From Sphingobacteriales bacterium (lineage in GTDB: Bacteria; Bacteroidota; Bacteroidia; Chitinophagales; Chitinophagaceae), in NCBI GenBank assembly GCA_004144185.1, contig SEFP01000005.1:1-64000 (forward strand): a stretch of DNA of 64,000 bases, written 5' to 3'. The notes under the pieces were generated by a model. The model saw only the letters and a program-made list of their open reading frames with translations. It was not told where the DNA came from and did no database searches. Shown in pieces: positions 1 to 64,000 of the stretch. A program made the translations under genes and the position numbers. How positions within the stretch are numbered: position 1 is the first letter of the stretch; every line of letters starts with the position of its first letter.

Positions 1-395
<395 letters not shown>

Positions 396-462
396 TATTA
401 ATTCTTTCCAGAACTGCTTTACCAATATGTCACATTATTGATGACTCGTTTCATCACCTTAT

Positions 463-573
<111 letters not shown>

Positions 574-580
574 TTATTTA

Positions 581-617
581 AAAAGCCTCAACGTTTATCG
601 TTGAGGCTTTTTTGTTT
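581..617 (+). terminator. rRNA operon terminator
   Basis: Hairpin AAAAGCCTCAACG-TTTAT-CGTTGAGGCTTTTTTG followed by a T-tract. It directly follows 5S and ends the rRNA operon. The following 618-730 shows no gene. Confidence 0.93.
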
Positions 618-730
618 TTAGTCCATTTTCGATTTCTGACTGCGAAATCCCCATAAGTCGTCAACTCTTGAATTTGGCATCCGGCACAATGTTTTCTGGT
701 GAATTCTTTTCATCTCCCAAAAACTGATCT

Positions 731-853
731 ATGGCTGCTCAGAAACGTACCCGAGTCCGTAAAAGCTCCAAAAATCCCTGTTGGAAGGGCTATAAACAAC
801 TCGGAACTAAACAAAAATCCGGAAAAACGGTTCCAAATTGCATAAAAAGCTAG
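731..853 (+). CDS. CWKGY-motif microprotein (40 aa)
   Basis: ATG at 731, TAG at 851. The 40-residue product is very basic: an N-terminal stretch rich in Lys and Arg is followed by the motif NPCWKGYKQLGTKQKSGKTV and then PNC. From memory this C-terminal pattern (PCWKGY, G-x-K-x-K-x-G-K-x-VPNC) recurs at the ends of many small phage and bacterial proteins, so I take it as a real conserved microprotein of unknown function. The two Cys flanking the motif could form a metal site or disulfide, but this is inference. A hairpin terminator overlaps the stop codon, which supports a short independent transcript. No clear ribosome-binding site is visible, as is usual in this phylum. Confidence 0.72.
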   Translation: MAAQKRTRVRKSSKNPCWKGYKQLGTKQKSGKTVPNCIKS

Positions 854-872
854 CCAAAAAGGTTAGCTTTTT
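844..872 (+). terminator. Terminator of the microprotein gene
   Basis: Stem AAAAAGCTAGCC / GGTTAGCTTTTT with an AAAAA loop and one G-T pair. It overlaps the stop codon of the 40-aa gene. The stretch 873-1023 after it holds no recognisable gene. Confidence 0.75.
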
Positions 873-1023
873 ATGTTGGCAGCCGTACTATAGATTTTGT
901 ACAACCATCATCAATCTCATTTTTCTAAGTCTGGATAACAAACTGGCAATCAAAAAAGCACCATTCAAAGTTTTATAGGTATCTTACCAAACCTTTAGTC
1001 GGTTCTTAACAGTCTACTAAAGG

Positions 1024-4000
1024 ATGGTAACCCTGAAAATTCCTGATTTTATGCGTGCTTCCTTTCCCCGCATCTGCTTTTTGATTGCTTTTCTGAGCTT
1101 CGGCTGTCTGTTTTCCGGAACTGCGCTCGCCCAAGTCTCGTTAACTGCCACTGCCGGCACCACTGGTCCGACCCTTTATACCACTCTGAAGGGCGCATTT
1201 GATGCCATCAATACGGGCACACACCAGGGAGTAATCACGATTGGTCTTACCGGCAGTACCACAGAAACTGCCACGGCTTCTCTAAATGCCAGCGGGACGG
1301 GTGCTGCTTCATTTACCCGTGTACTGGTGCGACCGGCAGCCAACAGCAGTCCAACCATTTCCGGAAATATTTCCAGTGCACCCATTATTAAATTAAACGG
1401 AGCCAACAACGTAACAATTGAAGGCTCCAATGCTGCCGGCACGACCCGTAATCTCACCATTACCAATACGTCCATTACGTCTCCGCAGGCAGTGGTAATC
1501 GGTTCTGTAGGTACAGTGCCGGTTACCAATGATACCCTGCGTAACTGTACCGTTATCAACGGTGTCAATACCAGCTCGGCTGTAATTGTCTCGGATGCTG
1601 CTACTCCTGCAACCGCAGGGTATTTTACGAATATCAGTGTTCAAAACAATGCGATTCAAAAAGCGTACATTGGCTTGTATGTTATCGCAACCGCAACCGG
1701 CACCAATGGCAACGGTACGTTTGTTTCCGGAAATGACCTGAATGCTACCGGAACCAATGCCCTTCGCTTGGTAGGCATCTATGCACAAGGCGTATATGGC
1801 GCTACGATCAGCAACAATGCCATCGGTAATTTTGAAACAACCAGTGCCGAATTTGACCGGGCAATCTGGCTGGCTACCAGCACCACCAATACCACTATTT
1901 CCGGAAACACCATCTCCGGACTTAACTACACCGGAGCTACTGCGGGTTATGCGCCCATCGGAATCAACGTGTCGCCGGGTGTAAGCAATGCGTCCATTAA
2001 CGTCTCCGGAAATACCATCACCAATATTGCTACAACCAGTTCCGGAAGCGCTATCGGCTTATATGTGTACAGCACTACTGCCGGAGTGCGAATTCAGAAA
2101 AATAAAATCAGCAATATTAAAAACACCAACACCGGTGGTTATGGAGCGGCCGGGATGCTGCTGGTGAGCAGCAGCACTACTGCTGCTATTGATGTGATCA
2201 ACAATTTTGTGTGGGACATCGCCAGCTATGGAACCAACCTGTGGACGCCCGATGCGAACGGCAACGGGATAGTCGTAGACGGTGGGGCAGGCTACAACCT
2301 GTATTTTAACACCGTGTGGCTCAATACCAATCAGGTGGCTACGACCGGAACCCGTGCAGCTGCACTATTGATTACCTCTAATATTACAGCTGCCAATGCA
2401 GTGAATCTGCGCAATAATCTGCTGGTAAATACCCAAACAGTGGGCAATGCCAACAGTCGTTTTGCACTGGCTGTGACTGCACCCACTACAGTTATCAACA
2501 CGTTTAACTACAATAACTATTACAGTGCTTCCGGAAATCTGGCGGCCCAGGGCACCAATGCAACGATCTGGAATACCATTGCGCAGATCCAGACCAATAT
2601 GGGTAAAAACGTCAATTCGGTCAGCCTTGCGCCTGCGTTTGCGTCTGCCACCGATTTGCATTTGCCGGCCGCTTCCAATATCGCACTCGATAATCTGGGC
2701 ACCGCAATAGCCGGAATTACCGATGATATCGACGGCGATCCCCGCCAAACGCCACCCGATATCGGTGCGGATGAATTCGGAGGCTGCAGCGCCTTTACAA
2801 TCAACGCGCAGCCTGCCAACGCCAATGGTTGCCCCGGCAGCACGGCCAGTTTCAGCGTGAGCGCCACCCTTGCCACCGGCTATCAATGGCAGGTGAATTC
2901 CGGAAATGGATTTACCAACATTACCAACGGCGGTATTTACAGCGGCGCTACCACCAATACTCTTACCCTGTCCGGATATACAGTTGCCCAGCAGGGCTAT
3001 TCCTATCGGGTCCGGATATCCGGTGGCGCCTGTCCGGTAATTGTGAGTGATTCTGCCCGGCTGACTGTAAACGCCCGTCCAAACGCTATTATTAGTGCTG
3101 CCGGTCCGACTACAATTTGCCAGGGAGCTTCGGTTACGCTGAATGCCAATAACACGGCGGGTTTGAGTTATCAATGGATTCTGGGAACCACGGCTATTGC
3201 CGGTGCCACCAGTCAGGGGTATACAGCTACTGCCGCCGGATCGTACCGGGTAGCGATTACCAATAATCAAACAGGCTGTAAGGATACATCCGCCGCGACT
3301 GCGGTTACGTATGCCCCGCCTCCGGTCGCAACACTTACCCCTGCGGCGCCGGCAGCAGTCTGCGAAGGTGATAGCATTACGCTCAGCGCTCCTGGTGCTA
3401 CCGGACTCACCTATCGCTGGTTCCGGAATGGCGATAGCTTGGTAGGCGTTCGTACTCGCCAATACAAAGCGTATCTGAGTGGTGCGTATAGGGTTGAAGT
3501 GACCAGCTCACAGGGCTGCAAAGCCAGTTCCGCAGTGGTAAACATAATCATTTACCCGGCCCCTATCTCGACCATTACATACAGCAGTCCGCTTACTTTT
3601 TGCAATGGTGGCGCAGTAGTCCTCAATGCTTATCCACAGGCCGGCAACACCTATCAATGGTATCAGGACGGGAACCCGCTTACAGGAGTCACCGGAACGA
3701 TTTATCCGGTTCGTACAACAGGTGCATATACCGTGCAGGTGGTGACCTCGCAAGGATGCAGCGGTACGTCACCGATCGTTCCGGTAACCGTAAACACCTC
3801 TCCGAATCCGACCATCACCCGCACCGGAAATACACTCTCTACGGATCCCAACTTTGCTTTTTATCAATGGTTCCGGAATAATACCGCTATTCAGGGTGCC
3901 ACACAATATAGCTATACGGCTACTCAGGATGGAGGCTACCGTGTAGAAGTCGCTGATTTTAATGGCTGCGACAGTTCATCTGCAACCACCGTGATCGTAT

Positions 4001-4269
4001 TCCTGGGCGTAGCCGCTAACCCGGCCATTAACGCACAGGTACAGGTGTATCCCAATCCTGCTCAAGACCAGCTCACAATCGATGGCAGTACACTTATGTT
4101 AAAAGGTATTTCCATTGTCAACAGCACTGGTGTGAAGGTGTATCAGCAGGAAATGAGTCCTCAAAACAAAGTAACTATTTCGCTGAAGTCGCTGGCCGCA
4201 GGGATGTACTATGTGCGCATCCAAGTAGGAGCTGATGTGGTCATCCGGAAAGTTGAAGTTCTGAAGTAA
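1024..4269 (+). CDS. T9SS-secreted beta-helix / Ig-like repeat surface protein
   Basis: The product has 1081 aa. A signal peptide ends near ALA-Q at residue 37; the ATG at 1051 (residue 10) gives a more classical signal peptide and is an alternative start. Residues about 75-590 are Asn/Thr/Ser/Gly-rich with recurring ISGNTI-type turns, typical of a right-handed parallel beta-helix, and end in a DIDGDPR...DIGADEF motif seen in choice-of-anchor/parallel beta-helix proteins. Residues about 600-985 hold four to five Ig/PKD-like repeats, each with a Y-Q/R-W core, a conserved G-x-Y-x-V strand and paired Cys. The last 75 residues (VYPNPAQDQL... to ...IRKVEVLK) are a type A T9SS sorting domain, so the protein should cross the outer membrane and be attached or released at the surface. 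The ligand is unknown. Confidence 0.9.
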   Translation: MVTLKIPDFMRASFPRICFLIAFLSFGCLFSGTALAQVSLTATAGTTGPTLYTTLKGAFDAINTGTHQGVITIGLTGSTTETATASLNASGTGAASFTRVLVRPAANSSPTISGNISSAPIIKLNGANNVTIEGSNAAGTTRNLTITNTSITSPQAVVIGSVGTVPVTNDTLRNCTVINGVNTSSAVIVSDAATPATAGYFTNISVQNNAIQKAYIGLYVIATATGTNGNGTFVSGNDLNATGTNALRLVGIYAQGVYGATISNNAIGNFETTSAEFDRAIWLATSTTNTTISGNTISGLNYTGATAGYAPIGINVSPGVSNASINVSGNTITNIATTSSGSAIGLYVYSTTAGVRIQKNKISNIKNTNTGGYGAAGMLLVSSSTTAAIDVINNFVWDIASYGTNLWTPDANGNGIVVDGGAGYNLYFNTVWLNTNQVATTGTRAAALLITSNITAANAVNLRNNLLVNTQTVGNANSRFALAVTAPTTVINTFNYNNYYSASGNLAAQGTNATIWNTIAQIQTNMGKNVNSVSLAPAFASATDLHLPAASNIALDNLGTAIAGITDDIDGDPRQTPPDIGADEFGGCSAFTINAQPANANGCPGSTASFSVSATLATGYQWQVNSGNGFTNITNGGIYSGATTNTLTLSGYTVAQQGYSYRVRISGGACPVIVSDSARLTVNARPNAIISAAGPTTICQGASVTLNANNTAGLSYQWILGTTAIAGATSQGYTATAAGSYRVAITNNQTGCKDTSAATAVTYAPPPVATLTPAAPAAVCEGDSITLSAPGATGLTYRWFRNGDSLVGVRTRQYKAYLSGAYRVEVTSSQGCKASSAVVNIIIYPAPISTITYSSPLTFCNGGAVVLNAYPQAGNTYQWYQDGNPLTGVTGTIYPVRTTGAYTVQVVTSQGCSGTSPIVPVTVNTSPNPTITRTGNTLSTDPNFAFYQWFRNNTAIQGATQYSYTATQDGGYRVEVADFNGCDSSSATTVIVFLGVAANPAINAQVQVYPNPAQDQLTIDGSTLMLKGISIVNSTGVKVYQQEMSPQNKVTISLKSLAAGMYYVRIQVGADVVIRKVEVLK

Positions 4270-4342
4270 AAAGGTCCCAGCAAGCCAGGGTATGACTGAG
4301 GACTATGGTCGCTCGTAGGGGCAACACATACTCCGCTTAATC

Positions 4343-4384
4343 AAACAGGCCCGCTTTTTCCATCCGGAAAAAGCGGGCCTGTTT
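4343..4384. terminator. Bidirectional terminator
   Basis: A near-perfect stem of about 18 bp (AAACAGGCCCGCTTTTTC with GGAAAAAGCGGGCCTGTTT) lies between two convergent genes, the T9SS protein and the GT9 gene. It can stop transcription from both sides. Confidence 0.9.
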
Positions 4385-4416
4385 AGCTCTCGGGATTGGA
4401 TCGGGACTGGAAATAT

Positions 4417-5400
4417 TCATCGCTGTAAGACCTGGAAAACATCTTCCGGACGAATAGCCTGCATACAGGTACAATCATGAGGAGCCGTCCGGCAGTTTTC
4501 ACAGGGCGCATCCACAGCCAAAGCGGTAGCCTGAACACCAATCGGTGCCCATCGGCCCGGGTGCATCGGCCGGATGGGTGGATAAATTCCAACGGCTTTT
4601 TTACCCAGTGCTGCTGCAATATGCAAGGGGCCGGTACTGGCTGCCACCAAGCCGTCACAGGCATTAATGAAGGCAATAAAGGTGTCCAGATTCATCGCCC
4701 CGACAATCGAATCGGCGACGCCGTTGAGGGCGTCGGTTAGGGGTTGCAGGGCAGCACGTTCAGCCTCGGTTCCGGAAATAAAGACCTGATAGCCGTTCTG
4801 ATGCAGCAGCCGTGCCAGGGTTTCAAAAGACTCCAACCCCCATTCCCGGGCACTGCCCTGGCTTTTCGGATGCAGGATCATCTTCGGACGAGACCCATCG
4901 AGTAGGGCTATCAGGGATTCCGGAAGCGCTACCTGCGGCACCAGGCACACCAGGTCATTCAGTTCTGAAAGCGAAACCTCGGTTGGAATCCCAAACGGTT
5001 GAAGCAATTTGATATTGAGCTGTGCTTCGTGCAGATCGGAGTTTTTCCGACTCAGCCGAACCAGCTTGTTGCAGGTCCACCAGTGATACAACCGGTTGGT
5101 GGTACCGATCCGGGCCGGAATCCCCAGCTGCCGGGCCCGCCGGGCGATAGCCGCATCCGGAAATACATGCACAATGGCATCCGGAAGATCGGTCAACCGC
5201 TGTTTTAAAAAAGTCTCTTTCTCAATAAAAGCATCGATATACGGACAGGCTTCAATCACGGCCTTGGTATACGACCGACCCAAAAACGAGATTCGGACTT
5301 CCGGAAAAAAAGACTTTAGGTAGGCCGCCATGGGCAATGTCAGGATGACGTCACCGATACTGTCCGTACGACTTAACACAATATGTTTGGGAGGCCTCAT
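4417..5400 (-). CDS. Glycosyltransferase family 9 (heptosyltransferase-like)
   Basis: The 327-aa protein has a GT9 layout. The N-terminal motif HIVLSRTDSIGDVILTLP matches the start of ADP-heptose:LPS heptosyltransferases. The second Rossmann domain carries the KMILHPKSQG...REWGLESF segment and the acceptor-side signature ASTGPLHIAAALGKKAVGIYPP. GT9 enzymes add heptose or related sugars to lipopolysaccharide core on the cytoplasmic face of the inner membrane. The C-terminus has several Cys (CENCRT...CTCMQ), common in Bacteroidota members. The gene overlaps the upstream GT2 gene by 4 nt (ATGA), so the two are translationally coupled and probably act on the same LPS core or surface glycan. The sugar specificity cannot be read from the sequence. 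Confidence 0.9.
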   Translation of the reverse strand: MRPPKHIVLSRTDSIGDVILTLPMAAYLKSFFPEVRISFLGRSYTKAVIEACPYIDAFIEKETFLKQRLTDLPDAIVHVFPDAAIARRARQLGIPARIGTTNRLYHWWTCNKLVRLSRKNSDLHEAQLNIKLLQPFGIPTEVSLSELNDLVCLVPQVALPESLIALLDGSRPKMILHPKSQGSAREWGLESFETLARLLHQNGYQVFISGTEAERAALQPLTDALNGVADSIVGAMNLDTFIAFINACDGLVAASTGPLHIAAALGKKAVGIYPPIRPMHPGRWAPIGVQATALAVDAPCENCRTAPHDCTCMQAIRPEDVFQVLQR

Positions 5401-6167
5401 GCGTTGCGGGACTGCCGGGCGTACTGCCGGATTTTAGCGTATTTCAGCTGTGCCGCCACCGCCGAAAATTTACAAACCAGATAGCCCGCGTACCCGTCGA
5501 GAATGCCCAGTTTTAAGATGTAATCCTGGAAAAAGCGCCATTTTGGGGCCAGCCATACTTTAAGAATACTACAGTTTTTGCCATTGGCCACAGCGGTACG
5601 GGCGGCAATATCTGTGAAGGTGTTGAACTGCCGGATATGCTCGGAAAGGGTATAATAACTGTAATGCAGTAAATCGCCGTTCAGGGTACCGTAGCTTCCG
5701 GAAGTGCCCGTTAGTTCCCAGGCTTCGTGCAGGTTTTCGCCTATCCAGGCACCGGCGTCTTTCCGGAACAGCCGCACCTTTTTATCCGGGTACCAGCCGC
5801 AGTGTTTGATCCAGGTGCCGCAGTAATTGGTGAGCCGCGAAAACCGGTACGCGTTGTGTTGGGGCGTACTGTTCTTGAACTGGAGTAAGGCTGTTTTGAG
5901 TTCCTCAGACAGCGCTTCGTCGGCATCCAGCGATAACACCCACGGATGGGAGGCGAGCGCTACTGCATCATTTTTCTGGGCTACATAACCGGCAAAAGAT
6001 TGCTGCACCATCCGAGCACCTGCTGCTTTGGCCTGGGCAACCGTTTCATCTGTTGAAAAGCTATCCAGCACAACGATCTCATCGGCAATGCCTGCAACCG
6101 ACGCCAGGCACCGCGGCAGATTCCGTGCTTCGTTCAACGTAATAACAACGACCGAAATCGAATTCAT
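5397..6167 (-). CDS. Glycosyltransferase family 2 (LPS core WaaE/KdtX-like)
   Basis: The 256-aa protein begins with the GT2 fold: ISVVVITLNEARNLPRCLAS, the DSFSTDET nucleotide-sugar loop, and LSLDADE as the DxD-type metal motif. Family members of this length act in LPS inner-core assembly, for example beta-1,4-glucosyl transfer. The middle contains Trp/Cys-rich acceptor-side sequence (NYCGTWIKHCGWYPDKK) followed by LHEAWE, which is typical of this subgroup. There is no transmembrane segment apart from a weakly hydrophobic C-terminal stretch. Its stop overlaps the start of the GT9 gene, giving a two-gene glycan operon. Confidence 0.9.
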   Translation of the reverse strand: MNSISVVVITLNEARNLPRCLASVAGIADEIVVLDSFSTDETVAQAKAAGARMVQQSFAGYVAQKNDAVALASHPWVLSLDADEALSEELKTALLQFKNSTPQHNAYRFSRLTNYCGTWIKHCGWYPDKKVRLFRKDAGAWIGENLHEAWELTGTSGSYGTLNGDLLHYSYYTLSEHIRQFNTFTDIAARTAVANGKNCSILKVWLAPKWRFFQDYILKLGILDGYAGYLVCKFSAVAAQLKYAKIRQYARQSRNA

Positions 6168-6193
6168 AAACTAACTCCTGAGGGCTGATAATC

Positions 6194-7090
6194 TTATTTG
6201 GTAACCGCCTCTACAGTATAGCCGGCTTTACGCAATAGCTGCAGAATTCCTTTTTGACCAGGCAGGTGGCCTGCGCCTACTGCAAAGAAGGTCGGGTTTG
6301 TTTTCATAAATCCGGCCATCCGGCTGATCCACCGGCTGTTCCGGTCATCCAGCATAATGGCCCGGTCGCCCGATTGCAACGTGGGCGATATGTTCATCAG
6401 CGAATCGAGGCGTGTCAGATTCTGGGTTTTATAAGCTGCAACCAGTTGTTCAAATTCATCGTCCGAAGCGGCTGCTTTGTGATCTACTACGGCCATCACC
6501 TGCTTAACGATTGTATCCGGCGGAATGCTGTTGAGCACTTCCAGCTGCTCGGCGACCGGTTCCAGGCCGATAATTTCTTTTGGGGTGTGGCCTGCTTTGG
6601 ATTTATCCATCAGTACCATCTCATACGAAAGCGTCGAGTCACAGCCCTCTGATTTTATCGTCACCAGCGACAGCAGCATCGCCGGTTTCATGGTGTTGAA
6701 CATCTCCAGCCCCATGCCGTTTTCGTTCTTCATCCAGGCATTCAGCCGCTCATACTCATCCGGCTTAAAATAGTCGCGGAGCGTTTTTCCATCCGTACTC
6801 ATCAGGCCCATCGCGGCACCCATCATCATAGCCGGATCGTCCAGGTCCATCTCCATGCAAATTTTATCAGCCGCCGCAAACGATTTCTGCATGGCGTTGG
6901 TCCATACAAAATCATCCTTACAGATCATGTGAATGGTGCCGAATACATACGAAGGCTTGGAAAGGCCGTTTCCGGAAACTTTCCACAACAGGCTGTTGGT
7001 CTTTGAATCTTTGGCAACCGTCTCTGCCGTAGAGGTCCGGGCGCACGAAAGGGCCGCCAGCATCGAAAGCCCAACCAGAAATTTCATCAT
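6194..7090 (-). CDS. TraB/GumN family protein, exported
   Basis: The 298-aa product begins with MMKFLVGLSMLAALSCART, a lipoprotein-like signal with Cys at residue 17. The body matches the TraB/GumN (EreA/ChaN-related) fold: the N-terminal SYVFGTIHMI, where GxxH is a conserved metal-site motif, the EMDLDD acidic motif, GLEPVAEQLEVL in the middle, and the C-terminal FAVGAGHLPGQKGILQLLRKAGYTV signature. Members are putative metal-dependent proteases or haem-handling proteins; the substrate is unknown. It lies 18 nt downstream of the ZIP transporter gene on the same strand, so co-expression and a role linked to metal availability are possible. Confidence 0.86.
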   Translation of the reverse strand: MMKFLVGLSMLAALSCARTSTAETVAKDSKTNSLLWKVSGNGLSKPSYVFGTIHMICKDDFVWTNAMQKSFAAADKICMEMDLDDPAMMMGAAMGLMSTDGKTLRDYFKPDEYERLNAWMKNENGMGLEMFNTMKPAMLLSLVTIKSEGCDSTLSYEMVLMDKSKAGHTPKEIIGLEPVAEQLEVLNSIPPDTIVKQVMAVVDHKAAASDDEFEQLVAAYKTQNLTRLDSLMNISPTLQSGDRAIMLDDRNSRWISRMAGFMKTNPTFFAVGAGHLPGQKGILQLLRKAGYTVEAVTK

Positions 7091-7107
7091 GCTATGAAGG
7101 TACTTTA

Positions 7108-7833
7108 TTACTCAAAAAGAAGTGTTGCCAGCGCGACTGCCAGCCCTAGTACAATCGATAAAACTTTGCGAAAGTTGAGGTGATGGTTGCGGGTGCCGCT
7201 TTCAAAAAAGATGGTCGTAGAAATATGCAGAAATGCACCGGCCATAATCGGGATGATAATCGCAACCAGCTGGGCCATCGCATGATACAGCGTTCCCAAC
7301 GTATGCGCCAGCACCCCAGCCAGTGGGGTAACCATGGCAAATAACAGCACCGTCAGCCAGCCTTTCTTAGGCCCCCAGACGGCAGTTGCCAAAGACGTGA
7401 CAATCATCGCTTCCGGAAGCTTGTGAGCCGCCACGGCCAGATACAACGCCAGGGAGGTGCCGCCCTGCCGGTAATGAAAGCCCAGTGGTAATCCTTCCAT
7501 CGCTGCGTGTAGTACCAGCCCGCCGATGATTCCCATGACTTCGCCCGTGGGCGGGTGGTGGCTGCTGTGATCATGCCCATGTTCGGCTCCGTGCGTCAAC
7601 CGCTGGATCAGCAGTTGCAGAAAGAATCCCCCAAGCGCGTAGAGGCCTGCTTTTTCGCCCAGTTCGGCAAAACTTTCCGGAAATAAATGCAGCAGGGAAA
7701 TGCCCAGCAGGAAGGAACCGCTGAACGCCAGCATCCCATGCATATGACGGTCTGAAAAGCCGCGTATCCACAACGGTACAGAGCCCCCAATAAAGGTGAC
7801 TCCAAAAAGTAACAGATTGAAAAACAGACCCAT
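7108..7833 (-). CDS. ZIP family metal (zinc/iron) transporter
   Basis: The 241-aa membrane protein has about seven to eight hydrophobic segments. A His-rich cytoplasmic loop (HGAEHGHDHSSHH, near residues 82-94) precedes the ZIP signature helices: HAAMEGLPLGF and HKLPEAMIVTSL, with the metal-coordinating His and Glu of the binuclear site in TM4 and TM5. ZIP proteins move divalent metals into the cytoplasm. The position upstream of the TraB gene with an 18-nt gap suggests an operon. The minus-strand sequence TAGTTTTA about 30 nt upstream is a weak -7 candidate. Confidence 0.9.
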   Translation of the reverse strand: MGLFFNLLLFGVTFIGGSVPLWIRGFSDRHMHGMLAFSGSFLLGISLLHLFPESFAELGEKAGLYALGGFFLQLLIQRLTHGAEHGHDHSSHHPPTGEVMGIIGGLVLHAAMEGLPLGFHYRQGGTSLALYLAVAAHKLPEAMIVTSLATAVWGPKKGWLTVLLFAMVTPLAGVLAHTLGTLYHAMAQLVAIIIPIMAGAFLHISTTIFFESGTRNHHLNFRKVLSIVLGLAVALATLLFE

Positions 7834-7964
7834 CAGGCGGCACCGAGAAAAGAAAGCGCGGGCGTAAAACTAAGGCTAAAATGAGCGTTCCTTAGTGCCG
7901 GCTTTCACCATCCGGACTGTTTGAAGGCATTATTTGTGCAGCGTCTTCGAGGAAATCAAACTGC

Positions 7965-8546
7965 ATGTTGTTTATGGCCGCCGGATTGTTTCAAGACCCC
8001 AAGACCCTTCGGGCCGGAAAATTGCTGATTGCAGAGCCGTTTCTGGCCGATCCCAATTTTGCCCGTACGGTTATCCTACTGTGTGAACACAGCGAGGACG
8101 GTACTGTCGGATTTGTAATGAACCGTCCGACCGATGCGACGTTCGGCACGCTGTTTCCACTGTCCAGACTGGCTTCCCGGACGGTTTACCAGGGCGGACC
8201 GGTGCAGCTGGATACGATTTGCATCCTGCAACGGGCTCCTCAGGCCGCAACCGGTCATTTGGTGTTGCCGGGCATTTACTGGGGAAGTGATATTGAAACC
8301 GTAGAGGAGGAAGTCGCTACCGGAATCAAAACGCCGGAAGACGTACAATTTTATCTGGGCTATTCGGGCTGGGGGATCGGCCAACTGGCCGATGAACTTC
8401 AGTCCGGAACCTGGCTGATTGCCGATGCCAGCGCCGCGCTTCTCTTCGACACCCCGCGCGAGGAGCTGTGGCGAAAAGCACTGGAAACGCTGGGCAATGA
8501 TTATAAGAATCTGGCAAACCTGCCGCTGAACCCGCAACTCAACTAA
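7965..8546 (+). CDS. YqgE/AlgH family protein
   Basis: The 193-aa protein matches the UPF0301/YqgE family: LRAGKLLIAEPFLADPNFARTVILLCEH near the start, VGFVMNRPT, the YQGGPV motif, and FYLGYSGWG with GQLADEL. The fold is known from structures, but the cellular role is unsettled; AlgH is linked to alginate regulation in Pseudomonas. The start at 7965 is supported because the conserved core begins about 15 residues in; a second ATG lies at 7974. It is divergent from the ZIP gene and followed 61 nt later by a lipoprotein gene. Confidence 0.92.
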   Translation: MLFMAAGLFQDPKTLRAGKLLIAEPFLADPNFARTVILLCEHSEDGTVGFVMNRPTDATFGTLFPLSRLASRTVYQGGPVQLDTICILQRAPQAATGHLVLPGIYWGSDIETVEEEVATGIKTPEDVQFYLGYSGWGIGQLADELQSGTWLIADASAALLFDTPREELWRKALETLGNDYKNLANLPLNPQLN

Positions 8547-8607
8547 AGGTTTTCCGAAAAAAACGCTTCCGGACTGTTTTGAGCATCAACAGCGCTATTT
8601 TTACGCC

Positions 8608-9216
8608 ATGGGTGCATTCCGGAAATCTGTTGGGCTGTTCGTTAGCTGTTCACTGCTGCTGGCGAGCTGCAAGTCGCTCACGGATCCGTCCGTTCCGGAA
8701 CCTTCATCCGGAGGTACTTACTTTTCGACAGCGCAATTCCTGACCGATCAGATTATGATGCTCCAGGGTAAAATTTACACGCTGGAAAAAATCATCGAAC
8801 TCAACGGGCAGCGGGATTCTACCATTGTGGCGCTGCCGACTGAAAACTGGGCACCGGTGTACGCCGCGTTTCTGAATGCCGATATTGGTTCGACCCGGCT
8901 TTTGGGCAAATACCGGTTTTCCGAGTTTGAAGATCCGATGACGCTTACCCACAGTTACGTGTATGAAGCCGATGAACCCAACCTGCCCGTGCGTCGGCTG
9001 ATGATCAGTGCGAATCTGGAAACCCACCGGATTAAAAGCTTTCTGGCGGAGGTGGAAACCAACAGCTTCTGGAACAGCAATCGCAGAAAACTGTACTACG
9101 CACCGCTCAAAGTCATTCAGATTCAGGAATGGAATACCCCGCTGGTTGGATCGGCTAAAACATTCCGGGCCGAATATCGTTTCCTTGTAAATCAGGACGA
9201 CAATTTGGCGGAATAG
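8608..9216 (+). CDS. Hypothetical lipoprotein
   Basis: The 202-aa product starts with a lipoprotein signal peptide; the lipobox LLASC puts the lipidated Cys at residue 21, followed by a short Pro/Ser-rich linker. The mature part is mixed alpha/beta with LTHSYVYEADEPNLPVRRL and a C-terminal strand rich in Tyr and Phe. I do not recognise a family. A -7-like box TATTTTTA ends 4 nt before the ATG. It sits between yqgE and uvrC on the same strand, 24 nt from uvrC, and may share a transcript. Codon use resembles the neighbours, so it looks resident. Confidence 0.7.
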   Translation: MGAFRKSVGLFVSCSLLLASCKSLTDPSVPEPSSGGTYFSTAQFLTDQIMMLQGKIYTLEKIIELNGQRDSTIVALPTENWAPVYAAFLNADIGSTRLLGKYRFSEFEDPMTLTHSYVYEADEPNLPVRRLMISANLETHRIKSFLAEVETNSFWNSNRRKLYYAPLKVIQIQEWNTPLVGSAKTFRAEYRFLVNQDDNLAE

Positions 9217-9240
9217 TGTTTTTGTCTCCGGTTACTTCGA

Positions 9241-11073
9241 ATGACGAAAGAACAATTCCAGAAAATCGCGGCCTCGGTTCCGCACCAGCCGGGCTGCTAT
9301 AAATATTTCTCGGCTACAGATGAGCTGCTGTATGTGGGCAAGGCCAAGGATCTGCGTAAGCGGGTAGCCTCGTACTTTAATAAGAACGTAGACAATCATA
9401 AAACGCGGCGGCTGGTACAACTCATCCACCGTCTTGAGTTTACCATTACGGGGAGCGAACACGATGCGTTTCTGCTGGAAAATTCGCTCATCAAGCATTA
9501 CCAGCCGCGTTTTAATATTGATCTCAAAGACGATAAAACCTACCCGTATATCGTCATTAAAAAAGAGCATTTTCCACGGGTATTTCTCACCCGCCGGCTC
9601 ATCCGCGACGGCTCTGAATATCTGGGACCGTTTACCGGTGTGCAGCGCGTCCGGGAACTGCTGGAGGTGATCAAGCAAAACATTCCGCTGCGGACCTGCA
9701 ATCTCAATCTGGCGCCGTCACAGATTGCCAAAAACAAGTATAAAGTGTGCCTCGAATACCATTTGGGCAACTGTAAAGGCCCGTGTCAGGCGCTGCAAAG
9801 CGAACCCGATTATGCCGATGGGTTGCAACAGGTGCGCCATATTCTCAAAGGCCATACCGGCGAGGTCGTAAAATTCCTCAAAGGCGAGATGCAGCAGGCG
9901 GCCGAGAATCTGGAATTTGAAAAAGCCGAGCAGTTTAAAGCAAAAATCACCTCGCTACAAGCGTTCGAATCCCGCAGTACCGTGGTAAATCCCGCGCTGG
10001 GCAATCTGGATGTCATTGCGCTGCTGACCCAGGATGCGTTGTTTTTCGTGAGTTATATGATGGTAGTGAACGGCTCGGTGATTTATACCCGCACCATTGA
10101 GATTGAGCGCAAAACCGATGAAGAGGAAGACGCCGATGTACTGGCGCTGGCGCTGGCACGGCTCCGGGAAACGTATCAAAGTAACTCGCGGGAGGTGATT
10201 GCCCCGATGGAAATCGATCTGGCCGAGGCCGACCTAAAACTAACCATTCCTAAAGTCGGTGATAAGAAAAAGCTGCTCGATCTGTGCTTTAAAAACGCCG
10301 ATTACTTTGCCCAGGATCGCCGCCGGAAAGATACCCTGCTACTGAACACCAAGCCGGTGGAGGCGGGAACGAAAAACCCGGTGCTGGTCGAGCTGCAACA
10401 GTCGCTTTCGCTGCCGGTGTTGCCGGTGCATATCGAGTGTTTTGATAACTCCAACTTTCAGGGTTCGTATCCGGTCTCGGCAATGGTCTGTTTCCGGAAC
10501 GGACAGCCTGCCAAGCAGGATTACCGGCATTACAATGTCAAAACCGTTGTGGGCATCAACGACTTCGCGTCGATGGCCGAAGTGGTCGAGCGCCGGTACC
10601 GTCGTCTGACAGCTGAAGGCAAATCCTTGCCGCAACTGGTGATTATTGATGGGGGTAAAGGGCAGTTGAGCGCAGCGATGGAAAGTATCCGGAAACTGGG
10701 TCTCGAAGGACAGATGACGGTAATCGGGCTGGCCAAGCGGGAAGAAAGCGTGTTTTTCCCGGGCGATTCCGAGCCCATCAATCTACCGTTTGACTCGCCG
10801 GCGCATTTGCTGATACGCCGGATCCGGGATGAAGTCCACAATTTCGGGATTACATTTCACCGCAAACTGCGCAGTGCCGGTACGTTTAAAAACGAACTGG
10901 AAGGCATTCCTGGCATTGGTGCCAAAACCGCAACGGAACTGTTGCAGCGGTTCCGCTCCGTTGCCAAAGTCAAAACCCTGACCGAGCGCGAACTGACGGG
11001 TGCCGTAGGGCAAAGCAAAGCCGCGCTGGTGTACCGCTACTTCCACGGTGCCGGTAAGGAAAATGACGAGTAG
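9241..11073 (+). CDS. uvrC: UvrABC excinuclease subunit C
   Basis: The 610-aa protein, of normal length, makes both incisions in nucleotide excision repair. The GIY-YIG nuclease domain (residues about 15-95) shows GCYKYFS and LLYVGKAKDLRKRV for the 3' cut. A UVR coiled-coil domain (about 205-240, LEFEKAEQFKAKI) contacts UvrB. The RNase H-like C-terminal nuclease has IECFDNSNFQGSYPVSAMV and VIIDGGKGQL, followed by tandem helix-hairpin-helix motifs (LEGIPGIGAKTATELL) for DNA binding and the 5' cut. The start lies 24 nt after the lipoprotein gene. The cytoplasmic DNA-repair role is certain by family. Confidence 0.97.
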   Translation: MTKEQFQKIAASVPHQPGCYKYFSATDELLYVGKAKDLRKRVASYFNKNVDNHKTRRLVQLIHRLEFTITGSEHDAFLLENSLIKHYQPRFNIDLKDDKTYPYIVIKKEHFPRVFLTRRLIRDGSEYLGPFTGVQRVRELLEVIKQNIPLRTCNLNLAPSQIAKNKYKVCLEYHLGNCKGPCQALQSEPDYADGLQQVRHILKGHTGEVVKFLKGEMQQAAENLEFEKAEQFKAKITSLQAFESRSTVVNPALGNLDVIALLTQDALFFVSYMMVVNGSVIYTRTIEIERKTDEEEDADVLALALARLRETYQSNSREVIAPMEIDLAEADLKLTIPKVGDKKKLLDLCFKNADYFAQDRRRKDTLLLNTKPVEAGTKNPVLVELQQSLSLPVLPVHIECFDNSNFQGSYPVSAMVCFRNGQPAKQDYRHYNVKTVVGINDFASMAEVVERRYRRLTAEGKSLPQLVIIDGGKGQLSAAMESIRKLGLEGQMTVIGLAKREESVFFPGDSEPINLPFDSPAHLLIRRIRDEVHNFGITFHRKLRSAGTFKNELEGIPGIGAKTATELLQRFRSVAKVKTLTERELTGAVGQSKAALVYRYFHGAGKENDE

Positions 11074-11107
11074 GTAATAAGATCTTCCGGGATATACTTG
11101 TCTTCGC

Positions 11108-11809
11108 ATGAGCCTGTTCACCTACCATCTGGTCAAAATATCCTTTTTTAAAGCACTCAAAATGCTTTTGTTCCCGCCCAAGCCAAGAACGGTTCCGGGG
11201 TTGGTGCATGCCGAGGTGATGACGGTCATGACCTTAGGCGCGCCTGTTTTTTCGCCGGCCCGTCTCTTGCTCCGTCAGGTGGCGGTGTTTGCGCAATGGA
11301 CAGACGACGCAAGCGTAGATCAATTCCTGGCCGAAAATAAGTTGGGGCAAGAACTGGCTACAGGCTGGCATACGCGGTTACAGTTCGTCCGGCAATGGGG
11401 CCGGATCAGCGGGTTTAATATTCCGGAACCGGAGGGGAATCCCGATATTCCGGAAGGACCCGTGGTAGCCGTAACGATTGCCCGTATGAAACTTCCGGAA
11501 ATCCCCCGGTTTATCCGGTGGGGCCGTCCGACAGAGCAGCTGGTCCGCGACCATCCCGGTACTACGTTGTCACTGGCTTCCATTCGCTTTCCCCGGACCG
11601 TTTCTACTTTTTCGATCTGGAAATCGCAACAGGAGATGACGGATATGGTACGAGGCCACAGCGCGGTGCCACGTCCGAACCGGCACCTGAATGCGATGCG
11701 GGAGCGCGACCGGAAGGATTTTCATTTTGAGTTTACGACCCTCCGGTTCAGACCTTTGACTGAAAGCGGTGAATGGAAGAGACATCGTCAGTTCATTCCC
11801 GGACTTTAA
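11108..11809 (+). CDS. Spheroidene monooxygenase (CrtA)-like protein
   Basis: The 233-aa protein has a ferredoxin-like (dimeric alpha-beta barrel) feel. The central PVVAVTIARMKLPEIPRFIRW strand-helix, STFSIWKSQQEMTDMVRG and the closing FHFEFTTLRFRPL resemble the CrtA/spheroidene monooxygenase-like family. In that family the conserved W-x-S/D-x-x-x-M motif is followed by H-x-x-A-M-x-R-x-R. No carotenoid genes are nearby, so a carotenoid role is not supported here; many family members are uncharacterised. A TATACTTG box ends 8 nt before the ATG. The next gene starts 8 nt after the stop, so the two form a pair. Confidence 0.5.
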   Translation: MSLFTYHLVKISFFKALKMLLFPPKPRTVPGLVHAEVMTVMTLGAPVFSPARLLLRQVAVFAQWTDDASVDQFLAENKLGQELATGWHTRLQFVRQWGRISGFNIPEPEGNPDIPEGPVVAVTIARMKLPEIPRFIRWGRPTEQLVRDHPGTTLSLASIRFPRTVSTFSIWKSQQEMTDMVRGHSAVPRPNRHLNAMRERDRKDFHFEFTTLRFRPLTESGEWKRHRQFIPGL

Positions 11810-11817
11810 GACTACTC

Positions 11818-12681
11818 ATGCGGTTCGCATACACAAAACAATCGTTTCAGGACTGGTTCACACAGCAATGGGTGATTTTCAGGGGATCCAAAACAACACC
11901 GGCCGAGGTGCCGTGGCTGGCGGGGCCTTTCGGCGATCTGAATGGCATCGGAGCCGATTTTATCACCCGGCTGGCTGCGCGGGAACAACTTACCGTTGAA
12001 CGAAATCCACCGTCCGGAGGATTGCTGTCTTCTATGCGGCAACTGGAGCTGACCGAAGCTGAATACGCCCGTCTATCGCCGGAAGTCATTCGGTTTTATG
12101 AAGGCACGGCCAACTACACCTTGGATCTTCGGGTAGCGTGGAACCCAGTCTTTAAAGGATTCGGTACGCTGGTAAACACGCTGTTCAGCACCCGCATCAA
12201 CCAGCTCAACATTCCCATTCAAAATGTCCGGGATGACCAGGCTTTAAAGAGTGAGATTATCACCCTTTCAGATCCCGGTTCCGGACAGGTGAAATACAGG
12301 GTATGGCTTCGGACATTTCAAGCCACTGGCAAGGTGGTGTATATGGGCATCTATGGCACGTGCCGGCTTCCTTCCGGAAAAGTCTGTGTCAAAGCGGTGT
12401 TTCCACTGCCCAATGGCAATGCGACTGTGATTATGGAGCCGGGCGTAACGGCTGATGGGGCCCTGATCTTAGACGGTTCCGGAAAAAAATCCGGGGATGC
12501 TGGTTTTTACTTTCAGTTGCAGGATGCCAAAGGCGATCATTGGGTTCATTATGTGCGCCCGTTTCGCGACCGGTTGGTCGTGCGTTCCGGAACAGACGGT
12601 CTTACAGCTGAGCAAACCTTAACCCTTTGGGGACGGCGGGTACTGACCTTTTATTATCAGATCAGAGCAAAAACACCCTGA
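11818..12681 (+). CDS. Hypothetical protein paired with the CrtA-like gene
   Basis: I chose the ATG at 11818, 8 nt after the preceding stop, giving 287 aa; an upstream in-frame ATG at 11773 would overlap the previous gene by 37 nt and adds no conserved-looking sequence. The N-terminal third is helical with WFTQQW and GDLNGIGADFITRLA. The rest is beta-rich (VVYMGIYGTCRLPSGKV, VRPFRDRLVVRSG) and has no signal peptide. I do not recognise a family. The tight spacing suggests joint expression and possibly a shared role with the CrtA-like protein. Confidence 0.65.
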   Translation: MRFAYTKQSFQDWFTQQWVIFRGSKTTPAEVPWLAGPFGDLNGIGADFITRLAAREQLTVERNPPSGGLLSSMRQLELTEAEYARLSPEVIRFYEGTANYTLDLRVAWNPVFKGFGTLVNTLFSTRINQLNIPIQNVRDDQALKSEIITLSDPGSGQVKYRVWLRTFQATGKVVYMGIYGTCRLPSGKVCVKAVFPLPNGNATVIMEPGVTADGALILDGSGKKSGDAGFYFQLQDAKGDHWVHYVRPFRDRLVVRSGTDGLTAEQTLTLWGRRVLTFYYQIRAKTP

Positions 12682-12693
12682 GTGTCCGGATCA

Positions 12694-13677
12694 TCAACTG
12701 CCACTGGCTGCTTGCCGATCCGCCAGGATCGCCTGTATAATTTTGTCGGCATGTTCGCGTGAGTTTTCAATAAACCACAGCCGTGTGTCCATGCCTCCGC
12801 AAACCACTCCGGCCAGGTACATTCCGGAACGGTTGGTTTCCATCGTATCGGGATTGTACACTGGGCACTGGCTTTCGTCCGGCGCCACTGCAATACCGAA
12901 ACGACGCAGCAGTTCAAAATCGGGCTGATAACCGGTGAGCGCCAAAACCCAATCGTTGGGCAACGTCACTCGTCCTTCGGGTGTGTCTAGGTCGACTTCG
13001 TTATCCCGTACTGCTACCAGCGTGCTGTTGAAGTAGGCCCGGATGCTGCCTTCCTGAATCCGGTTTTCGATATCAGGGCGAATCCAGTACTTGACACTAC
13101 CGATTTCAGATCCCCGGATGACCAGCGTGACCCGGCCGCCCCGCCGCCAGATTTCCAGCGCGGCATCGATGGCACTGTTGGCCGCTCCCACAATCACTAC
13201 GTCCTGAAACGCATAGAAATGCGGCTCTTTGTAGTAATGGCTCACCTTGGGCAGCTCTTCACCGGGAATATCCATCTGCACCGGAATATCATAAAATCCG
13301 GTGGCTACAATCACGTTATTGGCCTGATAATGGCCCTTCGTTGTCGTGACAGTGAACTGATGTGGTGTGGTCTGCTCCACCGTCTCCACCGCTTCAAACA
13401 GCCGAATCGAAAGCCCGTAGTGAGCTGTTACGCGACGGTAATATTCCATCGCTTCCTGTCGGCCCGGTTTGGGCGCCAGGCTCATAAACGGAACCCCGCC
13501 GATCTCCAGCCGCTCTGCAGTGGAAAAGAAGGTCATGAACAGCGGGTAATTGAACAAACTGTTGACCAGCGTTCCTTTTTCGAGGATCAGATACTGCAGC
13601 CCGGCCTGTTGCGCGGCAATGCCACAGGCCAATCCGATGGGACCACCACCGATAATCAGAACATCGTACGGGTGCAT
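12694..13677 (-). CDS. ypdA: YpdA family bacillithiol-disulfide reductase-like flavoprotein
   Basis: The 327-aa protein has an FAD-binding GGGPIG motif at its N-terminus (VLIIGGGPIGLACGIA) and a second NADPH-binding Rossmann motif in the middle (VVIVGAANSAIDAALEIWRRG). The segment NYPLFMTFFSTAERLEIGG and the C-terminal GVVCGGMDTRLWFIENSREHA are characteristic of YpdA (Bdr), which reduces oxidised bacillithiol with NADPH and lacks the CxxC of thioredoxin reductase. This implies that the organism may use bacillithiol as its low-molecular-weight thiol; the biosynthetic genes bshABC are not in this window. The coding end is 12 nt from the convergent upstream gene. A perfect -7 box lies only 4 nt before the ATG. 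Confidence 0.88.
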   Translation of the reverse strand: MHPYDVLIIGGGPIGLACGIAAQQAGLQYLILEKGTLVNSLFNYPLFMTFFSTAERLEIGGVPFMSLAPKPGRQEAMEYYRRVTAHYGLSIRLFEAVETVEQTTPHQFTVTTTKGHYQANNVIVATGFYDIPVQMDIPGEELPKVSHYYKEPHFYAFQDVVIVGAANSAIDAALEIWRRGGRVTLVIRGSEIGSVKYWIRPDIENRIQEGSIRAYFNSTLVAVRDNEVDLDTPEGRVTLPNDWVLALTGYQPDFELLRRFGIAVAPDESQCPVYNPDTMETNRSGMYLAGVVCGGMDTRLWFIENSREHADKIIQAILADRQAASGS

Positions 13678-13681
13678 ACTT

Positions 13682-13689
13682 CAAAGGTA
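13682..13689 (-). promoter_or_regulatory. -7 box of ypdA, near-leaderless
   Basis: The minus-strand TACCTTTG matches the Bacteroidota -7 consensus TAnnTTTG and ends 4 nt before the ypdA ATG, which would put the transcription start at or next to the start codon. Confidence 0.55.
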
Positions 13690-13802
13690 CAGGGCCATCT
13701 TTCCGGATCGGTTCAATCGTTTTGACTACAAGAACCACTGTTTTGGATACAGGAGCCGGTTTTCCGGAACCGGAACTTTGCAGTACGCTCAAACGCACTC
13801 TT

Positions 13803-14717
13803 ATGAACATAGTACTCACCGGGTCTATCGGCCGCATCGGCAAGCCGCTTACGCAGCACCTGGTGGACCGGGGCCATTCTGTAACCGTCATCAGCAGTAC
13901 GGCTGACCGGCAACCTGAAATTGAAGCGCTGGGTGCCACCGCCGCCATCGGTGCGCTGGAAGATCCCTATTTCCTGACGACTTTGTTTACGGGGGCCGAC
14001 ATCGTTTACCTGATGGAACCTCCGTTTAATTTCTTCGACCCGACCCGCACCGTGGAGGAAGCCTGGCTGGAGGTGGCCGAAAGCTATCTGCAGGCCGTCC
14101 GGCAATCCGGCGTCCGCAACATCGTCCATCTAAGCAGTATCGGTGGACATACCGATGCGGGAATCGGCTTCCTAAAAACGCACCATATCGTCGAAAACCG
14201 GCTAAAGAGCCTTCCGGAAGAAGTAGTGATCAAGACCATGCGGCCGGTTGGGTTTTACTACAATATGTTTGCCTTCATACCGGCTATCCAACACACCGGC
14301 GCCATCGTTCAAAACTATGGCGGAGATCAGAAAGAGCCCTGGGTGTCTCCGCTGGATATTGCTGCGGTCATAGTCGAAGAAATGGAAACGCCCTTCAACG
14401 GTCGTACGGTTCGGTACATTGCCAGCGATGTGTTTTCACCCAATGAGGCTGCTGCAGCCTTGGGCGCAGCCATCGGTCAGCCCGATCTGCGATGGAAAGT
14501 CATTCCGGATGACCAGTTCCGGAGCAATCTGCTTCAGGTCGGCTTTACACCGCAGGCCGCAGACGGAACGGTGGAGATGAACCAAAGCCGGCTCCGGCAC
14601 CTGTACGATGATTATCATCAAAACCCGCCGGCGCTCGGAACTGTAAAACTGGCTCATTTTGCGCACAATTTTGCTGTCGCGTATCACCATGCGGCACAGC
14701 CGTCTCACTCGCACTAA
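13803..14717 (+). CDS. NAD(P)-binding NmrA-like oxidoreductase
   Basis: I chose the ATG at 13803 because the Rossmann motif begins at once (NIVLTGSIGRIGKPLTQHL); upstream in-frame sequence from 13722 lacks homology-like features. The 304-aa protein is an atypical short-chain dehydrogenase of the NmrA/QOR2 type: TGSIGRIG binds the dinucleotide, IVYLMEPPFNFF and IVHLSSIGGH follow, and the C-terminal half (MRPVGFYYNMF) shapes the substrate pocket. Such proteins are quinone or azo reductase-like enzymes or redox sensors; the substrate is unknown. It is first in a three-gene set with an SDR and an AraC regulator, with gaps of 17 and 21 nt. Confidence 0.82.
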   Translation: MNIVLTGSIGRIGKPLTQHLVDRGHSVTVISSTADRQPEIEALGATAAIGALEDPYFLTTLFTGADIVYLMEPPFNFFDPTRTVEEAWLEVAESYLQAVRQSGVRNIVHLSSIGGHTDAGIGFLKTHHIVENRLKSLPEEVVIKTMRPVGFYYNMFAFIPAIQHTGAIVQNYGGDQKEPWVSPLDIAAVIVEEMETPFNGRTVRYIASDVFSPNEAAAALGAAIGQPDLRWKVIPDDQFRSNLLQVGFTPQAADGTVEMNQSRLRHLYDDYHQNPPALGTVKLAHFAHNFAVAYHHAAQPSHSH

Positions 14718-14734
14718 ATCACTTTAATTTTCTT

Positions 14735-15499
14735 ATGGAATCTACTACTAAAATGGCCCTTGTAACCGGCGGTAGCCGCGGACTGGGCAAAAACATGGCG
14801 CTGGCACTGGCCGCAAAAGGACTGGATGTGATCCTGACCTATCATACCAACAAAACCGCTGCGGATGACGTTGTTGCGCAGATTGAAGCCATGGGCCGTC
14901 AGGCTGTTGCGCTACAACTCGACACGACCGACCGGACGCAGTTTGATGCCTTCCTGGAAAACGTCACTACGTATTTGCAGGAGAAAAGAGGTCAGGCCAG
15001 GTTTGATTTTCTGATCAATAACGCCGGCACCGCCCTCTATGCGCCGATAGAAGCCGTAACGGAAGAACAGATGGATGCTGTGTATGACATCCACTACAAA
15101 GGCGTCTTTTTCCTGACCCAGAAAGCCTTGCCGTTGATGAATGAGGGCGGTGGTATTGTCAATATCTCGTCTGGACTGGCACGGATGACCATGCCCGGTT
15201 CATCGGTATATGGCTCATTGAAAGCAGCTGTTGAGACCCTCAGCCGCTATATGGCTAAAGAACTGGGTCCGCGGAAAATACGGGTCAATGTGGTGGCTCC
15301 GGGTGCCATCGAAACCGATTTTGGCGGTGGCCGCGTGCGCGACAACAAAGACATCAACGACCAGATTGCCGGGTATACGGCGCTGGGCAGGGTAGGGTTG
15401 CCCGATGATATCGGAGGCGTCGTGGCGTTTCTCTGTACCGAAGACGCTTACTGGATCAACGGTCAGCGGATTGAAGTGTCCGGAGGACAGGCACTGTAA
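14735..15499 (+). CDS. SDR family oxidoreductase (FabG-like)
   Basis: The 254-aa classical short-chain dehydrogenase has the cofactor motif TGGSRGLG (residues about 11-18), NNAGTA, the catalytic Ser in ISSGLARM, and YGSLK as the YxxxK catalytic pair. The C-terminal GRVGLPDDIGGVVAFLCTEDAYWINGQ...VSGGQAL is typical of FabG/glucose-dehydrogenase-like SDRs. An N at position 2 of the Asn-Asn-Ala-Gly motif and the R at TGGSRG favour NADPH. Substrate unknown. It is the middle gene of the NmrA-SDR-AraC set, so it is likely induced by the same signal. Confidence 0.92.
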   Translation: MESTTKMALVTGGSRGLGKNMALALAAKGLDVILTYHTNKTAADDVVAQIEAMGRQAVALQLDTTDRTQFDAFLENVTTYLQEKRGQARFDFLINNAGTALYAPIEAVTEEQMDAVYDIHYKGVFFLTQKALPLMNEGGGIVNISSGLARMTMPGSSVYGSLKAAVETLSRYMAKELGPRKIRVNVVAPGAIETDFGGGRVRDNKDINDQIAGYTALGRVGLPDDIGGVVAFLCTEDAYWINGQRIEVSGGQAL

Positions 15500-15520
15500 T
15501 CCTTTAGAACTACCCAGCCA

Positions 15521-16429
15521 ATGACACCCTCAAAACCGCATCTGGTTCGTACCATCAGCGAGTTTCATCAGTTGCATGAACTGCCCAGTCCGGAGCATCC
15601 GCTGATCAGCATTGTGGATTATGCGCAAATGCAGGTCAGCGAAGACCCGGTAGCGGTCACGTTTGGCTACTATTCTATCGCACTCAAAAGAGGGGTCAGC
15701 AAGCTGTTTTACGGTCAGCAGGAATATGATTTCGATGAAGGGGTGCTGTACTTTATGGCACCCAATCAAACGTTGCGGAGGCAGGCCAGCCCGATCGAAA
15801 CTGAGCGTTCGGGCTGGCTGTTGCTGATTCATCCTGATTTTTTCTGGAATACCTCGCTGGCAAAGAGTATCCGGCAGTATGAGTTCTTCGATTACGCCAT
15901 TCATGAAGCCTTATTTCTCTCCGAAAAAGAAGAAACGATCTTCAACGGGCTGATCGAAAACATCCGGCAGGAGTATCACTCCAATATCGATGCGTTTAGC
16001 AAAAGCATTATCATTTCCAGCATCGAAACGTTGCTGAACTACGCCAACCGGTTTTATCACCGGCAGTTTATTACCCGCGAAAAAGCCAACCATCAGTTAC
16101 TGGAACGGCTGGAAACACTGTTGAACGCTTATTTTGAAAATCCGGAACAGGTCGCCAACGGCCTGCCAACGGTCCAGTACGTAGCCGACCAGCTGCATGT
16201 ATCATCCGGGTATCTGGGAAGCCTGCTCCGGAATCTGACTGGTCAGAATACCCAGCAACATATCCACGACAAACTGATCGCCAAAGCGAAGGAAAAGCTT
16301 TCAACCACCAGCCTGTCGGTCAGCGAAATCGCGTACGGACTGGGATTTGAATATACCCAGTCATTCAGCAAACTGTTCAAAGCCAAAACGCAGGTCTCTC
16401 CTGTGGCTTTCCGGCAATCGTTTCATTAG
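15521..16429 (+). CDS. AraC/XylS family transcriptional regulator
   Basis: The 302-aa protein has an N-terminal cupin-like sensor region (YYSIALKRGVSKLFYGQQEYDFDEGVLYFMAPNQ) and a C-terminal double helix-turn-helix (VQYVADQLHVSSGYLGSLLRNLTGQ and LSVSEIAYGLGFEYTQSFSKLFKAKTQVSPVAFR), the standard AraC layout. It probably controls the two oxidoreductase genes directly upstream, 21 nt away on the same strand. In related Bacteroidota clusters such regulators sit next to SDR/NmrA genes and respond to small electrophiles, which is inference here. Confidence 0.92.
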   Translation: MTPSKPHLVRTISEFHQLHELPSPEHPLISIVDYAQMQVSEDPVAVTFGYYSIALKRGVSKLFYGQQEYDFDEGVLYFMAPNQTLRRQASPIETERSGWLLLIHPDFFWNTSLAKSIRQYEFFDYAIHEALFLSEKEETIFNGLIENIRQEYHSNIDAFSKSIIISSIETLLNYANRFYHRQFITREKANHQLLERLETLLNAYFENPEQVANGLPTVQYVADQLHVSSGYLGSLLRNLTGQNTQQHIHDKLIAKAKEKLSTTSLSVSEIAYGLGFEYTQSFSKLFKAKTQVSPVAFRQSFH

Positions 16430-16466
16430 CACAAAGACTTCCGGAAGCGTTATGTAGTTCCTCATC

Positions 16467-16844
16467 TCAGGACGCGCAATCCTTACAGATCCCTGTCAGC
16501 ACGCAATTGATTTGGGTAACGGTATAACCGTTCGGCGTGGTAAACGCCACGGGTTCCGGAAGGCATTCGATCGTATCGCAACGGGTGCAGCGAAAATGAT
16601 AATGATCGTCCTGATGCTGATGGGCAGCACAGTTTCGGCAAACAGCGAAATACTGCTTGCCATCCTCGGCTACAATCTTATGAACCAGTCCGTCCGCATC
16701 AAACCGGTTTAGAATCCGGTAGATCGTAGCGCGGTCCATCGCAACCTCTACCCGACGCTCAATGGCTTCCTGACTCAGGGCCTTTCCGGAACCGGAAAGC
16801 ACCCGCAAAACGGCTTCTTTGGTCGGTGTTTGTCTACGATTCAT
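16467..16844 (-). CDS. Fur family metal-responsive repressor (Zur/PerR-like)
   Basis: The 125-aa protein has a winged-helix domain (ALSQEAIERR...MDRATIYRILNRFDADGLVHKI) followed by a dimerisation/metal domain. His-rich AAHQHQDDHYHFRC carries regulatory metal ligands; CTRC and CKDC near the C-terminus form the structural Cys4 zinc site. The short form is common in Bacteroidota. Which metal or oxidant it senses cannot be told from sequence. The gene is transcribed away from a thioredoxin-reductase-like gene, and a 45-bp palindrome lies between them. A minus-strand TAACTTTA (16870-16877) is a candidate -7 box touching the left arm, so autoregulation is likely. Confidence 0.9.
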   Translation of the reverse strand: MNRRQTPTKEAVLRVLSGSGKALSQEAIERRVEVAMDRATIYRILNRFDADGLVHKIVAEDGKQYFAVCRNCAAHQHQDDHYHFRCTRCDTIECLPEPVAFTTPNGYTVTQINCVLTGICKDCAS

Positions 16845-16875
16845 AAGCAGGTGAAGTGAGGGAAAGCTGTAAAGT

Positions 16876-16920
16876 TATTGCAATAGAGTCGCATTATTTT
16901 ATTGCGACTCTATTGCAATA
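16876..16920. promoter_or_regulatory. Palindromic Fur-family operator
   Basis: Perfect 18-bp inverted repeat: TATTGCAATAGAGTCGCA (16876-16893), 9-bp AT-rich spacer, then its exact reverse complement (16903-16920). Each half is itself a Fur-box-like unit, ATTGC-N9-GCAAT, perfect in the right half (positions 16902-16920) and with one mismatch in the left. The right half covers the -33 element of the downstream gene, so a bound repressor would block it. Confidence 0.75.
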
Positions 16921-16942
16921 GTGGTTTTGTAGGCTACTTTTG
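16913..16942 (+). promoter_or_regulatory. Promoter of the TrxR-like/ARH operon
   Basis: -33 TTG (16913-16915), 19-nt spacer, -7 TACTTTTG (16935-16942). The match to the Bacteroidota sigma-70 consensus is full. The -33 lies inside the operator palindrome. The leader to the ATG at 17000 is about 50 nt. Confidence 0.7.
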
Positions 16943-16999
16943 ATCTCTTCCGGATGGATTGTCCGGAATATATCCAACAGTTCTACAATAGGCTTTTCT

Positions 17000-17908
17000 A
17001 TGCAAAAAAATAACTCTTTTGATATGCTGATCCTGGGTGGCAGCTACGCCGGTCTTTCGGCTGCGCTGGCGCTGGGCCGTTCCCTGCGCCAGGTACTGAT
17101 TCTGGACAGCGGAACTCCCTGCAACCGCCAGACGCCGCATTCGCATAACTTCCTGACGCAGGACGGTGAAACACCCGCCGCTATTGCTCAGAAAGCCCGG
17201 ACGCAGGTGCTGCAGTATCCTACCATCCAGTTCCATTCCGGAACCGCCAGTTGGGGGAAAAAAACTGCCGAAGGATTTGAAATCGGTACCGAAGCCGGCG
17301 AAACATTTAGTACGCAAAAGCTGATTGTTGCTACCGGCATTCGTGATCTGCTGCCGCCGATTCCGGGTTTTGCCGACTGCTGGGGCATTTCAGTCATCCA
17401 TTGCCCCTACTGCCACGGCTATGAGTTCCGCAATTGTCCCACAGCCATTATGGCCAACGGTGAACGCGCCTTTCATCTGGCTTCACTGGTACGCAACCTG
17501 ACCGATACGCTCACCATCTTCACATCCGGAAGATCCGAATTCAGCCCTGAACAACGCGCCCGACTCAGTGCCCACGGTATTGAAATCATCGAAACGCCGC
17601 TTTCTGAAATCGTTCATCAAAACGGGTCTATCAGGAAGGTGATTTTTGAGGATGGAAGGGAACAGGCATTGGAAGCGATGTATGCTGCGGTGCCTTTCGA
17701 ACAATCGTCTCCCATTCCGGAAATGATGGGCTGCGAGCTGACCGATTCCGGACATCTCAAGACCGATTTGTTCCAAAAAACAACCGTAACCGGCATCTTT
17801 GCCTGCGGCGATGGCGCCAGTATGATGCGGTCGGTTGCGAATGCAGTCGCTACAGGCAGTATGGCTGGTGCTATGACCCATAAAGAACTGATCGATGCAC
17901 ACTTCTAA
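17000..17908 (+). CDS. Thioredoxin-reductase-like FAD oxidoreductase
   Basis: I chose the ATG at 17000 because it precedes the FAD motif LGGSYAGLSAALALGR directly and fits the mapped promoter; the frame remains open upstream to 16940. The 302-aa protein has a central CPYC redox pair in HCPYCHGYE and a C-terminal GIFACGDGASMMRSVANAVATGSMAG that closes the FAD site. The NADPH half is less canonical (ANGERAFHLASLVRN instead of GxGxxA), as in TrxR-like proteins of the TrxB-like/HcaD type found in Actinobacteria and Bacteroidota. It likely reduces a thiol or disulfide in the cytoplasm. It is under a Fur-family operator and overlaps the next gene by 14 nt. Confidence 0.85.
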   Translation: MQKNNSFDMLILGGSYAGLSAALALGRSLRQVLILDSGTPCNRQTPHSHNFLTQDGETPAAIAQKARTQVLQYPTIQFHSGTASWGKKTAEGFEIGTEAGETFSTQKLIVATGIRDLLPPIPGFADCWGISVIHCPYCHGYEFRNCPTAIMANGERAFHLASLVRNLTDTLTIFTSGRSEFSPEQRARLSAHGIEIIETPLSEIVHQNGSIRKVIFEDGREQALEAMYAAVPFEQSSPIPEMMGCELTDSGHLKTDLFQKTTVTGIFACGDGASMMRSVANAVATGSMAGAMTHKELIDAHF

Positions 17909-18839
17909 AATTAAAGACTCCCTTTTAGGTCTGGCTGTAGGCGATGCGCTCGGCGTACCGGTCGAGTTCCGGCACCGCGATGAACTCACCCGCAATCCGG
18001 TAACCGATCTGCGCGGCTATGGCAGCCACCACGTACCCGCCGGCACTTGGTCGGACGATGCCTCATTGACCTTTTGCCTAGCAGAGGTCCTTACCAACGG
18101 CTTTGATGTAAAGTCCATCGCCGAGAATTTCCGGAAATGGCTGTACGAAAATTACTGGACGCCGCACGGAAGCGTTTTTGATGTCGGGATTGCCACCCGC
18201 GAAGCCATTCACCGGTATGCGTCGGGAATGGCTCCGGAATTGGCCGGCGGCATGGACGAGTACGACAATGGCAACGGCTCGCTGATGCGCATCCTGCCGC
18301 TGGTCTTTTATATCCACGATAAGCCTATTGCCGAGCGCTTTGCGTTGACAAAAGCAGTTTCCAGCATCACACATTATCACATTCGGTCTGTCATCGGGTG
18401 TTTCTACTACCTGGAGTTTGCCCGCCAGTTGCTGGCCTCCAATGACGTTCGCACTATTTATCAAGATCTGCAAGCAACCGTTCCGGACGCCCTGCAATCG
18501 CTGGGTATCAACCCCGCTGAAATTGCGCAGTATGACCGATTGCTGAAAGGTGATATAGGCGCATTACCGGAATCAGAAATCCGAAGCAGCGGTTACGTGG
18601 TGCATACGCTGGAAGCCAGCATCTGGTGTCTGCTCACGACCAATAGCTACAAAGACGCTGTTTTGAAAGCGGTGAATCTGGGCGAGGATACCGACACGAC
18701 CGGTGCCGTAACCGGCGGACTGGCCGGGATGCTCTATGGCTTGCAAGGCATTCCGGAATCTTGGTGTGCTCAACTGGCCCGCAAAGCAGACATTGAAGAT
18801 CTGGCTGCACGACTAGCTGCACAGCTCGGATATTTCTAA
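17895..18839 (+). CDS. ADP-ribosylglycohydrolase family protein
   Basis: The 314-aa protein of the DraG/ARH fold removes ADP-ribose from proteins, nucleic acids or small molecules using two Mg ions. Visible motifs: GLAVGDALGVPVEF at the start, GTWSDDASLTFCLAE (first metal motif), DNGNGSLMRILPL in the middle, and NLGEDTDTTGAVTGGLAG (second metal motif, D-x-D-T). In the first motif the usual T/S-D-D-T/S reads S-D-D-A, a mild deviation. Its start overlaps the TrxR-like gene by 14 nt, so the two are translationally coupled and both fall under the Fur-type operator. Confidence 0.92.
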   Translation: MHTSKIKDSLLGLAVGDALGVPVEFRHRDELTRNPVTDLRGYGSHHVPAGTWSDDASLTFCLAEVLTNGFDVKSIAENFRKWLYENYWTPHGSVFDVGIATREAIHRYASGMAPELAGGMDEYDNGNGSLMRILPLVFYIHDKPIAERFALTKAVSSITHYHIRSVIGCFYYLEFARQLLASNDVRTIYQDLQATVPDALQSLGINPAEIAQYDRLLKGDIGALPESEIRSSGYVVHTLEASIWCLLTTNSYKDAVLKAVNLGEDTDTTGAVTGGLAGMLYGLQGIPESWCAQLARKADIEDLAARLAAQLGYF

Positions 18840-19028
18840 GGTTTGGTAAAGCCGGCTTCCGGAAAAGCTCGTTGACAGGTATCCCAGTTTTCGGGGACAA
18901 TAAATCAATGTGCCTGGAACAATGTATAGTACAAGGAATTTCCGGATCCGTCCAAGTCAGAGCCTTATGCTAAGGGAGAAGGTATATTTATAAGTCTGTT
19001 ACAACCCTTTTGGCAGACCTGCAATTAG

Positions 19029-19589
19029 ATGAATAAACTTTCTAAGGAACAACTTTGGAGCTACTTCATTTTAGTAGCGAGAGTTTTGCTGGCTTGGACA
19101 CTATTGCACTATGGGTGGGGTAAGTTAGTGGGAGACCAGTTTGGTGTTCATGAGGCAACCTTGAACAAAGCGCTCAAAGATGTGGATTTATTGAGTCTGT
19201 CGTGGTATTTGGCGGATCATGAGCCTTTTAAATCCTTTATTGGTAGTTCCCAGATCATCGCCGCTCTTTTAATCCTGTATAACCGTACCGTATTGGTGGG
19301 CGCGCTGATGGCGATTCCTATCTGGTTAACCATACTGATGTGGGATCTCACTTTTATGGGATGGTATACGCCCTTTACCATTCGACTGCCGTTCTATCTA
19401 CTGCTTACATTCTTAATTCTATGGCATCAAAAGGGCAAAGTAGTATTGGCTCTTGCCTTACTAACTCAAAAACGAGGCTCCAGGCGTAGCTATCCACTAT
19501 GGGCGTATATGCTGCTTCCGGTCCTGGCGATTTGCCTGGAGTTTGTAGGGGCACTACCCAGTGCTCTCCTACAACTGTTCCGGAAATAG
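19029..19589 (+). CDS. DoxX-like integral membrane protein
   Basis: The 186-aa protein has four predicted membrane helices (about 12-32, 68-110 in two passes, 117-135 and 155-175). The layout VARVLLAWTLLHYGWGKLVG followed by SSQIIAALLILYNRTVLVGAL is reminiscent of DoxX/DoxD-like proteins, but I cannot assign it firmly. Function unknown. Base composition is more AT-rich than the neighbours, and it carries TTCCGGAA only at its very end. It is monocistronic: 190 nt of non-coding sequence lie before it and about 107 nt after. Confidence 0.7.
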   Translation: MNKLSKEQLWSYFILVARVLLAWTLLHYGWGKLVGDQFGVHEATLNKALKDVDLLSLSWYLADHEPFKSFIGSSQIIAALLILYNRTVLVGALMAIPIWLTILMWDLTFMGWYTPFTIRLPFYLLLTFLILWHQKGKVVLALALLTQKRGSRRSYPLWAYMLLPVLAICLEFVGALPSALLQLFRK

Positions 19590-19683
19590 AGGTTGCCGCT
19601 GCATACCATAGCGCGTCCTCCAACGTGGCGCCGGACTGAGCGCAGACGCTGGATAGAAGGCCATCCTCCAATAAACGCAGGCT

Positions 19684-19691
19684 TACCTTTG
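19684..19691 (+). promoter_or_regulatory. -7 box of dusB, near-leaderless
   Basis: TACCTTTG matches TAnnTTTG and ends 5 nt before the dusB ATG at 19697. No convincing -33 element is visible. Confidence 0.5.
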
Positions 19692-19696
19692 CACTT

Positions 19697-20701
19697 ATGG
19701 TACAGATTGGTCCCGTGCAGCTGCCCGACTTCCCGTTGCTTCTTGCGCCGATGGAAGACGTAAGTGATCCGCCGTTTCGCGCGGTGTGTAAAGAATATGG
19801 GGCTGATCTGGTGTACACCGAATTTATCTCCACCGAAGGCCTGATCCGCGATGCAATCAAAAGCCGCAAAAAGCTGGACATCTTCCCGGCAGAGCGCCCG
19901 GTAGGCATTCAGATTTTTGGCGGCGATGAAGAAGCAATGGGCCTTTCGGCCGAGATCGTCGAAACCACCGGGCCGGATTTGCTCGATATCAATTTCGGTT
20001 GTCCGGTCAAAAAAGTGGTGTGCAAGGGCGCCGGCGCTGCGGTTCTCAAGGATCTGGATGCAATGGTGCGTTTGACTAAGGCAGTGGTGAGTCGTACGTC
20101 GCTGCCGGTAACAGTAAAAACCCGTCTTGGCTGGGATGAAGACTCCAAAAACGTAGAAGAAGTGGCGGAGCGGCTTCAGGATGTGGGCATTAAAGCGCTG
20201 GCGATTCATGGTCGTACCCGCGCACAGCTGTATAAAGGCGAGGCCGACTGGACGCTGATTGGTAAGATCAAAAACAACCCCAGAATCAAGATTCCGATCT
20301 TCGGCAATGGTGATATTGATTCTCCGGAAAAGGCGGTTGAATACCAGAACCGGTACGGCGTAGACGGCGTGATGATCGGTCGGGCCGCCATTGGCTACCC
20401 GTGGATTTTCCGGGAAATCAAGCATTACCGCGAGACTGGTCAGCATCTGGCACCGCCAACACTCGAAGAACGCATTGCCGCCTGTCGCAAACATCTGGAA
20501 GGCTCGGTGGCCTGGAAAGGTGAGAAGCTGGGCATACTCGAAATGCGCCGTCACTATGCCAACTACCTGCGTGGCATCCCGCACATGAAGGACTGGCGGA
20601 TGCAACTGGTGACGGCCGACTCTGCTGCCGGCATTTCCGGAATTTTTGAAGCGTTGCTGGACGCTCATGTCTCGGGAGCCCTGCTGCGGGCAGACGTTTA
20701 A
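19697..20701 (+). CDS. dusB: tRNA-dihydrouridine synthase (DusB-like)
   Basis: The 334-aa FMN enzyme reduces uridine to dihydrouridine in the D-loop of tRNAs. It begins with LLLAPMEDVSDPPFRAVCKEYG. The active-site Cys is in INFGCPVKKVVCKGAGAAVL (the second Cys is the general acid), then IHGRTRAQLYKGEADW, IFGNGDI for FMN phosphate binding and GVMIGRAAIGYPWIF. The C-terminal helical tRNA-binding domain is present. Length is normal for Bacteroidota DusB. It is monocistronic. Confidence 0.93.
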   Translation: MVQIGPVQLPDFPLLLAPMEDVSDPPFRAVCKEYGADLVYTEFISTEGLIRDAIKSRKKLDIFPAERPVGIQIFGGDEEAMGLSAEIVETTGPDLLDINFGCPVKKVVCKGAGAAVLKDLDAMVRLTKAVVSRTSLPVTVKTRLGWDEDSKNVEEVAERLQDVGIKALAIHGRTRAQLYKGEADWTLIGKIKNNPRIKIPIFGNGDIDSPEKAVEYQNRYGVDGVMIGRAAIGYPWIFREIKHYRETGQHLAPPTLEERIAACRKHLEGSVAWKGEKLGILEMRRHYANYLRGIPHMKDWRMQLVTADSAAGISGIFEALLDAHVSGALLRADV

Positions 20702-20891
20702 TTGCTTTCTGGCGGTAGACCAAAACAGGACTTTCCGAAAACGATTCTACAATAGGTTCGCTGCCTGAGACGCAACCGACTGATTGTGAAGAGCCGGAGA
20801 ACCGGTAGCGTTCCAATAATGCCTATATTTTAAGAAACTGGATGTTCCGAAATCCGTACTTTTAAGCATCCCGACTGCTTATCTACTTCCT

Positions 20892-22070
20892 ATGACCAAA
20901 TACCTGTTTGCAGCCCTGTTGGCGCTGCCGCTGGCGTCTTCTGCGCAAGACAATCTCATTAAAACCATTGAAGCCAACAAAACGGCTGATACCGGACGTA
21001 AATGGCGCTTCACCCCGGTGATTGACCTCGGCCATACGTCGGTCAAAAACCAGGGCTCTTCCGGAACCTGCTGGAGCTACAGCGGCAACTCGTTTGTCGA
21101 AAGCGAAATGATTAAAGCCGGACGGACACCGGTAGAAATCTCCCAGATTTACACGGCCCGTAAAGTGTATGAAGACAAGGCTGACCGCTACGTGCGGATG
21201 CATGGAGAACTGCCCTGGGGCGATGGTGCCGAAGCACACGATGTGATCAATATGTTCCGGAAATACGGTGCCGTGCCTCAGACGGTTTATACCGGCCTCA
21301 ACTACGGGACCAAGAAAAACCAGTTTGGCGAGATGCAGGCGATGCTGAAAGGCATGCTCGACGGCGTGGTCAAAGCGCCCAACGGCAAGCTGACGCCTGT
21401 TTGGAAGAAAGCCTTCGTCAATGTAATAGATACCTATCTGGGACCGGATCCAAAGCAATTTACCTGGAACGGAAAATCCTATACGCCGCAGAGCTTTGCG
21501 AAAGACGTGATCGGAATCGATCCGAACAATTATGTAGAAGTGTCGTCGTTCAACGATGCCCCGTATTACACCATGATGGATTTTGTGGTGCCGGATAACT
21601 GGAGCAACGACAAGGTGTATAATGTAAAGGTGAATGACCTCACTGCCATTATCGACAACGCACTGGAAAAAGGATACTCCGTAGTCTGGGCTACCGATGT
21701 GAGCGAGAAGTACTTCTCCTGGAAAAACGGCGTAGCGTTTGTTCCGGAAAAAGACTGGGAAGATATGGACGAAGCCGAGCAGAAAGCCATGTTCAACGGT
21801 CCGCAGAAAGAACGCGTAATTACGCCTGAGCTGCGCCAGATGGCATTTGAAAACTACGGTACTACCGACGACCACGGCATGCACATCGTAGGGATTTCCA
21901 AAGACCAGAACGGGGTGGAGTACTACAAGGTGAAAAATTCCTGGGGCGATAAAAACGACAACAAAGGGTTTATCTACGTGTCGAAGCCGTATGTACAATA
22001 CAAAACCACGGCGTTGCTGCTGAACAAAGACGGCATTCCAAAAGACATGCGTCGCACCATGGGCATCTAA
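20892..22070 (+). CDS. C1 family (papain-like) cysteine peptidase, exported
   Basis: The 392-aa protein has a signal peptide (MTKYLFAALLALPLASSAQ). It belongs to the C1B aminopeptidase C/bleomycin hydrolase-like peptidases: catalytic Cys in KNQGSSGTCWSYSGNSFVE, His in DDHGMHIVGI, and Asn in VKNSWGDKNDNKGF. At 392 aa it is shorter than cytosolic PepC (about 450). The secretion signal indicates a periplasmic or outer-membrane-facing role in peptide degradation, common in Bacteroidota. It stands alone, with 190 nt of spacer upstream and 23 nt before the phosphodiesterase gene. Confidence 0.92.
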   Translation: MTKYLFAALLALPLASSAQDNLIKTIEANKTADTGRKWRFTPVIDLGHTSVKNQGSSGTCWSYSGNSFVESEMIKAGRTPVEISQIYTARKVYEDKADRYVRMHGELPWGDGAEAHDVINMFRKYGAVPQTVYTGLNYGTKKNQFGEMQAMLKGMLDGVVKAPNGKLTPVWKKAFVNVIDTYLGPDPKQFTWNGKSYTPQSFAKDVIGIDPNNYVEVSSFNDAPYYTMMDFVVPDNWSNDKVYNVKVNDLTAIIDNALEKGYSVVWATDVSEKYFSWKNGVAFVPEKDWEDMDEAEQKAMFNGPQKERVITPELRQMAFENYGTTDDHGMHIVGISKDQNGVEYYKVKNSWGDKNDNKGFIYVSKPYVQYKTTALLLNKDGIPKDMRRTMGI

Positions 22071-22093
22071 GCCAGATGGTTTAAAACGCTTTT

Positions 22094-22603
22094 ATGAAAG
22101 TTATTGGATTACTGTCTGATACGCACGGATGGCTCGACACACAGGTGTCGGGCCATTTTGCTGCCTGCGATGAGATCTGGCATGCCGGCGATTTTGGAAC
22201 CACAGAAGTTGTCACGCAACTCCGTGCCTTGGGCAAGCCTGTTCGGGGTGTCTGGGGCAATGTCGATGGCGGCACCCTGCGGTATGAATTTCCAGAAGAA
22301 GCGTTATTCACTATTGAAGGCGTACGGGTCGCTATGAAACACATTGGTGGCTATCCGGGCCGGTATGCACCGGGCGTCAAGGTCTGGCTGCAACAGCAAC
22401 AGCCTAAACTGTTTATTTCCGGACACTCACATATTCTCAAAGCCCAGTACGATGGCGCCCTTCAATGCCTGCACCTAAACCCCGGAGCGGCGGGTCGGCA
22501 TGGCTGGCATCAGATGCGGACGGCAATGCGGTTTGTCATTGACGGCGATACGATCCGGGAGCTGGAAGTCATTGAGTTAGGAAAGCGAAGTGCACTGCCC
22601 TGA
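22094..22603 (+). CDS. Metallophosphoesterase, YfcE/MJ0936 family
   Basis: The 169-aa phosphodiesterase shows all calcineurin-like metal motifs in order: LLSDTHG (D-x-H), HAGDFG (GD), WGNVDGG (GNxD), KHIGGYPG and ISGHSH (GHxH). The family hydrolyses phosphodiesters with Mn or Ni; the natural substrate is unknown. It starts 23 nt after the C1 peptidase gene and may be co-transcribed. No signal peptide, so it is cytoplasmic. Confidence 0.93.
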   Translation: MKVIGLLSDTHGWLDTQVSGHFAACDEIWHAGDFGTTEVVTQLRALGKPVRGVWGNVDGGTLRYEFPEEALFTIEGVRVAMKHIGGYPGRYAPGVKVWLQQQQPKLFISGHSHILKAQYDGALQCLHLNPGAAGRHGWHQMRTAMRFVIDGDTIRELEVIELGKRSALP

Positions 22604-22610
22604 GGGATAG

Positions 22611-22640
22611 TTGTTTGCTAATAATATCCTATTATCTTTG
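22611..22640 (+). promoter_or_regulatory. Promoter of the LamG/T9SS gene
   Basis: -33 TTG (22611-22613), 19-nt spacer, -7 TATCTTTG (22633-22640); the leader to the ATG at 22674 is about 33 nt. This is a textbook Bacteroidota promoter and supports the 22674 start. Confidence 0.7.
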
Positions 22641-22673
22641 AACGGCTTTAACTTTCTGAGCCTTAAATCTTTT

Positions 22674-23741
22674 ATGAAGAGACTATTATTCGCTTTAATT
22701 TGTGTTCCCTTTATCAACGTATCGGCACAAACGACTTACCCTAGTGGCGTTACGGGTTGTATCGCTCGCTATGACTTTTCAACCACTGGCAGTGGCAGTA
22801 CGCAACTAAAGGACACTAGTGGCAATATGCATGTTGGAACCACTTACAACACCGTTCCTACTATGGGCTGGCGGGGGCGGGCCAATACGGCACTGGGTTT
22901 CGACGGGTCTTCGAGCTATGTTCAAATTGCGCATTCACCATTGCTGAATCCTCAGAACATCACCATGCTCGGGTTGGTACGTTTCGATAATTTTTATAGT
23001 GGTTCTTGTCAGGCGAATGCTATTGTATCAAAAGGACAACCTTTCAGACGGTCGGGTACGTATGGCTTGTATGCTACCGATCAGGTATATGATAACAATT
23101 GTTCCAATTTTGATCCATATCATCAGGTGATCAGTGGTGATCTGGGGACTGTTTCGGTGCCTCAATACAGTATGCCTAATACTGTGATAAAGCCAAACAC
23201 GTGGTACTTCGTGGCAATGGTCTACAATGGTACTACTATTGATTTTTATCAGGAATTGATGGACAGTACGACTGGCCTTCCAACGACTATCATACCTTCT
23301 CAACAGGTCTACACAAATGGCTCAATGACTTCCAATACAGAAAATTTACTTCTTGGGAAACACGCCAATCCCTCTGGTCCATATTGGTTTAATGGTGCAA
23401 TGGATGAGGTAGCCATTTTCAATCGTGGACTCACGAATGCAGAAATCTTGAGCATCTACAAATACTTGTGGAACAGCACACCATTAGTGGTTTCGAATAC
23501 TGTTATTTCGGAAAATAAAGTGCAGGCCCGCACCGAGAATGGACGTCTGTTTCTGGAAAGCAAAGATGGAAAAGGAATCGGTTCTGTAGTGGTATACAAT
23601 ATCGCAGGCCAAAAACTTATGACAGGTGATTATTCCAACACTCAGGAAGTACTGGATATAAGCACGTACCCACGTGAAATTCTGTTTGTAAAGGTGATTC
23701 GCAACGGGGTGGTAACAACCTTAAAGGTGAGTGGTTTATAG
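22674..23741 (+). CDS. LamG-domain secreted protein with T9SS-like C-terminus
   Basis: I chose the ATG at 22674: the signal peptide MKRLLFALICVPFINVSAQ starts there and a promoter lies just upstream. The 355-aa product has a concanavalin-like LamG domain (residues about 25-230; ALGFDGSSSYVQIAHSPLLN, AMDEVAIFNRGLTNAEI), which often binds glycans. The C-terminal 70 residues (GRLFLESKDGKG...VVYNIAGQKLM...VRNGVVTTLKV-like pattern) look like a T9SS sorting domain. The gene is visibly more AT-rich than its neighbours and has no TCCGGA site in more than 1 kb, both unusual here and suggestive of recent acquisition. A strong terminator follows. Confidence 0.85.
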   Translation: MKRLLFALICVPFINVSAQTTYPSGVTGCIARYDFSTTGSGSTQLKDTSGNMHVGTTYNTVPTMGWRGRANTALGFDGSSSYVQIAHSPLLNPQNITMLGLVRFDNFYSGSCQANAIVSKGQPFRRSGTYGLYATDQVYDNNCSNFDPYHQVISGDLGTVSVPQYSMPNTVIKPNTWYFVAMVYNGTTIDFYQELMDSTTGLPTTIIPSQQVYTNGSMTSNTENLLLGKHANPSGPYWFNGAMDEVAIFNRGLTNAEILSIYKYLWNSTPLVVSNTVISENKVQARTENGRLFLESKDGKGIGSVVVYNIAGQKLMTGDYSNTQEVLDISTYPREILFVKVIRNGVVTTLKVSGL

Positions 23742-23755
23742 ACCATTCCATAATT

Positions 23756-23799
23756 AAAACAGAGAGCCCCACTTCCTAAGAAGTGGGGCTCTCTGTTTT
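23756..23799. terminator. Bidirectional terminator
   Basis: A perfect 20-bp stem (AAAACAGAGAGCCCCACTTC with its complement) and a 4-nt loop, CTAA, between convergent LamG and methyltransferase genes. Confidence 0.93.
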
Positions 23800-23836
23800 A
23801 ATGGCTATCTACTTTGTGTCAATTAAGGCAGCACTC

Positions 23837-24505
23837 CTACTTGGTGATAATGGCGGTTCCACCTGTATCTGCAATAGGGACAAAACCAATTTTGTGTTCT
23901 GCGCAGAATTCTTCAACCGCTTTTTTAGAGCCTGAGTATTGAATGTTATTGTAGTCGTGAACAAAGATGTATCCACCTGGTTGCAAAAGCGGATAAAAGA
24001 ATTTGAGACCTTCATATATCGGTTGGTACAAATCTGCGTCTAGGCTTACAAAGCAAAAGGGTTCATTAATTCCTTGAGCTGTTTCCGGGAAAAAACCTTT
24101 CCGGAAAACGCAGCTTTCCGGACGTATCATTTTACTCTGTACGAGTTCCACACCTGTATCCGTAAAATCCTGTGTACCGTCCGAAAATCCTTTCGCCTGT
24201 TCAACCGCGATATCTTTTGCATCAAAGCCTTCAAATGTATCAAACAAATAAAATTTCTTATCCGGCATCAAAGCATGCACCCGTTTGGCGAAATCTCCTT
24301 TGTAAACACCCACTTCGGCAAGTGCACCCGTCAACTTCTTGCTTATAATAGCTTCAGCGCACAGTTGTAATGTAGAGTACCGGATATAATCGGTATTAGG
24401 ACCAATCCGGAATTGAAAGGGGGCACCTAATGACTTTATGAGATAAAAATCTTTCTTTTGAAGACTGTGCGCCGTTTTGTAAAATAATTGCTGTAGAAGT
24501 GACAT
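23837..24505 (-). CDS. TylF/MycF-type O-methyltransferase
   Basis: The frame is open to 25117, but the upstream part is antisense to pruA and reads like noise. I place the start at the ATG at 24505, giving 222 aa. The SAM-binding motif is GALAEVGVYKGDFAKRV; LFDTFEGFD and FVSLDADLYQPIYEGLKFFYPLLQPGGYIFVHDY are the signature of macrocin O-methyltransferase (TylF) proteins, which are Mg-dependent sugar methyltransferases. Here it may methylate a surface glycan sugar. It has a single TTCCGGAA and AT-richer composition, like the adjacent LamG gene. Confidence 0.85.
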   Translation of the reverse strand: MSLLQQLFYKTAHSLQKKDFYLIKSLGAPFQFRIGPNTDYIRYSTLQLCAEAIISKKLTGALAEVGVYKGDFAKRVHALMPDKKFYLFDTFEGFDAKDIAVEQAKGFSDGTQDFTDTGVELVQSKMIRPESCVFRKGFFPETAQGINEPFCFVSLDADLYQPIYEGLKFFYPLLQPGGYIFVHDYNNIQYSGSKKAVEEFCAEHKIGFVPIADTGGTAIITK

Positions 24506-24618
24506 AACAGGTTTTAGCGCCAAAGATAAGCGGCTGCTTTTTGTTCCTGCAAGTTGTTGAAAATCCAATACGTATCCTAAAACTATCCCGAAAGCGTTAG
24601 CCAGAACGCAGTCCTGTG

Positions 24619-24626
24619 TACCTTCG
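24619..24626 (+). promoter_or_regulatory. -7-like box of pruA
   Basis: TACCTTCG (one mismatch to TAnnTTTG) ends 8 nt before the ATG at 24635. No -33 match is evident. Confidence 0.4.
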
Positions 24627-24634
24627 CGGTTCCT

Positions 24635-26272
24635 ATGCACAACGCGTATTTCACCTTCGCCGAACCCAAAAACGAACCCGTTCTTTCCTACGCTCCCGGC
24701 TCGCCGGAAGCCAAGGCCCTTCAGGCGGCTCTTAAAGACCTGAAAAGCCAGCAGCGCGATATCCCGGCCTGGATTGGTGGTCAGGAAGTCCGCAGCGGTC
24801 AGAAGGTGGAAATCCGTCCGCCACACGAAACGGCCCACCTGCTCGGTCATTTTCATCAAAGTGATGCGCAACAGGTGAAAGACGCTATTGAAGCGGCCCT
24901 CAGTGCCCGTAAAGCCTGGAGTGAAATGCCCTGGGAGCACCGCGCCGGCATCTTCCTCAAAGCCGCCGAGTTGCTGGCTACCACGTATCGCTGGAGAATG
25001 AACGCCGCCACGATGCTGGGCCAAAGCAAAAACGCCTACCAGGCCGAAATCGATTCGGCCTGTGAACTGATCGACTTCCTGCGCTTCAACATACACTTCC
25101 TGACGCAGATTTATCACGGGCAGCCCGTGTCTTCACCCGGCGTACACAACCGGATGGAGTACCGCCCGCTCGAAGGCTTTATCCTGGCTGTTACGCCGTT
25201 TAACTTCACTGCCATCGGAGGCAACCTCCCTACGGCCCCGGCCATGTGCGGCAACGTTGTAGTATGGAAGCCTGCCAATACCCAGATTTACAGTGCTTCG
25301 GTCTTTATGGAAATTCTCATCGAAGCCGGCCTGCCGAAAGGTGTCATCAACCTGATTTATCCTCCGGGACCGATGGTTGGTGAAATCTGCTATCAGCATC
25401 CGTCCTTTGCAGGGGTCCACTTTACCGGCTCTACCGGCGTGTTCAACAGCATGTGGAAAAACATCGGTGAGAATGTACCCAATTTGAAAACCTACCCGCG
25501 TATTGTAGGCGAAACGGGCGGAAAAGATTTTGTATTTGTACATCCCGACAGCCCGGTTGATGCGGTTGTTGCAGCATTGGCGCGGGGCTCGTTTGAATAT
25601 CAGGGCCAGAAATGCTCTGCCGCTTCACGGGCCTACCTGCCATCCAACCTGGCCGAAGCCATCAAGGAAAAACTGATCGCTGAAGTCAAGACTATGAAGA
25701 TGGGACCGGTAGACGATTTTCGGAATTTCATCAATGCGGTAATCGACGAGAAATCATTCAAAAATATTCAGAAGTACATCGCCGGTGTGAACGGCAGCGC
25801 CGATGCTGAAATCATCTGCGGCGGTGGCACCGACGATTCGAAAGGCTGGTTTGTAGAACCCACTATCATCGAAGCCAAGCGTCCCGACTACGTGACGATG
25901 TGCGAAGAAATCTTCGGGCCGGTCCTGACGATCTACGTGTACGACGAAGCCCAGTGGGAAGAAACGCTCAACATTGTGGATCAAACCTCGCCATATGCGC
26001 TCACCGGAGCGATCTTCTCCAACGACCGTTATGCTATTGAAACGATGACCCGGAAGCTGGTCAATGCAGCCGGTAACTTTTACATCAATGACAAGCCGAC
26101 CGGTGCCGTCGTAGGTCAGCAGCCGTTTGGTGGTGCCCGTGCTTCCGGAACCAACGATAAGGCCGGCTCCGCGCTCAACCTGTACCGCTGGCTGTCTGCC
26201 CGTACCATCAAAGAAACCTTGGTTCCGGCTACTGATTACCGGTATCCATTCCACGGCGAAGGCGCGATCTAA
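24635..26272 (+). CDS. pruA: L-glutamate gamma-semialdehyde dehydrogenase
   Basis: The 545-aa enzyme is the standalone P5C dehydrogenase type that oxidises glutamate semialdehyde to glutamate with NAD in proline breakdown. It shows AVTPFNFTAIGGNLPTAPAMCGN with VWKPA (cofactor site), FTGSTGVF, the catalytic Glu in VGETGGKDFVFVH, and the catalytic Cys in EYQGQKCSAASRAY. EEIFGPVLTIYVY and INDKPTGAVVGQQPFGGARASGTNDKAG close the active site. Length is as expected for Bacteroidota PruA, where PutA is split. No proline dehydrogenase gene is nearby. A terminator follows. Confidence 0.95.
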   Translation: MHNAYFTFAEPKNEPVLSYAPGSPEAKALQAALKDLKSQQRDIPAWIGGQEVRSGQKVEIRPPHETAHLLGHFHQSDAQQVKDAIEAALSARKAWSEMPWEHRAGIFLKAAELLATTYRWRMNAATMLGQSKNAYQAEIDSACELIDFLRFNIHFLTQIYHGQPVSSPGVHNRMEYRPLEGFILAVTPFNFTAIGGNLPTAPAMCGNVVVWKPANTQIYSASVFMEILIEAGLPKGVINLIYPPGPMVGEICYQHPSFAGVHFTGSTGVFNSMWKNIGENVPNLKTYPRIVGETGGKDFVFVHPDSPVDAVVAALARGSFEYQGQKCSAASRAYLPSNLAEAIKEKLIAEVKTMKMGPVDDFRNFINAVIDEKSFKNIQKYIAGVNGSADAEIICGGGTDDSKGWFVEPTIIEAKRPDYVTMCEEIFGPVLTIYVYDEAQWEETLNIVDQTSPYALTGAIFSNDRYAIETMTRKLVNAAGNFYINDKPTGAVVGQQPFGGARASGTNDKAGSALNLYRWLSARTIKETLVPATDYRYPFHGEGAI

Positions 26273-26300
26273 GAACGAACGATAATACACTGCCGGAAGC

Positions 26301-26346
26301 AAGCCGGTTTGGTGACCTTAAACTCGCCAGACCGGCTTGTCGTTTT
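26301..26346 (+). terminator. pruA terminator
   Basis: Stem AAGCCGGTTTGG / CCAGACCGGCTT (one G-T pair) with a 14-nt loop, followed by a T-rich stretch. The spacer beyond, to 26867, holds repeats and no gene. Confidence 0.75.
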
Positions 26347-26501
26347 CAAGCTAAAAGAGTGGGTTTTCCGAAACAAGATCGGTCAGCCAGACAAGTGCTG
26401 TAGCGTTCTTCTGAAAAGAAAACCGCTGGTCGTTTCGGATGAAGTACCAAACACTGGTCATTCTTACAAGGGTACCTTCCTACAAGCGTACTTTTCACGG
26501 C

Positions 26502-26593
26502 GCCTTCCGACCGCAAGGGAGGAATCTCGCAGCAGAATATGTAAGAATGGTGCACCACAATCCTGAGATCGCTCCCTAACAGTCGAGATGACC
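26502..26593. repeat. Interspersed inverted repeat, family A (degenerate copy)
   Basis: Left arm with CCGACCGCAAGGGAGGAATC and right arm with GAGATCGCTCCCTAACAGTC, in inverted orientation about 35 bp apart. It is the same unit as at 26629, 48097 and 48243. Confidence 0.7.
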
Positions 26594-26628
26594 GGGTAGA
26601 GCAAGGTTCCGGAGCGGACATTTTATGG

Positions 26629-26755
26629 GTCATTCCGACCGCAAGGGAGGAATCTCACAGCAACTAGCCCTAGTTATTATAATATACTCTTCCGGCTGGT
26701 GTGAGATATTTGTATCCTGCCATTGTGAGATCTCTCCCTAACGGTCGAGATGACC
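26629..26755. repeat. Interspersed inverted repeat, family A
   Basis: Left arm GTCATTCCGACCGCAAGGGA continuing GGAATCTCACA; right arm GTGAGATCTCTCCCTAACGG continuing TCGAGATGACC. The arms are about 75% complementary, around a 65-bp AT-rich core. A further degenerate half (GTAGGAGTCTCACGG) lies near 26815-26831. The unit lies in the spacer between pruA and rsmG and has no coding capacity. Confidence 0.8.
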
Positions 26756-26867
26756 AGATAGGGCGATAGGCCGGAAACGTCGAATTAGGACATAGACATT
26801 CTGGGGGATCGTAAAGTAGGAGTCTCACGGCAGTTGTTTTGTTACTCCCGGTTCATTCAGGCAGCCA

Positions 26868-27494
26868 TCAGCGCGGCACGTAAATCAGTACTTTATCCTC
26901 AAAGGCGGGTTCGTCGAATACCCGGGGCAACGGCAGTACCCGCGGTTTGACGCCGCTCTCGGCAAATTCCTGGACCAGGTCGCCACCTTTCAGGCAAATC
27001 AGGCCATTGCCGTATTCCGCACTCTGACGCCCGACCCGCAGATGTGGTTTGGCCCATTGCCAAAGGGTGCCCAACGGCGCTACAGCCCGCGATACGGCAA
27101 AGTCAAACTCAGGCACTTTCAGGTCTTCCACACGGCTGTGAAACGCCTGTACATTCTGCAAATCAATGGCTTCGGCTACTGCCTGTACCACCTTGATCTT
27201 TTTTCCGATACTATCGACCAGCGTAAACTGGACTTCCGGAAAAAAAATCGCCAGTGGAATACCCGGAAAGCCACCACCGGTGCCGATATCGAGCACCCGC
27301 GCGCCGGGGCTGAAGTTGCACACCGCTGCAATGGCCAGCGAATGCAGGACATGACGCTCGTAAAAGTTGCCGATGTCTTTGCGCGAAATGACGTTGATCT
27401 GCTCGTTCCATTCCCGGTACAGCGGTCCCAAGGCGGCAAACTGTTCTTTCTGGGCAGGGGTAAAATCAGCAAAATAATGTTCGATCAGTTCCAT
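26868..27494 (-). CDS. rsmG: 16S rRNA (guanine-527 N7)-methyltransferase
   Basis: The 208-aa SAM enzyme methylates G527 in the 530 loop of 16S rRNA; loss confers low-level streptomycin resistance in other bacteria. Motifs: LYREWNEQINVISRKD and FYERHVLHSL near the start, VLDIGTGGGFPGIPLAI for SAM binding, HSRVEDL, and DFAVSRAVAPLGTLWQWAKPHL. Its first 10 nt overlap the end of the upstream membrane glycosyltransferase gene, so it is translated from a shared transcript. Confidence 0.95.
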   Translation of the reverse strand: MELIEHYFADFTPAQKEQFAALGPLYREWNEQINVISRKDIGNFYERHVLHSLAIAAVCNFSPGARVLDIGTGGGFPGIPLAIFFPEVQFTLVDSIGKKIKVVQAVAEAIDLQNVQAFHSRVEDLKVPEFDFAVSRAVAPLGTLWQWAKPHLRVGRQSAEYGNGLICLKGGDLVQEFAESGVKPRVLPLPRVFDEPAFEDKVLIYVPR

Positions 27495-28606
27495 TGAGAC
27501 TTGTTTTTCCAGAAGATATAAGGCGCAAAAAAAAGAGGGTAGAGCGCGTAACCTGCATCAAAACCCAACAGTTGTCCAAAGGTAAACGGCGTGTTGTAGC
27601 ACCGCGCCTGCCGGCTGAAAATACCCGCGAAAAACAGCAGCCGTACGATACACAGGGCTCCGGCAGCAAAGCCATACCAGGCAGCATCCAACCAGAGACC
27701 CAAAAGAATGCATGGGACTAATAACCAGCTCAGGGTATGCGTGGCACTTAGCGTCGCCAGCAGGATTTTGACCGGCCAGCGGTAATACTTGCCGGTGCTC
27801 AGATGCCGTTGTTTCTGCCGGATATAAGCGTTCAGGTGAGGCTGTGACGGGCTGTATACATGCGCTTCGCCCAAAGACACTACGGCTACGTTATGGGCCG
27901 TCGCACCAATCCGCATCAGCATATCGTCGTCTCCGGAAAGGGTGCGCGTCCAAAGCGGATTTTGTGCGACCTGTTGAAAGAGAGCTTTCCGGACACACAG
28001 GTTGCGTCCTACGGCCATGTAATGCACGCCGAGCTGGTGAAAGGCTTTGATGTTTAAGAAGCTCAACAGGGTTTCCGCGCGGATAAACGCGTTGAGGGCG
28101 CCGGGTCGGGGTTCGTATGGCCCGGATCCCACCACAATCGATATTCCGGAATCCATCGCGGTTACCATCTGTTCGATCCAGTACGGTGAGGCCGGTACAC
28201 AATCCGCATCCGTAAACAGCAATACGTCATGTGCTGCTACGGTCACACCAGCGACCAGCGCACCCTTTTTGCCGGGAAAAACCTTTTCGGCAGATACCAA
28301 CCGGTGATAACGCAGGTGCGGATACGTGGCCTGGAGATCAGCTATTACCCGCGACGTGTCATCAGTCGAATCATCATCTACTACGATCACTTCGTAATCC
28401 GGATACGCCTGTTCCAGCAACGCGCGAAGGCGATGATTCAGGTGATGTGCTTCGTTGCGGGCACACACTATAACCGATACGGACGGCTGACCGGACGCCA
28501 TCGGAACGGTTGATTTTTTTTGCAGGATCAGATCCAGAAAAATCAGGTAAACCAGTTGAATCAGCAGCACCACAACAGCTCCAATACCGGTCAGAACCCA
28601 AAACAT
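27485..28606 (-). CDS. Membrane glycosyltransferase family 2
   Basis: I chose the ATG at 28606, which starts a membrane helix (MFWVLTGIGAVVVLLIQLVYL) and lies 4 nt after a -7-like box; the frame is open to 28702. The 373-aa protein has GT2 motifs SVSVIVCARNEAHHL, VVDDDSTDDT, LFTDADC, the acceptor motif SGDDDMLMRI, and QRHLSTGKYYRW as a QxxRW-like motif of processive enzymes. Three to four C-terminal helices anchor it in the inner membrane. It probably makes or extends a surface or lipid-linked glycan; the sugar is unknown. It overlaps rsmG by 10 nt. Confidence 0.9.
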   Translation of the reverse strand: MFWVLTGIGAVVVLLIQLVYLIFLDLILQKKSTVPMASGQPSVSVIVCARNEAHHLNHRLRALLEQAYPDYEVIVVDDDSTDDTSRVIADLQATYPHLRYHRLVSAEKVFPGKKGALVAGVTVAAHDVLLFTDADCVPASPYWIEQMVTAMDSGISIVVGSGPYEPRPGALNAFIRAETLLSFLNIKAFHQLGVHYMAVGRNLCVRKALFQQVAQNPLWTRTLSGDDDMLMRIGATAHNVAVVSLGEAHVYSPSQPHLNAYIRQKQRHLSTGKYYRWPVKILLATLSATHTLSWLLVPCILLGLWLDAAWYGFAAGALCIVRLLFFAGIFSRQARCYNTPFTFGQLLGFDAGYALYPLFFAPYIFWKNKSQWN

Positions 28607-28610
28607 GGCG

Positions 28611-28618
28611 CGAAGGTA
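28611..28618 (-). promoter_or_regulatory. -7-like box of the membrane GT2 gene, near-leaderless
   Basis: The minus-strand TACCTTCG (one mismatch) ends 4 nt before the ATG at 28606. Confidence 0.4.
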
Positions 28619-28744
28619 GCGTTGTAGTGAGGATGTTCCGGATGCGGCCCTGACCTGCTTTTTCGGTTTCGCGGTACCAAAAGTTTTAATTGTTAAAATC
28701 ACCGGTTACTTTCGCCCCATCTTCTCTTTTTAAATCTAACGTTT

Positions 28745-29209
28745 ATGAACACCGAATTCCAACATCCGGAATCCTCGCTTACACTTGAGGACGCGGCTAA
28801 AATGCATCTGGCTGAATCGGCCAAATGGGCCCGGTTTCTGGCTATTATTGGCTTTGTACTGATTGCCCTGATTGTACTGGCTGCCGCCCTGTTTCTGACG
28901 ATGGGCAGTGCTTTGAGCGACGCTTTTGTCCAGAGCGGTGCGCCTCCGCTTACCGGTTTTCTAATTGGAGTTATTTATCTGGTGCTGGGCGGTATTTATC
29001 TGTATCCGACGGTTCAATTGTTCAACTTTGCCAAGCATACCAAAGCGGCCCTGCAAAGTAACCAGTCGCGCCAGCTCACTGAAAGCATGGGCAATCTGAA
29101 AAATGTATTTAAGTTTTTCGGTATCCTCACTGTAATCGTAATCGGCATTTATCTGCTGATGATTGTTTTGGTGCTCGCTATGGGTGCCGGCAATCTGATG
29201 GGCCGATAA
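28745..29209 (+). CDS. DUF5362 family membrane protein
   Basis: The 154-aa protein has a polar N-terminus and three to four membrane helices (LAIIGFVLIALIVLAAALF, FLIGVIYLVLGGIYLYP, and FGILTVIVIGIYLLMIVLVL). The pattern of an early L-x-x-A-K-W-x-x-F-L motif, a central LYPTVQLFNFAKHTK and a Q/S-rich segment is that of DUF5362, widespread in Bacteroidota with unknown function. A TACTTTCG -7-like box lies about 30 nt upstream (28708-28715). It is monocistronic with a strong terminator. Confidence 0.85.
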   Translation: MNTEFQHPESSLTLEDAAKMHLAESAKWARFLAIIGFVLIALIVLAAALFLTMGSALSDAFVQSGAPPLTGFLIGVIYLVLGGIYLYPTVQLFNFAKHTKAALQSNQSRQLTESMGNLKNVFKFFGILTVIVIGIYLLMIVLVLAMGAGNLMGR

Positions 29210-29234
29210 GGCCTCATACCATTCCGGCATCTTT

Positions 29235-29269
29235 AAAAGGCCTTGCTTTCAAAAGCAAGGCCTTTTTTT
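29235..29269 (+). terminator. Terminator of the DUF5362 gene
   Basis: Stem AAAAGGCCTTGC / GCAAGGCCTTTTTTT with a short TTTCAAAA loop and a T-tract. Confidence 0.92.
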
Positions 29270-29301
29270 GTTAGAATGATTTTGTAGGCTGCCTCTGCAT
29301 C

Positions 29302-29463
29302 ATGAAACATGTTTCGAAGCAAGACCTGCCCACTAAAATATGTGCAGTTTGTAAGCGACCTTTTACCTGGCGCAAGAAATGGGCACGCGACTGGGAAGGA
29401 GTTCTGTATTGCAGCGAACGCTGCCGCCGGACTAAAACGGTTCCGGAACCTTCCAAAACGTAA
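29302..29463 (+). CDS. DUF2256 family zinc-ribbon-like small protein
   Basis: ATG at 29302, TAA at 29461, 53 aa. The sequence [20 protein letters not shown] continuing to LYCSERCRR matches DUF2256: two CxxC-type pairs (C-A-V-C and C-S-E-R-C) around a conserved [11 protein letters not shown] block. The four Cys probably bind zinc. Family function is unknown; in other genomes it often lies next to photolyase/cryptochrome or deoxyribodipyrimidine genes, which are not present here. The terminator overlaps the stop codon. Confidence 0.88.
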
Positions 29464-29498
29464 AAGACGCCCTCAACTGAAGGCGTCTTTTACGTTTT
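29455..29498. terminator. Bidirectional terminator
   Basis: A perfect 17-bp stem (AAAACGTAAAAGACGCC with its complement) around a 10-nt loop. It serves the DUF2256 gene on plus and the peptidase gene on minus, and includes the DUF2256 stop codon. Confidence 0.93.
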
Positions 29499-29513
29499 GG
29501 TTCTGCAACTATT

Positions 29514-31661
29514 TTACCGCAGCTTCTCGTCGAAGTAGTCAGTAATCTTTTGCATCAGGTGAATGCGGTCTTTCCCGCGTACGTTGTGCGGATGACCGGG
29601 ATACACAAAATAATCGACCTGCACCCCATTCTCTACGCACGAGCGTAAAAAGTTGATGCTGTGCTGCCAGACCACTACATCGTCATCCGTGCCGTGAATC
29701 AGCATCAGGTCGCCTTTCAGATTTTTTACTTTGTTCGACAAACGAGCGTCTTCATAGCCGGCCGGGTTGTCTTGCGGCGCATCCATATACCGCTCGGTGT
29801 ACATAATTTCATACCATTTCCAGTCGAGCACCGGACCGCCGGCCACACCGGCTTGGTAGGCCCCCGGATGACGCAGCATCAGGCTGGTCGTCATAAACCC
29901 GCCAAAGCTCCAGCCATGTACGCCCATCCGGGCTGTGTCGATATACGTTTGCTCGCGCAGATACCGGTTGCCGACCAACTGATCGTCCATTTCTACAGTA
30001 CCCAGCTTCCGGAATGTCGCACGTTCAAAGGCCAGTCCACGGTTGGAAGAGCCCCGACCGTCCATTGTAAACACCACATAGCCTTTCTGCGCCAGCAACT
30101 CGTACCACAGGTTTCCGGAAGCCGGCCAGGCGTTACGGATCAGCTGTACGTGCGGACCGTTATACAAATAGGTGATGCTCGGATACTTCCGGCTGGGATC
30201 AAAGTTGGTTGGCAAAATCACCTTTCCGTAGAGCGGGGTGCCATCAGCCGCACGGAGCGTTACGTCTTGTACCTGCGGCCGGTTATAACCTGTCAACGGA
30301 TCTTTAGCCGTCAGCAGCGTTTCGCTTTTGCCGGTGCGGGTGTTGATGATCGACACTACGCGCGGAACGGTATTGCTGCTGTACGTATCGTATAGCCACT
30401 GGCCATCTTCCGAGGCGATAGCCGTATGGGTGCCGGCACCTTGGGTCAGGCGACGCATCTTCCCGGTTTTCCAGTTGACCGCATACACCTGTTTGTCCAT
30501 CGCGCCGTCTTTGGTTCCGGAAATAAGAACTTCATTCGTCGGCGCGTGCATGGCCAGAATCTCATTCACCAGCCAGTCGCCTTTGGTGACGGCATTCAGC
30601 AGCGTTCCGGAAAGGTCGTAGCGATACAGGTGCATAGACCCGTCGCGCTGGCTCCACCACAAAAACTCGTTGGTGCTGCCCGGCAGAAACTGCGCTGGAT
30701 GCTGCGGCTCTACATAGGCATCACTTTTTTCTTCAAACAGCGTTTTGACCGGCTGACCCGTCATCGCGTCGTACTGCACCATACGCAGGTGATTCTGATC
30801 GCGGTTGAGCAAACCTACCAACACGTATTTCTCATCCGGGCTCCACGTCACCGCCGTCAAATACTGATCGAGGGGCGCACCGGTTTGCAGAACCGTAGTG
30901 GTTTTCGTTTGGGGATGATACACCCATACTGTTACCTGATGCGAGGAATCACCCGCCATCGGGTATTTGATGTTTTTGGACACCGCCGGCATCTGGCCCC
31001 AGTTCACCACCGGGTAGTCTTTCACCGGACTTTGATCCATCCGGTAATACGCCAGGTGGTTGCCTTTCGGTGAAAAAAACAGTCCGCCTTCGATGCCAAA
31101 CTCGTTGCGGTGCACGCTTTGTCCGTTTACGATCGTATACGACCCGTCAGACGTCACCTGAACCGGTGTGCCGCTCGGCGGGTTCAGATAAATATCGTTG
31201 TCTATGGTATAAGCGACCCACCCGGTTTCGGAAGCCACTTCAATATTGGCAGCATTCTCACGCAGTTCCTTGAGCTCGGCCCGCATCGTCTCCGGCATGG
31301 CTACCTGTGCGAAGTACAGTTTGTTGCCCCGTACAAAATACCCCCGGCCATTGGGAAGCCAGTTCAGTTGCGGCAATGCTTTCAGGGTGTCACCACCAAA
31401 ATACGACTGGTTGATCCGTGTCAGCGGAAGGGTATCAAGGACTCCGGTCAGCAGGTTGCGCCGGACCCACACGTCTTTGCCGGATTGCTTGGCGTTGTAT
31501 TGCAATAACGGTGTTCCGGAAAGAAAAGTGGCCCCGCGGATCGTTTCAACGGCCAGGGTAGAACCCAGACCGGTCACGGCCTCGGCCATGGTAAAGTTTT
31601 TGCCCTGGGCAAAGCCAACCGCCGGTAGGAGTCCCAGCAGCGTACAGAAAAAGGATTTCAT
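29514..31661 (-). CDS. S9 family prolyl oligopeptidase (DPP-IV-like), exported
   Basis: I chose the ATG at 31661, which opens a signal peptide (MKSFFCTLLGLLPAVGFAQ); the frame extends to 31688. The 715-aa protein has an N-terminal DPP-IV-type beta-propeller (GVEGGLFFSPKGNHLAYYRMDQSPV, the region with double-Glu-like contacts) and a C-terminal alpha/beta hydrolase. The catalytic Ser is in GVHGWSFGGFMTTSLM, the Asp in LMLIHGTDDDVVVWQ and the His in YPGHPHNVRG. DPP-IV enzymes cut X-Pro dipeptides from peptide N-termini in the periplasm. It is one of the standard periplasmic peptidases of Bacteroidota. Confidence 0.95.
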   Translation of the reverse strand: MKSFFCTLLGLLPAVGFAQGKNFTMAEAVTGLGSTLAVETIRGATFLSGTPLLQYNAKQSGKDVWVRRNLLTGVLDTLPLTRINQSYFGGDTLKALPQLNWLPNGRGYFVRGNKLYFAQVAMPETMRAELKELRENAANIEVASETGWVAYTIDNDIYLNPPSGTPVQVTSDGSYTIVNGQSVHRNEFGIEGGLFFSPKGNHLAYYRMDQSPVKDYPVVNWGQMPAVSKNIKYPMAGDSSHQVTVWVYHPQTKTTTVLQTGAPLDQYLTAVTWSPDEKYVLVGLLNRDQNHLRMVQYDAMTGQPVKTLFEEKSDAYVEPQHPAQFLPGSTNEFLWWSQRDGSMHLYRYDLSGTLLNAVTKGDWLVNEILAMHAPTNEVLISGTKDGAMDKQVYAVNWKTGKMRRLTQGAGTHTAIASEDGQWLYDTYSSNTVPRVVSIINTRTGKSETLLTAKDPLTGYNRPQVQDVTLRAADGTPLYGKVILPTNFDPSRKYPSITYLYNGPHVQLIRNAWPASGNLWYELLAQKGYVVFTMDGRGSSNRGLAFERATFRKLGTVEMDDQLVGNRYLREQTYIDTARMGVHGWSFGGFMTTSLMLRHPGAYQAGVAGGPVLDWKWYEIMYTERYMDAPQDNPAGYEDARLSNKVKNLKGDLMLIHGTDDDVVVWQHSINFLRSCVENGVQVDYFVYPGHPHNVRGKDRIHLMQKITDYFDEKLR

Positions 31662-31670
31662 GGATACCCG

Positions 31671-31678
31671 CAAAGCTA
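31671..31678 (-). promoter_or_regulatory. -7 box of the DPP-IV-like gene
   Basis: The minus-strand TAGCTTTG, a perfect TAnnTTTG match, ends 9 nt before the ATG at 31661. Confidence 0.5.
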
Positions 31679-31753
31679 AAGCAGACACGTTCTGCCGCCC
31701 GCGGATTTTATAAAAACAAAACTGGACTCTAGGACGGTATGCAGGTACGGATT

Positions 31754-32584
31754 TTACCAGCCCGAAACGGTTTCTTTCAAACGCACCAAACGGGTCAGTA
31801 ACCCTTCCAGCTGATCCAGCGGCAGCATGTTGGCGCCATCACTTTTGGCACAGGCCGGATCGGGATGGGTTTCGATGAACAGACCATCGACACCAACCGC
31901 CACGGCCGCTTTGGCAATGGTTTCAATCAACTGCGGATTGCCACCCGTTACACCACTGCTCTGATTGGGTTGTTGCAACGAATGTGTACAATCCATCACG
32001 GCTGGTACGCCAAACTGCTGCATCGCCGGAATGCCCCGGTAGTCTACCACCAGATCGCTGTAGCCAAAGGTGGTGCCGCGCTCGGTGAGGATAATGCCCT
32101 CGTTGCCGCTCTGCCGGATTTTGTCCACAGCAAATCCCATCGCCTCGGCCGACAAAAACTGTCCCTTTTTTACGTTAACTACTTTACCAGTCTGTGCCGC
32201 CGCTACCAGAATATCGGTCTGGCGACATAAAAACGCCGGTACCTGCAAGACGTCTACATACGCTGCGGCCATAACTGCTTCAGCAGCATCGTGAAAGTCT
32301 GTAACGACCGGTACGCCGAAGGTATCCCGCACTTTTGCCAGGATTTTTAACGCCTTCTCATCACCGATACCGGTGAAGGAGTCGATACGGGTGCGATTGG
32401 CTTTGCGGTAGGAGCCTTTAAAAACAAGCGGGATCTGAAGGCGCTGGCAGATTCCGGAAATCCGCTCGGCAATCTGCATCACGATGTCCTCGCCTTCAAT
32501 GGCACAGGGTCCGGCCATCAGAAACAAACGGTCAGACGTATACTTCTGGGCAGCGAGCAGGGTCGTGAGGGCAGCAGATTGCAT
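31754..32584 (-). CDS. kdsA: 3-deoxy-8-phosphooctulonate synthase
   Basis: The 276-aa enzyme condenses arabinose-5-phosphate with PEP to give KDO-8-phosphate, the precursor of the LPS inner core. The start at 32584 leaves MQSAALTTLL before the first strand; the upstream part to 32629 adds nothing conserved. Motifs: LMAGPCAIEGED, SYRKANRTRIDSFTGIG, VVTDFHDA, NVKKGQFLS, ERGTTFGYSDLVVD and MDCTHSLQQPN. The Cys in AGPCAIE (replaced by Asn in E. coli KdsA) marks the metal-dependent class. It fits functionally with the LPS glycosyltransferases at 4.4-6.2 kb. Confidence 0.95.
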   Translation of the reverse strand: MQSAALTTLLAAQKYTSDRLFLMAGPCAIEGEDIVMQIAERISGICQRLQIPLVFKGSYRKANRTRIDSFTGIGDEKALKILAKVRDTFGVPVVTDFHDAAEAVMAAAYVDVLQVPAFLCRQTDILVAAAQTGKVVNVKKGQFLSAEAMGFAVDKIRQSGNEGIILTERGTTFGYSDLVVDYRGIPAMQQFGVPAVMDCTHSLQQPNQSSGVTGGNPQLIETIAKAAVAVGVDGLFIETHPDPACAKSDGANMLPLDQLEGLLTRLVRLKETVSGW

Positions 32585-32591
32585 AGGCTGG

Positions 32592-32599
32592 CAAAAGTA
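32592..32599 (-). promoter_or_regulatory. -7 box of kdsA
   Basis: The minus-strand TACTTTTG, a perfect match, ends 7 nt before the kdsA ATG. Confidence 0.5.
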
Positions 32600-32737
32600 C
32601 ACAGTGCCCGGTTTATACGAAACCAGCATCCGGTTCCTGAAATGGACTCGAAGGTCGTTGCAAGCACGAAACAGGCCGGCTTCAAGAACCGCTTTGCCAT
32701 TCGGCTGTTATCTTACACAGCCTGCTGTTCCCTTTTC

Positions 32738-34063
32738 ATGCGCACTGATAAAACTACTTTACAAGATCTTTCCGTTTTCGGTCCGGAAGGAGGCGTCTTT
32801 TACCTGCTCGACCATACGCTTTCTGCGGTGGGACGGGCCACATTACGCCGCATGATAGAAGCGCCGCCTCAGAACTTCGAGGCGCTGGTACGGGTGCAGG
32901 AGGTGGTGCGCTGGTGGCATGCCAACCCACAGTTCTGGACCGGCTTTATTTCCAACGGAACGGTGGTAATGCTGGAGCGGTTTTTCGAAGCAGCTGATAG
33001 CGTCGCTGCACCGTCTTCCGGAATCCTCGGGTATCTGGCACCGGCTATTCAGAAGCTGTTCAACCGCAATGAATTTACGTTTGTCAAGTTTTCGGTGCAG
33101 CAACTGGCCGATTTCTACATCGGGTTGCGGGAGCTGCTGGATAAAGCCGGCGGCTTTCCGGAAGCACCGGCGCGCCTGCGGGAAGTGCTGAACGAAATTT
33201 CCGGAAGCATCGACGTACCGCTGATCGACCGGTTGCGGGCGGTTACCGGCAGCACCCCGCACAACGAACTGGCGCAACTGGCGTACCGCGCCCGACGGGA
33301 GCTGAAGACAATTACGCATCAACTGTTGTTGCACTTTGCGCAACTGGATGCCTGGCGGTCACTGGCGTTGGCGACCAGGAAACAAAACTGGCAGTTTCCG
33401 GAATTGCTTCCGGAAGGGAACGTTCGGTTTGAAGGAGAAGGTTTATATCACCCGTTGCTGAAACGTCCGGTTCCCTATGACCTGACCCTCACCCAAACCG
33501 AACATTTTTTGCTGCTGACCGGTGCCAATATGAGTGGTAAGACTACGTTTCTGCGATCGTTGGGACTGGCGGCGTTGCTGGCGCATGTAGGCTGTGGCGT
33601 ACCGGCTACCCGGCTGCGGATTTCCTTCCTACAGGGCATTGTGACCAATATGCACGTAGAAGACAACCTGCTGAAAGGCGAAAGTTATTTCTTTGCCGAG
33701 GTTCAGCGCATGAAGTCGACTGCACTGCGGTTGCAAAACCATGAGCCCCACCTGGTGCTGATGGACGAGTTGTTTAAAGGAACCAATGTGCACGATGCCT
33801 ATGAATGCACCAAAGCTGTGGTAGAAGGTCTGGCCGGCCGACAGAATCAGCTGATGGTCCTGTCTACGCATCTGCACGAGATCGCAGCTCATTTTGAAGG
33901 TAACAGTGCATTGCAATTCGGCCGTTTTGTAACCGAACAGGCCCCTGATGGGAGCTTCAGCTTTCCGTATAAGTTACTGCCCGGTGTATCGTCGGACCGG
34001 ATCGGATACCGCATTCTGCAACGCGAAGGCGTTTTGGAGCTGCTGAAAGGAAAAGCGAACTAA
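32738..34063 (+). CDS. MutS-like ATPase lacking the mismatch-recognition domain
   Basis: I chose the ATG at 32738; the frame is open to 32579 but that part overlaps kdsA. The 441-aa protein consists of MutS core/lever (domain III-like) helices and the ABC ATPase domain. Visible motifs: Walker A TGANMSGKTTFLRSLG, the VEDNLLKGESYFFAEVQRMK signature region, Walker B HLVLMDELFKGTN, and LSTHLHEIA with the conserved His. The N-terminal mismatch-binding domain I (with FxE) and the connector are absent, so it is not canonical mismatch repair MutS, and it also lacks a Smr domain. Short MutS-like proteins of this type are frequent in Bacteroidota; function unknown. Confidence 0.88.
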   Translation: MRTDKTTLQDLSVFGPEGGVFYLLDHTLSAVGRATLRRMIEAPPQNFEALVRVQEVVRWWHANPQFWTGFISNGTVVMLERFFEAADSVAAPSSGILGYLAPAIQKLFNRNEFTFVKFSVQQLADFYIGLRELLDKAGGFPEAPARLREVLNEISGSIDVPLIDRLRAVTGSTPHNELAQLAYRARRELKTITHQLLLHFAQLDAWRSLALATRKQNWQFPELLPEGNVRFEGEGLYHPLLKRPVPYDLTLTQTEHFLLLTGANMSGKTTFLRSLGLAALLAHVGCGVPATRLRISFLQGIVTNMHVEDNLLKGESYFFAEVQRMKSTALRLQNHEPHLVLMDELFKGTNVHDAYECTKAVVEGLAGRQNQLMVLSTHLHEIAAHFEGNSALQFGRFVTEQAPDGSFSFPYKLLPGVSSDRIGYRILQREGVLELLKGKAN

Positions 34064-34190
34064 GGATTCTGAAGAGGTCTTCCGCAACAAACTGAGCTTT
34101 GGTTCGGACGCTGTTCGGATGAATTCGATCAGACTGATTTTAATCAGATGAGGTAGTCTCCTGTCTGCTGCCGGCCATCCGGAATCCCGT

Positions 34191-34220
34191 TTTGCATCCT
34201 GCCGGCTGAAATTATCTTTA
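34191..34220 (+). promoter_or_regulatory. Promoter of the ECF sigma operon
   Basis: -33 TTTG (34191-34194), 18-nt spacer, -7 TATCTTTA (34213-34220; one mismatch). Housekeeping-type promoter; leader about 60 nt. A small palindrome CTGATTTTAATCAG lies upstream at about 34131-34148. Confidence 0.5.
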
Positions 34221-34283
34221 CCGCTTTTCCCAACCTTAAAGCCGCATTCACCCGTCTGTAAAGGTGCTTAAGCTTTTATTCTT

Positions 34284-34859
34284 TTGTCAATAGCCTTGGC
34301 CTTCCCCGCAGCTGCCCAAACGAGCGAGTTGGAAACTCTCATTCAGGGGTGCGTCCGCAACGAGCGGAGCGCCCAGGAACGGGTGTACCGACTGTTCTAT
34401 GGCCGGATGATGGCACTGGTCCGTCGCTATATCGACAAACAGGAAGTAGCGGAAGAGTTGTTGAATAATGGGTTTTTACGGGCGTTTCAAAAAATTGCGC
34501 TATACAACTTTCAGGGGTCTTTTGAAGGGTGGCTGCGTAAGATTGTGTTTCACGCGGTCTGTGATTATGTGAAAACAGCTGATAAGCCCGGTACCATGGT
34601 TGCCCTCAACGATACCCACGAATTTGTATCGCAGAGTGATGCCAGCCGGCTGGAGTATGACGAACTCATTAAGTTGGTGCAGGAATTGCCACTGGCTACC
34701 CGCGCAGTGTTCAACATGTACGTGATGGATGGGCTTTCACACCGCGAAATCGGTGAAGCCCTGCAGATTAGTGACGGAACCTCCAAGTGGCATCTTTCAG
34801 AAGGACGGAAGATGCTCCGGGAGCGGATTGAAAAGCTTAAGTTGAACTACAAACAGTAA
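34284..34859 (+). CDS. ECF-type RNA polymerase sigma factor
   Basis: The 191-aa sigma factor has region 2 (YRLFYGRMMALVRRY, the ELLNNGFLRAFQKI core-binding helix and GSFEGWLRKIVFHAVCDYVK for -10 recognition) and region 4 (LPLATRAVFNMYVMDGLSHREIGEALQISDGTSKWHLSEGRKML) for -35 recognition. No ATG is available: an in-frame stop lies at 34269-34271, so the start must be TTG at 34284, 34296 or 34329. The family usually begins near the ETLIQGC segment, favouring 34329. It is followed 15 nt later by a membrane-spanning partner that probably controls it. Confidence 0.9.
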   Translation: MSIALAFPAAAQTSELETLIQGCVRNERSAQERVYRLFYGRMMALVRRYIDKQEVAEELLNNGFLRAFQKIALYNFQGSFEGWLRKIVFHAVCDYVKTADKPGTMVALNDTHEFVSQSDASRLEYDELIKLVQELPLATRAVFNMYVMDGLSHREIGEALQISDGTSKWHLSEGRKMLRERIEKLKLNYKQ

Positions 34860-34874
34860 AATTTTATCCGGCTC

Positions 34875-36608
34875 ATGGATAAGCAAAAAATAAGTATTGA
34901 TGACCTGTTCCGGCAGCAGCTTTCCGATCGGGAAGAAAGCATGCCGCCCGGTGCATGGTCCCGGATGTCCGAGTTGCTTGATCAGCAGCCTTCACGGGTG
35001 CTGGCCGGCCGCAATCGGGGCAAAGGCGGCATTCTGGTTCTCCTAACGGCCCTGCTGGCACTGGGTGCCGGCGGATACGCGTATCAGACTCACCAGTCGG
35101 AAGCAACCGAAACGGCCACACCGGATACCAACATGCCGCTAACGGCTGCAATCCCGGCAGCACCAGTTGCTGAAAACACTCCGGTTTCTGAATCCTCAAC
35201 TTCCGAAACGGTTGCATCCAATGCACTGCCCAAAGGCTCGCAAACGATGCCTGCCAAAACACCTGCTACACCTGCTGCTTCCGGAAAAACGGCTGTTTCG
35301 GCTGCCCGCTCTTCCGTAGCGGTAGCGTCTACGGTTGCTGTACGGAACGCTCCTACAACTCCGGCGCGCTCACAGCCGCCTGTAGCCCTGACACGGCCAG
35401 CGGCTTCTGCTGGCTCCACATCCAAACCCGCATTAATCACTCCGGTAACGATCACTCCGGTTCCGGCGCTTTCCGAAACAACTCCTGCGGTACAGCCGGT
35501 CGCCCGTGAAAGCGTTCAGATTGACCCACTCAATTGGGTGTCGTTTTCGATTATGTCCGTCTTTCAGGAGCCGGTTGTCCTCGCGATGCATCCTGAACGG
35601 GTGGTTGCATTCCTGCAACAAACGCTTGCACCGTCCGGAAAATCTACTTCCGGAAGTCAGGCTACAGACCTGAATCATTGGTCTGCCAAATCACCAAAAG
35701 GCAGTGCCTCAGAAACACCTGTACCGGCTTCGGTTGCAACGACATCTCCGCTTTCGGTTATCAATCCTGCTCCAAAAGCTTCGGTAGCATCTGCAAGTCC
35801 TGTAGCATCTGCAAGTACGGCTCCGGCGCAGGCTGTTCCGGAAACAACACCGGTTGCTGGCACGCCTGATGCTGCCTTGCAGGCCTCCCGTTTTGTCGGG
35901 GGCGTTCTGGCGGGTATCAACAGTACCCTGAGTGGTGGCTCCGGTGCGCTTCAGGGAATTCAGGCTGGTATCTACGGACTGCTGAAACTGAATGAAACCT
36001 GGTCGCTTGGGGGTGAGCTTCAGTACCTGTATCGCCTCAACAACAGTATGAACTTTAAAGATGACTATTATACAGGCAAGGTTCTCAGCGAAGGCACCCT
36101 CGTCCGCAATGGTCAGACGTATTACCCGGTTCGGTACGATGTCGACTCCATGCTGAGTCGCTACAGCTTTACGTCTTACAGCAGCCTGTCCCTGCCGCTG
36201 TATGTACAATACAACCGGAATCGGCTTTCCCTTTATGGAGGCCTTAACCTGGGCTTTCACTTCCGGCCGAACGTAGCTCGCGTGGATGTAAAAATTGCAA
36301 CGATCAGTCGCTTCGATACGCTGGCGGCCGGCATGCCGATTGTAGCGCCTGCCTCCAGAGCTTCGGATGTCTCTCTCAGCGATTTCGACAGCCGTTTCAG
36401 CGTCGGGTATCTGGCCGGTGCCAAATATCAGATCACGTCTCAGCTGCATCTGGACCTGCGGCTGACCCAGCAGCTCTGGGACCATCTGCGGCAACGGTCC
36501 GTTGGCGCTGCCAAAGTATCGGAAACGTACCTCTACCTGCCAACCATTCAATTGTCGGCCGGGTATCGCTTCCGGAACCCTTCGAAGGCCAAGCCAAAAC
36601 AGCCTTAA
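34875..36608 (+). CDS. Putative dual-membrane-spanning anti-sigma factor with outer-membrane beta-barrel
   Basis: The 577-aa protein has three parts. Residues 1-50 are cytosolic and carry ISIDDLFRQQLSDREE...PPGAWSRMSELLD, a short anti-sigma-like helix motif common in Bacteroidota. Residues 51-70 (GGILVLLTALLALGAGGYAY) form one inner-membrane helix. Residues 71-333 are a low-complexity Ala/Pro/Thr/Ser linker with an in-frame 18-bp tandem repeat (residues about 304-315). Residues 334-577 are an outer-membrane beta-barrel of the porin/PorT type: GIYGLLKLNETWSLGGELQY, LPLYVQYNRNRLSLYGGLNLG and a final strand LPTIQLSAGYRFR. One chain would touch cytoplasm, periplasm and outer membrane. It resembles the Dma proteins of Bacteroides thetaiotaomicron, which couple outer-membrane state to an ECF sigma factor. 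It lies directly after the sigma gene; function is inferred. Confidence 0.8.
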   Translation: MDKQKISIDDLFRQQLSDREESMPPGAWSRMSELLDQQPSRVLAGRNRGKGGILVLLTALLALGAGGYAYQTHQSEATETATPDTNMPLTAAIPAAPVAENTPVSESSTSETVASNALPKGSQTMPAKTPATPAASGKTAVSAARSSVAVASTVAVRNAPTTPARSQPPVALTRPAASAGSTSKPALITPVTITPVPALSETTPAVQPVARESVQIDPLNWVSFSIMSVFQEPVVLAMHPERVVAFLQQTLAPSGKSTSGSQATDLNHWSAKSPKGSASETPVPASVATTSPLSVINPAPKASVASASPVASASTAPAQAVPETTPVAGTPDAALQASRFVGGVLAGINSTLSGGSGALQGIQAGIYGLLKLNETWSLGGELQYLYRLNNSMNFKDDYYTGKVLSEGTLVRNGQTYYPVRYDVDSMLSRYSFTSYSSLSLPLYVQYNRNRLSLYGGLNLGFHFRPNVARVDVKIATISRFDTLAAGMPIVAPASRASDVSLSDFDSRFSVGYLAGAKYQITSQLHLDLRLTQQLWDHLRQRSVGAAKVSETYLYLPTIQLSAGYRFRNPSKAKPKQP

Positions 36609-36636
36609 AAGCGAGGCCTCAGGTCTGAAACGTAAC

Positions 36637-36667
36637 AAGCACCGGTCGCAAGGCCGGTGCTTTTTTT
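36637..36667 (+). terminator. Terminator of the ECF sigma operon
   Basis: Stem AAGCACCGG / CCGGTGCTT with the loop TCGCAAGG and a T7 tract. Confidence 0.93.
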
Positions 36668-36899
36668 AGATCGGTGAATTTCCGGAACCTTCAGTCGTAG
36701 TCAAAACTGTGGTATTTGAGCTTCAACATGCGGAATACCGGGGGAAAATCTGCCTACCAAAAAGTGAGCTTTGGAAATCCTATAGGGCTGCCGAAATGCC
36801 TGAAACCCTTGCTGGTAAAGAGATTTAGGTCTTTGGCACGACCTTTTATTATCCTTAAGGGTAACCCACTTCTATTGAAACTTTTCTAAGCCCTTCGCC

Positions 36900-37103
36900 A
36901 TGATTGCCCCAGCTCTACTAAACCTCGTAAAAACCAGCCTCAAAAGTCTGTACGATATTGACCCGCTGGTAGTAGAACATATGATCTTCAGTGCCCGGAT
37001 GCAGGCATTGGCCGTAGGAAATCGCTCCGCGACCTTGTTGCAGCATGCCCAGCGCGCCGTCCGCGACAACTTCAGTGCCCAGCCGATCGGCTCTTTCGCG
37101 TAG
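36900..37103 (+). CDS. Small hypothetical protein (67 aa)
   Basis: ATG at 36900, TAG at 37101. The predicted product MIAPALLNLVKTSLKSLYDI... is helical and amphipathic with no Cys and no signal peptide. Codon choice, with G or C at most third positions, is like the resident genes, which supports coding. No family is recognised. The spacer before it (36668-36899) contains TTATCCTT, a weak -7 candidate, and no gene. An antisense frame over the same region is less likely. Confidence 0.4.
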   Translation: MIAPALLNLVKTSLKSLYDIDPLVVEHMIFSARMQALAVGNRSATLLQHAQRAVRDNFSAQPIGSFA

Positions 37104-37158
37104 GCATCTGCATCAGTCATAAGTGATGCAGGGTGGGTTACAGCACCAATAATGATTC

Positions 37159-37854
37159 CTAATCGGTCACCAGTTTCTTAACCTCCGGATAGCCCCGGAG
37201 GTTATTCATTTGGCGCAGAATCCAATCCGACCGCCGCTTTACATACGAACTCAACGGCTGTACCGTGTACCGAACTGGGTTAGGGAGCGCCGCAGCAATC
37301 CGGGCCGCCTCGTTTCCGGAAAGCTGACGGGCCAGTTTCCCGAAATAAAGCTGTGATGCGGCTTCGACGCCGTAGATACCGGTGCCCGTCTGCGCCACAT
37401 TCAGGTACACCTCCAGAATCCGTTTCTTCCCCCAGAGGGTCTCGATCAGCCAGGTGTACGGTACCTCCAAAGCTTTACGCACATACCGACTCCAGCCGGT
37501 ACCCTGCCACAAAAAGACATTTTTGGCAACCTGCTGACTGATCGTCGAAGCGGCCGCACCTGCCGGACGGGTTCCGCCTTTTCCGGAACGCTGCCCGTCC
37601 ATGCTTTCCTGAACGGCCTTCCAGTCAAATCCTTTATGATCGGGGAATAACTGATCTTCGGAGGCAATCACCGCCAGCTTCATCTCCGGGGAAATTGCAT
37701 CCCACTTTACGGGCTGGTACTGCACAGACTGACCTTGCAGCCGGTCGGAGAGCTGGGTGAGCGTTACCGGCGGCAGCATCCATTTGCACAGCACCAGATA
37801 GCCCAGCGAAGCCACAAACAGCCAAAGGATAGTCCGGAAAAGCAGGCGAAACAT
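37159..37854 (-). CDS. mtgA: Monofunctional peptidoglycan transglycosylase
   Basis: The 231-aa GT51 enzyme polymerises lipid II into glycan strands. An N-terminal membrane anchor (LLFRTILWLFVASLGYLVLC) precedes the catalytic domain: VIASEDQLFPDHKGFDWKAVQ with the catalytic Glu, AASTISQQVAKNVFLWQGTGWSRYVRK, and KKRILEVYLNVAQTGTGIYGVEAASQLYFGK, with the second conserved Glu in LEVYLN. The length fits MtgA with no transpeptidase domain. It lies downstream of pgk, separated by a terminator. Confidence 0.95.
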   Translation of the reverse strand: MFRLLFRTILWLFVASLGYLVLCKWMLPPVTLTQLSDRLQGQSVQYQPVKWDAISPEMKLAVIASEDQLFPDHKGFDWKAVQESMDGQRSGKGGTRPAGAAASTISQQVAKNVFLWQGTGWSRYVRKALEVPYTWLIETLWGKKRILEVYLNVAQTGTGIYGVEAASQLYFGKLARQLSGNEAARIAAALPNPVRYTVQPLSSYVKRRSDWILRQMNNLRGYPEVKKLVTD

Positions 37855-37941
37855 GGAAGGAAGGGTTCGGAGGACGAAGGTCTAAAACAAAGAAATCTTC
37901 CGGAAGCAACCAGACAGAGGTCGGTTCCGGAACAGATACTA

Positions 37942-37977
37942 ACATCAAAAGGCAGCGGTCAGGCTGCCTTTTGATGT
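37942..37977. terminator. Terminator of pgk
   Basis: A perfect 15-bp stem (ACATCAAAAGGCAGC with its complement) and a 6-nt loop between pgk and mtgA. On the minus strand it ends pgk. Confidence 0.88.
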
Positions 37978-37997
37978 ACGGATTAATGGTATTCTAT

Positions 37998-39200
37998 TTA
38001 CTGGGTGATGGCTTTGATTCCCGGAAGTTCCTTGCCTTCAAAGAATTCCAGCAGCGCACCGCCGCCGGTGCTGACATAGCTCACCTTATCCGCCAGCTTA
38101 AATTTATTAACGGCTGCAACCGAATCGCCGCCGCCGACCAATGAGAAGGCACCGGCTTCAGTAGCTTCTGCGACGGCCTCTGCGATGCACTTGGTGCCGT
38201 TCTGAAACTTATCCATTTCGAATACGCCCATCGGACCGTTCCAAAGAATGGTTTTGGACTGGCTAATCACTTTCCGGAACATATCCGTAGCGAGCGGTCC
38301 GATGTCTAGACCCATCCAGCCTTCCGGAATTTCGGTGTTGCGGGCCGCCGATACGGAAGCGTCATTGGAAAACGCATCGGCAATGATCGAGTCGGAAGGC
38401 AGGTGAATGCAGACGCCTTTCGCTTCTGCTTTCTTCAGCAGATCGCGGGCGGCATCGAGGCGGTCGTCTTCACACAACGACGTACCGATATGGCCGCCCT
38501 GTGCTTTGAAGAACGTATAGGCCATACCGCCGCCGATAATAATGTCGGTAGCGCGCTCCAACAGGTTTTCAATGATCAGGATTTTATCCGACACCTTAGC
38601 GCCGCCGATAATGGCGGTAAACGGCTTCTCGGCACCTTCCATCACCTGACGGGCCGCTTTCACTTCGCCTTCCATGACCGTTCCGAAGGTCTTTTGATCG
38701 GCTCCGAAGTAATCGGCGATCACAGCGGTGGACGCATGGGCGCGGTGGGCGGTACCAAACGCATCATTGACATAGACGTCGCCCAGTTTGGACAGTTTCT
38801 CAGCAAAAGCTGCATCGCCTTTTTCTTCTTCTGTATGGTAGCGCAGGTTTTCCAGCAGCAGTACCTGACCGGGTTTTAAATCGGCCGCTTTGGCAGCAGC
38901 GTCTTCATCGGTGGCAAACAGTACCCCGGTTCCCAGCAGGGTCGACAGATGGGCGGCGACCGGCTTCAGGGAGAAATCGGCCAGGGTTTTCTCAGGGTTC
39001 TTGGCGATGTCTTTATGCGGACGACCCAGGTGGCTCATCAGGATTACGCTGCCGCCATCGTCGAGGATTTTCTGGATCGTAGGCAGTGCGGCCCGGATGC
39101 GGGTGTCATCGGAAATAATACCGTTTTTGAGCGGCGCGTTAAAGTCTACGCGGACTAAGGCTTTACGGCCTGAGAAGTTCTGTTCGGAGAAGGATTTCAT
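37998..39200 (-). CDS. pgk: Phosphoglycerate kinase
   Basis: The 400-aa glycolytic enzyme transfers phosphate from 1,3-bisphosphoglycerate to ADP. Motifs: [14 protein letters not shown] at the N-terminus with the substrate Arg/Asp/Asn, [25 protein letters not shown], the [12 protein letters not shown] hinge, [13 protein letters not shown] and the nucleotide-binding [14 protein letters not shown]. It is of normal length. A -7-like minus-strand TATTTTCG box lies 11 nt before the ATG. Confidence 0.97.
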
Positions 39201-39325
39201 AGGATAAGCAGCGAAAATAGGATCTGGGTTAGGAAGTCGAATAAGTCAGGAAGCAAAAACCGGAAACGGCCCTATGGTTTACTACTTCGTACCTGATACT
39301 TGGTACAAGGTACAGGCTTCACGAA

Positions 39326-40630
39326 TCAGTCTTTCTCAAACCGGATTTCGGCGCCGCCCTGCTCAATAATAAAGGCATTTTCGGCAAGCAGAAACTTTAC
39401 CTTGATCCCGGCCGGGGTGAATTCAAACTGGTCGTTACCGAGAGCAGTCAGCGGAAAAGCACTCTGACCGCTGGCCTGCATATACACATTGCTTCCTTGC
39501 TGCGTCACCGTGATCTTGGCCGGCATCATACCCGTGCTGTAAATGCCTGCATACCCGGCCGGCTGGGTTGTTGCGTTCTTCGCTTTAAATTCCGGAATGG
39601 TAATCTTTTCTCCGTGAGCGGTTGCGAGCAAGGCAATCGCGATGTCGTTCTGCACGAAGTTGAGTCCGTTGGATACGGTGGCGAAAGCGATGTTGCTTTC
39701 CGGAAAATAGCCGCCCATAGAATGGTAGCCGTCGATGCCGCCCGTATGCCCATAGCCTTTTTCCGTGCCGTAGGGAAACGAAACCAGGCCCAGGCCGTAC
39801 CCGTCCTTCATGGTTTTCATCTGCTCCACCGCTGCTGCTGAAATGTAGGTTCCGGAAAGCAGGGCGTCGAAAAAGTGCGTTACATCAGCCGGGGTAGAAA
39901 GAATATTGCCTGCACCCATCGGTACCGACAAATCCGTTGCCTTTTCCGGCGCCCATTTGCCGACCCAGGAATAGGAGGTGTTCTGATTGTGGCCGGTAGC
40001 ATACACACCCGTTTGCTTCAGGCCCAGGGGCTTGGTTAGCTTGGTTTCCAGTACCTGCGCATACGGCATCTTATACACCTTCTCCAGCACCATCGACAGC
40101 AGAATGTACCCGGAGTTGCTATACGAAAACATACTGTCGGCCGGGAAATCGCGACCGCCCGATACGATACGGGCCATCAGCTGGACTTCGGTTTGCGGCT
40201 GGGTATTATAGGTTAGGTACGCCGGGTCGCTGGTCAGGTTGTGAATGCCGCTGCGGTGCCGGAGGGTTTGCTCAATGGTGGCATCAAGTGATGCCGGAAG
40301 TTTCGGAATATACTTGCGCAACGGATCGCTGAGCTTCAGTTTGCCTTCTTCGGCTGCTTTCAGAATCATAGCCGCTGTAAAACTCTTTGAGATCGACCCG
40401 ATCCGGAACAGCGTCTGCGGGGTATTGGGCGTGTGGGTCGTGGTATTGGCCATGCCCACTGCTTTCTGGTAGTACACAGTGCCGTTTTTCGACAGTGCTA
40501 CACTGCCCATAAAGCGGTTGTTATCGGCCAGGGCCTGCAGGTATTTGGAGAGTTGCGCCGTATCGGGCGTTTGCGCTAGCAGTGCAGGTCCGGAAACAGC
40601 CAGCAGCAGCGAAAGAAGAGAGCGTTTCAT
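39326..40630 (-). CDS. Serine hydrolase of the class C beta-lactamase family, exported
   Basis: The 434-aa protein has a signal peptide (MKRSLLSLLLAVSGPALLAQ). The catalytic S-x-x-K is in RIGSISKSFTAAMIL, and the Y-x-N motif is FSYSNSGYI. The third motif lies near GYGHTGGIDGYHS (HTG, equivalent to KTG). The C-terminal 100 residues form a small beta-rich domain, common in Bacteroidota esterase/peptidase-like members. These enzymes are usually periplasmic D-peptidases or esterases rather than antibiotic lactamases. A -7-like minus-strand TACCTTTC ends 7 nt before the ATG. Confidence 0.92.
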   Translation of the reverse strand: MKRSLLSLLLAVSGPALLAQTPDTAQLSKYLQALADNNRFMGSVALSKNGTVYYQKAVGMANTTTHTPNTPQTLFRIGSISKSFTAAMILKAAEEGKLKLSDPLRKYIPKLPASLDATIEQTLRHRSGIHNLTSDPAYLTYNTQPQTEVQLMARIVSGGRDFPADSMFSYSNSGYILLSMVLEKVYKMPYAQVLETKLTKPLGLKQTGVYATGHNQNTSYSWVGKWAPEKATDLSVPMGAGNILSTPADVTHFFDALLSGTYISAAAVEQMKTMKDGYGLGLVSFPYGTEKGYGHTGGIDGYHSMGGYFPESNIAFATVSNGLNFVQNDIAIALLATAHGEKITIPEFKAKNATTQPAGYAGIYSTGMMPAKITVTQQGSNVYMQASGQSAFPLTALGNDQFEFTPAGIKVKFLLAENAFIIEQGGAEIRFEKD

Positions 40631-40775
40631 TGGGTCTGAAAGGTACTGCAGGGGTTCCTTTTAAAAAATGAGTGTGAAAATGAGTGCGAAAAGCGGACCG
40701 GCTCTTTTCCGCACCTCCGGCTCCGGATACTTTTGAGCATTACCCTTAACCGCTTTTTACCCCGCATCGCATCCG

Positions 40776-41426
40776 ATGAATCAAAATCAGCAAAACCGTC
40801 TTTCCATGCACCGCGCCGTTTTGGAGGTGCTTCAGCAGCAACCCACCCGGTGGCAGTCCATCCCGGCCTTCAATCGGGCGGTCACCGCGCTGCAACAAAG
40901 CATTGCCGAACGGGAAGCGATCGGAACGATCCAGGCCAAAGCAACCAAAGGAATTACTGAAGCAACTGAAAACGCCTATAGAAAAGCGATCGATGCTACA
41001 CTGCTGGTCGCTCAGAGCGCGGCTGCATATGCCCTGGAGCAAAACGATCCGGAACTGTACAGCCGCACCAATATGGCCCGTAGTTACCTGACCCGCCTAC
41101 CGGTCAATACCCTGCTCAGTGCGCTGGAGCAGATGGCGAAAGCCATAACCGATCCTCAGCCCGTTCTGGAAAAAGAATATGGATTGACCCGCAATGACGT
41201 TAAGGCGATGAACGATGCGATTGGTGCGGCACGGGCGGCATTGCCCGCCACCCGGACCGAGATCAGTGCCCGCGTCGCGGCCACCGGCAGCGTAAAAGCA
41301 GCAGAAGACCGCGCCCGAAACGCCGTAGAGCGTATCGATCGGTTGATCCTCCGGCTCCGGCAAACGGCCCCCGGCTGGGTCGACACGTATCAGGCCGCAC
41401 GCCGTGTGGTGGATGCCGGGCAGTAA
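40776..41426 (+). CDS. Hypothetical all-helical protein
   Basis: The 216-aa protein is Ala/Arg/Gln-rich, with long amphipathic helices and coiled-coil potential (residues about 40-70 and 150-215), no signal peptide and no Cys. No family is recognised. It lies in an otherwise non-coding stretch and is followed by a 420-bp spacer packed with TCCGGA sites. Codon use is typical of the window. The start at 40776 is the first ATG after the stop at the frame's beginning. Confidence 0.65.
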   Translation: MNQNQQNRLSMHRAVLEVLQQQPTRWQSIPAFNRAVTALQQSIAEREAIGTIQAKATKGITEATENAYRKAIDATLLVAQSAAAYALEQNDPELYSRTNMARSYLTRLPVNTLLSALEQMAKAITDPQPVLEKEYGLTRNDVKAMNDAIGAARAALPATRTEISARVAATGSVKAAEDRARNAVERIDRLILRLRQTAPGWVDTYQAARRVVDAGQ

Positions 41427-41434
41427 GCACCCGG

Positions 41435-41738
41435 TTCCGGAAGGAGACGATACGATTCCGGATGTATGGAACCCCGTATCCAACCTTGATATAGTACGGA
41501 AGTTGCCTATGCAATGCCTGTCCGGACACCATACATAACAATCCGGATTCATTTAATGTCTTCCCGGAGGAGCTAATAGACGCGTATGGGCGAATACAAG
41601 GGGATTCCGGACGCCTGCATCAGAGGTCCGGAACCAGGTAAGGGGATTCCGGATTAACTCATCGTCAGGTTGGGGGCTTTGCGCGTGCATCCGGAATCTG
41701 TTCAGTGGCTTCCAGGCTCCTTTTGAGGCCTATCCGGA
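41435..41738. repeat. Cluster of nine TCCGGA sites in a spacer
   Basis: The hexamer occurs at 41436, 41457, 41521, 41542, 41606, 41627, 41648, 41690 and 41733, with spacings of 21, 64, 21, 64, 21, 21, 42 and 43 bp. It includes one full TTCCGGAA, and the segment AGGGGATTCCGGA occurs twice, 42 bp apart. No gene is seen from 41427 to 41833. Confidence 0.75.
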
Positions 41739-41833
41739 CGCCCTAGCTCCTTTCCTCAGAGCTTTTTTTATGGAAAATAAAGGTTCGGCTTTGATTCGGA
41801 CGTTTCTGTTGAAGCTCCCTGCCTGCCGTGGCT

Positions 41834-41841
41834 TATTTTTG
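41834..41841 (+). promoter_or_regulatory. -7 box of carA, near-leaderless
   Basis: TATTTTTG (perfect TAnnTTTG) ends 5 nt before the ATG at 41847. A TTG lies 22 nt upstream of the box (41809-41811) as a possible -33. Confidence 0.55.
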
Positions 41842-41846
41842 CGCCC

Positions 41847-42950
41847 ATGCAAAACCAAAAGCCGGCTTTTCTGGTGCTCGAAGACGGCACCACACTCGAA
41901 GGCATCTCCTTTGGTGCCACCGGTACCCGCGGAGGCGAAATCTGTTTCAACACCGGCATGACCGGTTATCAGGAAGTGTTTACCGATCCGTCGTATACCG
42001 GTCAGGTGCTGGTGATGAACAATGCGTATGTAGGCAACTACGGCGTCAACGAAAGCGATATTGAAAGCGACACCGTGACCATCTCGGCCTTGGTGTGCAA
42101 GAATATTTCCGACCGGTTCAGCCGCATGACCGCTGCTGAAACGCTGGAGCAGTACCTCATCGCGCATGATGTGGTGGCCATTCACGGCGTAGACACCCGG
42201 GCGCTGGTACAACACATCCGGACCAAAGGCGCGATGAACGGTATTGTGACTACCGAGACGCTCACGGCAGATCAGACCCGCGAAGCGCTGCAAAAAGTGC
42301 CCAAAATGGAAGGCCTCGACCTGGCCAGCAGCGTCGGGACGAAGGAAATCTATTTCTTCGGTACTGAAGACGCGCCCTACCGGGTGGCCGTGCTCGACTT
42401 TGGTGTAAAGCGCAACATCCTGCAATGCCTGACCGACAAGGGCGGGTATCTCAAAGTGTTCCCGGCGGATACGCCTGCTGAAGAGGTGCTGGCGTTTAAC
42501 CCCGACGGCATCTTTGTTTCCAACGGTCCCGGCGACCCGGCGGCTATGGAGATTGCTGCTCAGAAGATTCGCAGTCTGTTGGAAGCCGGCATTCCGCTGT
42601 TCGGCATCTGCCTTGGTCACCAGCTGCTGGCGCGGGCATCCGGCATCAAAACGTACAAAATGCACCACGGGCACCGCGGCCTCAACCACCCGGTTAAAAA
42701 CCTGCAAACCGGTTTGAGTGAGATCACCACGCAGAACCACGGTTTTGTAGTGGATGCTGAAGCCGTAACGGGTTCCGGACATGCAGAAGTCACGCATATC
42801 AATCTGAACGACGGTTCCGTAGAAGGCATTCGTCGGACCGATATCCCGGCGTTTTCAGTTCAGTACCATCCGGAAAGCACGCCGGGTTCGCACGACAGCC
42901 GCTACCTGTTCGACGATTTCTTCGCGCTCATCAAAAACAGCAAGCAGTAA
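41847..42950 (+). CDS. carA: Carbamoyl-phosphate synthase small subunit
   Basis: The 367-aa glutaminase subunit supplies ammonia for carbamoyl phosphate in pyrimidine and arginine synthesis. The N-terminal domain starts with AFLVLEDGTTLEG and contains GGEICFNTGMTGYQEV...DPSYTGQV. The class I amidotransferase domain has FVSNGPGDP, the nucleophile Cys in FGICLGHQLLA, and His/Glu in YHPESTPGSHD. The large subunit carB is not in the window. It is of normal length. Confidence 0.97.
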   Translation: MQNQKPAFLVLEDGTTLEGISFGATGTRGGEICFNTGMTGYQEVFTDPSYTGQVLVMNNAYVGNYGVNESDIESDTVTISALVCKNISDRFSRMTAAETLEQYLIAHDVVAIHGVDTRALVQHIRTKGAMNGIVTTETLTADQTREALQKVPKMEGLDLASSVGTKEIYFFGTEDAPYRVAVLDFGVKRNILQCLTDKGGYLKVFPADTPAEEVLAFNPDGIFVSNGPGDPAAMEIAAQKIRSLLEAGIPLFGICLGHQLLARASGIKTYKMHHGHRGLNHPVKNLQTGLSEITTQNHGFVVDAEAVTGSGHAEVTHINLNDGSVEGIRRTDIPAFSVQYHPESTPGSHDSRYLFDDFFALIKNSKQ

Positions 42951-43008
42951 AAAAGTAGGCACACTTCAGCCATTTATTTATCTATCACTCCTTATTTAGC
43001 AAGAAGCA

Positions 43009-43950
43009 TTGAGCAACATTTTGATTCTCGGCGCCTGCGGGCAAATCGGCGTAGAACTGACGTTGGCCCTGCGCCAGAAATGGGGTGCCGACCACGTGTT
43101 TGCCACCGATCTGGCCGCTGAGCATCCGTTGCTGCAGGGCACCGGGCCTTTTGCCCAGCTCGACGCCACTGATAAGGACGCCATTGGTGCGTTTATCCGG
43201 AAAGAAGGCATCACGCAGGTGTATCTGCTGGCAGCCCTGCTGTCGGCTACGGGTGAGAAAGCCCCGATGAAAGCCTGGGATATCAATATGCGTTCGCTGT
43301 TGCAGGTGCTGGAGCTCGGCGTGGAAGAAAAGCTGGAGAAAATCTTCTGGCCGTCTTCGATTGCCGTTTTTGGTCCGACGACGCCTAAAGTAGATACCCC
43401 GCAGCAAACGGTCGTAGAGCCCACAACCGTTTACGGCATCTCTAAGTATGCCGGTGAACTGTGGTGCCAGTATTATTTTGACCGGTACGGGCTGGATGTC
43501 CGCTCGGTGCGGTATCCGGGACTTATTTCCTGGAAAGGCCAACCGGGTGGGGGCACCACCGATTATGCCGTAGCCATTTACCATGAATCATTGGCTACCG
43601 GAACCTATACCTCATTTCTGGGTGAAGGCACCGTGTTGCCGATGATGTATATGGATGACGCCATCCGGGCTACGCTGGAACTAATGGAGGCACCGGCCGA
43701 GACGCTATCAACGCGTATGGCGTACAACATTGCCGCTATTTCCTTTGCCCCGGAAGAAATCGGGCGTAGCATCCAGGCGCATCTGCCGGAATTTAAACTG
43801 TCGTATGCGCCCGATTCACGTCAGGCGATTGCCGACAGCTGGCCGCAAAGCATCGATGATTCGCTGGCCCGCAAGGACTGGGGCTGGAAACCGCAGTTTG
43901 ACCTCGAAGCGATGACCGCCGATATGTTGAAGAATCTAAAGAACGGATAA
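43009..43950 (+). CDS. SDR-type L-threonine 3-dehydrogenase
   Basis: The start is a TTG at 43009; the Rossmann strand follows immediately (NILILGACGQIGVELTLALR), so no other start fits. The 313-aa extended SDR shows FATDL, LDATDKDAI, the catalytic Y-x-x-x-K in VYGISKYAGELW, and SVRYPGLISWKGQPGGGTTDYAV, which is diagnostic of the UDP-galactose-epimerase-like L-threonine dehydrogenases. It oxidises threonine to 2-amino-3-ketobutyrate with NAD. The partner KBL ligase is not nearby. It is 58 nt after carA on the same strand and is followed by a strong terminator. Confidence 0.87.
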   Translation: MSNILILGACGQIGVELTLALRQKWGADHVFATDLAAEHPLLQGTGPFAQLDATDKDAIGAFIRKEGITQVYLLAALLSATGEKAPMKAWDINMRSLLQVLELGVEEKLEKIFWPSSIAVFGPTTPKVDTPQQTVVEPTTVYGISKYAGELWCQYYFDRYGLDVRSVRYPGLISWKGQPGGGTTDYAVAIYHESLATGTYTSFLGEGTVLPMMYMDDAIRATLELMEAPAETLSTRMAYNIAAISFAPEEIGRSIQAHLPEFKLSYAPDSRQAIADSWPQSIDDSLARKDWGWKPQFDLEAMTADMLKNLKNG

Positions 43951-43999
43951 GCATCTGCGTGGTGTAGGCTTCAACGTCTCGAAGCAGTGTAACCTACTA

Positions 44000-44046
44000 A
44001 AAAAGCGGCGTCCCTGATTTCTAATATCAGGGACGCCGCTTTGCTT
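44000..44046. terminator. Bidirectional terminator
   Basis: A perfect 17-bp stem (AAAGCGGCGTCCCTGAT with its complement) around a 7-nt loop, with A-rich and T-rich flanks. It lies between convergent genes. Confidence 0.94.
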
Positions 44047-44066
44047 TTTAAGATAAATGGGTTGGA

Positions 44067-45056
44067 TTACTGACCCAGCAGCCAGGCGAAAATCAGCGGT
44101 GCTACGATGGTTGCGTCGCTTTCCACGATAAACTTCGGCGTGGTGATGTCGAGTTTACCCCAGGTGATTTTTTCGTTGGGCACGGCACCGGAATACGAAC
44201 CATAGGAAGTGGTACTGTCGGAAATCTGGCAGAAATAACTCCAGAATGGTACATCGTGCATTTCCAGATCCTGGTACAGCATCGGTACAACGCAAATCGG
44301 GAAGTCGCCTGCGATGCCACCGCCGATCTGGAAAAAGCCCACGCCTTTTCCGGAACAGTTGGCCCGGTACCAGTCGGCCAGCCAGGCCATGTATTCAATG
44401 CCACTTTTCATGGTCGAGGCCTTCAGTTCACCTTTGATCACATAGCTCGCGAAGATGTTACCCATCGTACTGTCTTCCCAGCCGGGTACTACGATCGGCA
44501 GATTTTTCTCAGCAGCGGCGATCATCCAGGAATGTTCTTCCGGAATCTCGTAATGCTCGCGCATCACACCACTGAGCAACAACTTGTACATATACTCGTG
44601 CGGGAAATACCGCTCGCCGGCTGCTTCTGCGTCGGACCAGAGTTTGTGAATATGCTTTTGGATGCGGCGGAAGGCTTCTTCTTCCGGAATACAGGTATCC
44701 GTTACGCGGTTGTAACCGTTTTCGAGCAGGTCGTATTCTTCCTGCGGACTCAAGTCGCGGTAGTTGGGAACGCGTTTGTAGTGGGAGTGCGCCACCAGAT
44801 TCATGATGTCTTCCTCCAGGTTGGCACCGGTGCAGGAGATGATCTGAACTTTATCCTGGCGGATCATTTCGGCCAGTGAAATACCCAGTTCGGCCGTACT
44901 CATGGCACCGGCCAGGGTAATCATCATTTTACCGCCTTCGAGCAGGTGCGTTTCGTAGCCTTTGGCTGCGTCGACCAGCGCGGCGGCGTTGAAGTGGCGG
45001 TAGTTGTGTTCAATAAACTGTGAGATCGGGCCTTTGCCCGCAGATGCGTTCGTCAT
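44067..45056 (-). CDS. Deoxyhypusine synthase family protein
   Basis: The 329-aa protein resembles eukaryotic/archaeal deoxyhypusine synthase (DHS): GGKMMITLAGAMSTAELGISLAEMI (NAD region), IISCTGANLEEDIMNLVAHSHY, VPGWEDSTMGN, KGVGFFQIGGGIAGDFPICVVP, and the active-site NEKITWGKLD, where the Lys of WGK aligns with the DHS lysine that forms the enzyme intermediate. The C-terminus (FIVESDATIVAPLIFAWLL) is as in DHS. Bacteria lack eIF5A, so the likely substrate is a polyamine; some bacterial relatives act as homospermidine synthases. That assignment is inference. No other polyamine gene is adjacent. Confidence 0.85.
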   Translation of the reverse strand: MTNASAGKGPISQFIEHNYRHFNAAALVDAAKGYETHLLEGGKMMITLAGAMSTAELGISLAEMIRQDKVQIISCTGANLEEDIMNLVAHSHYKRVPNYRDLSPQEEYDLLENGYNRVTDTCIPEEEAFRRIQKHIHKLWSDAEAAGERYFPHEYMYKLLLSGVMREHYEIPEEHSWMIAAAEKNLPIVVPGWEDSTMGNIFASYVIKGELKASTMKSGIEYMAWLADWYRANCSGKGVGFFQIGGGIAGDFPICVVPMLYQDLEMHDVPFWSYFCQISDSTTSYGSYSGAVPNEKITWGKLDITTPKFIVESDATIVAPLIFAWLLGQ

Positions 45057-45084
45057 AACAGAGAAAAGGAGTTTGCCTTTAGGT

Positions 45085-45117
45085 AAAAAAGCCGTTCCGG
45101 AAGGATTCCGGAACGGC
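45085..45117 (-). terminator. Terminator built from two TTCCGGAA copies
   Basis: A perfect 12-bp stem GCCGTTCCGGAA-GGA-TTCCGGAACGGC (45091-45117) followed on the minus strand by TTTTTT. It ends the lipoprotein gene at 45150 and lies in front of the deoxyhypusine-synthase-like gene. Confidence 0.85.
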
Positions 45118-45149
45118 GCAAAGGTAACCGGCAGAACAGAATGCGTCCG

Positions 45150-45554
45150 TTAACGAATGCGGATCGTATCCGGTCCGGAGATTTTGAACACATGACAGCA
45201 ATCCGTACCGACCTGGTAGGGCGTATCCACAACGGGCTGACCGTTTTGAAACACTTTAACCCGGAATGAAAGGGCTGCTTTGGGATCCGTGCGAACCCAG
45301 TCGTCGCTGGCAACTGCATAATGACCTGGTCCCGGATAAACTGTGTTCTGAACCCGTGTTGGTTGTCCATCCGGACCCAGAACCCGGATACTGTCTATCG
45401 CATGAGCGGGTCCGGAACCATCAGTTAGATACACCGTTACTGTCCGGAAATCGGTGGTGCAGGTGGCTCCGTTACAGGAGTCAGATGAACTTCCGTCTTT
45501 TTTACAGGAGACGGTCAGTACCAGAAATGCGAGTGTCAGGAGTGACTCTTTCAT
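45150..45554 (-). CDS. Cys-rich lipoprotein, paralogue 1
   Basis: The 134-aa product begins MKESLLTLAFLVLTVSCKKD: lipobox with the lipidated Cys at residue 17. The mature part has C-N-G-A-T-C followed by TTDFRTVTVYLTD, a central Ig-like beta segment and a C-terminal GTDCCHVFKISGPDTI. It shares the C-x4-C, (T/M)DFRTV and DCCHV-x-K-(I/V)-SG motifs with the neighbour at 45609, so the two are diverged tandem paralogues. No known family is recognised. The conserved Cys and His could bind metal or form disulfides. The genes are 54 nt apart and co-oriented. Confidence 0.72.
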   Translation of the reverse strand: MKESLLTLAFLVLTVSCKKDGSSSDSCNGATCTTDFRTVTVYLTDGSGPAHAIDSIRVLGPDGQPTRVQNTVYPGPGHYAVASDDWVRTDPKAALSFRVKVFQNGQPVVDTPYQVGTDCCHVFKISGPDTIRIR

Positions 45555-45608
45555 CGGCGGGTTGATTTCGGAAACATGCCCCCTAAAATAATTCCTGCGA
45601 TCCGATCC

Positions 45609-46040
45609 TTACCGGGCTGTAATCGATTCTTTTCCGGATACTTTGGATACGTGGCAGCAGTCGGCTTTGATCTCAAAGGTTTCGGTCACAACCGGTTTGT
45701 TCCCGACCATACCGATAAAGATCATTTTCGCCGTGGTGTTTTTGTGATTGGCGACCCATTCATCGGTAACCACTGGGTAGGTGCCATCCAGCATCGAAGC
45801 AGCCGCATCTCCACTGAGGACCGCTGTTCCTTTCCCACTCAGTACGGTCTGGTAGCTATCGAGCTTAACCGGTTTTCCGGAGGCGTCTACCACGCGGAGA
45901 CTAACGGTCCGGAAATCCATGGTACACATGACGGCCCGGCAGTCGGTAGCGGCATCGGTGTTGCCGGCAACCGGCATAGCCTTACGGGCACAGGCGTGAA
46001 GCAGCAACGCGGAGAGGGGAAGCAGGAGAAGTTTTTTCAT
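45609..46040 (-). CDS. Cys-rich lipoprotein, paralogue 2
   Basis: I chose the ATG at 46040, which gives the lipoprotein signal MKKLLLLPLSALLLHAC with Cys at residue 17, like its paralogue; the open frame extends to 46079. The 143-aa product has DCRAVMCTMDFRTVSLRVVD near the N-terminus and KADCCHVSKVSG at the end. It lies head to head with a TonB receptor gene, 95 nt apart, so the two lipoproteins may work with that receptor at the outer membrane; this is inference from position. Confidence 0.72.
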   Translation of the reverse strand: MKKLLLLPLSALLLHACARKAMPVAGNTDAATDCRAVMCTMDFRTVSLRVVDASGKPVKLDSYQTVLSGKGTAVLSGDAAASMLDGTYPVVTDEWVANHKNTTAKMIFIGMVGNKPVVTETFEIKADCCHVSKVSGKESITAR

Positions 46041-46078
46041 AAAGCGGAATAAATGTCCGCTTAGTTGATGCAAACACA

Positions 46079-46108
46079 TTGCCAGCAGCCGGTAGGCCGA
46101 TACTTTTG
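46079..46108 (+). promoter_or_regulatory. Promoter of the TonB receptor gene
   Basis: -33 TTG (46079-46081), 19-nt spacer, perfect -7 TACTTTTG (46101-46108). It sets the start at 46136 rather than at the upstream ATG at 46079, which overlaps the -33. Confidence 0.7.
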
Positions 46109-46135
46109 CGCCCGCAAATCGTTTTTTACTTTTTT

Positions 46136-48043
46136 ATGGCTTTCCGGAAACCGGCGCTGTTGTTACCACTGTTTCTGGGTGTCCTGCCACTGGCGGCCCA
46201 GACCACTCATGAGATTGAAACCGTAACCATCACCTCCGGCCTCAGTGTGCAGGACCAGCGGGAGACGGCCCGTGAGGTCCATGTGATTTCCGGAAAGCAA
46301 TTTTCGCAGCTGCCGGTTCATTCGCTGGATGAGCTGTTGCGCTATGTGCCCGGCGTTGAAGTGCAGGCACGGGGTCCTTTTGGTGCACAATCCGATATCG
46401 TGATTCGGGGTGGCACCTTTCAGCAGGTGCTGGTGTTGGTCGATGGGTTGCGGGTGAATGATCCGATCACGGGCCATTTCAACAGCAATATCCCGATCGA
46501 GCCCGGTGAGATCGACCGGATCGAAGTGTTGAAAGGTGCGGCCTCTGCCTTGTACGGAGCCGACGCCGTGGGTGGCGTAGTGCATATCATTACCAAAACC
46601 TTTTCCGGAACCGAAACAACCGAAGGCGAAGCCCGTCTTTCCGGTGGGCAGTATGGGTATCTGGGCGCACAGGCCGGCGGCAGCTATCACCGGGGGCGCA
46701 CCCTGGTTGCAGGCGGCGTTTTGTACAATTGCGCCGATGGCGTTGCGCAACGGGGCATCAATGGCTTTGCCCGGACCACAACGGCTTCGCTGTCGCTTGC
46801 GCAACGACTTAGTCATTTCTGGACCCTCTCCGTTCGTTCGGCCTACGACGACCGCGACTTTGCCGCCCAGAACTTCTACACCACCTTCAAAAGCGATACC
46901 GCTACCGAGCAGGTCCGCACCTTCTGGCAGCAGGTAGGACTGCATTATGCCAAAAGTCGCTGGCAGGTACGCTTCGACGGCAGCTACAAAACCCTGAGCG
47001 ACCAGTATCAGTTTTCACCGCTGGCAGCTGCCAACGACAATCGGGCGGCACTGGCACAGGGACTGGCCGTAGCCAGTGTCGCACTGCGTTCCGGACGCCG
47101 GTTGACGGTCGGTGGACAGGTGCTTTCCGGAGCTATGAGCAGCAACGACCGGGGCGATCATCAACTAACACAGGGTGGCGTATTTGCGCTCTATAGTCAT
47201 GTCTTTTCCGGAAAGCTGATTGTAGAGCCGGCTTTGCGGTTGACGTTCCCGCAGTTGGGCGGCGCGCGGTTGATTCCGCAGTTGAACGCGGCCTGGCTGG
47301 GGCAGCGTTACAAGATTCGTGGGGCTATCGGGACCTCCTTGCGCGAACCGGATTTTACCGAGCGGTTCAACAACTACAACAAGCCGGTGGTGAAAAGTGG
47401 GTCAATCGGCAATCCGGAGCTGATCGCTGAAAAAGGCCTCAGCTATGAGCTGGGTGTAGATGTACAGCCGGTCCGGAACCTACGCCTTTCGGTAACCGGT
47501 TTTAGGCGTGAGCAGCAGGATTTGATTGATTTTGTCACGACGCCGTATGCGCAGATGCCACGTCAGGAAAACCTGGTGTCGGGGGGCAGTTATGCGCTGG
47601 CGCAAAATATCGGGGCGGTCAACACCTCCGGAATCGAAGCATCCGGAACCTATGAAAAGACGCTGTCCAAGGGACGGCTGCGTGTAGATGGAGGCTTGGT
47701 CTGGCTCAACACCACTGGTATCAACGGAACGCCCGGCTTTTACATTTCCTCGCATGCCCGGTTCCTGGCCAATGGTTCGGTATCGTATGAGTATCGTCGG
47801 CTGACGCTTTCGACGACGGCGATGTACAAAGAGCGGCAGGGGCAGACAGCCACGGCAATCGAAGCTGAGGTGAGCCCTTCGTACTTTTTGATGAATCTGC
47901 GTGCCGAAGCAAAGGTGACCCGCTGGCTGGCCCTTTTTGCCCAGGCCGATAACATTACCAACACCACCTACAGTGATTTACTCGGTGCCCAGATGCCCGG
48001 TCGCTGGTGGAGTGGTGGCGTGCGGTTATGGGGGAGTAAATAA
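46136..48043 (+). CDS. TonB-dependent outer-membrane receptor (BtuB-like)
   Basis: The 635-aa protein from the ATG at 46136 has a signal peptide (MAFRKPALLLPLFLGVLPLAAQ), a TonB-box-like ETVTITSG stretch, and a plug domain: LDELLRYVPGVEVQARGPFGAQSDIVIRGG and EVLKGAASALYGADAVGGVVHIITK. A 22-strand barrel follows, ending NITNTTYSDLLGAQMPGRWWSGGVRLW. It lacks the N-terminal carboxypeptidase-like domain of SusC proteins, so it belongs to the siderophore/cobalamin branch. No cobalamin riboswitch is visible upstream, so the ligand is open. Confidence 0.93.
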   Translation: MAFRKPALLLPLFLGVLPLAAQTTHEIETVTITSGLSVQDQRETAREVHVISGKQFSQLPVHSLDELLRYVPGVEVQARGPFGAQSDIVIRGGTFQQVLVLVDGLRVNDPITGHFNSNIPIEPGEIDRIEVLKGAASALYGADAVGGVVHIITKTFSGTETTEGEARLSGGQYGYLGAQAGGSYHRGRTLVAGGVLYNCADGVAQRGINGFARTTTASLSLAQRLSHFWTLSVRSAYDDRDFAAQNFYTTFKSDTATEQVRTFWQQVGLHYAKSRWQVRFDGSYKTLSDQYQFSPLAAANDNRAALAQGLAVASVALRSGRRLTVGGQVLSGAMSSNDRGDHQLTQGGVFALYSHVFSGKLIVEPALRLTFPQLGGARLIPQLNAAWLGQRYKIRGAIGTSLREPDFTERFNNYNKPVVKSGSIGNPELIAEKGLSYELGVDVQPVRNLRLSVTGFRREQQDLIDFVTTPYAQMPRQENLVSGGSYALAQNIGAVNTSGIEASGTYEKTLSKGRLRVDGGLVWLNTTGINGTPGFYISSHARFLANGSVSYEYRRLTLSTTAMYKERQGQTATAIEAEVSPSYFLMNLRAEAKVTRWLALFAQADNITNTTYSDLLGAQMPGRWWSGGVRLWGSK

Positions 48044-48096
48044 GTAAAACAGGAGGCTTTTGGAAGCCTGGTTTATCTGGTTCCTCGCCCTATCTA

Positions 48097-48175
48097 GTCA
48101 TCTCGACCGCTAGGGAGATCTCACAATAGCAGGGTATAGATGCTGTGAGATTCCTCCCTTGCGGTCGGAATGACC
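48097..48175. repeat. Interspersed inverted repeat, family A
   Basis: Left arm GTCATCTCGACCGCTAGGGA, right arm TCCTCCCTTGCGGTCGGAAT then GACC, with about 20 bp between them. It is the reverse arrangement of the copy at 26629 (arms swapped). Confidence 0.8.
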
Positions 48176-48242
48176 CAATTTAGTGTGGCTCCGATCATTA
48201 CAATTCCGGAAGTTTACTTTCCCGGCTTCTTGCCCTGTCTGT

Positions 48243-48322
48243 GTCATCTCGACCGTTAGGGAGAGATCTCACAAAAGCTGAGTACAATGCCGTGAGATTC
48301 CGACTGCAAGGGAAGAATGACC
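48243..48322. repeat. Interspersed inverted repeat, family A, with internally inverted arm
   Basis: Left arm GTCATCTCGACCGTTAGGGA. In the right arm the central block reads CCGACTGCAAGGGA, in the reverse orientation to that in the other copies, while its two ends remain in normal orientation. Confidence 0.75.
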
Positions 48323-48369
48323 CAGACAAAGTCCGTTCCGGAATTATCCACTGATCTTACAGCAACCGG

Positions 48370-48460
48370 GTCATTGCGAGGTACGAAGCAATCCCTATCT
48401 ATACGAGCCATAGGTACCCGTATTTCACAGATTGCTTCGTCGTTCCTCATCGCAATGACC
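48370..48460. repeat. Interspersed inverted repeat, family B
   Basis: GTCATTGCGAGGTACGAAGC on the left and GATTGCTTCGTCGTTCCTCA then TCGCAATGACC on the right. It is the same element as at 58728, 58796 and 58931. Confidence 0.8.
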
Positions 48461-48493
48461 CGTGGTTTGTAGATGAGGAAATAGATTGTAAAC

Positions 48494-48600
48494 GACGCTG
48501 AGCCTATCGAAGCGTGACAGATACTTTATGCTCAGATTCAGTCTGACGTTTACTCTATTCATTGTATATGCGGTGTCAGGCTGAGCGTGTCGAAGCCCGC
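48494..48600. repeat. Interspersed repeat, family C (two arms)
   Basis: A degenerate arm, GACGCTGAGCCTATCGAAGC (48494-48513), and a better arm, GTCAGGCTGAGCGTGTCGAA then GCCC (48575-48598). The whole spacer 48044-48655 contains only repeats of families A, B and C; no gene is seen. Confidence 0.7.
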
Positions 48601-48655
48601 AAAAGAACGGGCAGACTGATTGGCCTGCCCGTTCCTGAAAGAATAAAAGCAATAA

Positions 48656-50131
48656 TTACCGCCAGCCGCCACCGAGTGCCCGGTAAATGTCTACCATCGT
48701 AGACAGTTGATTGCGCTTGGTTTCAATCAGCTCCAGCTTGGCTTCCAGGGCATCGCGTTGGGTCAATAGCACTTCCATGTAATCGGCCCGGCCGTACTGA
48801 AACAAACTCGTGGCCAGTGCAATCGACCGGCTCAGCGCATCCACCTGTTGGTTTTTAAGACTAAAGCTGTTTTGGATATTGCTCACCTTCGCCTGTTGAT
48901 TGGCCACTTCCACATACGCATTCAGCACGGTGCGCTCATACGCATAGGCCGCGGCTACCTGCCGGGCATTGGCGGTTACATACGCCCCCTTAATCGCCAA
49001 CCGGTTCACCAGCGGAGCGGTCAGATCGCCGGCCAGATTCGCCAGGATCGACTCGGGGGTGCTGAGCAGAAACTTGGGATTGAAAGCCTGAAAGCCCAGT
49101 GCCGCCCGAATGTCGAGCGAAGGGAAAAACAGTGCTTTCGCCACTTTTACATCCAGCTTGGAGGCAATCACCTCCAGCTCCGCACGACGTACGTCCGGCC
49201 GGTTTTGGAGCAACTGCGATGGGATGCCCACAGCAATCGTGGCTGGTAGCGTCGAATCCAGCGAACTGGCCGGGTGGGCCGGGTCCGTTGAAAGGCTGCT
49301 GCGAACGATGGGCTGCGGAAAGCGACCCAGCAGGAAGTTGATCCGGTTTTCGGCTTCCGTGATCCGTTGCCGCAGATCGTATTGGAGGCTTTTGGTTTTC
49401 AGTACCTCGGCTTCAAACTTCTGCACCGCCAGTTCCGTCACCCGGCCGGCTTCTTTCTGTTGCCGCACCACGCCCAGCGCGTTGGTCAGGATGGAAATGG
49501 TCTGATTGGTTAGGGCCAGCTGGTTGTCGAGCGCTTCCAGTTCATAATAACTGTTGGCAACCTCCGCCACGATATTGGTAATGGCAAAGTTCCGGCCTTC
49601 AAGGGTTCCCAGGTACCGGGTGAGGGCCGACTGCCGTGCGTTGCGCAGCTTCCGCCAGATATCCACTTCCCAGTTGGCGACCAGACCGATCTGAAGATCC
49701 GGCAGGGGGTCCGGATTTTCCTTACCCGGATCGATCTCGATGTTTTTTTCCAGTGCGCCTAACCGGGTATAGCGGGGTGTTTTTTCGATACCGGCACTGG
49801 CCTGGGCACGAACCGTGGGCATATATTCCCCTTGGCGGATCTGCGCTTCGGCGCGGCTGACCAGCGTTTCGGTAAAGGCAATCGCCAGTTCCTGGTTGTT
49901 GCGAACGGCGGTATCAATCAGCGACACCAGATTGGGATCGGTAAAATAATCCGAAGGCTTCAGGAAGGCTGAATTGGTGGTATCGGTTGTTCCGGAAGGA
50001 TACTGTCCCGGAATCGGATTGTGCCGCACGTTGGTGGCTACCTGCGGCAGTTTGCAGGCCGTTACGCCCAGCAGCAGCAACGGAACCGACCGCATCCAGC
50101 GGGCTGTTTTTCCGGATGCAGCGGTTGCCAT
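48656..50131 (-). CDS. RND efflux outer-membrane channel (OprM/NodT family)
   Basis: The 491-aa lipoprotein from the ATG at 50131 lies 13 nt after the RND gene; other in-frame ATGs at 50203, 50161 and 50095 are possible, the first two overlapping the RND gene. The lipobox LLGVTAC precedes the mature Cys. The TolC fold is visible as two repeats of helical hairpins (NNQELAIAFTETLVSRAEAQIRQGEY, and LLQNRPDVRRAELEVIASKLDVKVAKALFFPSL, the typical RPDV motif), then TAPLVNRLAIKG and DYMEVLLTQRDAL. It forms the exit duct for the RND pump encoded upstream. It is the third gene of the efflux operon. Confidence 0.94.
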   Translation of the reverse strand: MATAASGKTARWMRSVPLLLLGVTACKLPQVATNVRHNPIPGQYPSGTTDTTNSAFLKPSDYFTDPNLVSLIDTAVRNNQELAIAFTETLVSRAEAQIRQGEYMPTVRAQASAGIEKTPRYTRLGALEKNIEIDPGKENPDPLPDLQIGLVANWEVDIWRKLRNARQSALTRYLGTLEGRNFAITNIVAEVANSYYELEALDNQLALTNQTISILTNALGVVRQQKEAGRVTELAVQKFEAEVLKTKSLQYDLRQRITEAENRINFLLGRFPQPIVRSSLSTDPAHPASSLDSTLPATIAVGIPSQLLQNRPDVRRAELEVIASKLDVKVAKALFFPSLDIRAALGFQAFNPKFLLSTPESILANLAGDLTAPLVNRLAIKGAYVTANARQVAAAYAYERTVLNAYVEVANQQAKVSNIQNSFSLKNQQVDALSRSIALATSLFQYGRADYMEVLLTQRDALEAKLELIETKRNQLSTMVDIYRALGGGWR

Positions 50132-50144
50132 GGAGAAGAGCGAC

Positions 50145-53100
50145 TTACAAATCGGTTTCATATGCGTGCTTGTTTTCAAAATTTTCAGTGAGCGGGTTTT
50201 CATCTTCTCCTTTGATCAGTTTTCGTCCGGAAGCGATAGAGCCGAAGATGTAGTACAGGCCCGGCACGATGATGACGCCGAAAATGGTTCCGAACAGCAT
50301 GCCGCCCAGTGCCGAAGCACCGATGGTGCGGTTGCCAATGGCACCCGGTCCATGCGCCCGTACCAGTGGAATCAGTCCGGCGATAAAGGCAAAGGAGGTC
50401 ATCAGGATCGGTCGAAACCGCACTTTTGCGCCTTCGATAGACGCCTTCAGAATCGTCATCCCTTCTTCGTGCTTCTGGGCGGCAAATTCCACGATCAGTA
50501 CCGCGTTCTTACCCAGTAGCCCCACCAGCATCACCAAGCCTACCTGGGCATAGATATCATTGGCCAGTCCCATCATTTTGACCAACAGGAAGGACCCAAA
50601 GATCCCGGCCGGCAGCGATAAAATCACGGACAGCGGCAGGATAAAGCTTTCGTACTGCGCCGCCAATACCATATACACGAAGGCCAGTACAATCAGGAAA
50701 ATGTAGACTGCTTCATTGCCCCGGCCAACTTCGTCGATACTTAGCCCTTCCCAGGCAATGTCGTAGCCGTGAGGCAGTTTAGCGGCTTCTTCTTGGATAG
50801 CTTTGATGGCTTCACCAGATGAGAATCCGGGTGCCGGTTCTCCGCGGATGGCTGAGGAGTTGAACATGTTATACCGCGTGATTTCATTCAGACCATGTCC
50901 CTTTACAATGCTCATAAAGGCCGAGTAGGGAACCATCTCGTCGCGGTCGTTTTTCACATAAAGCTGCAGGATATCTTCCGGAAGCGCCCGATACTGCGGC
51001 AGTGCCTGTACATACACCTTGAAGAAGTTCCCGAACCGGATAAAGCCCTGCTCATACGTAGAGCCGATCATGATGCTCAGATTGTCCATCGCTTTACCGA
51101 TCGAAACGCCTTTTTGCATGGCGGCCTGGTTGTCGATCTTCAGTTCGTACTGCGGATAGTTGGCCGAGAAGAAAGTAAACAGTCCGGTCAGTTCCTTGCG
51201 CTTACGCAGGGCCGCCATAAACTGATCATTGACCGGTTCCAGATCCCGGTAATTATCCGAGTTGGTTTTGTCGAGCAGGCGTAGGGAAAACCCACCTGCA
51301 GCGCCGTAGCCCGGTACGGCCGGCGGACCAAAAAACTCAATCGTTGCACCCGGAATTTCCTGGGCGCGTTCTTCCAGCGTGTGGATGATATCATTCACCG
51401 AATTGGCCCGTTCATCCCAGGGTTTGAGGTTGATCAGACAGGTGCCGGCGTTAGACCCACGGCCTTCGGTCAGCACCTCATAGCCCGCTAGCGAGGATAC
51501 ACTCTGAACGCCTTCTACTTTCTCGGCAATATCCTGCAACTCGCGCGAGATATGGTTGGTACGCTCCAGAGTTGATCCGGGCGGCGTCTGAATGATCGCG
51601 TAAATCATGCCCTGATCTTCATTCGGAATAAATCCGGATGGCAGCGATTGCGAGATCCCGAAGATGCCAAGTCCAAAGGCAATCAGCAGCCCGAAGGTGA
51701 TGAGGCGACGGTCGACGATTTTGGTCAGGAAGCGGGTGTAGCGGGTGTTGAGCCGGTCGAACTGATGGTTGAACTTGTCGATTACCCAGTTGACCGGTGT
51801 TTTCTTACGCGGCTTGCCGTGGGTGTCTTTCAGAATCATGGCGCAGAGCACCGGGGTGAGCGTCAACGCTACGATTCCGGACAGGACAATCGAACAGGCC
51901 ATGGTGATGGCGAACTGCCGGAAGAAAATGCCCACTGGTCCGGTCATGAAGGCTACTGGTACAAACACGGCCGTCATGAGAAGGGTAATGGCAATAACGG
52001 CTCCGGAAATCTCGCCCAGCACCTTCTTCACCGCATGAAACGGCGAGAGGTGTTCTTCGGCCATCTTGGCGTGAACCGCTTCTACGACTACAATCGCATC
52101 ATCGACTACAATACCGATCGCCAGTACCAGTGCAAAAAGCGTGATGAGGTTGATGTTGAGCCCGAACAGTTGCATGAAGAAGAACGCACCAATCAGCGAT
52201 ACCGGAACGGCGATAATCGGAATGAGCGTCGAGCGCCAGTCGCCCAGAAACAGGAAGACCACCAGCGCCACCAGTACAAAGGCTTCTCCGAGTGTATGCA
52301 CGACTTTTTCAACAGATGCATTCAGGAAGGACGAGACATCGTAGGAAATCTCGTAGTCCATTCCCGGCGGAAACTCCTTCTTGAGCTCCTGAAGTTTTTC
52401 TTTTACACTCTTAATGACGTCCTGTGCGTTGGAACCGTAGCTCTGCTTCAGTACGATGGCCGCCGAAGGAAAGCCGTTCATGTTGGAGTAGATATCATAG
52501 AATTCCGAACCCAGCTCTACATCTGCCACATCTTTCAGATGCAGGATTTCCCCGTCGGCACTCGCGCGGACAATGACGTTGGCATACTGCTCGGGCTGGT
52601 TGTACCGGCCTTCGTAGGTCAGTACATACTCCAGGGCCTCGGAGCGCTTGCCGTCGGCCCGACCAATCCGGCCCGGTGAACCGATCACACTTTGATCGGC
52701 CAGCGCTTTCATCACTTCCTCTGTAGACACGTTGTATGCCCGCATCCGGTCAGGTTTCAGCCAGATCCGCATGGCATACTGCCGGCTTCCCAGAATCTGG
52801 GCATTACCGATTCCGCTTACACGGCTCAGTTCCCGCAGCACGTTGACCTGGGCGTAGTTATACAGGAAGTTTTCATCGGCATTCTTCTTGTCTTTACTGA
52901 AGATGTTGACATACATCAACATGTTGGGTTGCAGGATACTTACGATGAGACCTTCCCGCTGCACCAGTTCCGGAAGCCGGTTTTGTACCTGCTCGATCCG
53001 GTTTTTGACGGCTACCACTGCGGCATTGGGATCGGTGCCCAGATTGAAGACCACCTGAATATTGGCTTCCCCGGCACTTACCGCATCGGAGGTCATGTAG

Positions 53101-53327
53101 CGCATCCCCGGAACGCCATTGAGGGCTTTTTCCATCGGGATCAGCACTGACTTAACCAGCACATCCGCACTGGCACCCGGATAGGCCACACTCACGATAA
53201 TGCGGGGTGGGGCAATACTCGGAAACTGCGAGGTAGGCAGCGTCTTGATGGCCAGAACGCCCATGAACACCAGCACCAGTGAGATGATGATGGCCAGAAC
53301 CGGCCGTTTTAGAAATAAATTAAACAC
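50145..53327 (-). CDS. RND multidrug efflux permease (AcrB/HAE-1 family)
   Basis: The 1060-aa inner-membrane proton-drug antiporter starts MFNLFLKRPVLAIIISLVLV. Twelve membrane helices in two halves surround periplasmic porter domains. The proton-relay Asp pair in TM4 is visible in LALVLAIGIVVDDAIVVVEAV (residues read as DD), and FGPPAVPGYGAAGGF lies in the second porter domain. The HAE-1 signature GFIPNEDQG and LVGLLGKNAVLIVEFA are present. It couples to the adaptor at 53777 and the channel at 48656. The adaptor gene is separated from it by an antisense insertion. Confidence 0.96.
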   Translation of the reverse strand: MFNLFLKRPVLAIIISLVLVFMGVLAIKTLPTSQFPSIAPPRIIVSVAYPGASADVLVKSVLIPMEKALNGVPGMRYMTSDAVSAGEANIQVVFNLGTDPNAAVVAVKNRIEQVQNRLPELVQREGLIVSILQPNMLMYVNIFSKDKKNADENFLYNYAQVNVLRELSRVSGIGNAQILGSRQYAMRIWLKPDRMRAYNVSTEEVMKALADQSVIGSPGRIGRADGKRSEALEYVLTYEGRYNQPEQYANVIVRASADGEILHLKDVADVELGSEFYDIYSNMNGFPSAAIVLKQSYGSNAQDVIKSVKEKLQELKKEFPPGMDYEISYDVSSFLNASVEKVVHTLGEAFVLVALVVFLFLGDWRSTLIPIIAVPVSLIGAFFFMQLFGLNINLITLFALVLAIGIVVDDAIVVVEAVHAKMAEEHLSPFHAVKKVLGEISGAVIAITLLMTAVFVPVAFMTGPVGIFFRQFAITMACSIVLSGIVALTLTPVLCAMILKDTHGKPRKKTPVNWVIDKFNHQFDRLNTRYTRFLTKIVDRRLITFGLLIAFGLGIFGISQSLPSGFIPNEDQGMIYAIIQTPPGSTLERTNHISRELQDIAEKVEGVQSVSSLAGYEVLTEGRGSNAGTCLINLKPWDERANSVNDIIHTLEERAQEIPGATIEFFGPPAVPGYGAAGGFSLRLLDKTNSDNYRDLEPVNDQFMAALRKRKELTGLFTFFSANYPQYELKIDNQAAMQKGVSIGKAMDNLSIMIGSTYEQGFIRFGNFFKVYVQALPQYRALPEDILQLYVKNDRDEMVPYSAFMSIVKGHGLNEITRYNMFNSSAIRGEPAPGFSSGEAIKAIQEEAAKLPHGYDIAWEGLSIDEVGRGNEAVYIFLIVLAFVYMVLAAQYESFILPLSVILSLPAGIFGSFLLVKMMGLANDIYAQVGLVMLVGLLGKNAVLIVEFAAQKHEEGMTILKASIEGAKVRFRPILMTSFAFIAGLIPLVRAHGPGAIGNRTIGASALGGMLFGTIFGVIIVPGLYYIFGSIASGRKLIKGEDENPLTENFENKHAYETDL

Positions 53328-53333
53328 AGGATT

Positions 53334-53759
53334 TTAATGATTAATGATGAATGATAAATGATTGCTGAGGCATAAAGAATAATGACTATTGTTGGAGGAT
53401 GAGAGAAAACATCTTGCGGGGAAAAAAGCGTTCTGTTTGCGGTCCGGGTGGTGCGGGCGGTTCGGTTTCTCCAGGAACTGAAGAAAGAGTTTGTATTGAG
53501 CAAACAACTGTTACGCTGTGGAACGGCAATCGGAGCGATGATTCGGGAAGGCGAATTCGCTGAAAGCAAAGCCGACTTTATTCACAAGAACCACGTCGCT
53601 CAGAAAGAAGCATCTGAATGTGTCTATTGGCTAGAACTCCTTTACCAAACAGATTATCTCTCGCAATCTGAATTTCAAAGCCTTCACGCAGATGTAGTGG
53701 AACTCCTAAAACTGCTCACTGCCACTATTAAAACTACAAAGGCCTCCATTAATCATTAA
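53334..53759. repeat. Perfect 13-bp inverted repeat bounding the four-helix-bundle gene
   Basis: TTAATGATTAATG at 53334-53346 and its exact complement CATTAATCATTAA at 53747-53759. The right copy encodes the last three codons and the stop of the gene. AT-rich near-repeats extend outside both ends. Confidence 0.75.
53399..53759 (+). pseudogene. Four-helix-bundle (S23-like) protein gene with apparent frameshift
   Basis: The C-terminal 103 residues (FLQELKKEFVLSKQLLRCGT, REGEFAESKADFIHKNHVAQKEASECVYWLELL) match the family of four-helix-bundle proteins related to 23S rRNA intervening-sequence proteins, usually about 115-125 aa. The natural start, ATG at 53399 (MRENILR...), is one frame off. Removing one G from the GGGG run at 53418-53421 would give MRENILREKSVLFAVRVVRA joined to the rest, 119 aa in total. 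So the gene carries a 1-nt insertion, uses +1 frameshifting, starts at GTG 53448 (103 aa), or reflects a sequencing error. It sits antisense between two genes of one efflux operon. Confidence 0.8.
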
Positions 53760-53776
53760 TCGTTACTCACGAATCA

Positions 53777-54859
53777 TTATTCAGCGTGCAGACTCAGGCC
53801 GTCCATGACTTTGCGCGGCTCCTGATAGTCGTAGGTAATTTTTTGGCCATTCTGAACTTTCCGGATGCCTTCGAGCAGAATCCGGTCGCCTTCTGCCAGA
53901 CCGCTGCCAACGATGTAGAGATCCGGTAACTCGGCAGCGATGGTGATGGGCCGGAGTTGCACCTTGCTGTTTCGGTCCAGTGCATACACATACTTCTTGT
54001 CCATGATTTCCATGGTGGCTTTCTGCGGAATGATCAGTGCATTGGGCACGGGCTTGTGCACCAGGATATTGCCGGTTTCGCCGTGGCGCAGCAGTCCTTT
54101 CGGATTGGGGAAGGTGGCCCGGAAAGCAATGTTGCCGGTTTCGTTGTCGAAGTCGGCTTCGATGGTTTTTACATAGCCTTTCTGATCAAAAATCTGCCCG
54201 TTGGCCATTAGCAGCTGCACCGGGATCGCCGTGTCGTTCTGTGGATTGGATTTGAAATCCAGGTACTCCGCTTCCGGAACATTGAAATAGATCCACATCT
54301 GGCTGTTATCGGACAGGGTGGTGAGCAATTGCCCGTCTTCGACCAGACTTCCCAGCCGCACCTGAAACCGGTCAATGATGCCGCTGAACGGCGCACGGAT
54401 ATCGGTGAACTGAAGATGCACCTTCGCCAGGTTGACCGCTGCCTGTGCCTGAGCAAGTTTGGCCCGCGCCAGTTTAGCTTCAGTGGGCGAGACCACATTG
54501 CTATCGGCCAAGCGCTTGGTGTTTTGATACTCGATGCCTGCATAGCTGGCTTCGGCTTCAGCGCGTTGCTTTTCGGCCTGGTACAGGTTGGGCATCACCT
54601 GAAATAGGGGCTGGCCCTGACGCACAAACTGACCTTCGTCAACGAATATTTTTTGCAAATAACCCTGCTCCTGTGCCCGCAACTCAATGTGGCTGATGGC
54701 GCGAACCTGACACACATATTGTTTGGTGAGCGAGGTGTCCGCTTTCAGGACACTGGTGACAACAAACTTGGTTTGTTCGTCCTCATTTTTGGGAACAGAT
54801 TTGCAGCTGGTTTGGACTAAGAGCGCGCCCGCGCTCAGAATCAGGAGAAGGGTTCTCAC
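53777..54859 (-). CDS. RND efflux periplasmic adaptor (membrane fusion lipoprotein)
   Basis: I favour the GTG at 54859, which gives a clean lipoprotein signal (RTLLLILSAGALLVQTSC), 360 aa; in-frame ATGs at 54922 and 54949 give longer N-termini with an extra hydrophobic stretch. The adaptor shows a biotinyl/lipoyl-like hairpin (IELRAQEQGYLQKIFVDEGQFVRQGQPLFQVMP), a coiled-coil hairpin (AEKQRAEAEASYAG... LARAKLAQAQAAVNLAKVHL), the FTDIRAPFSGIIDRFQVRLGSLV strand block and a beta-barrel. It links the permease and channel across the periplasm. Confidence 0.94.
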   Translation of the reverse strand: MRTLLLILSAGALLVQTSCKSVPKNEDEQTKFVVTSVLKADTSLTKQYVCQVRAISHIELRAQEQGYLQKIFVDEGQFVRQGQPLFQVMPNLYQAEKQRAEAEASYAGIEYQNTKRLADSNVVSPTEAKLARAKLAQAQAAVNLAKVHLQFTDIRAPFSGIIDRFQVRLGSLVEDGQLLTTLSDNSQMWIYFNVPEAEYLDFKSNPQNDTAIPVQLLMANGQIFDQKGYVKTIEADFDNETGNIAFRATFPNPKGLLRHGETGNILVHKPVPNALIIPQKATMEIMDKKYVYALDRNSKVQLRPITIAAELPDLYIVGSGLAEGDRILLEGIRKVQNGQKITYDYQEPRKVMDGLSLHAE

Positions 54860-54891
54860 GATACGGACAGGAAAAACGGTGGAAAAAAGAA

Positions 54892-54905
54892 AGAGAGAGA
54901 GAGAG
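54892..54905. repeat. AG dinucleotide repeat (7 units)
   Basis: The tract AGAGAGAGAGAGAG lies 33 nt upstream of the favoured GTG start of the adaptor gene, and within the coding part if the ATG at 54922 is used. Confidence 0.85.
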
Positions 54906-54941
54906 GGGACCGGATCCGTCATCGGAAGTATTCCGGACGCT

Positions 54942-54991
54942 GCGGCCAAAAAAGAAAGCGTTCACTGCCTGTTACAGGCAGCTGAACGCTT
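54942..54991 (-). terminator. Terminator upstream of the efflux operon
   Basis: Stem AAGCGTTCAGCTGCCTG / CAGGCAGTGAACGCTT (one bulge) with a 3-nt loop, then TTTCTTTTTT on the minus strand. It ends the gene at 55051-55446. Confidence 0.85.
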
Positions 54992-55050
54992 GCGGAAAGA
55001 AAGGTTCCGGAATCCTTTAATGTAGGAGCCGGGAACCCTTCTGAAAAAAT

Positions 55051-55446
55051 CTAGACTCGGAATACGCAGAGCAGCACGTACCGACGGCAGGTGGCCGGGT
55101 ACTGGCAGACATCCGGAAAGATGCCCTGTAGGGTAGCGTTTCCGGCGCTTGGTGGACTAAACTGACTGGCACCCAGCCATGGGGTGACGGGTACGACCGA
55201 CGCACCGTGATCGTGGAAATCCTCGGTGTCTTCCTCCTCGTCCAATACGGAAAAGGAAAAGGAAGGGGCTGCTTTTTCGGGCTTGTGATAGTGATTGGCC
55301 GCTAGGCGACCGTCGTGTTCCGTTTTCCGGAAATCAGCTTCCCATTGAGTGGGTGCAACTGTTGTTTGAATCAAGGCATACGAAGGCTTTCCCCCTAAGA
55401 GGAACACCGCAGTAAGCGCAATGAGAATCCGGAACAACACCTGCAT
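55051..55446 (-). CDS. Hypothetical exported small protein
   Basis: The 131-aa product has a signal peptide (MQVLFRILIALTAVFLLGG...SYA). The mature part is acidic in the middle (LDEEEDTEDFHDHG) and has two to three Cys near its end (DVCQYPATCRRYVLLC). No family is recognised. It is a single gene with a terminator behind it. A perfect -7 box lies 10 nt before the ATG. Confidence 0.6.
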   Translation of the reverse strand: MQVLFRILIALTAVFLLGGKPSYALIQTTVAPTQWEADFRKTEHDGRLAANHYHKPEKAAPSFSFSVLDEEEDTEDFHDHGASVVPVTPWLGASQFSPPSAGNATLQGIFPDVCQYPATCRRYVLLCVFRV

Positions 55447-55456
55447 AAAAGGAACG

Positions 55457-55464
55457 CAAAGCTA
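55457..55464 (-). promoter_or_regulatory. -7 box of the exported small protein gene
   Basis: The minus-strand TAGCTTTG, a perfect match to TAnnTTTG, ends 10 nt before the ATG at 55446. Confidence 0.5.
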
Positions 55465-55523
55465 ACGCGGGGTACAGCTATTCAGTTGTTGTACACAACG
55501 TTAAAAAGCAATTTGTTTTTGTT

Positions 55524-56828
55524 TTATGATGCGATTGCATAGAACCCCCAATAGCCGAAAAAGCAAATCAACATCCCGATAGCCAGCAGGTTTGCAGCTG
55601 TCAGCAACGTCGTAAAAACACCGGTACTGCGATTCCGGAAACGATTGTACACCATTTTAGTGAGTGGAACGATTGCTAAAAGCAATCCGAACGGAAGATA
55701 AGAAGCTAGACTCAGCAGCAGTGAGTGTGGATCTTTATACGGCGCTGCAAAAAAGAACGGTCCGGCATCCCGCACCAGAGAAAAGAGGTAATACGATAGA
55801 AACAGGCCTGCCGGGATGAGTGCCAGCACCTTCAAACGGTTTTCGTCTTTATTTCTGAATGCACGAACATTGAAATACAGAGTCGAAAAGCTGAACAACC
55901 CGATACAGGCCAGCAACGAAAAAAGCATATTCGGATTGTTCTGCGGCGTCTGGTAGGTTCGCAGCCGCTCAAATTCAGCATTAGCTGGAAACAACGACGG
56001 AATGAGAATGCTGTGATCGCCTTGCTGCAATTCGTCCTGTAAAGAGAACCGTGCGGTATGTTGGTAATCGTGATAAAAATAAAGATTTACGGCACCTGCG
56101 TTGAGATCGTAGATGGAAGTGAGCAAGGTGCCATCGCCAACCTTCGGTCTACAGACATGCATGGTATCGGAGAGCGCCTGGCAAAAAGCAAGGGTCGTGT
56201 CCAGGGATTGTCCCAAGAAGGCCGCCCCATTCCGGTAGCGCTCCAGCTTGTTCGCTTCCGGAAGCGGGGTTGAAGAGGGGCAAAAGTTAGAGATCACGTA
56301 CTTCGGCTCAGCACCCAGAGTCAGCGCGTAGGGTTCTACGGTAAGGTAGCGTCCGCTTTTATCAATGTACAGAAATACATCGCCCGGAAAATCACTTTGC
56401 CGGTACTGACGGATGAATTGAGCCACTTCTTCAACTGTTTTGCACTGGTGCAGGATGGTTTTGAGGTACAGCGTCTGATTTTCAATCGGCTTCGGGCCAA
56501 CCGGTGCAGGTTTGGAAGTACCCACCGGGGAGGCCAGCCGCTGAAAGCAAAGCCCGGCTTCGTTCAGGCCCGATTGCGGCGCGTGTCCATTGGCACCATC
56601 AAAGCGGGAACCGGTAAACATGGCACCGATAGGCGCGGTAGCGGTAGCCGTTTCGAACCAGATCTGAGAGGTCATTCTCCAGGCGTCTTCATTGGCACCA
56701 ACCATCGTTTTGGTTCCCAGCGTGACCTTATAGCCGCTACAGGCCCGGGCAGGCAGCAGGCTGGAAAGCAGGCTGATGGCTAGTAGGAGCAGTCGCTGTG
56801 CGAAACGCATTGGTTTTATGGAGGTCAT
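55524..56828 (-). CDS. Ntn-hydrolase-like (linear amide C-N hydrolase) fused to membrane domain
   Basis: The 434-aa protein has a signal peptide ending ...LLPARA (an alternative ATG at 56810 shortens the n-region). The next residue is Cys, followed by SGYKVTLGTKTMVGANEDAW, the pattern of penicillin V acylase/choloylglycine-hydrolase-like Ntn enzymes in which the freed N-terminal Cys is the nucleophile and N-E-D helps catalysis. GLNEAGLCFQRL and the YVISNFCPSS segment continue the fold to about residue 290. The last 140 residues hold four membrane helices (LLACIGLFSFSTLYF, LIPAGLFLSYYLF, LPFGLLLAIVPL, LAIGMLICFFGYW). A periplasmic amide hydrolase tethered to the inner membrane is the likely reading. 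Confidence 0.72.
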   Translation of the reverse strand: MTSIKPMRFAQRLLLLAISLLSSLLPARACSGYKVTLGTKTMVGANEDAWRMTSQIWFETATATAPIGAMFTGSRFDGANGHAPQSGLNEAGLCFQRLASPVGTSKPAPVGPKPIENQTLYLKTILHQCKTVEEVAQFIRQYRQSDFPGDVFLYIDKSGRYLTVEPYALTLGAEPKYVISNFCPSSTPLPEANKLERYRNGAAFLGQSLDTTLAFCQALSDTMHVCRPKVGDGTLLTSIYDLNAGAVNLYFYHDYQHTARFSLQDELQQGDHSILIPSLFPANAEFERLRTYQTPQNNPNMLFSLLACIGLFSFSTLYFNVRAFRNKDENRLKVLALIPAGLFLSYYLFSLVRDAGPFFFAAPYKDPHSLLLSLASYLPFGLLLAIVPLTKMVYNRFRNRSTGVFTTLLTAANLLAIGMLICFFGYWGFYAIAS

Positions 56829-56898
56829 GCTTTGAAAAACGGATTCACTTACAGAACGCAGGAAAACTTTTCAAAAGTATACACCACTAATCTAAAGC

Positions 56899-56930
56899 AA
56901 AAAAGCCGCCCGATTAAGGCGGCTTTTAAA
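56899..56930 (-). terminator. recA terminator
   Basis: Stem AAAAGCCGCC / GGCGGCTTTT around CGATTAA, with T-rich sequence on the minus strand after it. Confidence 0.9.
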
Positions 56931-56944
56931 AAAGACAGGTATGT

Positions 56945-57976
56945 CTATGCTTCTTCGGTTGCTGTTTCCGGAACAGGAGCATCCTGTTGCAGTTCAGCCC
57001 GGATGCGGCCTTCCATCTCCGTCATAACTTCCGGATTGTCGTGCAGGAACTGCTTCACATTGTCGCGGCCCTGACCGATTTTGTTTTCTTTATAGGAGAA
57101 CCAGGAACCGCTTTTCTGCAGGATACCCAGTTCGATGCCCATATCGATGATTTCGCCTACTTTGGAAATGCCTTCTCCAAACATCAGGTCGAACTCTACC
57201 GTACGGAACGGTGGGGCTACTTTGTTTTTCACCACTTTGACCTTCACGCGGCTACCGAGTACATCATCACCATCTTTGATCTGACCCGAGGCCGGGCGAC
57301 GGATGTCGAGGCGTACCGATGCGTAGAATTTAAGGGCGTTACCACCGGTAGTGGTTTCGGGGTTACCGAACATCACACCGATTTTCTCACGCAACTGGTT
57401 GATGAAAATGCAGATGGTGCCGGTGCGGGAAATAGTCGCCGTCAGTTTCCGGAGCGCCTGGCTCATGAGACGGGCGTGCAGGCCCATTTTGGAATCACCC
57501 ATATCGCCTTCCAGTTCACCTTTGGGAACCAGTGCCGCTACCGAGTCAATAACTACGACATCGAGTGCACCGGACGAGATCAGCCGGTCGGCAATCTCGA
57601 GCGCCTGCTCACCGTAATCGGGTTGAGAAATTAGCAGGTTGTCTACATCTACACCCAGTTTGCGGGCATAAACAGCATCAAAGGCATGTTCGGCATCGAT
57701 GATCGCACAAACGCCACCCAATTTCTGGGCTTCTGCAATGGTGTGGATCGCGACGGTGGTTTTACCGGAGGATTCCGGGCCGTAGATCTCGATGATCCGG
57801 CCGCGAGGAAAGCCGCCGATCCCGAGGGCTACATCCAGCCCGAGCGAACCGGTACTGATTGCTTCAATGTTGTTTTGTTGCTTGTCGCCAAGCATCATTA
57901 CGGAACCTTTACCGTAATCTTTTTCGATTTTGTCAAGTGCGAGCTTGAGGACCTTGAGTTTTTCTTCTGCAGCCAT
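56945..57976 (-). CDS. recA: Recombinase A
   Basis: The 343-aa DNA strand-exchange protein that also activates the SOS response shows Walker [35 protein letters not shown], Walker [16 protein letters not shown], the L1 loop [22 protein letters not shown], the L2 region [31 protein letters not shown] and [11 protein letters not shown]. The acidic Glu-rich C-terminal tail is present. It is monocistronic with its own terminator. The spacer upstream has no visible LexA box that I recognise. Confidence 0.98.
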
Positions 57977-58011
57977 AGTGCCAGTGCTTAAATAAAAGGG
58001 TAAATAAGAAA

Positions 58012-58019
58012 CAAATGTA
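58012..58019 (-). promoter_or_regulatory. -7 box of recA
   Basis: The minus-strand TACATTTG, a perfect TAnnTTTG match, leaves a 35-nt leader; no clear -33. Confidence 0.55.
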
Positions 58020-58270
58020 ATCGAAAACGATCAGAACCTACCGCGCTCACGACACTTAAATTTCCGGAAATTCGGGTGTCGAAAGCCCGTTGTAAACTGC
58101 ATGTTTTCGGTGCTTATAAATAACAGTAAAGAGGCAGGTTGGTTGGAAAAAAAGGGAAAATTTCCGGGAAATTTTGCGTCCGGAAAGAGGTTAATCTACA
58201 CGTTCATAAGTACAAACCCAATTCCTTGTTACCGTTAGGTTGAGACACTACTAAAACGTGTAAAACAGGC

Positions 58271-58341
58271 TGTCACTCTGAGCGTGTCGAAGGGCTGTTT
58301 GTATCCGGTTACTGCGGGCTTCGACACGCTCAGTCTGACAG
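58271..58341. repeat. Interspersed inverted repeat, family C
   Basis: Arms TGTCACTCTGAGCGTGTCGA and GCTTCGACACGCTCAGTCTG then ACA, forming a hairpin with a loop of about 20 bp. Confidence 0.8.
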
Positions 58342-58397
58342 GTTGCTTCTATCAAAAGCACTTTTGGTGATCCAATTTTCTCTCCTACAAATTACGG

Positions 58398-59014
58398 GTC
58401 ATTCCGACCGCAAGGGAGGACTCTCACGATAGCAGGACCAAATGATCGTTCAGCAGACCGAAACACCCAGTACGCAAATCAAAACTGGTGCTCAGCAGCC
58501 CAAACCTGGCACTTCGCAGATCAAAACGAGCGCTCGGTAAAGTAGTCCTAATCATATGTTCGGCTCCCAGGCGTGCGTTTCGACTCTTTCGGACGGTTTG
58601 TGGTGATGCGCACCGGCTGTTCCGGTGAGCGTAGTGTCCGGAATGGCATTTCTGGGTGTCCGTTCGAGGAACGAAGCGCTCTGTAGGTTGTAAATCGCTT
58701 CTTCTGAACGCTACCAATTACCAGGGGATTGCTTCGTACCTCGCAATGACCCGTTTAGGGTGCGTGTTGTATAATGCCGGGTTCACTCTATCTGCGTCAT
58801 TGCGAGGAGGAACGACGAAGCAATCTGTGAAGTGAAGGGCTACAATCCGGTTGCTTTAAGATTGCTTCGTTCCTCGCAATGACCCGGTTGCTGTGTGTGA
58901 TTGTATAATTCCGGAACGGACGCTTTCTGCGTCATTGCGAGGAGGAACGACGAAGCAATCTCAAAGCACTTGTATTTTTCTACCGTGAGGGCTGGGCCTA
59001 GCGGTCGAGAGGAC
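58398..59014. repeat. Nested composite of repeat families A and B
   Basis: A family-A left arm (GTCATTCCGACCGCAAGGGA, 58398-58429) and a degenerate right arm (58984-59014, with CTAGCGGTCGAGAGGAC) flank about 555 bp. Inside lie family-B arms at 58728-58750 and 58931-58960, a complete family-B hairpin at 58796-58883, and a 21-bp tandem array at 58451-58534. The whole spacer 57977-59014 contains no gene that I can support. Confidence 0.65.
58451..58534. repeat. Four tandem 21-bp degenerate repeats
   Basis: Units start at 58451, 58472, 58493 and 58514; units 1 and 3 (CAGCAGACCGAAACAC... and CAGCAGCCCAAACCTG...) and units 2 and 4 (ACGCAAATCAAAAC... and TCGCAGATCAAAAC...) resemble each other most, so the higher-order period is 42 bp. 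Confidence 0.7.
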
Positions 59015-59896
59015 TCATGAGGTTGTAAACAGAAAACGATCGTCACCTTGGGCGTGTCGATGATTTTTTATATCCATTTCATACGCATGCCGGTACCACA
59101 GCAGCAAATACCGCAGTTCGCCGGGTGTGATGTCCCAGTTATCTACTGTGTATACCTCTTCTGTACCTTGGTGCCGGTATTTGAGTTGATGCGTCCGTAA
59201 CTTGCCGGCAATAATTTTTTCGACCCGTTCCGCCGAAAGGTCGTTCCAGAAAAGCAGCTGATTCTTTCTTGGAAACAAAATACCTTTTGCCTGCAAAATC
59301 AAAGCTGGTTGAACCTGTATAGAGCGGTAAATAGCTCGTAGGGACCATAGGAACAATCCACCCGCAATTAGTAGGTAAACAAAATCTGTTTTAGAGGATT
59401 GGCTTCTGGCTGCTCCCCAAGAAGGAATCAGCCCGAAACCACTAAGCAACAGTAAAACCCAATAACGCTTTGCTGAATATCGAATGGCCCGCTCCGGTAC
59501 CGGCCCTTCCGGAAAAAGGCTAAAAGGAGCATTGGTTGCATGATCCAGAAGCGCTTTCCATCGTTGGCTTTCTGTGCGGTTACTCAAAACTGCCAGCACT
59601 GCATCCAGTTGACGACTTGCCGTCATGTCAAACAGCTGAGCAATTAAGTGAAGCTGACGAATATTAGATGCCTCATCATAGGCCCGGAGCCGCCAGCGAA
59701 TGAACATCCGGAGACACACCACTATTGCTAGTATGATACCGCTCATGATACTGATACCAATCACCCAAGCAGGGGCCTCAAATAGGCCTACCAGTACAAA
59801 AGCGCTTATTACCGAAGTCAGTAAAATACCAAGAAGCGTTGCTATTTGTCGACGTTTGGCACGCGCCACGATTTGCAGGGCAGGAATAGACGACAT
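59015..59896 (-). CDS. Hypothetical membrane protein
   Basis: I chose the ATG at 59896 because the upstream frame to 59938 lies in the S7 terminator. The 293-aa protein has two membrane helices near the N-terminus (TLLGILLTSVISAFVLVGLF, VIGISIMSGIILAIVVCL) and two in the middle (WVLLLLSGFGLIPSW, FVYLLIAGGLFLWSL). A C-terminal soluble domain of PH-like character follows (LFWNDLSAERVEKIIAGK). No family is recognised. Its last codons (about 59039-59062) coincide with a degenerate repeat arm. Confidence 0.72.
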   Translation of the reverse strand: MSSIPALQIVARAKRRQIATLLGILLTSVISAFVLVGLFEAPAWVIGISIMSGIILAIVVCLRMFIRWRLRAYDEASNIRQLHLIAQLFDMTASRQLDAVLAVLSNRTESQRWKALLDHATNAPFSLFPEGPVPERAIRYSAKRYWVLLLLSGFGLIPSWGAARSQSSKTDFVYLLIAGGLFLWSLRAIYRSIQVQPALILQAKGILFPRKNQLLFWNDLSAERVEKIIAGKLRTHQLKYRHQGTEEVYTVDNWDITPGELRYLLLWYRHAYEMDIKNHRHAQGDDRFLFTTS

Positions 59897-59906
59897 CTTA
59901 GGAAAA

Positions 59907-59944
59907 ACCAAAAAAGCCATGTTCCGGAAATGAAACATGGCTTT
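59907..59944 (-). terminator. Terminator of the S12-S7 operon
   Basis: Stem AAAGCCATGTT / AACATGGCTTT with TTCCGGAA partly in the loop, followed on the minus strand by T-rich sequence. Confidence 0.88.
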
Positions 59945-59965
59945 GAAAATAAGGAATCCTTATGA

Positions 59966-60433
59966 CTAGGTGCGGAAGTGAGCGAAGGCTTTGTTTGCCT
60001 CGGCCATCCGGTGGATGTCTTCTTTCTTTTTGTAAGCACCACCTTCACCTTTAGCAGCTGCAACGATTTCGTTGGCCAACTTGTCGGCGATGGTTTTACC
60101 GTTGCGCTCGCGGCTATAACGGATCAGCCACTTCATAGACAGTGAAATCTTACGGTCGGGGCGTACTTCCGTTGGAATCTGGAACGTAGAACCACCAATC
60201 CGGCGGCTGCGAACTTCTACAGCAGGCGTTACGTTGGCCAGTGCACGCTTCCATACTTCATAACCTTCTTCAGAAGTAATAGAACTTACTTTATCCAGCG
60301 CATCGTAAAATGCTTTCAGAACCACGCTCTTGTTGCCACCCCACATCAGGCAGTTTACAAAACGGGTTACCGCTTTATCGTTGAACTTCGGATCGGGTGC
60401 GATCGGAAGCTTTTTGGCTTGTGCTTTTCTCAT
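59966..60433 (-). CDS. rpsG: 30S ribosomal protein S7
   Basis: The 155-aa primary 16S rRNA-binding protein of the 30S head shows [36 protein letters not shown], the beta-hairpin [27 protein letters not shown] (read here as [10 protein letters not shown]...) and [19 protein letters not shown]. It is 45 nt downstream of rpsL. It is followed by a terminator instead of the elongation factor G gene that usually comes next. Confidence 0.97.
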
Positions 60434-60478
60434 GCGAAAAAATCAGTTCCTGACGACAGGCGTCAGAAAAGAGTGGAT

Positions 60479-60859
60479 TTATTTTTTAGCCTTTTCTTTT
60501 TTGGTACCGTACTTGGAGCGGCTTTGCTTCCGGTCTTTCACACCAGCTGTATCGAGGGCACCCCGTACAATGTGGTACCGTACGCCTGGCAGATCTTTTA
60601 CCCGGCCACCACGGATCAGCACGATGCTGTGTTCCTGAAGGTTGTGACCTTCACCCGGAATGTACGCGATGATTTCAATTTTGTTGGTCAAACGAACCTT
60701 CGCTACTTTACGAAGTGCTGAGTTTGGCTTCTTAGGTGTGGTGGTATAAACACGGGTGCAAACGCCGCGGCGCTGCGGGCACGCATCCAGAGCTCGGCTC
60801 TTGGACTTGAGTTCAATTTGCGTGCGTCCCTTACGAACCAGTTGCTGGATAGTAGGCAT
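60479..60859 (-). CDS. rpsL: 30S ribosomal protein S12
   Basis: The 126-aa decoding-centre protein begins [11 protein letters not shown]. The streptomycin-resistance region [16 protein letters not shown] is intact with Lys at both classical positions (KPNS and later [15 protein letters not shown]). [20 protein letters not shown] matches the S12 core. The Lys/Arg-rich C-terminus is usual. It is the first gene of a two-gene operon with rpsG. Confidence 0.98.
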
Positions 60860-60892
60860 TGCTTACTTCAAGGAAATTTTTTAAAAGGACTG

Positions 60893-60921
60893 CAAAAGTA
60901 AAGCCTTTTTTCCAATTTCAA
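60893..60921 (-). promoter_or_regulatory. Promoter of rpsL-rpsG
   Basis: On the minus strand: TTG (60921-60919), 18-nt spacer, TACTTTTG (60900-60893), giving a leader of about 30 nt. Confidence 0.7.
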
Positions 60922-61048
60922 GCCATTTTCCGGAAAAAAGAACAGAGTATTTCTAAATAGGCAGGTAATGGTAACCCAAAGACTCTCTTTTTGGTTGCTT
61001 CGGTCCGAATGCGTTACGCCACTTCGTAGACGCTGCGAAGTGCGACCA

Positions 61049-62128
61049 TCAGGTCTGGATCATCTGGAGCGTTGTACCCGGACCAAATGCGGCCCGTACC
61101 CGGTCGGTATGGGTATCCGTCAGCAGCACCTGACCAAAGCCGGGCTCCTGAATCATTCCCAATAAGGCTTCCATGCGGTTTTGATCCAGCTTCTCAAATA
61201 CATCGTCGAGCAACAAGGTAGGTGCAAAGCCAAAGCAATCCTGTAGATAACGGTACTGCGCCAGCTTTAATGCAAATAGGAATGTTTTGCGTTGTCCCTG
61301 GGAGGCAAAGGGCCGCACCGGCTGGTCCTGCAGAAAGAAATCCCAGTCGTCCCGGTGAATGCCACGGGTTGTTCGTTGCATCCGAAGGTCATCCTGCAAC
61401 CGATCGGTCAGCCACTGGGCCATTGGTTTCTGATGAATATCCGAATCATACCCGATCCGGATGGTTTCAGCACCTCCGGAAAGTCGCTCGTACGTTTCGT
61501 TCAGAATCGGGGTAAATACCTCAAGCAGGGCCAAGCGCTTTTGATAAATGCCCGTTCCGTGCTCCTGCAACCGGCTGTCGTAGGATTCCAGTTCGATCCG
61601 GTCGCCGGTAGGAACAAAGGCCTGTGCCTTTAGCCAGGCATTGCGCTGTTGCAGCAACCGGTTGTAATGCAACAGATGCTCGAAATAAGCAGGGTCGGTC
61701 TGTGCCAGGATACTGTCGATCCACCGCCGGCGAAGTTCAGAACCCCCCAACAGCAACTCTCCATCATCGGGTGCAATCATCACGGCTGCATACTGACCGA
61801 TAAAATCGGTGGTCTTCGCGACCGGACTGCCGTTGACTGAAAGTTCTTTTTTTCCGGATTCCCAGCGGGCACTTACGATTTCATCCAGTCCCTGCTGTTC
61901 AAACTGGCCAATCAGCTTAAACCCCGGGCTGCCCCAGCGCGCCAGGCTTTGTTGCTGTGCGGTAAAATAGCTTTTGGTATAACACAGGTAATATACTGCA
62001 TCCAGCAACGCGGTCTTGCCGCTGCCGTTGGCACCAGTGATTGCAATAACGGGTGCTTCAAACCGATGCATGACCTGGTCATACAGCCGGTACTGAAAAA
62101 GCGAAAGCTGACGAAGAAACTGCGACAA
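61049..62128 (-). CDS. recF: DNA replication/repair protein RecF
   Basis: RecF is an SMC-like ATPase that helps load RecA at gaps. Walker A: ITGANGSGKTALLDAVYYLC; Walker B region: LLLDDVFEKLDQNRM; the signature SQGQRKTFLFALKLAQY is near the C-terminus. The family starts about 20 residues before Walker A, with a strand like LRQLSLFQYRLYD, so the likely start is TTG at 62128 (359 aa). The ATG at 62197 would add an unconserved leader. The gene diverges from yebC. Confidence 0.92.
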   Translation of the reverse strand: MSQFLRQLSLFQYRLYDQVMHRFEAPVIAITGANGSGKTALLDAVYYLCYTKSYFTAQQQSLARWGSPGFKLIGQFEQQGLDEIVSARWESGKKELSVNGSPVAKTTDFIGQYAAVMIAPDDGELLLGGSELRRRWIDSILAQTDPAYFEHLLHYNRLLQQRNAWLKAQAFVPTGDRIELESYDSRLQEHGTGIYQKRLALLEVFTPILNETYERLSGGAETIRIGYDSDIHQKPMAQWLTDRLQDDLRMQRTTRGIHRDDWDFFLQDQPVRPFASQGQRKTFLFALKLAQYRYLQDCFGFAPTLLLDDVFEKLDQNRMEALLGMIQEPGFGQVLLTDTHTDRVRAAFGPGTTLQMIQT

Positions 62129-62315
62129 GCGAAAGGGAACGATTGAGGAGAAGGAGTCTGGACAGGAAGCTTCCGGAAAACGCAAAAATAAGTGCATTCA
62201 ATGCCGGACCTATACCTGTCAGATGCTTTTTCAGTGGCGAATCCGCAGGCCCGCGATCCGCTGTCGCTTCCGTGTGAGAGATTGGCCTACCTTCGGGCAA
62301 AATTTTTTAAGGCGA

Positions 62316-63026
62316 ATGGGTCGCATATTTGAAGTCCGGAAATCCAAGATGTTTGCGCGGTACGACCGCATGGCAAAGCAGTTTACCCGCATCGGCAAGG
62401 AGATTGCCATTGCGGTCAAAAAGGGCGGTCCCGAACCGGACATCAACCCGATGCTGCGCCGGATTATGCAGAACGCCAAGAGTGTGAACATGCCGAAAGA
62501 CCGCATCGAAGGCGCCATCAAAAATGCCTTGGGTAAGGATACCTCCAACTATGATGAGGTGCTGTATGAAGGCTATGCGCCGCATGGCATTGCCCTTTTG
62601 GTGGAAACGGCCACAGATAATACCACCCGGACGGTAGCCAATGTACGCAGCCATTTTACCAAAGGCGGCGGCGCACTCGGCAACAGCGGTTCCGTAAGTT
62701 TTCTGTTTAAGCATCTGGGCGTTTTTAAACTGGCTGCCGAAGGATTGAATCCGGAAGATCTGGAGCTGGAACTGATCGACGCTGGCTTGGAAGACCTGGG
62801 GGAAGATGAAGATGGAAACCTGGTGCTGCATTGTGAGTTTGCCGATTTTGGCAACATGCAGAAAGCACTGGAAGAGCGCGGACTAGACCCGATTTCCTCC
62901 GAGCTGGAATGGCTTCCGCTCAACACCGTCGAAATCTCTGAAGCACAGGCCGAAGACGTGTTTAAACTGATCGAGCGAGTGGAGCAGGACGATGACGTGC
63001 AACGTGTTTTCCACAATATGGCCTAA
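62316..63026 (+). CDS. YebC/PmpR family protein
   Basis: I chose the ATG at 62316 because the conserved start MGRIFEVRKSKMFARYDRMAKQFTR begins there; 93 nt of open frame precede it. The 236-aa three-domain protein shows GGPEPDINPMLRRIMQNAKSVNMPKDRIEGAIKNA, YEGYAPHGIALLVETATDN, GALGNSGSVSFLF and the C-terminal LEWLPLNTVEI. The family was long listed as a transcription regulator; some members help ribosomes pass polyproline stretches. The role here is not set by sequence. Confidence 0.93.
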   Translation: MGRIFEVRKSKMFARYDRMAKQFTRIGKEIAIAVKKGGPEPDINPMLRRIMQNAKSVNMPKDRIEGAIKNALGKDTSNYDEVLYEGYAPHGIALLVETATDNTTRTVANVRSHFTKGGGALGNSGSVSFLFKHLGVFKLAAEGLNPEDLELELIDAGLEDLGEDEDGNLVLHCEFADFGNMQKALEERGLDPISSELEWLPLNTVEISEAQAEDVFKLIERVEQDDDVQRVFHNMA

Positions 63027-63049
63027 GCCGCACTCTTTACAACAACTCA

Positions 63050-63089
63050 AACGCTCCCGCCGTCTCCAAGACAGCGGGGGCGTTCTCTT
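63050..63089 (+). terminator. yebC terminator
   Basis: Stem AACGCTCCCGC / GCGGGGGCGTT around a 13-nt loop, followed by TCTCTTT. Confidence 0.8.
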
Positions 63090-63216
63090 TAAAACCTGTT
63101 CCGGAAAATCTTGTGGCAACCTTCAGATACTCCGACGCTGGTAACGACACTCCTGAATGGACTCGCTCTGAGAGAAAGCTAGCGAAAAGACCCCTGATAA
63201 AGTGCTAAAACTTAAT

Positions 63217-63255
63217 GTTACCTAATTGTTACCTTTTGGTTACTAAATCGTAACT
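63217..63255 (+). promoter_or_regulatory. Four direct repeats with 11-bp period
   Basis: GTTACC, GTTACC, GTTACT and GTAACT begin at 63217, 63228, 63239 and 63250, exactly 11 bp apart, with AT-rich 5-bp linkers. This matches the binding pattern of OmpR/PhoB-family response regulators (half-sites on one face, 11-bp phase). The last repeat overlaps TAACTTAG, a -7-like box 5 nt before the ATG at 63264. Confidence 0.6.
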
Positions 63256-63263
63256 TAGAGGTC

Positions 63264-64000
63264 ATGGTGCGGACGATTGGGTTATGGCTTTGGATGCTGC
63301 TGGCAACTGCCGGCAGTTGCCTTGCGCAGGATTTTTCCTGGGCCTCCGGAGCTGTAGTGTCTGACCGAAATGAAGTAGTACAGCCTTTAGCCACTCGTCA
63401 TGGCCTCTGTATAATCTCGGTAACGCTCAATGGGGAAGCATATCCGTTTCTGTTTGATACCGGTGCGCCGACCGTCGTTTCCAAGACGCTGGCCAAACGT
63501 CTGAAGGCGCCGGGACTGGGTACAGTCCGGGTACTGGATGCACTGGGCAATCCGGCCCGCGTTCCGGTGGTATCGGTTGCTTCAATCGACCTTTCCGGAA
63601 TTATGGTCTCCGGAACGTCTGCACTGGTGTATGAAGACGACAATCCGATCTTTAAAAGCCTGCAGGTAGATGGTATTCTGGGAAGCAATGCCCTTCAAAA
63701 ACTAATTGTATCGGTATCCGTCCGGTCGAACACCATCCGGTTTGCGACCGCAGCAACCGCACAACCTACTGCCGCCCAACCCATTGCAACGCCGTTGGAT
63801 CATTCACAGGATGTACAGGGTTCGCCCTTCATCGACCTTCGGGTAGGTGGCAACTGGCAGCGCTTTTTGTTTGACAGCGGCTTTGAAGGCCTGGCCGACT
63901 TGTCTGACGAAGCGATTCAGGCTATTCCGTCGGCTGGTGCTGTGGCCGTACGGACCCTCCATGCCGAAAACGGATACAGCGGAATCAATGGAGGCGGAAT
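63264..64000 (+). CDS. Retropepsin-like aspartyl protease family protein (partial)
   Basis: The frame runs off the window edge after 245 codons. It starts MVRTIGLWLWMLLATAGSCLAQ, a signal peptide. Two aspartyl-protease-like repeats are visible: PFLFDTGAPTVVS (D-T-G, residues about 71-83) with VDGILGSNALQ, then RFLFDSGFEG (D-S-G, about 201-210) opening a second lobe. Such tandem-retropepsin proteins are common, uncharacterised periplasmic proteins in Bacteroidota. Four 11-bp-spaced repeats directly upstream suggest control by an OmpR/PhoB-type regulator. Confidence 0.82.
   Translation, partial: MVRTIGLWLWMLLATAGSCLAQDFSWASGAVVSDRNEVVQPLATRHGLCIISVTLNGEAYPFLFDTGAPTVVSKTLAKRLKAPGLGTVRVLDALGNPARVPVVSVASIDLSGIMVSGTSALVYEDDNPIFKSLQVDGILGSNALQKLIVSVSVRSNTIRFATAATAQPTAAQPIATPLDHSQDVQGSPFIDLRVGGNWQRFLFDSGFEGLADLSDEAIQAIPSAGAVAVRTLHAENGYSGINGGG

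Follow-up and report, generated by a model that had tools for sequence, protein, structure and literature searches.

The ECF sigma factor gene of the window and the gene directly downstream of it probably form a pair of the EcfO-Reo type, in which one chain reaching from an outer-membrane barrel to the cytosol restrains the sigma factor, while the released sigma factor drives its own operon and a regulon of type IX secretion (T9SS) cargo. The computed support consists of the architecture, the pairing, the predicted docking, homology, a conserved promoter and the association of motif and targets. The window is the whole stretch of DNA analysed, 64,000 nucleotides of contig SEFP01000005.1 of a Sphingobacteriales bacterium; its genome measures 3.3 Mb.

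The Reo/Dma kind is already in print. The window pair is a divergent member of it; new is the predicted T9SS-linked output, and a dual-membrane anti-sigma factor tied to T9SS cargo was not found in the open-licence literature. The nearest printed precedents, judged from the accessible parts of both papers, are SigP of Porphyromonas gingivalis (PMC4800418) and the SM6 ECF promoters of Flavobacterium psychrophilum (PMC9723704).

Organization of the locus

The features of the locus are the following:

34229-34257, + strand: putative ECF-type promoter, CCCAAC (-35-like) and GTCT (-10-like), 26 nt before the TTG (conservation)
34284-34859, + strand: ECF sigma gene, 191 aa, TTG start (Pfam, sigma tree)
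34875-36608, + strand: predicted dual-membrane anti-sigma gene, 577 aa (Pfam, AlphaFold2)
34875-34985, + strand: cytosolic anti-sigma domain, residues 1-37 (conservation, joint model)
35022-35096, + strand: single transmembrane helix, residues 50-74 (AlphaFold2, hydrophobicity)
35097-35873, + strand: disordered periplasmic linker, residues 75-333 (composition, AlphaFold2)
35883-36575, + strand: OmpA-like outer-membrane beta-barrel, about residues 337-567 (Pfam, AlphaFold2, VIA-align)
36638-36667, + strand: terminator-like hairpin followed by a T run, 3' of the anti-sigma gene (read by eye in the sequence)

A first-pass annotation had proposed an ECF sigma factor paired with a two-membrane protein, which Pfam, the structural models and 40 of 40 paired loci confirm. 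Its start at 34191 was too early and took in the promoter; the sigma gene begins at 34284. The promoter, the regulon and the breadth of the module were beyond its content.

The sigma protein of the window matches Sigma70_r2 (E 2.7e-8) and Sigma70_r4_2 (E 3.9e-12) in Pfam and reaches 71.7 bits against TIGR02985, under the cut-off of 126.4. No ATG start was found for the window's sigma gene, and 33 of the 39 loci tallied have TTG at the aligned start. The anti-sigma gene follows on the same strand after 15 bp. In 15 of 41 loci, the window included, the two genes are in the same frame, which is ordinary because about one third is expected by chance; the idea that the two are one protein was rejected accordingly. 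The anti-sigma protein, with its own sequence as query, occurs once in the window's genome, as does the anti-sigma domain at E<=0.001.

A conserved putative promoter ahead of the sigma gene

The pattern CCAAC-N18-GTCT lies upstream of the sigma gene in 31 of 41 family loci, against 0.07 loci expected from mononucleotide shuffling, and the window, L031, L063 and L064 carry the same motif with a spacer one base longer. CCAAC-N18/19-GTCT precedes the sigma gene in each of the 35 core loci for which upstream sequence exists, a set that includes near relatives and is not independent. The remaining six comprise one locus without upstream sequence and the five members that have diverged furthest (L065, L066, L067, L069, L070), which were classed as non-core before the promoter search. 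The promoter of the pair itself has ACCAAC in G031 and G192, which is why the longer CCCAAC pattern misses it.

Neither the strict nor a looser pattern was found in 64 Bacteroidales upstream regions, and the motif is also absent from L267; 27 loci from the wider class gave no strict and two loose matches (L112, L115). The predicted promoter of the window family differs from that of its Bacteroidales relatives. CCCAAC-N18/19-GTCT is probably the promoter motif read by the window-type sigma factor.

Candidate regulon and type IX secretion cargo

Sites matching CCCAACN{18,19}GTCT were counted against a reversed-pattern control. The window's genome (G000) has no motif excess, with 15 sites against 16 control sites, and the shorter pattern CCAACN{18,19}GTCT gives 47 against 71 in the same genome. 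The window's genome alone could therefore not predict a regulon, and comparison with a genus mate and with the family was needed.

Matches to the anti-sigma protein occur in 45 of the 195 genomes of the window's family. The 33 pair-bearing genomes counted, a subset of the 45 (without G004, G011, G016, G032, G033, G046, G079, G087, G092, G099, G111 and G156), contain 398 sites against 290 control sites; outside the 33, G011 has 9 against 7 and G111 15 against 7. The 18 family genomes without a pair match, a subset of the 20 listed, contain 91 sites against 223. Per-genome ratios of sites to control have medians of 1.40 with the pair and 0.41 without it (Mann-Whitney P 1.2e-6). Nine of the 33 pair genomes have fewer sites than control (G000, G094, G082, G169, G136, G188, G105, G031, G192) and 3 tie, while among the 18 without the pair 16 have fewer and 2 tie. 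We interpret this as an association of motif and pair despite the nine genomes below control, because the genomes without the pair are lower still.

In the window's genome, 6 of the 15 sites lie 21-174 nt before genes with a C-terminal T9SS sorting-domain match, of type A in L398, L400 and L401 and of type B in L396, L397 and L399 (the last at 33.8 bits in one scan and 39.0 in another, with a cut-off of 35). Further sites stand before the window's sigma gene, 168 nt before a second ECF sigma gene and 46 nt before a small lipoprotein gene; the other six have no clear target. Three of its 14 type B genes have a site within 200 nt, against 0.006 expected from even placement (P 4e-8). In the genus mate G182 the figures are 4 of 13 against 0.012 (P 9e-10), with two of the four type B matches (L409, L411) below the family cut-off. 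Seven site-gene pairs look orthologous by eye between the two genomes: the sigma pair, the lipoprotein, four secreted proteins and the second ECF gene.

Further targets point in the same direction. Eight of the 25 sites of G182 precede T9SS-tailed genes (L403-L407 and L409-L411, with L409 and L411 under the cut-off), the genes having been scanned at a part of these sites. T9SS genes by family match follow 5 of the 13 sites opened in G005, which has 14 sites with that of its own sigma gene, and 5 of 7 opened in G069, hand-picked from 20. Two of the G005 targets are PorP/SprF proteins (185 and 202 bits, cut-off 90.55). The accessible text of PMC9143113 reports that type B cargo associates with PorP-like proteins for anchorage, and the occurrence of both in one candidate regulon agrees with this. 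Taken together, the targets suggest that the pair acts as a switch leading from the outer membrane to RNA polymerase for T9SS cargo.

It is possible, if unlikely, that a different ECF sigma factor, for instance that at about 815,500 of G000:C15, governs the CCCAAC-N18/19-GTCT regulon and that the pair is merely one of its targets. ECF promoters are alike among themselves, and the second ECF gene also has the motif in two genomes (L402, L411); yet every one of the 35 core loci whose upstream sequence is available has the motif before the window-type sigma gene, and the ratio of motif to control sites tracks the presence of the pair. Both observations favour a regulon driven by the sigma factor of the pair itself.

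Such a regulon has partial parallels in print. The SM6 (CGT-box) ECF promoters of F. psychrophilum likewise serve genes for T9SS parts and an ECF/anti-sigma pair, but the targets named in the part of that paper available to us, which leaves the architecture of the anti-sigma factor undescribed, are T9SS machinery (PMC9723704). In P. gingivalis an ECF sigma factor, SigP, also controls type IX secretion genes; control there runs via PorX and PorY, and the SigP motif proposed by the authors, as given in the accessible portions of both papers, is unlike CCCAAC-N18/19-GTCT (PMC4800418, PMC7712824).

A predicted single chain with four parts

The cytosolic motif, single helix, linker of about 260 Ala/Pro/Thr/Ser-rich residues and barrel described by the first-pass annotation are all predicted here. 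In the N-terminal motif D9 and W28 are invariant (32 rows). Only one hydrophobic segment, residues 51-71, exceeds the threshold used. It is preceded by four K/R and followed by none, so that the positive-inside charges indicate an N-in orientation; such charges fit this orientation in 31 of 41 members, not in all.

The AlphaFold2 model of the anti-sigma protein, built on a 32-row alignment, has a mean pLDDT of 61.6 and a pTM of 0.45. It contains short helices at residues 8-18 and 27-36 and the membrane helix at 50-74, while residues 70-332 lie almost entirely below pLDDT 50. Ala, Pro, Thr and Ser make up 58.7% of linker residues 75-333. By contrast, the barrel expected at residues 334-577 is predicted with confidence: its strands span 339-565, block pLDDT is 81-98 across residues 341-570, and we read the model as eight membrane strands with long outer hairpins. 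The Pfam family OMP_b-brl matches with 37.0 bits (cut-off 28.7), and the top solved match of the barrel is OmpA (1qjp; VIA-align Z 16.7, rmsd 2.4 A, 133 residues aligned).

Anti-sigma factors of the FecR/RsiW type likewise sit in the inner membrane and bind sigma through a cytosolic domain. Their chain stops in the periplasm, however, and unlike the window protein they need a second protein for outer-membrane sensing.

The chain might alternatively be cut in the periplasm, so that barrel and anti-sigma anchor act apart, the barrel then being either a by-product or a signal set free by the cut. The linker varies widely in sequence between conserved ends, and its length lies between 255 and 660 residues in those 37 members (of 41) whose barrel has a BLAST match; such variation would fit a processed region but is equally expected of a spacer. 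Those 37 match the window protein at both ends in a single open frame, and the relatives Reo and Dma are described by their authors, in the parts of the papers at hand, as one chain (PMC13088901, PMC13114119). We consider such a cut quite improbable and retain the continuous chain. The diverged members L066, L067, L069 and L070 have a BLAST match at the N-terminal part only. In the middle of the linker, residues 211-255 or so resemble L031 by eye, and AlphaFold2 places a low-confidence helix at 240-250.

Predicted contact with the sigma factor

The joint model was computed for a fused sigma/anti-sigma chain, with the stop codon read as Gly and 43 further aligned rows; the fusion by itself forces sigma and anti-sigma near each other. 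Its mean pLDDT is 87.1 and its pTM 0.78. Anti-sigma residues 4-33 reach a block pLDDT of 93-97 in this model, compared with 62-74 for residues 1-40 alone, and form a strand (5-7) and two helices (8-16 and 27-37). The strand and sigma residues 114-116 are the only strand elements and are taken to pair with each other because the joint model has no other strands. This predicted pairing suggests that the anti-sigma motif contacts the sigma factor. A contact through residues 1-50 had been anticipated by the first-pass annotation, and the models lend no support to its absence: the motif is predicted to fold at pLDDT 93-97 only jointly.

Searched with VIA-align, where the aligned rows cover residues 11-187 and thus the sigma part only, the joint model matches sigma factors solved with their anti-sigma factors: sigmaE/RseA (1or7_B; Z 13.1, rmsd 2.0, 91 aligned), SigW/RsiW (5wuq_A; Z 13.0, rmsd 5.0, 152 aligned) and CnrH/CnrY (4cxf_A; Z 11.6, rmsd 5.6, 149 aligned). 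Sigma factors bound to RNA polymerase are also among the solved matches.

Distribution of the pair

In all 40 fetched family loci (a set without matches at contig ends and some further matches) the anti-sigma gene is directly preceded by a sigma gene on its own strand, with gaps of -4 to 68 bp; one of the 40 is cut by a contig end. Barrel genes and sigma genes are both abundant in Bacteroidota, but a chance neighbourhood of an ordinary OmpA-like barrel gene and an unrelated sigma gene is hardly credible and was rejected, given the 40 of 40 paired loci, the conserved N-terminal motif and the joint model.

Genome searches for the pair covered the window's phylum. A profile of the anti-sigma domain matches 206 of 395 genomes of the class, in which the domain is therefore common, and a broader anti-sigma profile matches 116 of 149 genomes of the order containing G534. 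All 30 class-search loci that were opened have a sigma gene upstream; the window and four further loci of its family are among these 30, and two of the four are identical to the genes L069 and L070. Of the Bacteroidales loci, 66 were examined and 64 have the upstream sigma gene. These 66 are part of 80; in the other 14 no open reading frame matches the search expression, and one of the 14, the P. vulgatus locus L267, was analysed separately.

The C-termini behind the anti-sigma domain differ across the class loci. That of L114 is a T9SS sorting domain (CHU_C, E 2e-16; Pfam), and a Pfam scan found no barrel in L115 and L133. The domain itself may be repeated, with two copies each in L120 and L131, six in tandem in L187 and four ahead of the helix in L188.

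A divergent relative of EcfO-Reo and Das-Dma

Sequence comparison places the window pair as a divergent member of the known EcfO-Reo/Das-Dma kind. The anti-sigma/transmembrane profiles of the window family and of Bacteroidales align with a probability of 96.3% (E 1.5e-9), and the window-family profile matches 60 of the 66 examined Bacteroidales proteins at E<0.01 in a set of 400 sequences. In a 62-row tree, whose rows were chosen by match to a profile of the window family's own sigma factors, the 54 sigma rows paired with an anti-sigma domain (fam_L070 and class_L113 among them being the same gene) form one group with support 100/99. The sigma factors from the loci of B. fragilis, B. faecis and P. 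vulgatus belong to this clade (100/99). Outside it fall eight further ECF factors from the window's genome, on long branches that are possibly misplaced. Because the anti-sigma profiles align and the sigma factors share a clade, the link to the Bacteroidales loci is one of homology beyond resemblance.

The barrels behave differently. Their profiles do not align between the window family and Bacteroidales (probability 1.4%), and barrel orthology is not demonstrable on that basis; both barrels match Pfam OMP_b-brl families. The "low sequence likeness" to Dma/Das proteins noted in the first-pass annotation thus holds for the barrels, and the resemblance itself is borne out by the four-part match and by the anti-sigma homology to Bacteroidales members.

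EcfO-Reo of B. fragilis and P. vulgatus shares with the window pair the order of a sigma gene and then an N-terminal domain, one helix, a linker and an OMP barrel. It differs in its NigD neighbour, G000 being without a NigD_N match, and in the promoter, CCAAC-N18/19-GTCT occurring in none of 64 Bacteroidales upstream regions. The named-genome scan, among the best 80 of 418 matches, includes Bacteroides ihuae, B. fragilis, B. faecis and Phocaeicola vulgatus ATCC 8482. A NigD-like gene diverges from the sigma-then-anti-sigma genes in the B. fragilis, P. vulgatus and B. faecis loci (NigD assigned by eye; in B. ihuae the label is a Pfam match), and at least seven of eight genomes with NigD_N matches also carry the anti-sigma domain, some of them beside nigD. 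This layout agrees with the EcfO-Reo-NigD system (PMC13114119, PMC9308784) and with the Dma1-NigD1 link (PMC13088901) as presented in the accessible parts of these papers. From species, layout and NigD-like neighbour, L197 and L267 are probably ecfO-reo genes.

Dma1/Das1 and Dma2/Das2 of B. thetaiotaomicron have the same four-part organization, a likeness drawn from the published definition (PMC13088901), their proteins being absent from the best 80 of the 418 matches. Members of the Dma/Reo kind lie beside a cognate ECF21 sigma gene, repress its product and on loss alter vesicles or the envelope; the window's adjacent sigma factor, in one clade with those of the Bacteroides loci, may be of the ECF21 class. 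Their outputs, in the portion of that paper available, are vesiculation, nigD1 and polysaccharide loci, unlike the T9SS cargo predicted here.

Proposed mechanism

We infer membrane insertion, repression, a trigger and a release step as follows. One helix would anchor the anti-sigma protein in the inner membrane, with its first 40 or so residues clamping the sigma factor in the cytosol, and the C-terminal eight-stranded barrel would sit in the outer membrane, joined to the helix by a disordered tether of about 260 residues. The barrel may sense an outer-membrane change, be it a ligand, envelope stress or failed barrel assembly, which would pass down the chain and free the sigma factor by tension or proteolysis; a signal would in this way cross both membranes. 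For Reo, a span of five compartments has been described (PMC13114119, in its accessible part). The freed sigma factor would transcribe its own operon from CCCAAC-N18/19-GTCT, a self-amplification, and would also drive the T9SS cargo, the lipoprotein and the second ECF sigma gene, with PorP/SprF as further targets in relatives. Envelope stress is our first guess for the signal because the related P. vulgatus pair is induced by antibacterial toxins, for which its authors propose envelope stress (PMC9308784, as far as its accessible text goes).

The pair would carry the design of an anti-sigma factor made of one protein in two membranes beyond gut Bacteroides into a different order of the class and would link outer-membrane sensing to predicted T9SS cargo, and it provides the family with a promoter sequence and a target list ready for testing. 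More speculatively, the barrel may report the state of the outer-membrane end of the T9SS, such as free versus occupied cargo anchoring sites, to RNA polymerase and so close a feedback loop; we regard this as rather unlikely, but if true, a single polypeptide would adjust the synthesis of cargo to the capacity for secreting it. In L114, whose anti-sigma domain is joined to a T9SS sorting domain, the signal could be the secretion of this tail.

Genes preceded by the promoter motif

The promoter motif of the sigma gene (CCCAAC-N18/19-GTCT) is likewise found 168-178 nt upstream of a second ECF sigma gene in two genomes, the window's own (L402) and that of a genus mate (L411), and a sigma cascade via this motif-bearing gene is possible. 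It also lies, in both genomes, 34-46 nt upstream of a small gene for a cysteine-rich, lipoprotein-like protein of 82-83 aa (L302 and its match in L334).

Genes downstream of further motif sites
L402 7482-8060, (-) strand: second ECF sigma gene
L411 69-647, (-) strand: second ECF sigma gene
L302 1858-2106, (+) strand: small cysteine-rich lipoprotein-like gene; matching gene in L334

Start codon of the sigma gene

A TTG occupies the same aligned sigma-gene start in 33 of the 39 loci tallied (position 34284 of the window and homologous sites in the family loci L031-L070), and may perhaps serve to limit sigma synthesis.

Variation in the anti-sigma proteins

Within the linker of the window's anti-sigma protein, an island (35505-35640, residues ~211-255) is, as judged by eye, similar to the nearest relative, L031. 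Structure prediction places a low-confidence helix inside this island, at residues 240-250.

Among the loci from the class-wide search, L115 and L133 encode short members with open frames of ~230-280 residues, in which the anti-sigma domain and helix are present and Pfam gave no barrel match (the two scanned); L129, L134 and L137 are grouped with them on length, their frames falling in the same range.

Tandem sigma-binding domains precede a single membrane helix in the anti-sigma proteins of four loci, with six copies in L187 (1660-3702), four in L188 (1473-3212) and a pair each in L120 and L131. Such proteins could bind several sigma molecules simultaneously.

L114 (1501-2373) joins this anti-sigma domain and its helix to a sorting domain for the T9SS (CHU_C, E 2e-16) rather than to a barrel; for L119 the match is weak. 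Export of the T9SS tail itself could be the signal for this type of anti-sigma protein.
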